A program made the translations under genes and the position numbers. A DNA stretch of 20,614 nucleotides, from NCBI GenBank assembly GCA_900128585.1, contig LT642372.1, positions 1 through 20,614 on the forward strand, in the 5' to 3' direction. Source of the stretch: Stramenopiles sp. TOSAG23-3. Lineage: Eukaryota; Sar. Numbering within the stretch: the stretch's first letter is position 1; the number at the start of each line of letters is the position of its first letter. Shown here piece after piece: positions 1 to 20,614 of this stretch. The notes below the pieces were generated by a model that had not been told where the DNA came from, ran no database searches, and saw only the letters and a list, made by a program, of their open reading frames with translations.

Positions 1-277
1 AAAAGTCTAATAATAATAAAATAATCACACAATCATCATCGATCTCATGTGCATATCTATCATCATCATGTACCCCAACATAATTAAATATTCACACCAC
101 TTTGATACTTTGTCTTTGATTCACAAGTAGTAATAATAGACTTCAATTTTAAGTATGATTCCATTCGAAACAACGAAATATATTGTTTTGGTTGTAACGA
201 CTTCCTATGGTTGATGCATTAGAGAGAGAGAAAGAAAAAAATAATAGGAAGCAACGGGAACGTTGAAGGTTTGTAGA
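1..277. other. AT-rich 5' flank, no gene seen
   Basis: This is AT-rich sequence with short TAA/ATC microsatellite-like runs. An AG tract at 221-231 runs into a purine stretch and ends about 40 bases before the first start codon, so the end of the stretch is probably the 5' untranslated or promoter region of that gene. No open frame here resembles a protein. Confidence 0.5.
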
Positions 278-748
278 ATGGCAACTTTAGCTGCTGTCGA
301 GCAAGAGAACCTTGACTTGGTGGACGTTGCGGAGCAATACTTGTATGCTTTGCAAAGCGACATAGACGTAGATGGAGAGATGGCAGAGATGGACAAAAAG
401 TTTGCGTCTCATGAAGACATGATTTCGAACATTTTTCAGTCTCACAGGAAACTGCACGAGCACCTGATCCAGAACGCAAAAGAAGTGCACCAGCAAGTAT
501 GTAAGAACATGGGCTCAACGAGCGCCGTCCCTTTTGTCAAGACAAGGCTGATGACCAGAAAGTCGAGCGAGAACATAGCAGCTAGGACAGAAGATGTTAT
601 ATTCATGAAGAAGGATGCGCTTGACATTATTGTTAAAAAGAAGAAACCAGCAGTCGTCGAAACCGGGAGAAAGAGGGCAGGGTCGAGGAGTGCCAGCAAA
701 GTTACACGAAAAACTTCGATCTCGCATAAGAAAAGTGGGAGCAACTAA
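278..748 (+). CDS. Small basic-tailed protein of unknown function
   Basis: A complete 156-residue frame starting at an ATG with A at -3 and G at +4. An upstream in-frame TTG at 263 would add only five residues and is not the likely start. The product is not recognised. Its first ~80 residues are rich in Glu, Asp, Leu and His and look helical, possibly a short coiled coil. The last ~45 residues are strongly basic (a KKKK run at about 129-132, then Arg/Lys/Ser-rich sequence) and resemble a nuclear localisation or nucleic-acid-binding tail. No signal peptide or membrane segment is visible. It stands alone, about 840 bases upstream of the next gene on the same strand. Codon use and GC rise relative to the flanks, which supports it being real, but no homologue was recalled. 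A nuclear or microtubule/kinetochore accessory role would be a guess. Confidence 0.6.
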   Translation: MATLAAVEQENLDLVDVAEQYLYALQSDIDVDGEMAEMDKKFASHEDMISNIFQSHRKLHEHLIQNAKEVHQQVCKNMGSTSAVPFVKTRLMTRKSSENIAARTEDVIFMKKDALDIIVKKKKPAVVETGRKRAGSRSASKVTRKTSISHKKSGSN

Positions 749-1590
749 AAGTCGATCCCCACAAGCGTCGAGTCAAAGACAATCTTTTCCTTTCAGTCAG
801 AAAAATCCTGACATTTTTGTGTGGTTGTGGGCGGCTGGGGGGGGGGGGGGGTTTTGGAATTTCATCGTTCGTTCCTGTTCCTTTTTATATATTGTTGTTA
901 AATTTGTGTACCTTGGGTAATCCTAAAACGTCTATTTAGAACAGGTATATTATCTCTTTTAGATGCTTTTCTTTTTTCAACACAAGAAGAGATCGATAGA
1001 CAGACTGACGATGTATGGTGTAACAGCAGTGATGAAAAAATTAGAAATTATTGATTATATTTTTTATAATAATAAAAAAATATTTTTTTTATTTTCATTT
1101 TAAAATATATATTATTAAAAGAATACAATATTCTTATACTTGTTATAATTAATATTTACTATACGTATTCATTTGTATACATATAATATACTTATAAGTA
1201 TAACTATAATGTTTATTAATACCTATATAAATACATTTTACCTCTGCTCTCGTTTTAGATGTTGTGTTTATAATAATAATAATATCCACAAAAAATCGAG
1301 AATGGGATCATCAGTTCTCATTCTTCCGTCGTCGACACCATCCACCACCACCAAAAATATTATTATTATTAAACATTGAGTACTTTTGCATTTACAATAT
1401 ATAAGTTATGCATACATAGTATTTTTTGCAAATCGAAGTTGATACACATGAATTGGTATATGTAAGAAGACATTGCAGGACACTTTTCTCTCTCTCCCTG
1501 TACCCGTATTAAATTTGCTTTCTCCGTTGTATTTAGAAGGAAAGTTGTTTCCGCTTTACAGTATATACAGTTCACCCCGTCCGTTCGCCA
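749..1590. other. AT-rich intergenic spacer with poly-G run
   Basis: This is 842 bases without a convincing gene. It holds an uninterrupted run of 15 G at 837-851, then very AT-rich sequence (about 1030-1380) with poly-T, TA and TAA microsatellites. A CT tract at 1487-1496 lies about 95 bases before the next start codon and may belong to its promoter. Short open frames here are low-complexity and are not called. Confidence 0.5.
837..851 (+). repeat. Homopolymer run of 15 G
   Basis: Fifteen consecutive G follow the sequence GCGGCT, in the 3' flank of the first gene. Such a run is rare in AT-rich DNA, may form a G-quadruplex, and is prone to length error in sequencing. Confidence 0.9.
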
Positions 1591-2031
1591 ATGGCACGCG
1601 CTTGTTTCTTCTCGTTCGTTTGTAGGGTTGTTGTTGCTGCGCACTTTTTGAGCGAGTTGTATGATAAAATAAATAGGTTCTCTTATTGGAGTAAGCAGGT
1701 AGAAAAAAGCAGTCTGGGCTTGGGGGATTGGAGTATGATGCTTGTTGTGGGACTCTTGGGGGTTGGCTGCACCCTTCTCGTGCTGGGAAAAGGTCTTCCA
1801 CTTGCCTGTTTTTGCCTGGTCCTGTTTCAAGTGCCAACGTCGCTTTATTTTGAAAATTTTTATGACCAAATGGACTCTCTGAGTGCTGTTGGGGGGGTCT
1901 TGGCCGTGATGTTCCTCTCTCGTGAAGTTGGCATCGTTAGGCGTCAAAAGAAGGAGCTCGAGTATCTGTCTGACATCAATATCAATGGGGATAGTTTCTC
2001 CTCTGCGAGTGGAAGCTACAACACGCTTTAG
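1591..2031 (+). CDS. DoxX-like / HR-lesion-inducing-family membrane protein
   Basis: A complete 146-residue frame; the ATG has C at -3 and G at +4. Four hydrophobic segments are visible at about residues 4-24, 49-66, 68-86 and 94-112, followed by a hydrophilic tail. The first helix carries Arg12 and the pattern R-x(4)-A-x-F-x-x-E. This matches the opening of the DoxX/SURF4 clan, and especially of the plant 'HR-like lesion-inducing' family (about 140-160 residues, four helices). The phrase L-Y-F-x-x-F-Y around residues 85-91, followed by a Gly-rich last helix, also fits that family. Members are small integral membrane proteins of the secretory pathway or plastid/ER whose biochemical role is poorly defined; the plant name comes from cell-death phenotypes. 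The gene converges with the ankyrin gene downstream. The assignment rests on recalled pattern similarity. A SURF4-type cargo receptor is the main alternative, but it would normally be longer. Confidence 0.6.
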   Translation: MARACFFSFVCRVVVAAHFLSELYDKINRFSYWSKQVEKSSLGLGDWSMMLVVGLLGVGCTLLVLGKGLPLACFCLVLFQVPTSLYFENFYDQMDSLSAVGGVLAVMFLSREVGIVRRQKKELEYLSDININGDSFSSASGSYNTL

Positions 2032-2418
2032 TAAGCTGCAAACAAAAACTTTGCCGTTCAAATTTATCAGACCCGTGCGTCCGATTCGTATTTTGTGGAA
2101 AAAGGAAGCGCGTGGGAATTTTCGTGTACGGGCATCTAACTTCGTCTTACGGAGTATTTCATGTACTCTTAATTTATAATATGTCTTTTTTTTAAACTGA
2201 GGGTATGATCTTTGTGATACTCGTTTAATACGGTCCTAGAGAAATTTTAAAAATTATTTTTGATATATTGTCTTCAATGCAATAATTTAGTTCATGGGAT
2301 AAAATTCTCGCATTTCAAAAACGAGATGGTAAAGCTAGGGGTGGACTTCAGCGCCCTTGGCAACCTTTGTCATAAACAATTTACAAGTACTTCGTACGCC
2401 GAGCCACAAAGGCTGGCA
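2032..2418. other. Convergent intergenic region
   Basis: This is 387 bases between two converging genes, expected to hold both 3' untranslated regions. Composition is mixed, with AT-rich sequence at about 2160-2300. No RNA gene or convincing frame is visible. Confidence 0.4.
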
Positions 2419-4503
2419 TTACCACCCAGTGTACATCTTGCAGTACGGGTTGAGGTTCAACTCCGGCTCGGAGCACATCCCTGACGACTCATCGATATCA
2501 TCCCGCAACTGCTTGTCTCTGTCAACCAAAAGCTTCGCATACCGCTTTTCGGCAATATCTCTTGCCTTTTCCATGGCTTCAAATTCACGTTTATCAAAGT
2601 CCGCCGGATTCTTTCGCCGAAAGTCACGCTGCGCTTGCTTCTTTTCGCCGATTACCTTCTCCCGGACGAACGCAGCCTTCGCTTTGTTCAAGGCGGTTTT
2701 CGCCACCTTCGCGCCTTTCACCTTCTCCCCTCGCTCCTTGATTTCATCGCGCATCTTGCGCTCAATGTCGCGCGATTTGATCTTCACTTCCGCTTTTCCT
2801 TCGCGGGAATCCATGTACTTGATTGCCGCCTCTTCGCCTTTCTCCCCTGCGGTGTTGACGTACTCGTCCTCCTCTTTCGACCTAACCTGCTCCGCGGCCG
2901 ACCGTTGTCTCAACCACTCCAATTCCGCCGCGTCGTGAGAGATTCGTGCCTCCTCCATGATTCGTGCAATATCCTCTGTCACTTGCGCCTTCTTGTCCTT
3001 CTGCTCCCGCTCTGCCCTCATCTTTAGCCGCTGTATCTTCATCCTAACGTTTGAACCCTTCATCATGTTCATTAGCTGGTTGTAGGCTTCTTTGCTGCTG
3101 CTGTCTTGGCGCTTCTCCATCGTTGCAAAGGCAACGTCAATCGGCCGCTTGTGCACGTAATTGTCCTCCATTGCTGTAAAAACCGCACCCTCGGTGTTGT
3201 GCAACAAAAATTTTATTACGGGCATGGAGCCATTCCGAGCTGCCCAGTGCAGGCACGTGTCCCCATGGGCGTCCTTGTAGTGGGTCTTCGCCCCCGCATC
3301 GATCAGGCATTTCAGTACGTTTATGCGATCCTTCAAATTTCCGATATGGGTCCGGGCGGCCTCCATCAACGGGGTCACGCCGTTCATGATGGTATCCCTG
3401 CAGTTTACATACGTCTCCATCGCTTCATAACCGTAAGCCCGCCGCACGTGCTCAGTCAACCACTTGACCAGTTCAACATGGCTGCGCCAGCACGCCATGT
3501 GAAGCACTGTGCTCCCCGTGCCCCCGCGATCGTGGTGCCTCCGAACGTCCCATTTCCGGTGCTGGACGTACTGCTTCACAAACCTCACGTCGCCCTCTGC
3601 AGCGGCTTCGTATATTGTCCGCTTGTCGTTTTTTTCCGCGGTCGCCCGCTCAGACTTTGCAGACCTAGTGTTTCGCTTTGAGTCCTTGCTTTGTTTGGAC
3701 TCTTCCTTCTCTTCGCCCTCGTGCCTTATTCGCTCCTTCTTCCAAAATTCTTTGGAAAACTTTAAACGTTCTAACATTTTTAACTGGGACTGAGGGCGTT
3801 CTTCCTTCTCGACTTCTTTCACTTCGCTGTAATCGTCTGCTGTGCTAGACTTGACTTTTTTCTCTCTTTTCGTCGTCTCTGCCGCGGCCTCCTGCGCTAG
3901 CAAATCATTGTACCTCTTTTGTCTATCGGAGTCTCGCTTCGCCCGCTTGGAAATTTCTTTGGGCGTCGCGTCTTTTATAGCCTGCAAGCGAGCGGCTTCC
4001 TCCGCCTCCGCCGTGGCCTTGGCCTCCAAGCGAGCGGCTTCCTCCGCCTTGGCCTTGGCCTCGGCCTCCTTCGCAGCAATGGCCGCTTTATCTTCAGCGG
4101 AAAGTGCAGGCTCTTCTAACCGTGGAGGAGGGGCGTCCTCACGGGCGGGGGGGGCTTCGTCCTCACGGGGTGGGGGACCTTCGTCCTCGCGTGGGGGGGG
4201 CACGTCGTCCCGGGCTGGAGGGCCTTCGTCCTCACGGGGGGGGGGCGCGTCGTCTCGGGCTGGAGGACCTTCGTCCTCGCGAGGGGGCGGGGCGTCGTCC
4301 CGAGCTGGTGGTACTTCATCCTCACGAGGGGGTGGCGCGTCGTCCCGAGCTGGAGGACCTTCATCCTCGCGGGGAGGTGGTGCGTCGTCCCGAGCTGGAG
4401 GGCCTTCATCCTCGCGGGGAGGTGGCGCGTCGTCCCGAGCTGGAGGGCCTTCATCCTCGCGGGGAGGTGGCGCGTCGTCCCGGGAAGGTGGTGCGTCGGT
4501 CAT
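2419..4503 (-). CDS. Ankyrin-repeat protein with acidic/proline tandem repeats and coiled coils
   Basis: A complete 694-residue frame. Residues 9-98 are six near-perfect 15-residue repeats, unit DDAPPPREDEGPPAR, with two degenerate copies continuing to about 128. Residues ~135-290 are Ala/Glu/Lys-rich and charged, typical of a long single helix or coiled coil, and end in a Lys/Ser-rich stretch. Ankyrin repeats occupy about 295-460; consensus fragments include T-x-L-H-x-A at 332-337, G-V-T-P-L-M-E-A-A at 376-383 and G-D-T-C-L-H-W-A-A at 414-422. A second highly charged helical region covers about 485-670, and the protein ends in a short Cys/Tyr/Trp-containing tail. Ankyrin repeats bind proteins, and the long helices suggest a scaffold or cytoskeletal linker. 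No enzyme domain, signal peptide or membrane segment is seen. Partner and location are unknown. The repeat's 45-base period keeps every frame open, so overlapping frames are shadows. Confidence 0.8.
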   Translation of the reverse strand: MTDAPPSRDDAPPPREDEGPPARDDAPPPREDEGPPARDDAPPPREDEGPPARDDAPPPREDEVPPARDDAPPPREDEGPPARDDAPPPREDEGPPARDDVPPPREDEGPPPREDEAPPAREDAPPPRLEEPALSAEDKAAIAAKEAEAKAKAEEAARLEAKATAEAEEAARLQAIKDATPKEISKRAKRDSDRQKRYNDLLAQEAAAETTKREKKVKSSTADDYSEVKEVEKEERPQSQLKMLERLKFSKEFWKKERIRHEGEEKEESKQSKDSKRNTRSAKSERATAEKNDKRTIYEAAAEGDVRFVKQYVQHRKWDVRRHHDRGGTGSTVLHMACWRSHVELVKWLTEHVRRAYGYEAMETYVNCRDTIMNGVTPLMEAARTHIGNLKDRINVLKCLIDAGAKTHYKDAHGDTCLHWAARNGSMPVIKFLLHNTEGAVFTAMEDNYVHKRPIDVAFATMEKRQDSSSKEAYNQLMNMMKGSNVRMKIQRLKMRAEREQKDKKAQVTEDIARIMEEARISHDAAELEWLRQRSAAEQVRSKEEDEYVNTAGEKGEEAAIKYMDSREGKAEVKIKSRDIERKMRDEIKERGEKVKGAKVAKTALNKAKAAFVREKVIGEKKQAQRDFRRKNPADFDKREFEAMEKARDIAEKRYAKLLVDRDKQLRDDIDESSGMCSEPELNLNPYCKMYTGW
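4120..4479 (-). repeat. 45-bp in-frame tandem repeat (about 8 units)
   Basis: This repeat encodes the 15-residue acidic/proline units of the ankyrin protein: six near-identical copies (4210-4479) plus two degenerate ones toward 4120. The plus strand is rich in G runs. The high nucleotide identity between units suggests recent expansion by slippage or unequal exchange, so copy number may vary between strains. Confidence 0.9.
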
Positions 4504-4757
4504 TACAGGTTTGTACAGTCTATCAAATGCAAGTGTTTGAATTCACACCTAAAACTAAAAAATACAATAATTATAATCTTAGAAATTCTAAATCTTGTCT
4601 CTTTCTATCCATCACAATATCAACCTGTTCCTTCTATCCCTCTTTCTTTTCATAAAACAAGCACTGTACCACAAGTATGAAGGGAGACAAACAAAACAGA
4701 AGCATCATCAGGAGGAGGATTATTTTTTTTTATTTTTTTATTATTATATAGTAGAGC

Positions 4758-4838
4758 TTCTTTTCTTCTTCTTCTTTGCTTCTCTTCTTCTTCTTCTTCT
4801 TCTTCTTGATGTTTTATTTTATTATTATTATTATTAGT
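4758..4838. repeat. CTT and TTA microsatellites
   Basis: Interrupted CTT/TTC triplets to about 4808 are followed by TTA/ATT triplets. This is a polypyrimidine/AT block in the spacer upstream of the ankyrin gene's start. Confidence 0.85.
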
Positions 4839-5340
4839 TGGTATTATTATACTGTAATATAACGGTGGGTGGAATAAAAACAATATTTAATAAATAAATC
4901 TACAAAATAATAATAATTTTTCAACGGCAAAAAAAGAAAAAGAAATAAAAAGAATCATCAAAAACAAAATCAAATAGGTAATTTTATATAGTATATCTAT
5001 TTTAATAAATAAGTACGGTCAAAAATAATAGAAGACGTTAGCTTAGTTAACATTTTGCTTTATTTTATCCATTCTATTCCTATTCTATTTCAATATTATT
5101 CTCCATTAGTCGTTCTAGTCCTCTAATATCGTAATACGTATATAGAAGTGACCGACAAAGTCACTTCGCTAATATACAGGAAACCCAAAATTAGTAGGGA
5201 GATAGTATAGGACAAAATGAACAATGATTACCCATCAAATAAACGAGCATGAACAGGTAATAACAAGGGGAAAAAATTATAAAGAAGTTTTTAATTTGTT
5301 GTTGTTGTTGAATGAAAATTCATTCTTCTTATTATTAGAA

Positions 5341-5359
5341 GAGAGAGAGAGAGAGAGAG
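5341..5359 (+). repeat. GA dinucleotide run
   Basis: About nine and a half perfect GA units lie about 225 bases before the tubulin-ligase fusion start. This could be a GAGA-like promoter element or only a microsatellite. Confidence 0.85.
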
Positions 5360-5584
5360 GGTTTATTTTCGAAAACTTATTTTGAGAACGACTAAATAAA
5401 TATATGCCAGCTACATCTTTGTATGTCTTCATATGTTCATTTGATTAGATTAACTTGTTGCCTTTTTTTTTTAACTCGGCTGTCTTCTTTAAATCATCTT
5501 TACAGAAAATTACACTTTCTTTTGTTCAAATACACATAACACTTCATTGAAGCAAGAACTCCTGAAACGGAACGACAATACAAC

Positions 5585-7930
5585 ATGGCAACGTTTGTAG
5601 GTGAAAACTCGACAGAGCTTCTGAACAAACAGACCGTTGCCTTGGAGGCGACTGGTGCTGTATCAAAGGCTAGTGTCACAGTCAAAGCGGTCGTCTCGCT
5701 GCGTTACAAAGAGGGGTACAAAATTCTCGCCCAAGTAGGGGATTGGAAAAATTCATACAAAGGCACCATTACGCGTGCCAACGCAGACGGCACCTATGCT
5801 GTCCTTTTCGACGACGGTGAAAAGGTTGAGAAAGTTCAACCGTCAGAAATAAAGAGCGTGGTGAACAGTGAAAAGGACATTGTTGTTGCAGAAGGGATCT
5901 CTGCCTCGCGGGCTAAACAAGTAGGAAAATGCACGTCGGAGTACACGGTTTCGTTCGACGACGACAACGCCAAAAAGTCCAAAGGGGGGTCGAGCCAAAT
6001 GACGCTGCAAGAGCGCTTCAACGCTATGAGGCGCAAAAAATTGGCGGAAAGCAAGCATGCAAACTACGTCCGTCGCCGCGGGCAACGGTCTAAGGAAAGG
6101 AAGGATAAGCTTCGGAAAGATTTTATTGCGCAAGTCAAAAAGTACATTGGTGTCCCATATGCTCAAAAGTACCACGAGAAGGGCACCGAAGCGTTCGAAT
6201 CCCCCATATTCTTGGATTGCTGCGCGTTGATCAGGCGGGCGCAAAACGATCTGGCCGAAGACTTCGGGTTTCTTCTTGGCCGGTGGAACCAGAACTACCA
6301 GATGTCCACCCTCCCTGAAGTGGCAAAATTTGAAGACTTGAAAGAGGGGGACCTCATATTTTACGAGGCTGCTTACTACAACCCAGAAAAGGCCAAGAAG
6401 CAACGCTTGGATCTCGTCCACGTGGAGATGTTTTACCCCGGGAAAACGGGAAGGGGCACCATCGGTTCCCGATGGCAGAAAGGCCGAGTGCAAGAATTCG
6501 ACTCTTACGAGTTTACGTCAAAGAACTACCACTCCGTAAAACACCATTTTCGCAGCATAGACAGGTGGTTGAATGGGGAATGCACGCCTTCTCACGACTT
6601 TTGGCCTGTAAATAATATTTCAAACATGGCAACCAACAAATACTCAATGTTCAATGCGGAGAACCTTGCCACTAGCGAATCGGCAGACGGCACAGAGGAT
6701 TCCGTGTCCCTTCAGAACGTCAGAAAGCGCTTCTACGTTGGGCAAGGAAATGGCTGGAAAATGATTGCTGATTCTCTGTTTGCACGAGGGGATTGGATTC
6801 AAGTGCCGTTTGACCAAGGCTTCAGCCAGAACTACCACTTGAAATGGGTAGAACGACGCTCAGAAATCGATTTTGCAACATTGAAGGAAAACAATCAAAT
6901 TGCAAACCACATTTCCAACAACGACGTCATTACGACGAAGAAGGGCCTGATGGAAGTGTTGAAATTTTTACACAATGAAGAATTTATAGACATTTCTTTT
7001 TTTCCAACCTCATACGACTTCACCCTTGCAAGCGATAGATTGGAGTTCTTGTCGCATATCAAGGGAAAAGGAGACTATGTGGCGGGCGTCCTAGACCCAT
7101 GGATCGTGAAACCGATCGCCATGAACCGTGGAAGGGGCATAAAGATTTACAAGAATGCAAAGCCAATCTGCAACGAGCTGCTGGGCGGCAGGGACCTCGA
7201 GAATTGTGGGGGAATTGACAAGTGGAACGGTTCGAACGCATTGAACGGTTTCATCTGCCAAAAGTACTTGACAAATCCTTTGTTGATTGACGGTAAAAAG
7301 TTCGACATTCGAGTGTACTGCTTGGTTTCAGAATGCCATTCCGAACAGTTCATGGCGTTCTACGCCCCAGGTTACTTGCGAATGTCTCTTGAGAAGTATA
7401 CAAACACCGATTTTACCAATCAATTTGTCCATTTGAACAACATTGCGATTCAGAAAAATCACAAAGACTACAAGCAGAGGCGCGAAGAGTCCATCTGGAA
7501 CTTTGATCAACTGAATTCTTACTTAAATGAAAAAGGTATCGGGGAAAAGGACTGGGCTCTAAACGGCTTTCAGCACGAGATGAAACGAATCATGTCCATC
7601 TTGCTCGTTGGGGCCTCTAAATCTTTGGAGCGGAAAAAGGGTACCTTTGATCTGCTCGGGTTTGATTTCATGGTCGATGCCGACCTAAATGTAAAGCTAA
7701 TTGAGGTCAACACGAATCCAGCGCTTCACAAGAATGACGGCAAGTGGTTGCAAACCTTGTTTCCTAAACTGGTCACAGAGACGCTAGATATTGTGCTGAA
7801 ATCAAATGAACTCGACGGAAGTGAAATGTTTGAAGACGCAGAAGAAAGCAGCGGCAAACCCGAGAAGATAGATGGACTCTTCGAGCTGATTTATAATGAG
7901 AAAGGGCGGTTTATGTATCACCAACAATGA
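5585..7930 (+). CDS. Tudor-like + NlpC/P60-like peptidase + tubulin-tyrosine-ligase fusion
   Basis: A complete 781-residue frame (ATG with A at -3, G at +4). Residues ~35-92 look like a Tudor/Agenet-type barrel (Y-K-G-T-I near 58-62, Y-A-V-L-F-D-D-G at 71-78). A basic linker (~145-178) follows. Residues ~178-325 resemble an NlpC/P60 papain-like domain: D211-C212-C213 fits the D-C-S/G nucleophile motif, E-G-D-L at 254-257 the usual strand, and H279 in L-V-H-V-E the catalytic histidine; the third polar residue is unclear. Residues ~380-740 are a tubulin-tyrosine-ligase-like domain with W-I-V-K-P (506-510), R-G-R-G-I (515-519), Q-K-Y (559-561), K-F-D-I-R-V-Y (572-578) and a metal/ATP site D694, E707, N709. 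TTL-like enzymes join Tyr, Glu or Gly to tubulin or other proteins using ATP. The ligase core appears intact. Which amino acid it transfers cannot be read; the R-G-R-G-I form resembles that in glycylases. Confidence 0.85.
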   Translation: MATFVGENSTELLNKQTVALEATGAVSKASVTVKAVVSLRYKEGYKILAQVGDWKNSYKGTITRANADGTYAVLFDDGEKVEKVQPSEIKSVVNSEKDIVVAEGISASRAKQVGKCTSEYTVSFDDDNAKKSKGGSSQMTLQERFNAMRRKKLAESKHANYVRRRGQRSKERKDKLRKDFIAQVKKYIGVPYAQKYHEKGTEAFESPIFLDCCALIRRAQNDLAEDFGFLLGRWNQNYQMSTLPEVAKFEDLKEGDLIFYEAAYYNPEKAKKQRLDLVHVEMFYPGKTGRGTIGSRWQKGRVQEFDSYEFTSKNYHSVKHHFRSIDRWLNGECTPSHDFWPVNNISNMATNKYSMFNAENLATSESADGTEDSVSLQNVRKRFYVGQGNGWKMIADSLFARGDWIQVPFDQGFSQNYHLKWVERRSEIDFATLKENNQIANHISNNDVITTKKGLMEVLKFLHNEEFIDISFFPTSYDFTLASDRLEFLSHIKGKGDYVAGVLDPWIVKPIAMNRGRGIKIYKNAKPICNELLGGRDLENCGGIDKWNGSNALNGFICQKYLTNPLLIDGKKFDIRVYCLVSECHSEQFMAFYAPGYLRMSLEKYTNTDFTNQFVHLNNIAIQKNHKDYKQRREESIWNFDQLNSYLNEKGIGEKDWALNGFQHEMKRIMSILLVGASKSLERKKGTFDLLGFDFMVDADLNVKLIEVNTNPALHKNDGKWLQTLFPKLVTETLDIVLKSNELDGSEMFEDAEESSGKPEKIDGLFELIYNEKGRFMYHQQ

Positions 7931-8177
7931 TGATGCGATGATGCACATCCTTTTAATGATAAAAAAAACAAATTATATAGTATAATATGCTTTAAGACTC
8001 TCATTTTAATATCAATTATGATTTCAGTTCCAACCTTAATCCTAAGCATTTCTGATAAAAACAAAATAAAAGCTGTTTGAAATTTAACAGTATCATATGC
8101 TTTTGTTTTTTTAAATACATATACACGAGTAAATAACAGCTGCTATTATTTTGTTTTTTTAGTTAGTGGGTGAAACG
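7931..8177. other. Convergent 3' region
   Basis: This is 247 bases between two converging stop codons, with poly-A and poly-T stretches and no frame of note. It probably contains both polyadenylation sites. Confidence 0.4.
8065..8070 (+). promoter_or_regulatory. Possible polyadenylation signal AATAAA
   Basis: AATAAA lies 135 bases after the tubulin-ligase fusion stop. In sequence this AT-rich the motif is common by chance. Confidence 0.25.
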
Positions 8178-9446
8178 TCAAGACTCCTGCTGGGAGGCAA
8201 GTTTGCCGTCTGCGTTGGCACTCTCTCCCTTTGCAATCTCTACCTCGTACGAGATTGAATTACTGTACCACCAGGAATGCTCATTGCTCCACCGCAACAG
8301 TAAAAGGCCGCTTTCGCTTCCTTTGTACTCTCCCGATTGAGGCCCTCCTATTTTCTCTACTTTTTGTTCAGCCAGAATCGGTATTGTGACTGTTCCGGAA
8401 CTTTCGCTTTCACCGCTGCGGCTGTTGCGGAAAAATTTGACACTGAACATAATATCTTTGCTATGCACTTCAAACTTCCAGCTCGCCGACGTAGACCCCG
8501 CTTGTGGGTCTATCTCAACAAGGACTTCGCGGTATTTTCCAGCGTTGATGGTCACATTATCGCCCTTCATCTCGTTCCCTCCGCCCGTGTCCTTGGCTTT
8601 TCGGAAGCTTATCAGGGCACTAAGGGTTCGTGTGCTTATTTGATCCATTATATGCTTTCGGTAATCGTGCCCATGGATAAAGATACGGCTCCTTGTACGT
8701 TTCGGTATGGCGTGCTTCGCCATAGCGTACAAAGTACGAACTATCATTGGAGCGTTAATCAAAAAGATCCGTCCCACAAACTCGACGTGAGTGCACGTTA
8801 GCGCTCGGTCGCTAAAATCTTTGTCTACAGCTGACCATTCTTTATTATTCAAATTGGCCATCGATGCACCAGCGCAGTCGACAATGACCACTTGCTTCAT
8901 CAACCGATTGTACTTGCGTGACAGCCTGTCCATCTGAATCTGGCGCAAAATCAAGTCTTCGAGTTTTGTCTCCCATATTTGCTCGACAGTTAGTGCCTCC
9001 ATCAAGTTTTTTGTGTTGTGGTCTCCCTCCGGGAGGTAAATTATGACGTGGCCTGAGGGGTTTTCGCCCGCGCTCAGCTGATTTGGGAAGTGCTCTGCCC
9101 ACGCACTTCCGTGGGTCAAATCCTCTTGGCCGAACAATGGTTTTTCGTCCAAAATTTTTACCATTCTCTGCCTCACCTCGTCCAAGTTAAACTCCGCGCG
9201 CAGGGCTATGTGCTTCTTAAACAGCTTCACGGCCTCTGGTATCTCGCGGTTACACCCACGCAAAAATCGCAATAAATTAAAGTGCCCAACAACTTCAGGG
9301 AACTCGCTGTGCTTTCCCGTGGTCAACAGATCCCCAAGATCTGCCTTTAGCTTTAACAGCAACTCTTCTTCCTCAGGACTCGCCATTTGCGTGTCCCACG
9401 AAGGGTCGTCCACGATAGCAGCAGTATCCGTCGCCAAGCTTGCCAT
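8178..9446 (-). CDS. Sec14-like (CRAL-TRIO) lipid-transfer protein with GOLD domain
   Basis: A complete 422-residue frame beginning MAS. Residues ~53-95 match the CRAL-TRIO N-terminal helices (L-L-R-F-L-R-G at 58-64, A-L-R-A near 81-84). Residues ~105-275 are the Sec14 lipid-binding fold: V-I-V-D-C-A-G at 187-193, the F-L-I-N-A-P motif at 228-233, and a basic I-P-K-R-T-R-S-R-I segment at 247-255. Residues ~295-405 are a GOLD beta-sandwich (W323-K-F at its core, D-I-M-F-S-V at 331-336, L-L-R-W-S-N near 383-388). Sec14-GOLD proteins carry phosphoinositides or other hydrophobic ligands between membranes and regulate lipid signalling or Golgi traffic. There is no signal peptide or membrane helix, so a cytosolic, membrane-associated protein is expected. 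The usual Y-P-E-R element reads H220-V-E-F here, a modest divergence. The next gene upstream on the same strand starts 2.4 kb away; they are separate units. Confidence 0.88.
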   Translation of the reverse strand: MASLATDTAAIVDDPSWDTQMASPEEEELLLKLKADLGDLLTTGKHSEFPEVVGHFNLLRFLRGCNREIPEAVKLFKKHIALRAEFNLDEVRQRMVKILDEKPLFGQEDLTHGSAWAEHFPNQLSAGENPSGHVIIYLPEGDHNTKNLMEALTVEQIWETKLEDLILRQIQMDRLSRKYNRLMKQVVIVDCAGASMANLNNKEWSAVDKDFSDRALTCTHVEFVGRIFLINAPMIVRTLYAMAKHAIPKRTRSRIFIHGHDYRKHIMDQISTRTLSALISFRKAKDTGGGNEMKGDNVTINAGKYREVLVEIDPQAGSTSASWKFEVHSKDIMFSVKFFRNSRSGESESSGTVTIPILAEQKVEKIGGPQSGEYKGSESGLLLLRWSNEHSWWYSNSISYEVEIAKGESANADGKLASQQES

Positions 9447-10196
9447 AATCTTCCGGTCGTCTATTAAGTTTGTTTATCTTATGTATCAATCAACCCCTGT
9501 GCTTTTACGAATGCGTAATTTCTTAGAGTAAATTTTATGCGAAAAAACCTGCACTATTCATTTGAGTTTAGATAATAGAATGCTGCTATTTGGTCGATTG
9601 ACACATGATGATTGTCTGTCCGGAGAAGATGCGCATCAACAAATATATATATTAGACGACTATTATGATTGATAAATCTTTTATTATTCTATTTATTTAT
9701 TTTTATTTTTTTCTTCTTATTACTGTATTATTATTTATTATTATAATTTTTTAGTTCGTAAGCTTATTACCAGTAGTATAATACCTCGTCGTATTTATAC
9801 ATAATAATATAGTTTTTTTTTTTTTTTTGATTGATTTTATTCGAAGTACTATTATTAATACTTGTTGTTAATATTAGACACGTAGTCACTATTTAATAAT
9901 AATTTTATTATCTCATTTTTTCTTTTGTTTTAGTCAAAACCATTAAAATATAATTAATACCATCCAACAAGAAACAGCAACAGAGCAACAGAAGAATGGT
10001 GGACGGAAAAATTAAACACCGTCGTACACCGCCGCGTGACACCTCCGTTTTAACATGAAATTTATGTCTTGGTTTTTCAATAATTTGATGAACAAGTAAT
10101 TATTTTCTGCATATGCTAACTTATAAACCAGAACGAGCCGGTGATTCAGGTATTTTCGTCTGCTCGTGAAGATGTGAACTTCGCCCAAGAATTAAA
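9447..10196. other. AT-rich spacer with small GC island
   Basis: This is 750 bases between two minus-strand genes. Most is AT-rich and includes a run of 16 T (9813-9828). Around 9960-10060 GC rises, and a 20-codon ATG frame on the plus strand (9996-10058, basic, Pro/Arg-containing) is open. It is too short to call, and it lies in what should be the 3' region of the LtrA-like gene. No tRNA was found. Confidence 0.4.
9813..9828 (+). repeat. Homopolymer run of 16 T
   Basis: A pure T run within the AT-rich spacer upstream of the Sec14-GOLD gene. Confidence 0.85.
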
Positions 10197-11834
10197 TCAC
10201 GCAAGGTTTTCACCACTGTTAAAGGCCTGGTAATCAACGTTGCTGCTGCTGTCCAAGCAATTCAAAACCGAGTCGCGCTCTTTTCCAAAATTGACAGGCA
10301 ATTTCAAAACGTATTTTTCAAGCGGGATTCCGATTGAAAATATTGCAAAGAAGACATATGCATCGTGTCTATGCTTCCCATCTAGCAAAAAAACACTGAT
10401 CAGCGCGCTGATACAAATATACGATAGTCTTACGCCGAAGAACTGCAGTAACTTCCTGTCTGTCCACTCCACTCCATAGCCATGAGCTACAGTGTGATTT
10501 AGATGAAGTATAGACACGGAAATTATTATAAGTGTGGTCCCCGAAATCGAAAGGTTCAAGGTTAGCGATGCAAGCGAGTTATTCTCAGCCATTTGGACTG
10601 CTGCAGAATTCAATCCCAAGCCTATAGACAGGATAAATATGCAAATTACAGACACATCGTGACTGAGTTGATACCTTGTCCTCGATCGCTGCATGGCAAT
10701 CAGAGAAGGCCGGTACGTATTGAAGTACAGCATTTTTACCACAATTGCATACAGAATAGCATCTAATTGCGGAGAGATGTTGTCGGCCGTTTTGTGCGCT
10801 TCTGCGAGATGTTCGTGGTAATCAGAAGCGTTTGCAGCGCAGTAATGCATGATACCAAACTCGCCTGATATGTCTGAAATCGCCGATTCTACCATTACAG
10901 CTATGTTTACAATAATAAACAAACCACACCGCTCGTTGAAGTACTCGATGTGCAAGGGTTCGCACTGGTTCCTGATAGAAGTAGCGAAAGGGATCACCAG
11001 GGGCGGCAATACTAATGGGATTATTGACGTGATCAATGAAATATACTCGCTTAACGGCCGGTCGAGAAAAATACTGGCCAAGTAAGGTGAGGCGCACAAA
11101 AGTAATGAAGACCCCTCCAAAATATTTATCGCCCTGTTCATTTCAGAGGCACTGGCGATGCAAAGTGACACGGCACCTAGCAATGACAACGAACAAGCCG
11201 TGCCAATGAAACAAATTCTACAAGGATCCCCCTCGACACTTGTTGCTCCACACGCAGTTTGTTTGACGCACTCTGGTAACCTAGCAATTCCAATCGTCTG
11301 CGCCAAAATTATACATACAATCAAAATCGTGTCATGAAACCTACCCGTGTGATAACGGTTCCGAAAAAAAGTTAAATGCCGCCAAATAACAGACACTGTG
11401 GCAAATCCTGTAAACAAAGACACCAATCCAGCTTCGATCCTTTCGTTTGCGATGGCAACGCTAGAAGCCTCCCAGTATCTCAAAATTTGTCCCACTAGAA
11501 TTAGGTCGAAAAATATGTCGAACCATTTCACTTTTCTGTGGGAATTTTGTCCACTATTTGCATAAGATTTGTCCTTCAACTGTATCCATGTTTGCTGACT
11601 AGCGGGAAAATTAAAAATACTTTTCTTCAGAGTGCGATGGGTGACTCCTGTATGCGCAGACGATACGGTACTGTTGAATGATTCAAACGATGCACCTGCG
11701 GTTCTCGAATAATAAGTCCCAGAACCATTGGAAGACGCCAAATTGACTTTGTCCTCGGGGTTAATAAGCCCTTGGCGCAACCAACTTTGCCGTTCAGCCT
11801 TGCTGGCCGTGGCGGTATCCACACGCAGTTCCAT
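10197..11834 (-). CDS. LtrA-like (low-temperature-requirement A family) multipass membrane protein
   Basis: A complete 545-residue frame. About 100 polar Ser/Thr/Asn-rich residues precede a hydrophobic region running to about residue 515, with roughly 10-12 candidate membrane segments and a short polar tail. Two hallmarks of the bacterial LtrA family are visible. W104-F-D-I-F-F-D-L fits the opening 'W-x-E-L-F-F-D-L', and H295-I-E-Y-F-N-E-R-C-G-L-F-I-I-V (295-309) fits the 'E-R-x-G-L-F-x-I-I' motif. The N-R-Y segment at 159-161 occupies the place of another conserved polar site. LtrA was named from a Listeria mutant needing it for growth in the cold; its transport or signalling activity is unknown. 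Divergent homologues occur in fungi and protists. The long Ser-rich cytosolic-type N-terminus is extra compared with bacterial forms. Function here cannot be stated beyond integral membrane protein. Confidence 0.7.
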   Translation of the reverse strand: MELRVDTATASKAERQSWLRQGLINPEDKVNLASSNGSGTYYSRTAGASFESFNSTVSSAHTGVTHRTLKKSIFNFPASQQTWIQLKDKSYANSGQNSHRKVKWFDIFFDLILVGQILRYWEASSVAIANERIEAGLVSLFTGFATVSVIWRHLTFFRNRYHTGRFHDTILIVCIILAQTIGIARLPECVKQTACGATSVEGDPCRICFIGTACSLSLLGAVSLCIASASEMNRAINILEGSSLLLCASPYLASIFLDRPLSEYISLITSIIPLVLPPLVIPFATSIRNQCEPLHIEYFNERCGLFIIVNIAVMVESAISDISGEFGIMHYCAANASDYHEHLAEAHKTADNISPQLDAILYAIVVKMLYFNTYRPSLIAMQRSRTRYQLSHDVSVICIFILSIGLGLNSAAVQMAENNSLASLTLNLSISGTTLIIISVSILHLNHTVAHGYGVEWTDRKLLQFFGVRLSYICISALISVFLLDGKHRHDAYVFFAIFSIGIPLEKYVLKLPVNFGKERDSVLNCLDSSSNVDYQAFNSGENLA

Positions 11835-12395
11835 TCTGAACTTTCGCAGTTGTCCTCTTTTGTTACTAGAACGCCCTGTTTGCGCGTCCTGTTCTTGTTC
11901 CTGTCACCGTGATCCTTTAGATTCCAAATTGTGGAACAATAAATTACTGGAAACAATAAAACTAATAACCACGCTTGTTTTTTAAGATTGCACCATGTGA
12001 TGTTTGGCCCTCTTGTTTATTCGCTTCATAGAACAAGAACCTTTGTTGTGGCAGCAACGTATTTTATATTGTAGTACAATAATATATTGTTTATTATAAC
12101 TATTATTATTACTTTTTTTTTATTCAACAACAACAACACCACCAATAATAAAAAAATTTCATTGTTTGTTGATACCGTGGTATAATAGTTTGAGATACCG
12201 TACAGGTAAAATATTAATAGCGGTACAGGTACAGTATGGAATTATATCGTAGTGAGTCAGTGTGATTGTATCTTTTCTTCCACGTTGCTCTCTCTTTAAT
12301 TAAAAGTAGAATCAATTATTAGAATGATTGGCAGTGATTTTTTTTAGTGAAATATTCCGAATTATTTCTATTTTTTCTATGCTATGTGATGTATC

Positions 12396-12464
12396 TCTTG
12401 GTGCACCAATTTCGCCAACGGTATACGGGTGTACAAAAAATAGGATTCTTGGTGCAGCAATTTC
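12396..12464 (+). repeat. Imperfect 18-bp direct repeat, 51-bp period
   Basis: The copies at 12396-12413 and 12447-12464 differ at one base. The 51-base offset equals 17 codons, so the repeat is in frame on both strands within a short open stretch. It could be the relic of a coding repeat or of a mobile element; neither is shown. Confidence 0.7.
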
Positions 12465-12539
12465 AGAATTACATATAGACAGTATTGCAAATCCAAATAT
12501 CAACTATGATAGTCTTCTACAAAGCAATTGAAAAAAAAA

Positions 12540-12559
12540 GAAAGAAAGAAAGAAAGAAA
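12540..12559 (+). repeat. GAAA tetranucleotide microsatellite
   Basis: About five GAAA units follow a poly-A run, in the 3' flank of the anoctamin gene. Confidence 0.85.
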
Positions 12560-12710
12560 TTATTTCATATTTTAATAACATTAACACAGCATACTGTTTC
12601 AGAATATTTAACAATACTTATGATCTTCCAGGGGTCAGTGGGGATGATAAGACGACAATAAATTTCACAATTATTTATATAAACACAGTATAGGCAATCT
12701 TCAAAGTTTT

Positions 12711-12716
12711 TTTATT
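12711..12716 (-). promoter_or_regulatory. Possible polyadenylation signal (AATAAA on minus strand)
   Basis: TTTATT on the plus strand, 73 bases past the anoctamin-fusion stop. The distance is plausible, but the motif is frequent in this AT-rich DNA. Confidence 0.25.
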
Positions 12717-12788
12717 TATATATAAAAAAAAAATGTTTTTTCTGAGGTGTAAAATCATAATACAATACAAAAATAAGATGACTTTATG

Positions 12789-15700
12789 TTAAATGATGTC
12801 TTTCCGCTTCTTCTTCTTCTGAAAACCTGAGGAAACCTTTGTACTAAGCTGTGCATAATTCAACGCATCAACGCCATCTTCAGCAAAGTTCGAGCGATCG
12901 GTGATTGTAAGGCTTTCTCGTGCCGACGACTTTTTGGGCGGAGTACATTTTGGCGGCGCTGGTTGTTTGTTGTCACCACGCGGGGAAGGCAGAGAGAGGC
13001 GTCGGTCTTGCTTAATCAAATCTTCATTTTTCTGCTTAAAGTGTGACTTAAACTTTGCTTGCTTCAGTTTTTTCTTTACCCAGGACGGCGTGTCACTGAT
13101 AAAGACTGCCAGGCAAATTTTAATTCCAATCATCGCGTGCTCCAGCAGTACCAGGTTGAATGGGTCGAGGTGTATTGCATTTGGGGAGGTAGACACGGTG
13201 TTTGAATCGCTCAAAGTAAAGTATATGAGCGCAAAATTGCAAACAACGGCAAGGAGAGCCAGAAACTCCAAGACCCTAACCCATGACTTTCCTATACTGT
13301 CCACTACTTTCGGCGTAGGCCTTTCGATGTAATTGAGGTACAGGTTCATTTCCCCGTAGCTTTGGACAATATTAACGATCAAACTTATGACTGGAGCCAG
13401 GGGGAAAGCAGCAGAAAAATTAATCAAGTAGCTAAACTGTTGAATCAATTCAGCATAATCGTCCAAAATCCCGTCGTACCGGCCACGAATGTTATTCTCG
13501 CGCAGGTAGGAAATGTTCCTCTTGTGCTCCTTCTCCTTCGTAGTAGGCAACACGGAATCCTCCACGCGATCCTTACTGCTGCCGCACCAGTCCTTCGACT
13601 TGTACTTCATCGCTGGGAGGACAATTTGCTTGACAGTATTGACCACTTGTTTCGAAACCATAATCGTGAACAAAAGCGTGTACAGCTTTATTCTGTTGCG
13701 TTGCACGAACGCGGTGTGAAACAAAGCAACGTTCCCGTTGATCAATTGGAACAGGAAAACTTTTACGGTGAGGGACTGCTGGAACGATGCGTCCGTTCGG
13801 TGGTTCTCAAAATCACAAACCTGTCGCGCCAAAATAGAATACGCCCTGTTCAATATAATAATAGAAAGACCGTTCAGTATGCCCCCAATCATGCTTATGT
13901 ACACCGGCATACCTTTGGACATTTCGTTCCAGCTTTGCAGCACAAGAAAGCCGGCTATGATGCCAGCTCCCAAGACCAACAAAATAGGGATTTGGAGGGA
14001 TGTTCTCATCCAACGCTTGGACGATGGAAAATATTTTACTGTATCGCCACTTATGGGATCTACCCTTTCGTTCCCAAAAAAACCTTTTCGTACGCGGTTC
14101 CCTTCAAGATCTGCTCCTGGCGAAACAATTCCATCATTCAGCCCCCACACGGTCTTTATTTCGCTAGATTTCCTTTTCCAATATTCGACGAAAAGTGTGG
14201 CCCAAATACTCAAGTACACGGAAAAGTAAATAGCATTCGTAGCGTCAAAAATACCAGCGTTCAAATCTCCTGCATCCACAATTGAATACAACTGTATGGC
14301 CCCGACAACCATCCCGGGCAACGCGATGAAAATCAAGAAGAGATTGTAGCAGTACAAGAAGGAGAAGTAGAACCCCAACTCTTCCCCAAAGTAGTACGTG
14401 ATTGTAGTGAACAGAGAGAACTGATTGTGCTGATTTTCGAAGAAGCATTCGTGGAGGGTGGCCCACTTCGGCGTCCATTTGAACCACATTTTCTTGAGAG
14501 TTTTAATCTCTTTGCTGTTGTGCAGCACTGTGACGCGAGTGAGGATGGTAAAATAGGACTCAATGTTTACGCCTTTGTCGCAAATATGGTTCAACAAAAT
14601 CTTTATTTTGTCCCGCGAATTCCACGGCTGGAACATTCTGAGAAGATCCTTGCGAAACGGGACACGGTCGTCCGAAAATATATACTCACAGTGGTACTCC
14701 ATCTTTTCTGCCCATTCGTCAAACTTTTCTGATCCACGCAGGACGCCAACTTTCATGATAACCTTTGTTCCATCATCATTTGCATATATCTGCCTGCACG
14801 ATATGCCATGCGCCAGCAAAATGTTTTCTAACTTTACCTTTGTGTTTTCTTTCCAGACGCTCTTAACAGCGCTCTTTTTACTGCTGCAGCAGCTGAAGAA
14901 CGGTTTGTCCTCCGCACTCAGATCGTACTCAAACGTCAAAAAATTATCATAATTGCCTTTCTTAATACTGCCTCGATTCTGATAATCTTGAATAGTAACA
15001 CCGTACTTGTTGGCGCGGATAGACTTTTCGTATTCCATCTTTGCGAGTCCTATCGACTCTAAGCATTTTTCTATTGCTTTTATTGTTTTCTTCGTACCTC
15101 CAAATCTTTCGTCGAAGTTCTCCATCACATAAGCAATATGAAGCGGCGTGTTGCCCTCAAAGTCTCGCTTCATCATGTTACTCCAAATTTTCTTCTTACT
15201 TTTATCGTCGTCTTTTTTGAAAAACTCGTCAAAAAACTCTTCTTTGAACGCCTCGTTTCTTCCCATCGTTGCTGCGGCATGAAACGCATTCTGCTGTCGC
15301 ATTACCGCATGCTTCCACTTGTACAGGGAAGAAATATCAATTTTCCTCGACTGGGCATACGTCAGCGCCAGCTGCACCACGTCAAACTTACCAAAGAATG
15401 TTGCCCAGAACACCAACTTTTTCAAATGTTCTAATTTGAAGATCTTGCCTGCTTTCTTGCCTGAACTTTCGTGGCTTTCCATCAGGGATTTAGTGCATTC
15501 AAGGGTCTGAATAGCAATATTCTCGTAGTCCTCGACGGAGGCGAAGTAGTACGACTTGGGCAGCACCTCCCGGGAGTACAGCAAGGTGTCTGCGTCGATG
15601 AACTTATCAGTTGTATTTTTGCGAAATTCTAGTTCCAGCATCTTTCGAAAGTACAGCGAACCGACGACATCAAGAACTACGTGTCCCAGAGAGTTATCTT

Positions 15701-16277
15701 TCCATAATAATCGCGCAAATCCGTCACTATATTTTTCTTTTCTTATTCTATCCAAAGCGGTATCTTTGTTTTTATCTTCCCGCCCCACTTTAACCATCTG
15801 CTCAAACGCCGTCCAAGTGCCGTGCGTCGCAAGCCAGTGAAGGCACGACGTTTTGGAGCTCTTGTTATAACCAAACTGGTCTATCGAGCCCCTGCAGTCC
15901 TTCAGTAGCTTTTCAATGCACTTTTTCTGGTTCTCTTCTCCTGATTTGTTTTTTGCCCGGTCTATGCAAGCTAGAATAATTGGTGTGTTGCCGTAGTAGT
16001 CACGCCCACGGGCCAGTTTCTTGCGCCCATCCTCGGAATGTTTTTGGGCTATTTTGTCCAATAGGACAGTATTGAATTGCCTGGCCGCTACGTGATACAA
16101 GTTTCGCTGTTCATTTGTGTGAAACGAACTCAGTAACTCCGATGCGTTGACATTGTCGACAAAAGAAGTCATCTGCGTTGGAGTGAAACTGGATGAAAAC
16201 ATTTTCGCGCTTGTCCTTTTTCGTTTGGGGAGATCGCTTTGCTCATCCTTCTTAGGAGCTACTTTTCCACCACCCAT
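12789..16277 (-). CDS. Ankyrin-repeat anoctamin (TMEM16-family channel/scramblase)
   Basis: A complete 1162-residue frame. Ankyrin-like repeats occur at about residues 59-162 (G-N-T-P-I at 96-100; C-L-H-W-L-A at 145-150) and 321-389 (G-N-T-P-L-H-I-A at 375-382). The anoctamin part starts near 505. Helices are seen at about 637-664, 683-700, 761-780, 793-817, 835-858, 865-888, 947-974, 1002-1022 and 1042-1064. Family marks include Y-F-G-E-E-L-G (629-635), W699-x-R-K before TM3, V-D-P-I-S-G (739-744), F-E-N-H-R-T (823-828), F-P-L-A-P (958-962), E-R-P (985-987) and a late E1046-H. Anoctamins are dimeric calcium-activated anion channels or lipid scramblases of plasma or internal membranes. Against mouse TMEM16A the six calcium ligands align with N880, Q884, D940, E943, Q972 and E976, so two Glu are Gln here. 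A basic, Pro/Ser-rich tail (~1085-1162) follows. An alternative start at Met26 exists. Confidence 0.88.
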   Translation of the reverse strand: MGGGKVAPKKDEQSDLPKRKRTSAKMFSSSFTPTQMTSFVDNVNASELLSSFHTNEQRNLYHVAARQFNTVLLDKIAQKHSEDGRKKLARGRDYYGNTPIILACIDRAKNKSGEENQKKCIEKLLKDCRGSIDQFGYNKSSKTSCLHWLATHGTWTAFEQMVKVGREDKNKDTALDRIRKEKYSDGFARLLWKDNSLGHVVLDVVGSLYFRKMLELEFRKNTTDKFIDADTLLYSREVLPKSYYFASVEDYENIAIQTLECTKSLMESHESSGKKAGKIFKLEHLKKLVFWATFFGKFDVVQLALTYAQSRKIDISSLYKWKHAVMRQQNAFHAAATMGRNEAFKEEFFDEFFKKDDDKSKKKIWSNMMKRDFEGNTPLHIAYVMENFDERFGGTKKTIKAIEKCLESIGLAKMEYEKSIRANKYGVTIQDYQNRGSIKKGNYDNFLTFEYDLSAEDKPFFSCCSSKKSAVKSVWKENTKVKLENILLAHGISCRQIYANDDGTKVIMKVGVLRGSEKFDEWAEKMEYHCEYIFSDDRVPFRKDLLRMFQPWNSRDKIKILLNHICDKGVNIESYFTILTRVTVLHNSKEIKTLKKMWFKWTPKWATLHECFFENQHNQFSLFTTITYYFGEELGFYFSFLYCYNLFLIFIALPGMVVGAIQLYSIVDAGDLNAGIFDATNAIYFSVYLSIWATLFVEYWKRKSSEIKTVWGLNDGIVSPGADLEGNRVRKGFFGNERVDPISGDTVKYFPSSKRWMRTSLQIPILLVLGAGIIAGFLVLQSWNEMSKGMPVYISMIGGILNGLSIIILNRAYSILARQVCDFENHRTDASFQQSLTVKVFLFQLINGNVALFHTAFVQRNRIKLYTLLFTIMVSKQVVNTVKQIVLPAMKYKSKDWCGSSKDRVEDSVLPTTKEKEHKRNISYLRENNIRGRYDGILDDYAELIQQFSYLINFSAAFPLAPVISLIVNIVQSYGEMNLYLNYIERPTPKVVDSIGKSWVRVLEFLALLAVVCNFALIYFTLSDSNTVSTSPNAIHLDPFNLVLLEHAMIGIKICLAVFISDTPSWVKKKLKQAKFKSHFKQKNEDLIKQDRRLSLPSPRGDNKQPAPPKCTPPKKSSARESLTITDRSNFAEDGVDALNYAQLSTKVSSGFQKKKKRKDII

Positions 16278-16795
16278 ACTGACGGACGGGGTGAGGCCGG
16301 TTTGTTGTTCACCAAGCAGAGAGAAAGGGGCTGAGATGCTTGCCTCCGGGGAAACTGGAGTGTACGTGTTTATTTTACCTTGGCCACCTCTGGTTTTCTT
16401 GTCACGTCAATCTGCATCTGTTCTTTGCGTCGATCGTCGATTGAAATTTTACTTTAACACATAAGAGTTGTACTTCAACCCTAGCAACGCGCACGTTTCC
16501 TTCGTCACTTGCAATAATAAATAGTAAATAATTATTATATTATATTTATTAAAACAATTTTTTTCATCCCCACTCTACTGGGACTCGTACGGTGGTGGGA
16601 CTAGCTACGGTATTAATATTATATTGTACGAAGTACTACCGAACTAGATAGAAATACACTGTCAACTAATTTCGACCGTTATACTTTAGTACTTAAATAT
16701 ACTTTAATCATATACTAATAATACAAATACCTATTAAACCATTTCCCAACATTCCTCGTAATAATATAGACTAGTTATTATATTGAACCAGAGTG

Positions 16796-16851
16796 AGCGC
16801 TACGCGCTACGTCTTACTCTCTCAATTCAACTTTTATATTATAGCGCTATA
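16796..16851. repeat. Pair of GCGC-centred palindromes
   Basis: AGCGC-TAC-GCGCT at 16796-16808 and TATAGCGCTATA at 16840-16851 stand out from AT-rich surroundings. They could be protein-binding sites for the divergent promoters, or small cruciforms. No known factor is assigned. Confidence 0.5.
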
Positions 16852-17158
16852 TGAGGAGACTTGACCTTTTCTAAAATTATAAATAAATATTAATTCCACC
16901 ACACCACGCATCCAGTCGGTACGTTCTTCGTATAATAAATAGGAAGAAGAATATTACACTGTAAAAAATATGAAGGAGGAGGAGTGTAAGTTTATTAAAC
17001 GAATTGCTCATCATCTTTTTTATTTATTTTTATTGAGACATCACATGTACCTTCTCGTAATATATATAAAATGTTGTTGACTCTTTATATTATTTACACA
17101 ATATATCGAAAGAAAAGAGAGAACTTTTTTCAATTTTATATGAATGAAAATTATTTAT

Positions 17159-17174
17159 GGCGTATTTTTACGCC
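17159..17174. repeat. Perfect 6-bp stem, T4-loop inverted repeat
   Basis: GGCGTA, TTTT, TACGCC form a perfect hairpin 105 bases before the small ankyrin start. It could sit in the 5' untranslated region or promoter. It is not followed by a U tract of the bacterial terminator type. Confidence 0.55.
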
Positions 17175-17279
17175 GTGGGTCTTCGTTTTTTATCAATGCT
17201 CGTACGCGTGTTCTTTTTTCGGTTTTGGTTCTGTATAGCTAGGTAATAAAGTTATTACATTATTGCGACTTTGTAGGGT

Positions 17280-17738
17280 ATGAATCATGCAAATGCGCCG
17301 TTGAGTAAAGCCTGTGCGTCCGGCTACTTGGACATGGTGTACACGCTCCACCGAAAAAAGTTTGCAAACGTTAACAACACTGATCATTGTGGGATTACGC
17401 CACTGGCATGGGCTGCAAAATTTAACCGAATAGAAGTTATGAAATACTTGATAGATCAGGGGGCGATCATAGACCGCAGATCTTCGATTGCTTCGAGAAC
17501 ACCGTTGCAGGTAGCTTGTGCCCAGGGAAACAAGTGCATCCAGGCTGTCGCTTTGCTGTTACAGCACGGTGCGTCTCTCGAGTTGAAATGCACGAGCGAC
17601 GTGCAGGAGATGAATGGCACGGCATTTGACCAAGCGTCAAAATGTATAAATGAATCGAAACGTTTGTTAAAGATGTTGAAAGCTCGCATTGAGTACCTTG
17701 AAAAGCAGGCGGGAAGAAATAAAATGCTGTCCCCGTGA
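17280..17738 (+). CDS. Small ankyrin-repeat protein
   Basis: A 152-residue frame from an ATG with G at -3; an in-frame TAG lies immediately upstream (17274-17276). Three ankyrin units are visible: the first around residues 5-36 (A-P-L-S-K-A-C-A-S-G), the second at about 38-70 (G-I-T-P-L-A-W-A-A at 38-46, then V-M-K-Y-L-I-D-Q-G-A), and the third at about 73-106 (T-P-L-Q-V-A-C-A-Q-G, then L-L-L-Q-H-G-A). A helical charged tail of about 45 residues may cap the stack. It is probably a cytosolic protein-binding module with no catalytic domain. The last residues are Lys/Arg-containing, and no signal peptide is seen. It is divergent from the anoctamin fusion and convergent with the epimerase gene. 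An upstream exon cannot be excluded, because TTGTAG just before the start could serve as a 3' splice site, but no joining exon with ankyrin sequence was found. Confidence 0.75.
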   Translation: MNHANAPLSKACASGYLDMVYTLHRKKFANVNNTDHCGITPLAWAAKFNRIEVMKYLIDQGAIIDRRSSIASRTPLQVACAQGNKCIQAVALLLQHGASLELKCTSDVQEMNGTAFDQASKCINESKRLLKMLKARIEYLEKQAGRNKMLSP

Positions 17739-18232
17739 GAAAGGCAAAACCACACTTTTGTGAACGGTGTCTTCTGAAACACAAAGGGGTAAATTTGTAA
17801 TACGTAACACACATTTAATAAAAACTAATTTGAAAACCAAAAATATATGCTACAAAATTTGCCCCGCCCTGCCATGGGTTACCCACTCCCAGCCCAATCT
17901 ACCTGTTCACATGTCGACAAAATAAAAGCAATAATAAGAGAATTGAGCCGGGCGATTGTGGGTTCGAATGACTAAGCTACTACTATAATCAACGATCAAA
18001 AAGTTATCCTTGATTTGATGTTTTTAAAAAGGTTTACATGAAAACTTATCTCTACTGTTGTGATCTTGTGAGTTTTTTTTTTAAATATTTTTTACCCTTT
18101 CTCCATTAAATTTTATTTTACAGTTCAATTACATTTACTTTATACATATTGGAAAGATAACTGAATTTGTTTCTTTTTTTCTCTTTTTTACATAAATTGA
18201 AACATCGGTGTGTTTGGGAAACATTCTCACTG
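17739..18232. other. Convergent intergenic region
   Basis: This is 494 bases between converging stops, largely AT-rich. A GC-richer patch (17860-17975) contains a tRNA B-box-like string (GGTTCGAATG near 17961-17970), but no T-stem pairs around it and no A box is in place. No gene is called. Confidence 0.4.
17817..17822 (+). promoter_or_regulatory. Possible polyadenylation signal AATAAA
   Basis: AATAAA lies 79 bases after the small ankyrin stop. The position is plausible, but chance occurrence is likely in AT-rich sequence. Confidence 0.3.
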
Positions 18233-20188
18233 CTACTGTGCACTGCTCTCCCTCAGCGTCACACACTCCTTGTACCATTGCGCTGTCCTTTTCATCCCTT
18301 CTTCGAACGATACTCTTGGCTTGTAGCCTATCAATTTCTTTGCCTTATCTATGTTGGCGCACGTGCGCGGCACATCCCCCGGCTGCATTGGCATAACATT
18401 TATCTTGGCCTTTTTCCCCGCGCAATCTGCGGCGATGCTAATGAAGCGCTTCAGACTAATGGGTCTTCCGTTTCCTAAATTATATACCTGGCAACCAAGC
18501 GGGTTATCGAGGGCCCCGATGACTCCGCTGACAATGTCATCGATGTACGTGTAGTCGCGCTCGCTGCTTCCGTCCCCATACTGGTCTATTGTGATCCCGC
18601 TGAATATGCGGTGAATAAACTTGTACGGGGCCATGTCAGGCCTTCCACGAGGTCCGTACACTGTGAAGAACCGCAGACCTGCGGTGGGCATTTTGTACAA
18701 ATGGTTGTAAGTCGCCGCCAGCAACTCGCAGGCCTTCTTTGTCGCAGCATACGGCGACACCGGGGCGTCCACAATGTCCGTTTCCCGGAACACGGCATTG
18801 TTCGATCCGCCGTAAACGGACGAAGAGCTTGCGTACACGAAATGTTTGCAGTTGTGCTTTCTTGCGATGTCCAACAAAGTCGTGGTCCCACGCACATTGC
18901 TGTGGACGTAAATGAGGGGATCATTTATGGACGGGCGAACCCCAGCCCGGGCTGCCAAGTGCACGACATGGGTAATGCCATGCAACTCGAACAGACTGGA
19001 CATAGCGTCGGCGTTGCAAATGTCGTCGCAGACAACGGTGAGCGTTCCCGTAGATTGCCTGGCGACTTTTTTCACCCACTGCAAGTTTTCGTTCTTTTGT
19101 TTAATGTCGTAATACTGGTTCATTTCGTCCACAATGACGACGTTGTCTCCGCGCTTTAACAAGTTCACAGAGGTGTGGCTACCAACAAAGCCCGCTCCGC
19201 CTGTCACCAACACTGTTTTCTTCTCCACGATCGCTTTCTGGACAGGGGTCTCGAACTGCGCCCCTTGCTTCTGCTCGTCCTGTGCGGAATCCTCAGCGAT
19301 TCTAAGGTTTAGGCGAACATCTTCTTCTGTCAAAATGTCGCTGGACAATTTTCGTTTTTGTCCCACTTTCTCAACAACGACGTGCTCGGCAACCCCGTCG
19401 ATCGATTTTGGAAAAAGGCTCATCTGGCTCTGGGGGCGGGATACTTTGCTTTGCATTTTCAGCTCGTGCTTCGCTTTCCTCACCTCGTCTTCAAAATTGG
19501 TATCCCAGTTGATGGAATCGAGCTGCACAATCTTTGCTCTGTTGGTCTCGGCAGAGCATACGCTCTGGATTAATGAGACAGCGGCCACTTCTTCCACCCC
19601 AGCACTTGTGCCTGCGATGAGCCCATCAGCCACCATTGGAAATCCAATTCTCCCCAACTTGTGTGTATTCCACAACGCCAAGGTGTTCCACGGGACCGTA
19701 CGGCCATTGATTGGAACCTTGGTGTTCCCCTGTTGAAAGTCGTGGCCTGGCAGTTGTGCTCCAACAACGAGCGTGCATTCATCGTGCAGCCCAAGTAGCT
19801 TCGCGGCGTCTTTTTGCCCTGCAATCATCTCCAGGGACTGAAATAGAATGTATTTCGCCTGCACCGCCATTGACCGTCGTAGTAGGGCATTCAACGCCGG
19901 GGTGAACGTGGACCATTCCGAGACACCAACAACTGTTGTTCTTGATGCTGCGGTAGCGCTGACAGAAGCGTCGACGATACGCTTAACTGCAGAGTAAAGT
20001 GAAATTTCGCCGGATATCTCTCCGGTCAATTCCACTTTCACCGCAATGAGAACATGGCCTGCGTACGAAGCAGCGGTCTCTACGAAAGCCACTACCCGGT
20101 CGCAGAATGCCGGCGTCACCCGGTCCACTGACCCGTGGATCCTCGTGGCCACGCACAATTGAGTTAAATCTGTTAGTTTGTTTGGCAT
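18233..20188 (-). CDS. UDP-glucuronate 4-epimerase-like protein with N-terminal glycosyltransferase-like extension
   Basis: A complete 651-residue frame. Residues ~324-642 form a short-chain dehydrogenase/epimerase: the NAD-binding T-G-G-A-G-F-V-G at 329-336, L-A-A-R-A-G-V-R at 411-418, S-S-S-S-V-Y-G at 454-460 and the catalytic pair Y480-x(3)-K484 in S-P-Y-A-A-T-K. F-F-T-V-Y-G-P-R-G-R-P-D-M-A (507-520) and the R-D-Y-T-Y-I-D-D segment (544-551) are typical of UDP-glucuronate 4-epimerases, which make UDP-galacturonate for acidic polysaccharides. Free epimerases of this type are about 330-430 residues, so ~320 residues are extra. The extension (residues ~10-235) has a Rossmann-like start (C-V-A-T-R-I at 12-17) and a P-W-N-T-L-A-L-W-N block at 166-174, and ends in A-G-V-E-E-V (196-201). 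It may be a diverged nucleotide-sugar or glycosyltransferase-type domain, and the family is not certain. A low-complexity linker (~235-320) joins the halves. No transmembrane anchor is visible, unlike plant Golgi forms. Confidence 0.85.
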   Translation of the reverse strand: MPNKLTDLTQLCVATRIHGSVDRVTPAFCDRVVAFVETAASYAGHVLIAVKVELTGEISGEISLYSAVKRIVDASVSATAASRTTVVGVSEWSTFTPALNALLRRSMAVQAKYILFQSLEMIAGQKDAAKLLGLHDECTLVVGAQLPGHDFQQGNTKVPINGRTVPWNTLALWNTHKLGRIGFPMVADGLIAGTSAGVEEVAAVSLIQSVCSAETNRAKIVQLDSINWDTNFEDEVRKAKHELKMQSKVSRPQSQMSLFPKSIDGVAEHVVVEKVGQKRKLSSDILTEEDVRLNLRIAEDSAQDEQKQGAQFETPVQKAIVEKKTVLVTGGAGFVGSHTSVNLLKRGDNVVIVDEMNQYYDIKQKNENLQWVKKVARQSTGTLTVVCDDICNADAMSSLFELHGITHVVHLAARAGVRPSINDPLIYVHSNVRGTTTLLDIARKHNCKHFVYASSSSVYGGSNNAVFRETDIVDAPVSPYAATKKACELLAATYNHLYKMPTAGLRFFTVYGPRGRPDMAPYKFIHRIFSGITIDQYGDGSSERDYTYIDDIVSGVIGALDNPLGCQVYNLGNGRPISLKRFISIAADCAGKKAKINVMPMQPGDVPRTCANIDKAKKLIGYKPRVSFEEGMKRTAQWYKECVTLRESSAQ

Positions 20189-20614
20189 AGTTCAATTGTT
20201 TGTTGTATGAAATTAGATTATTGTTACATCCATGACTTGCTCTACTGGGAACTTTTCTCTCGCACAATTTTGCTACTCGTAAGGCGCCGATATACACTGT
20301 TCGATCGTGGTAATAAGTACCACGAATAGAATAGAACGAACACGAAAAGTGTTCTTTTACAAAATGAAAGACGACAACAACAAATGAGAGATGACAAATA
20401 ACAGCATCAGAGCGTCTGAATATGTTTTCACCTCCTGATCTTCATCATTCACGACTTTTTTGCTTTTTTTTTGGTTCTTTTGGGCACTTTGTATTTTAAT
20501 GCTATGATTATGTTAATTGGAACAGTTAAAATTATGACTTTTTTTTTTGGATGTTCTTTTTGCGTTCTTCGATCAGGCTTGTTGAACTGACTACGGTAAT
20601 AATATAGAAATATA
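20189..20614. other. 5' flank of the epimerase gene, no gene seen
   Basis: This is 426 bases upstream of the epimerase start, AT-rich, with poly-T runs near 20458-20470 and 20539-20549. It should hold that gene's promoter. No complete frame or RNA gene is recognised before the window ends. Confidence 0.4.

Follow-up and report, generated by a model that had tools for sequence, protein, structure and literature searches.

A gene on the forward strand of the window (the whole 20,614-nucleotide stretch analysed here) appears to encode a TTLL10-type tubulin polyglycylase with an old N-terminal NlpC/P60-like domain that would act as an amidase on glycine side chains, a reading to which we give a probability of roughly 40%. 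Its observed parts, the fold of the N-terminal domain and the TTLL10 assignment of the ligase, are together close to certain. The domain is probably catalytic, and its action on the glycine side chains of tubulin is plausible at somewhat below even odds. Both the ligase and the fold are known, and their old union with an unusual active site is apparently undescribed: a search of the open PMC literature, with subscription papers outside its range, returned no paper pairing NlpC with tubulin tyrosine ligase or with tubulin glycylation.

The frame at 5585-7930 (+) runs through 781 uninterrupted codons from ATG to stop and, together with domain searches, confirmed the initial annotation of a Tudor-like barrel, an NlpC/P60-like domain and a TTL-like ligase in one 781-residue chain (Table 1). 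It had been allowed that the two halves might belong to different genes; the identical domain order in 157 collected proteins, including transcript data sets and named animal genomes, answers this in the negative and leads us to reject a chance frame or a fusion artefact. For the N-terminal part, Pfam gave only sub-threshold Tudor matches (Tudor_3, E = 0.0081, under the cut-off), and the predicted model has five strands at residues 47–94. A stretch resembling this barrel occurs in the relative P0004 and not in P0006, P0008, P0010 or the gecko protein. Genome searches were run against a 12.9-Mb assembly of 660 contigs, among which the window is contig C630, and one 759-aa frame at G000:C332:1170-1877 was found to hold three stretches resembling this barrel.

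Table 1. Features of the fused gene, with positions in the window
Feature	Positions	Strand	Basis or remark
Whole gene	5585..7930	+	781 aa; Tudor-like barrel, NlpC/P60-like domain and TTL-type ligase in a single open frame
Tudor/SH3-like barrel, residues 47-94	5723..5866	+	Model strands; sub-threshold Pfam Tudor_3; similar genome stretches
Helix preceding NlpC/P60-like domain, residues 141-163	6005..6073	+	Partial conservation; model
NlpC/P60-like domain, residues 170-333	6092..6583	+	Fold searches and profile alignment
Tyr192	6158..6160	+	Aligned with oxyanion tyrosine Tyr226 of YkfC; Tyr in 153/155
Asp211-Cys212-Cys213	6215..6223	+	Predicted nucleophile Cys212; Cys213 where Ser is usual
His279-Val280-Glu281	6419..6427	+	Predicted catalytic His; bacterial rows have Gly or Ala opposite Glu281
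Gly294-Ser295-Arg296	6464..6472	+	Gly294 at third triad place; Arg296 in 155/155
Linker of low confidence, residues 345-377	6617..6715	+	pLDDT < 50 in predicted model
TTL/TTLL10-type ligase, residues 378-741	6716..7807	+	Pfam TTL, motifs, BLAST, tree

The window also holds several genes on the reverse strand. These include an anoctamin/TMEM16 channel (E = 4.8e-99) at 12789-16277 (-), whose single frame also codes for ankyrin repeats at the N-terminus, an LtrA-family membrane protein at 10197-11834 (-) (E = 6.8e-16), whose family is named from bacteria and is here found in a eukaryote, and a CRAL/TRIO (Sec14-like) protein at 8178-9446 (-) (E = 2.3e-12). An ankyrin protein at 2419-4503 (-) has as its N-terminus a long run of PPPREDE/PPARDDA-type repeats that also opens long antisense frames, and the frame at 18233-20188 (-) joins an NAD-dependent sugar epimerase to some 320 residues for which Pfam listed no match.

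The NlpC/P60-like domain is highly divergent, as the PF00877 model did not find it in a search of its own genome. Its score of 14.3–14.8 bits lies below the gathering score of 23, the middle part searched alone matched Pfam NLPC_P60 at E = 0.03, under the curated cut-off, and an NCBIfam search gave no useful match; the relative P0112 reached 24.9 bits, and 17/17 of the A4 set matched PF00877 at E ≤ 1. The proposed fold was nevertheless borne out by structure searches, in which no other papain-like family ranked above the NlpC/P60 rows (not in itself a proof of absence), and by a single hhalign profile comparison, in which a set of 80 bacterial DPP-VI-like domains was matched with a probability of 97.6% and E = 4.6e-12. 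In the HMM check that had been suggested for this domain, the match to the NlpC/P60 model PF00877 stays under the gathering score.

Among 155 domains that scored above 100 bits and covered over 150 profile positions (P0002, a near-copy, is one of them), Cys212, Cys213, Arg217, Asn235, Gln236, His279, Glu281 and Arg296 are kept in every copy, Asp211 in 154, Tyr192 in 153 (Cys in two) and Gly294 in 153 (Ala in two), counts that may be inflated because word seeding in the protein search prefers copies with the commonest words. The predicted dyad of Cys212 and His279, which aligns with the Cys and His of 3npf and its relatives, is accordingly upheld; the papain-like triad with a third polar residue is not, since Gly294 stands opposite the bacterial third His. 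Residue 294 was placed by a global profile alignment and a by-eye gapless fit of short-loop relatives (P0112), and an alternative alignment sets the bacterial third His a few columns earlier, at position 291, likewise in a non-conserved column. Because the third polar triad residue is absent, we name the domain NlpC/P60-like and not a canonical NlpC/P60 peptidase. As judged from the alignments, the domain retains the dyad, the tyrosine and the aspartate, has lost the third triad residue, and shows a fixed family-specific set of Cys213, Glu281, Arg296, Asn235 and Gln236.

The available text of PMC2954226 lists Tyr226, Asp237, Cys238, Ser239, His291 and His303 among the active-site residues of YkfC, describes its S1 pocket as made for gamma-D-Glu, and suspects loss of activity or a change of substrate in members without the Cys/His dyad or Tyr226. 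These six residues correspond, in alignments read by eye, to Tyr192, Asp211, Cys212, Cys213, His279 and Gly294 of the window domain. The subfamily marker Asp256 of YkfC aligns with Gly232 (columns again read by eye) and is without a conserved acidic counterpart, for which reason a YkfC-type recognition of a free N-terminus was rejected. When two short patterns were scanned against 84,980 prokaryote genomes and against viral contigs, 17 and 24 stretches matched, respectively, and none was confirmed as a relative of the domain. With no prokaryote or viral relative from this pattern scan and relatives in animals, a recent bacterial acquisition in this lineage is unsupported.

Relatives were collected by a protein search with residues 150–350 (54 proteins, gecko TTLL10 among them), a second with the gecko domain (125 proteins, the best 120 of 125 taken) and a further collection search (the best 120 of 476 matches taken). 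The vertebrate sources among the matches listed were lizards, snakes, turtles, crocodile, axolotl, caecilians, coelacanth, sturgeons and sharks, and the non-vertebrate sources were sea stars, sea urchins, acorn worm, corals, annelid and the brown alga Ectocarpus; many further domain relatives among the matches listed are metagenome contigs, and P0019 is a fused protein of the ciliate Protocruzia adhaerens. Most vertebrate matches listed were named TTLL10, and the others were often named 'uncharacterized', 'probable beta-tubulin polyglutamylase' or 'polyglycylase TTLL10-like'. Automatic annotation had already flagged the domain in five entries, under the database name 'NlpC/P60 domain-containing' (P0079, P0099 and P0113) or the JGI name 'cell wall-associated NlpC family hydrolase' (P0118 and P0150). 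The fused TTLL10-type protein P0059 of Platysternon megacephalum is named 'sodium/hydrogen exchanger 1', probably a naming slip.

Two HMMs of our own, applied to the 256 collected proteins at E ≤ 1e-10, found both domain and ligase in 157, the domain only in six and the ligase only in 93, and a looser limit of E ≤ 10 changed these counts to 158, five and 93; the count of proteins with both was 158 at 1e-5 and still 157 at 1e-20. In 122 of 163 domain-bearing proteins the ligase match extends into the final tenth of the profile, many of the others looking cut at a contig end, and P0021, P0037, P0045, P0116, P0127 and P0140, which have both parts in the looser count, gave no Pfam TTL match at E ≤ 0.01. 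Ligase motif counts (117/158 and 114/158) likewise come from a set that includes proteins with apparently contig-cut ends; the motifs were viewed by alignment in 55 proteins, and only P0040 is used among the misses. The survey of domain order called for by the initial annotation found the same fusion in a ciliate, a brown alga, animals including vertebrates and metagenome proteins, a distribution by which we consider the fusion old and widespread.

Among the matches listed, models with the domain numbered 0/51 in mammals, 0/17 in frogs, 0/1 in birds (duck), 1/2 in salamanders, 2/3 in caecilians, 6/9 in turtles, 1/1 in crocodile, 13/30 in squamates and 10/10 in fishes, where the groups were made by hand from names and the fish figure is biased by nine rows that came from the domain search. 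A model without the domain is no proof of loss, as 17/30 squamate and 3/9 turtle models are without it and have relatives with it. This variation within squamates and turtles implies a contribution from alternative first exons or short models, and the uniform absence in mammals and frogs is read from database models, with more than one model for some species.

The ligase half is TTLL10-like. Pfam TTL matched residues 434–738 (E = 6.3e-49) and, with the presumed active-site motifs WIVKP, KFDIR, FDLLGFDFM (688) and LIEVNTNP (705), agrees with the earlier description of an intact TTL-like ligase; HLNN (616) stands where HLTN is usual. By BLAST, residues 345–781 scored 182 bits against mouse, 193 against duck and 194 against Xenopus TTLL10, all without the domain. 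Scores for the 14 fused or TTLL10 proteins compared ran from 140 bits, for the fused ciliate protein P0019, up to 220, and those for five TTLL paralogs of the same genome from 99 to 114. The genome search gave no score above 92.5 bits for the ten other ligase-like places; L003 and the ligase-like places C226, C601, C595 and C99 are outside the BLAST and tree sets. A 31-row tree, in which TTL and TTLL3 are represented by PDB stretches only, joined the window protein, the fused proteins and vertebrate TTLL10, including those of mouse, duck, Xenopus, gecko and coelacanth, in a 25-row clade with support of 97/94. TTL, TTLL3 and four of the five own paralogs fell outside this clade, and the long-branched L006 joined its base. 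Mouse and duck TTLL10 are nested deep among domain-bearing proteins, so that in these two the domain was either lost or missed by the gene models. According to the accessible portion of PMC12340829, purified Xenopus TTLL10 elongates glycine chains, and extension starts exclusively at a branch-point glycine joined to the gamma-carboxyl of a glutamate in the tail. Some relatives are named otherwise in the databases, for instance 'probable beta-tubulin polyglutamylase', and the donor amino acid may therefore differ within the family.

The domain is better conserved than the ligase to which it is joined. Over 112 complete fused proteins (6216 pairs), mean pairwise identity was 56.3% for the domain versus 40.2% for the ligase, and the domain was the more similar part in 6098/6216 pairs and in 5745 of the 5746 pairs with a ligase identity below 60%; these proteins were gathered mainly by domain words, which biases the comparison, and part of the gap may be selection. 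Such bias is unlikely to be its whole cause, because the gap is large and uniform. A paralog in the same genome (G000:C222:4290-4778; L002 661-2148), with 51% identity and a frame of 495 aa, has the key active-site residues and no ligase in its frame, and the metagenome protein P0040 (639 aa) combines intact domain key residues with a degenerate-looking ligase (LMK for LIE, no HLTN). Taken together, L002 and P0040 suggest an independent role of the domain. Another metagenome protein, P0139 (694 aa), has the domain with a U-box (E = 4.7e-12) and no TTL ligase.

Matches in the genome to IFT57 (360.6 bits), to a radial spoke protein (178.4 bits) and to a tubulin tail suggest that the organism builds motile cilia. 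Three tubulin C-terminal stretches were found, one with the acidic Glu/Asp-rich tail EEEGEFDEDEDMGDDMM, which we take to be beta-tubulin on the basis of a motif, as well as four M14 peptidase stretches without an assigned CCP subtype. Glycylation is described as abundant in cilia in the consulted part of PMC12340829, and passages of PMC11244163, PMC7566705 and PMC12340829 call tubulin deglycylases unidentified. Giardia 14-3-3 is reported in an excerpt of PMC3962474 to be deglycylated by two metallocarboxypeptidases, so that deglycylation is possible by another enzyme class. Long side chains have been reported for bull sperm tubulin (PMC11244163, in part), and mammal models are without the domain, which would thus be dispensable there.

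The initial annotation had proposed an eraser of tubulin side chains, arguing from the gamma-glutamyl linkages cut by NlpC/P60 enzymes, and had made it a deglutamylase. The relevance of the gamma-link stands, as the branch-point glycine is attached to the gamma-carboxyl of a tail glutamate (PMC12340829, available text), and deglutamylation as the main reading was set back by the TTLL10-like ligase in BLAST and tree. Because this ligase is TTLL10-like and Xenopus TTLL10 elongates glycine, a side chain of glycine is to be expected and any eraser would be a deglycylase, which leaves a writer and eraser aimed at glycine as a reasonable but unproven idea. Ligase and domain would then act on the same tubulin tails, where Cys212, activated by His279, would attack the carbonyl of a gamma-glutamyl (or glycyl) amide. 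The simplest target would be the gamma-Glu-Gly bond of the branch-point glycine, or the chain near the branch, where Arg296 may hold the departing glycine by its free carboxylate. The number or length of glycine chains would be set by addition and removal in one protein, for which glutathionylspermidine synthetase/amidase (GspSA) offers a precedent with the compound that it makes itself. Here we infer that catalysis proceeds without the canonical third residue, what the substrate is and which way regulation runs. More tentatively still, the NlpC/P60-like domain of TTLL10 could be the tubulin deglycylase that has so far been missing: an ancient eukaryotic activity, housed within the glycine elongase, that cuts the gamma-glutamyl-glycine branch or the glycine chain and that mammals and frogs have lost, in which case the control of glycine chains would differ in these two groups.

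The kept dyad and pocket would also suit an active cysteine hydrolase or acyltransferase with another substrate. This could be a different protein that carries glycyl or gamma-glutamyl modifications, a small gamma-glutamyl compound or the backbone of the tubulin tail, and the fusion would then do no more than bring the domain to cilia. The domain is not everywhere tied to the ligase, as the domain-only L002 and the U-box-fused P0139 exist, and a Giardia TTLL enzyme modifies 14-3-3 (PMC3962474, excerpt). We nevertheless consider another substrate unlikely, as 157/163 domain-bearing proteins match the ligase at E ≤ 1e-10 in searches whose length limits favoured long proteins, which points to a shared substrate. 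The loss of the third triad residue (Gly294) could instead mean that the domain is catalytically dead and serves as a reader, binding glycylated or glutamylated tails to bring in the ligase, and RipD of Mycobacterium is, by the title of 4jxb, a non-catalytic NlpC/P60 binding domain. TTLL10 recruitment needs monoglycylation and is itself increased by glutamylation, in the available text of PMC12340829; however, Xenopus TTLL10, whose database model (P0196) is without the NlpC/P60-like domain, is described there as needing and recognising monoglycines unaided (construct residues 105–570). A dead reader would moreover leave no evident reason for Cys and His in 155/155 copies from animals, a ciliate and algae, and we judge it improbable.

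Hydrolytic domains on ligases can edit, and fusion to an ATP-dependent ligase would fit a role within the ligase cycle, either editing wrongly added amino acids or moving glycines as a transpeptidase, and not erasing chains. Mammal and frog models, however, keep the ligase without the domain, and domain-only copies exist, which makes such a role quite improbable. An artefact, by chimeric assembly or two adjacent genes, has next to no probability in view of the domain order shared across the 157 collected proteins. Under the preferred reading, the domain is a candidate for the missing deglycylase that belongs to a family cutting gamma-glutamyl bonds, is kept in TTLL10-type elongases and is better conserved than their ligase. 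What removes glycines from tubulin would become directly testable through a joined protein found from algae to turtles. The published biochemistry on Xenopus TTLL10 comes from a group whose models are without the domain, so that this work could not have met it.

Compared with known systems, the CCP/TMCP tubulin deglutamylases remove tail side chains (PMC11244163, in part), the role proposed here for the window domain, but are carboxypeptidases on separate genes. YkfC and dipeptidyl-peptidase VI (3npf, 3pvq and 3h41) share with the window domain the fold, the placement of Tyr, Asp, Cys and His, an Arg that follows the Cys motif (DCSGLVR / DCCALIR) and a QQAY / NQ(A/N)Y segment, whereas the window domain has Gly as the third triad residue, Cys for Ser after the nucleophile, Glu after His, an invariant Arg296 and no peptidoglycan setting. 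Ser239 of YkfC, where the window domain has Cys, binds the substrate carboxyl, and the peptidoglycan substrate of NlpC/P60 is D-Glu with a free alpha-carboxyl, in contrast to the L-Glu of tubulin with its alpha-carboxyl in a peptide bond. The ligase lies in one clade with named vertebrate TTLL10 proteins, and the domain also occurs in TTLL10-type proteins of reptiles, fishes and sharks and in echinoderm and cnidarian relatives, although mammal, frog and duck models are without it and the window protein has the extra Tudor-like barrel. GspSA and trypanothione synthetase-amidase differ in their small-molecule substrate and amidase family, and the structure-search match of the window domain to 2vob was not significant (E = 1.7, probability 0.06). 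In the accessible text of PMC6272389 and PMC2784880, these two enzymes carry an amidase and an ATP-dependent ligase in one chain and hydrolyse what they make, and it is in this architecture, an N-terminal Cys-dependent amidase (CHAP) and a C-terminal ATP-dependent ligase with one amide both made and broken, that they resemble the window protein.
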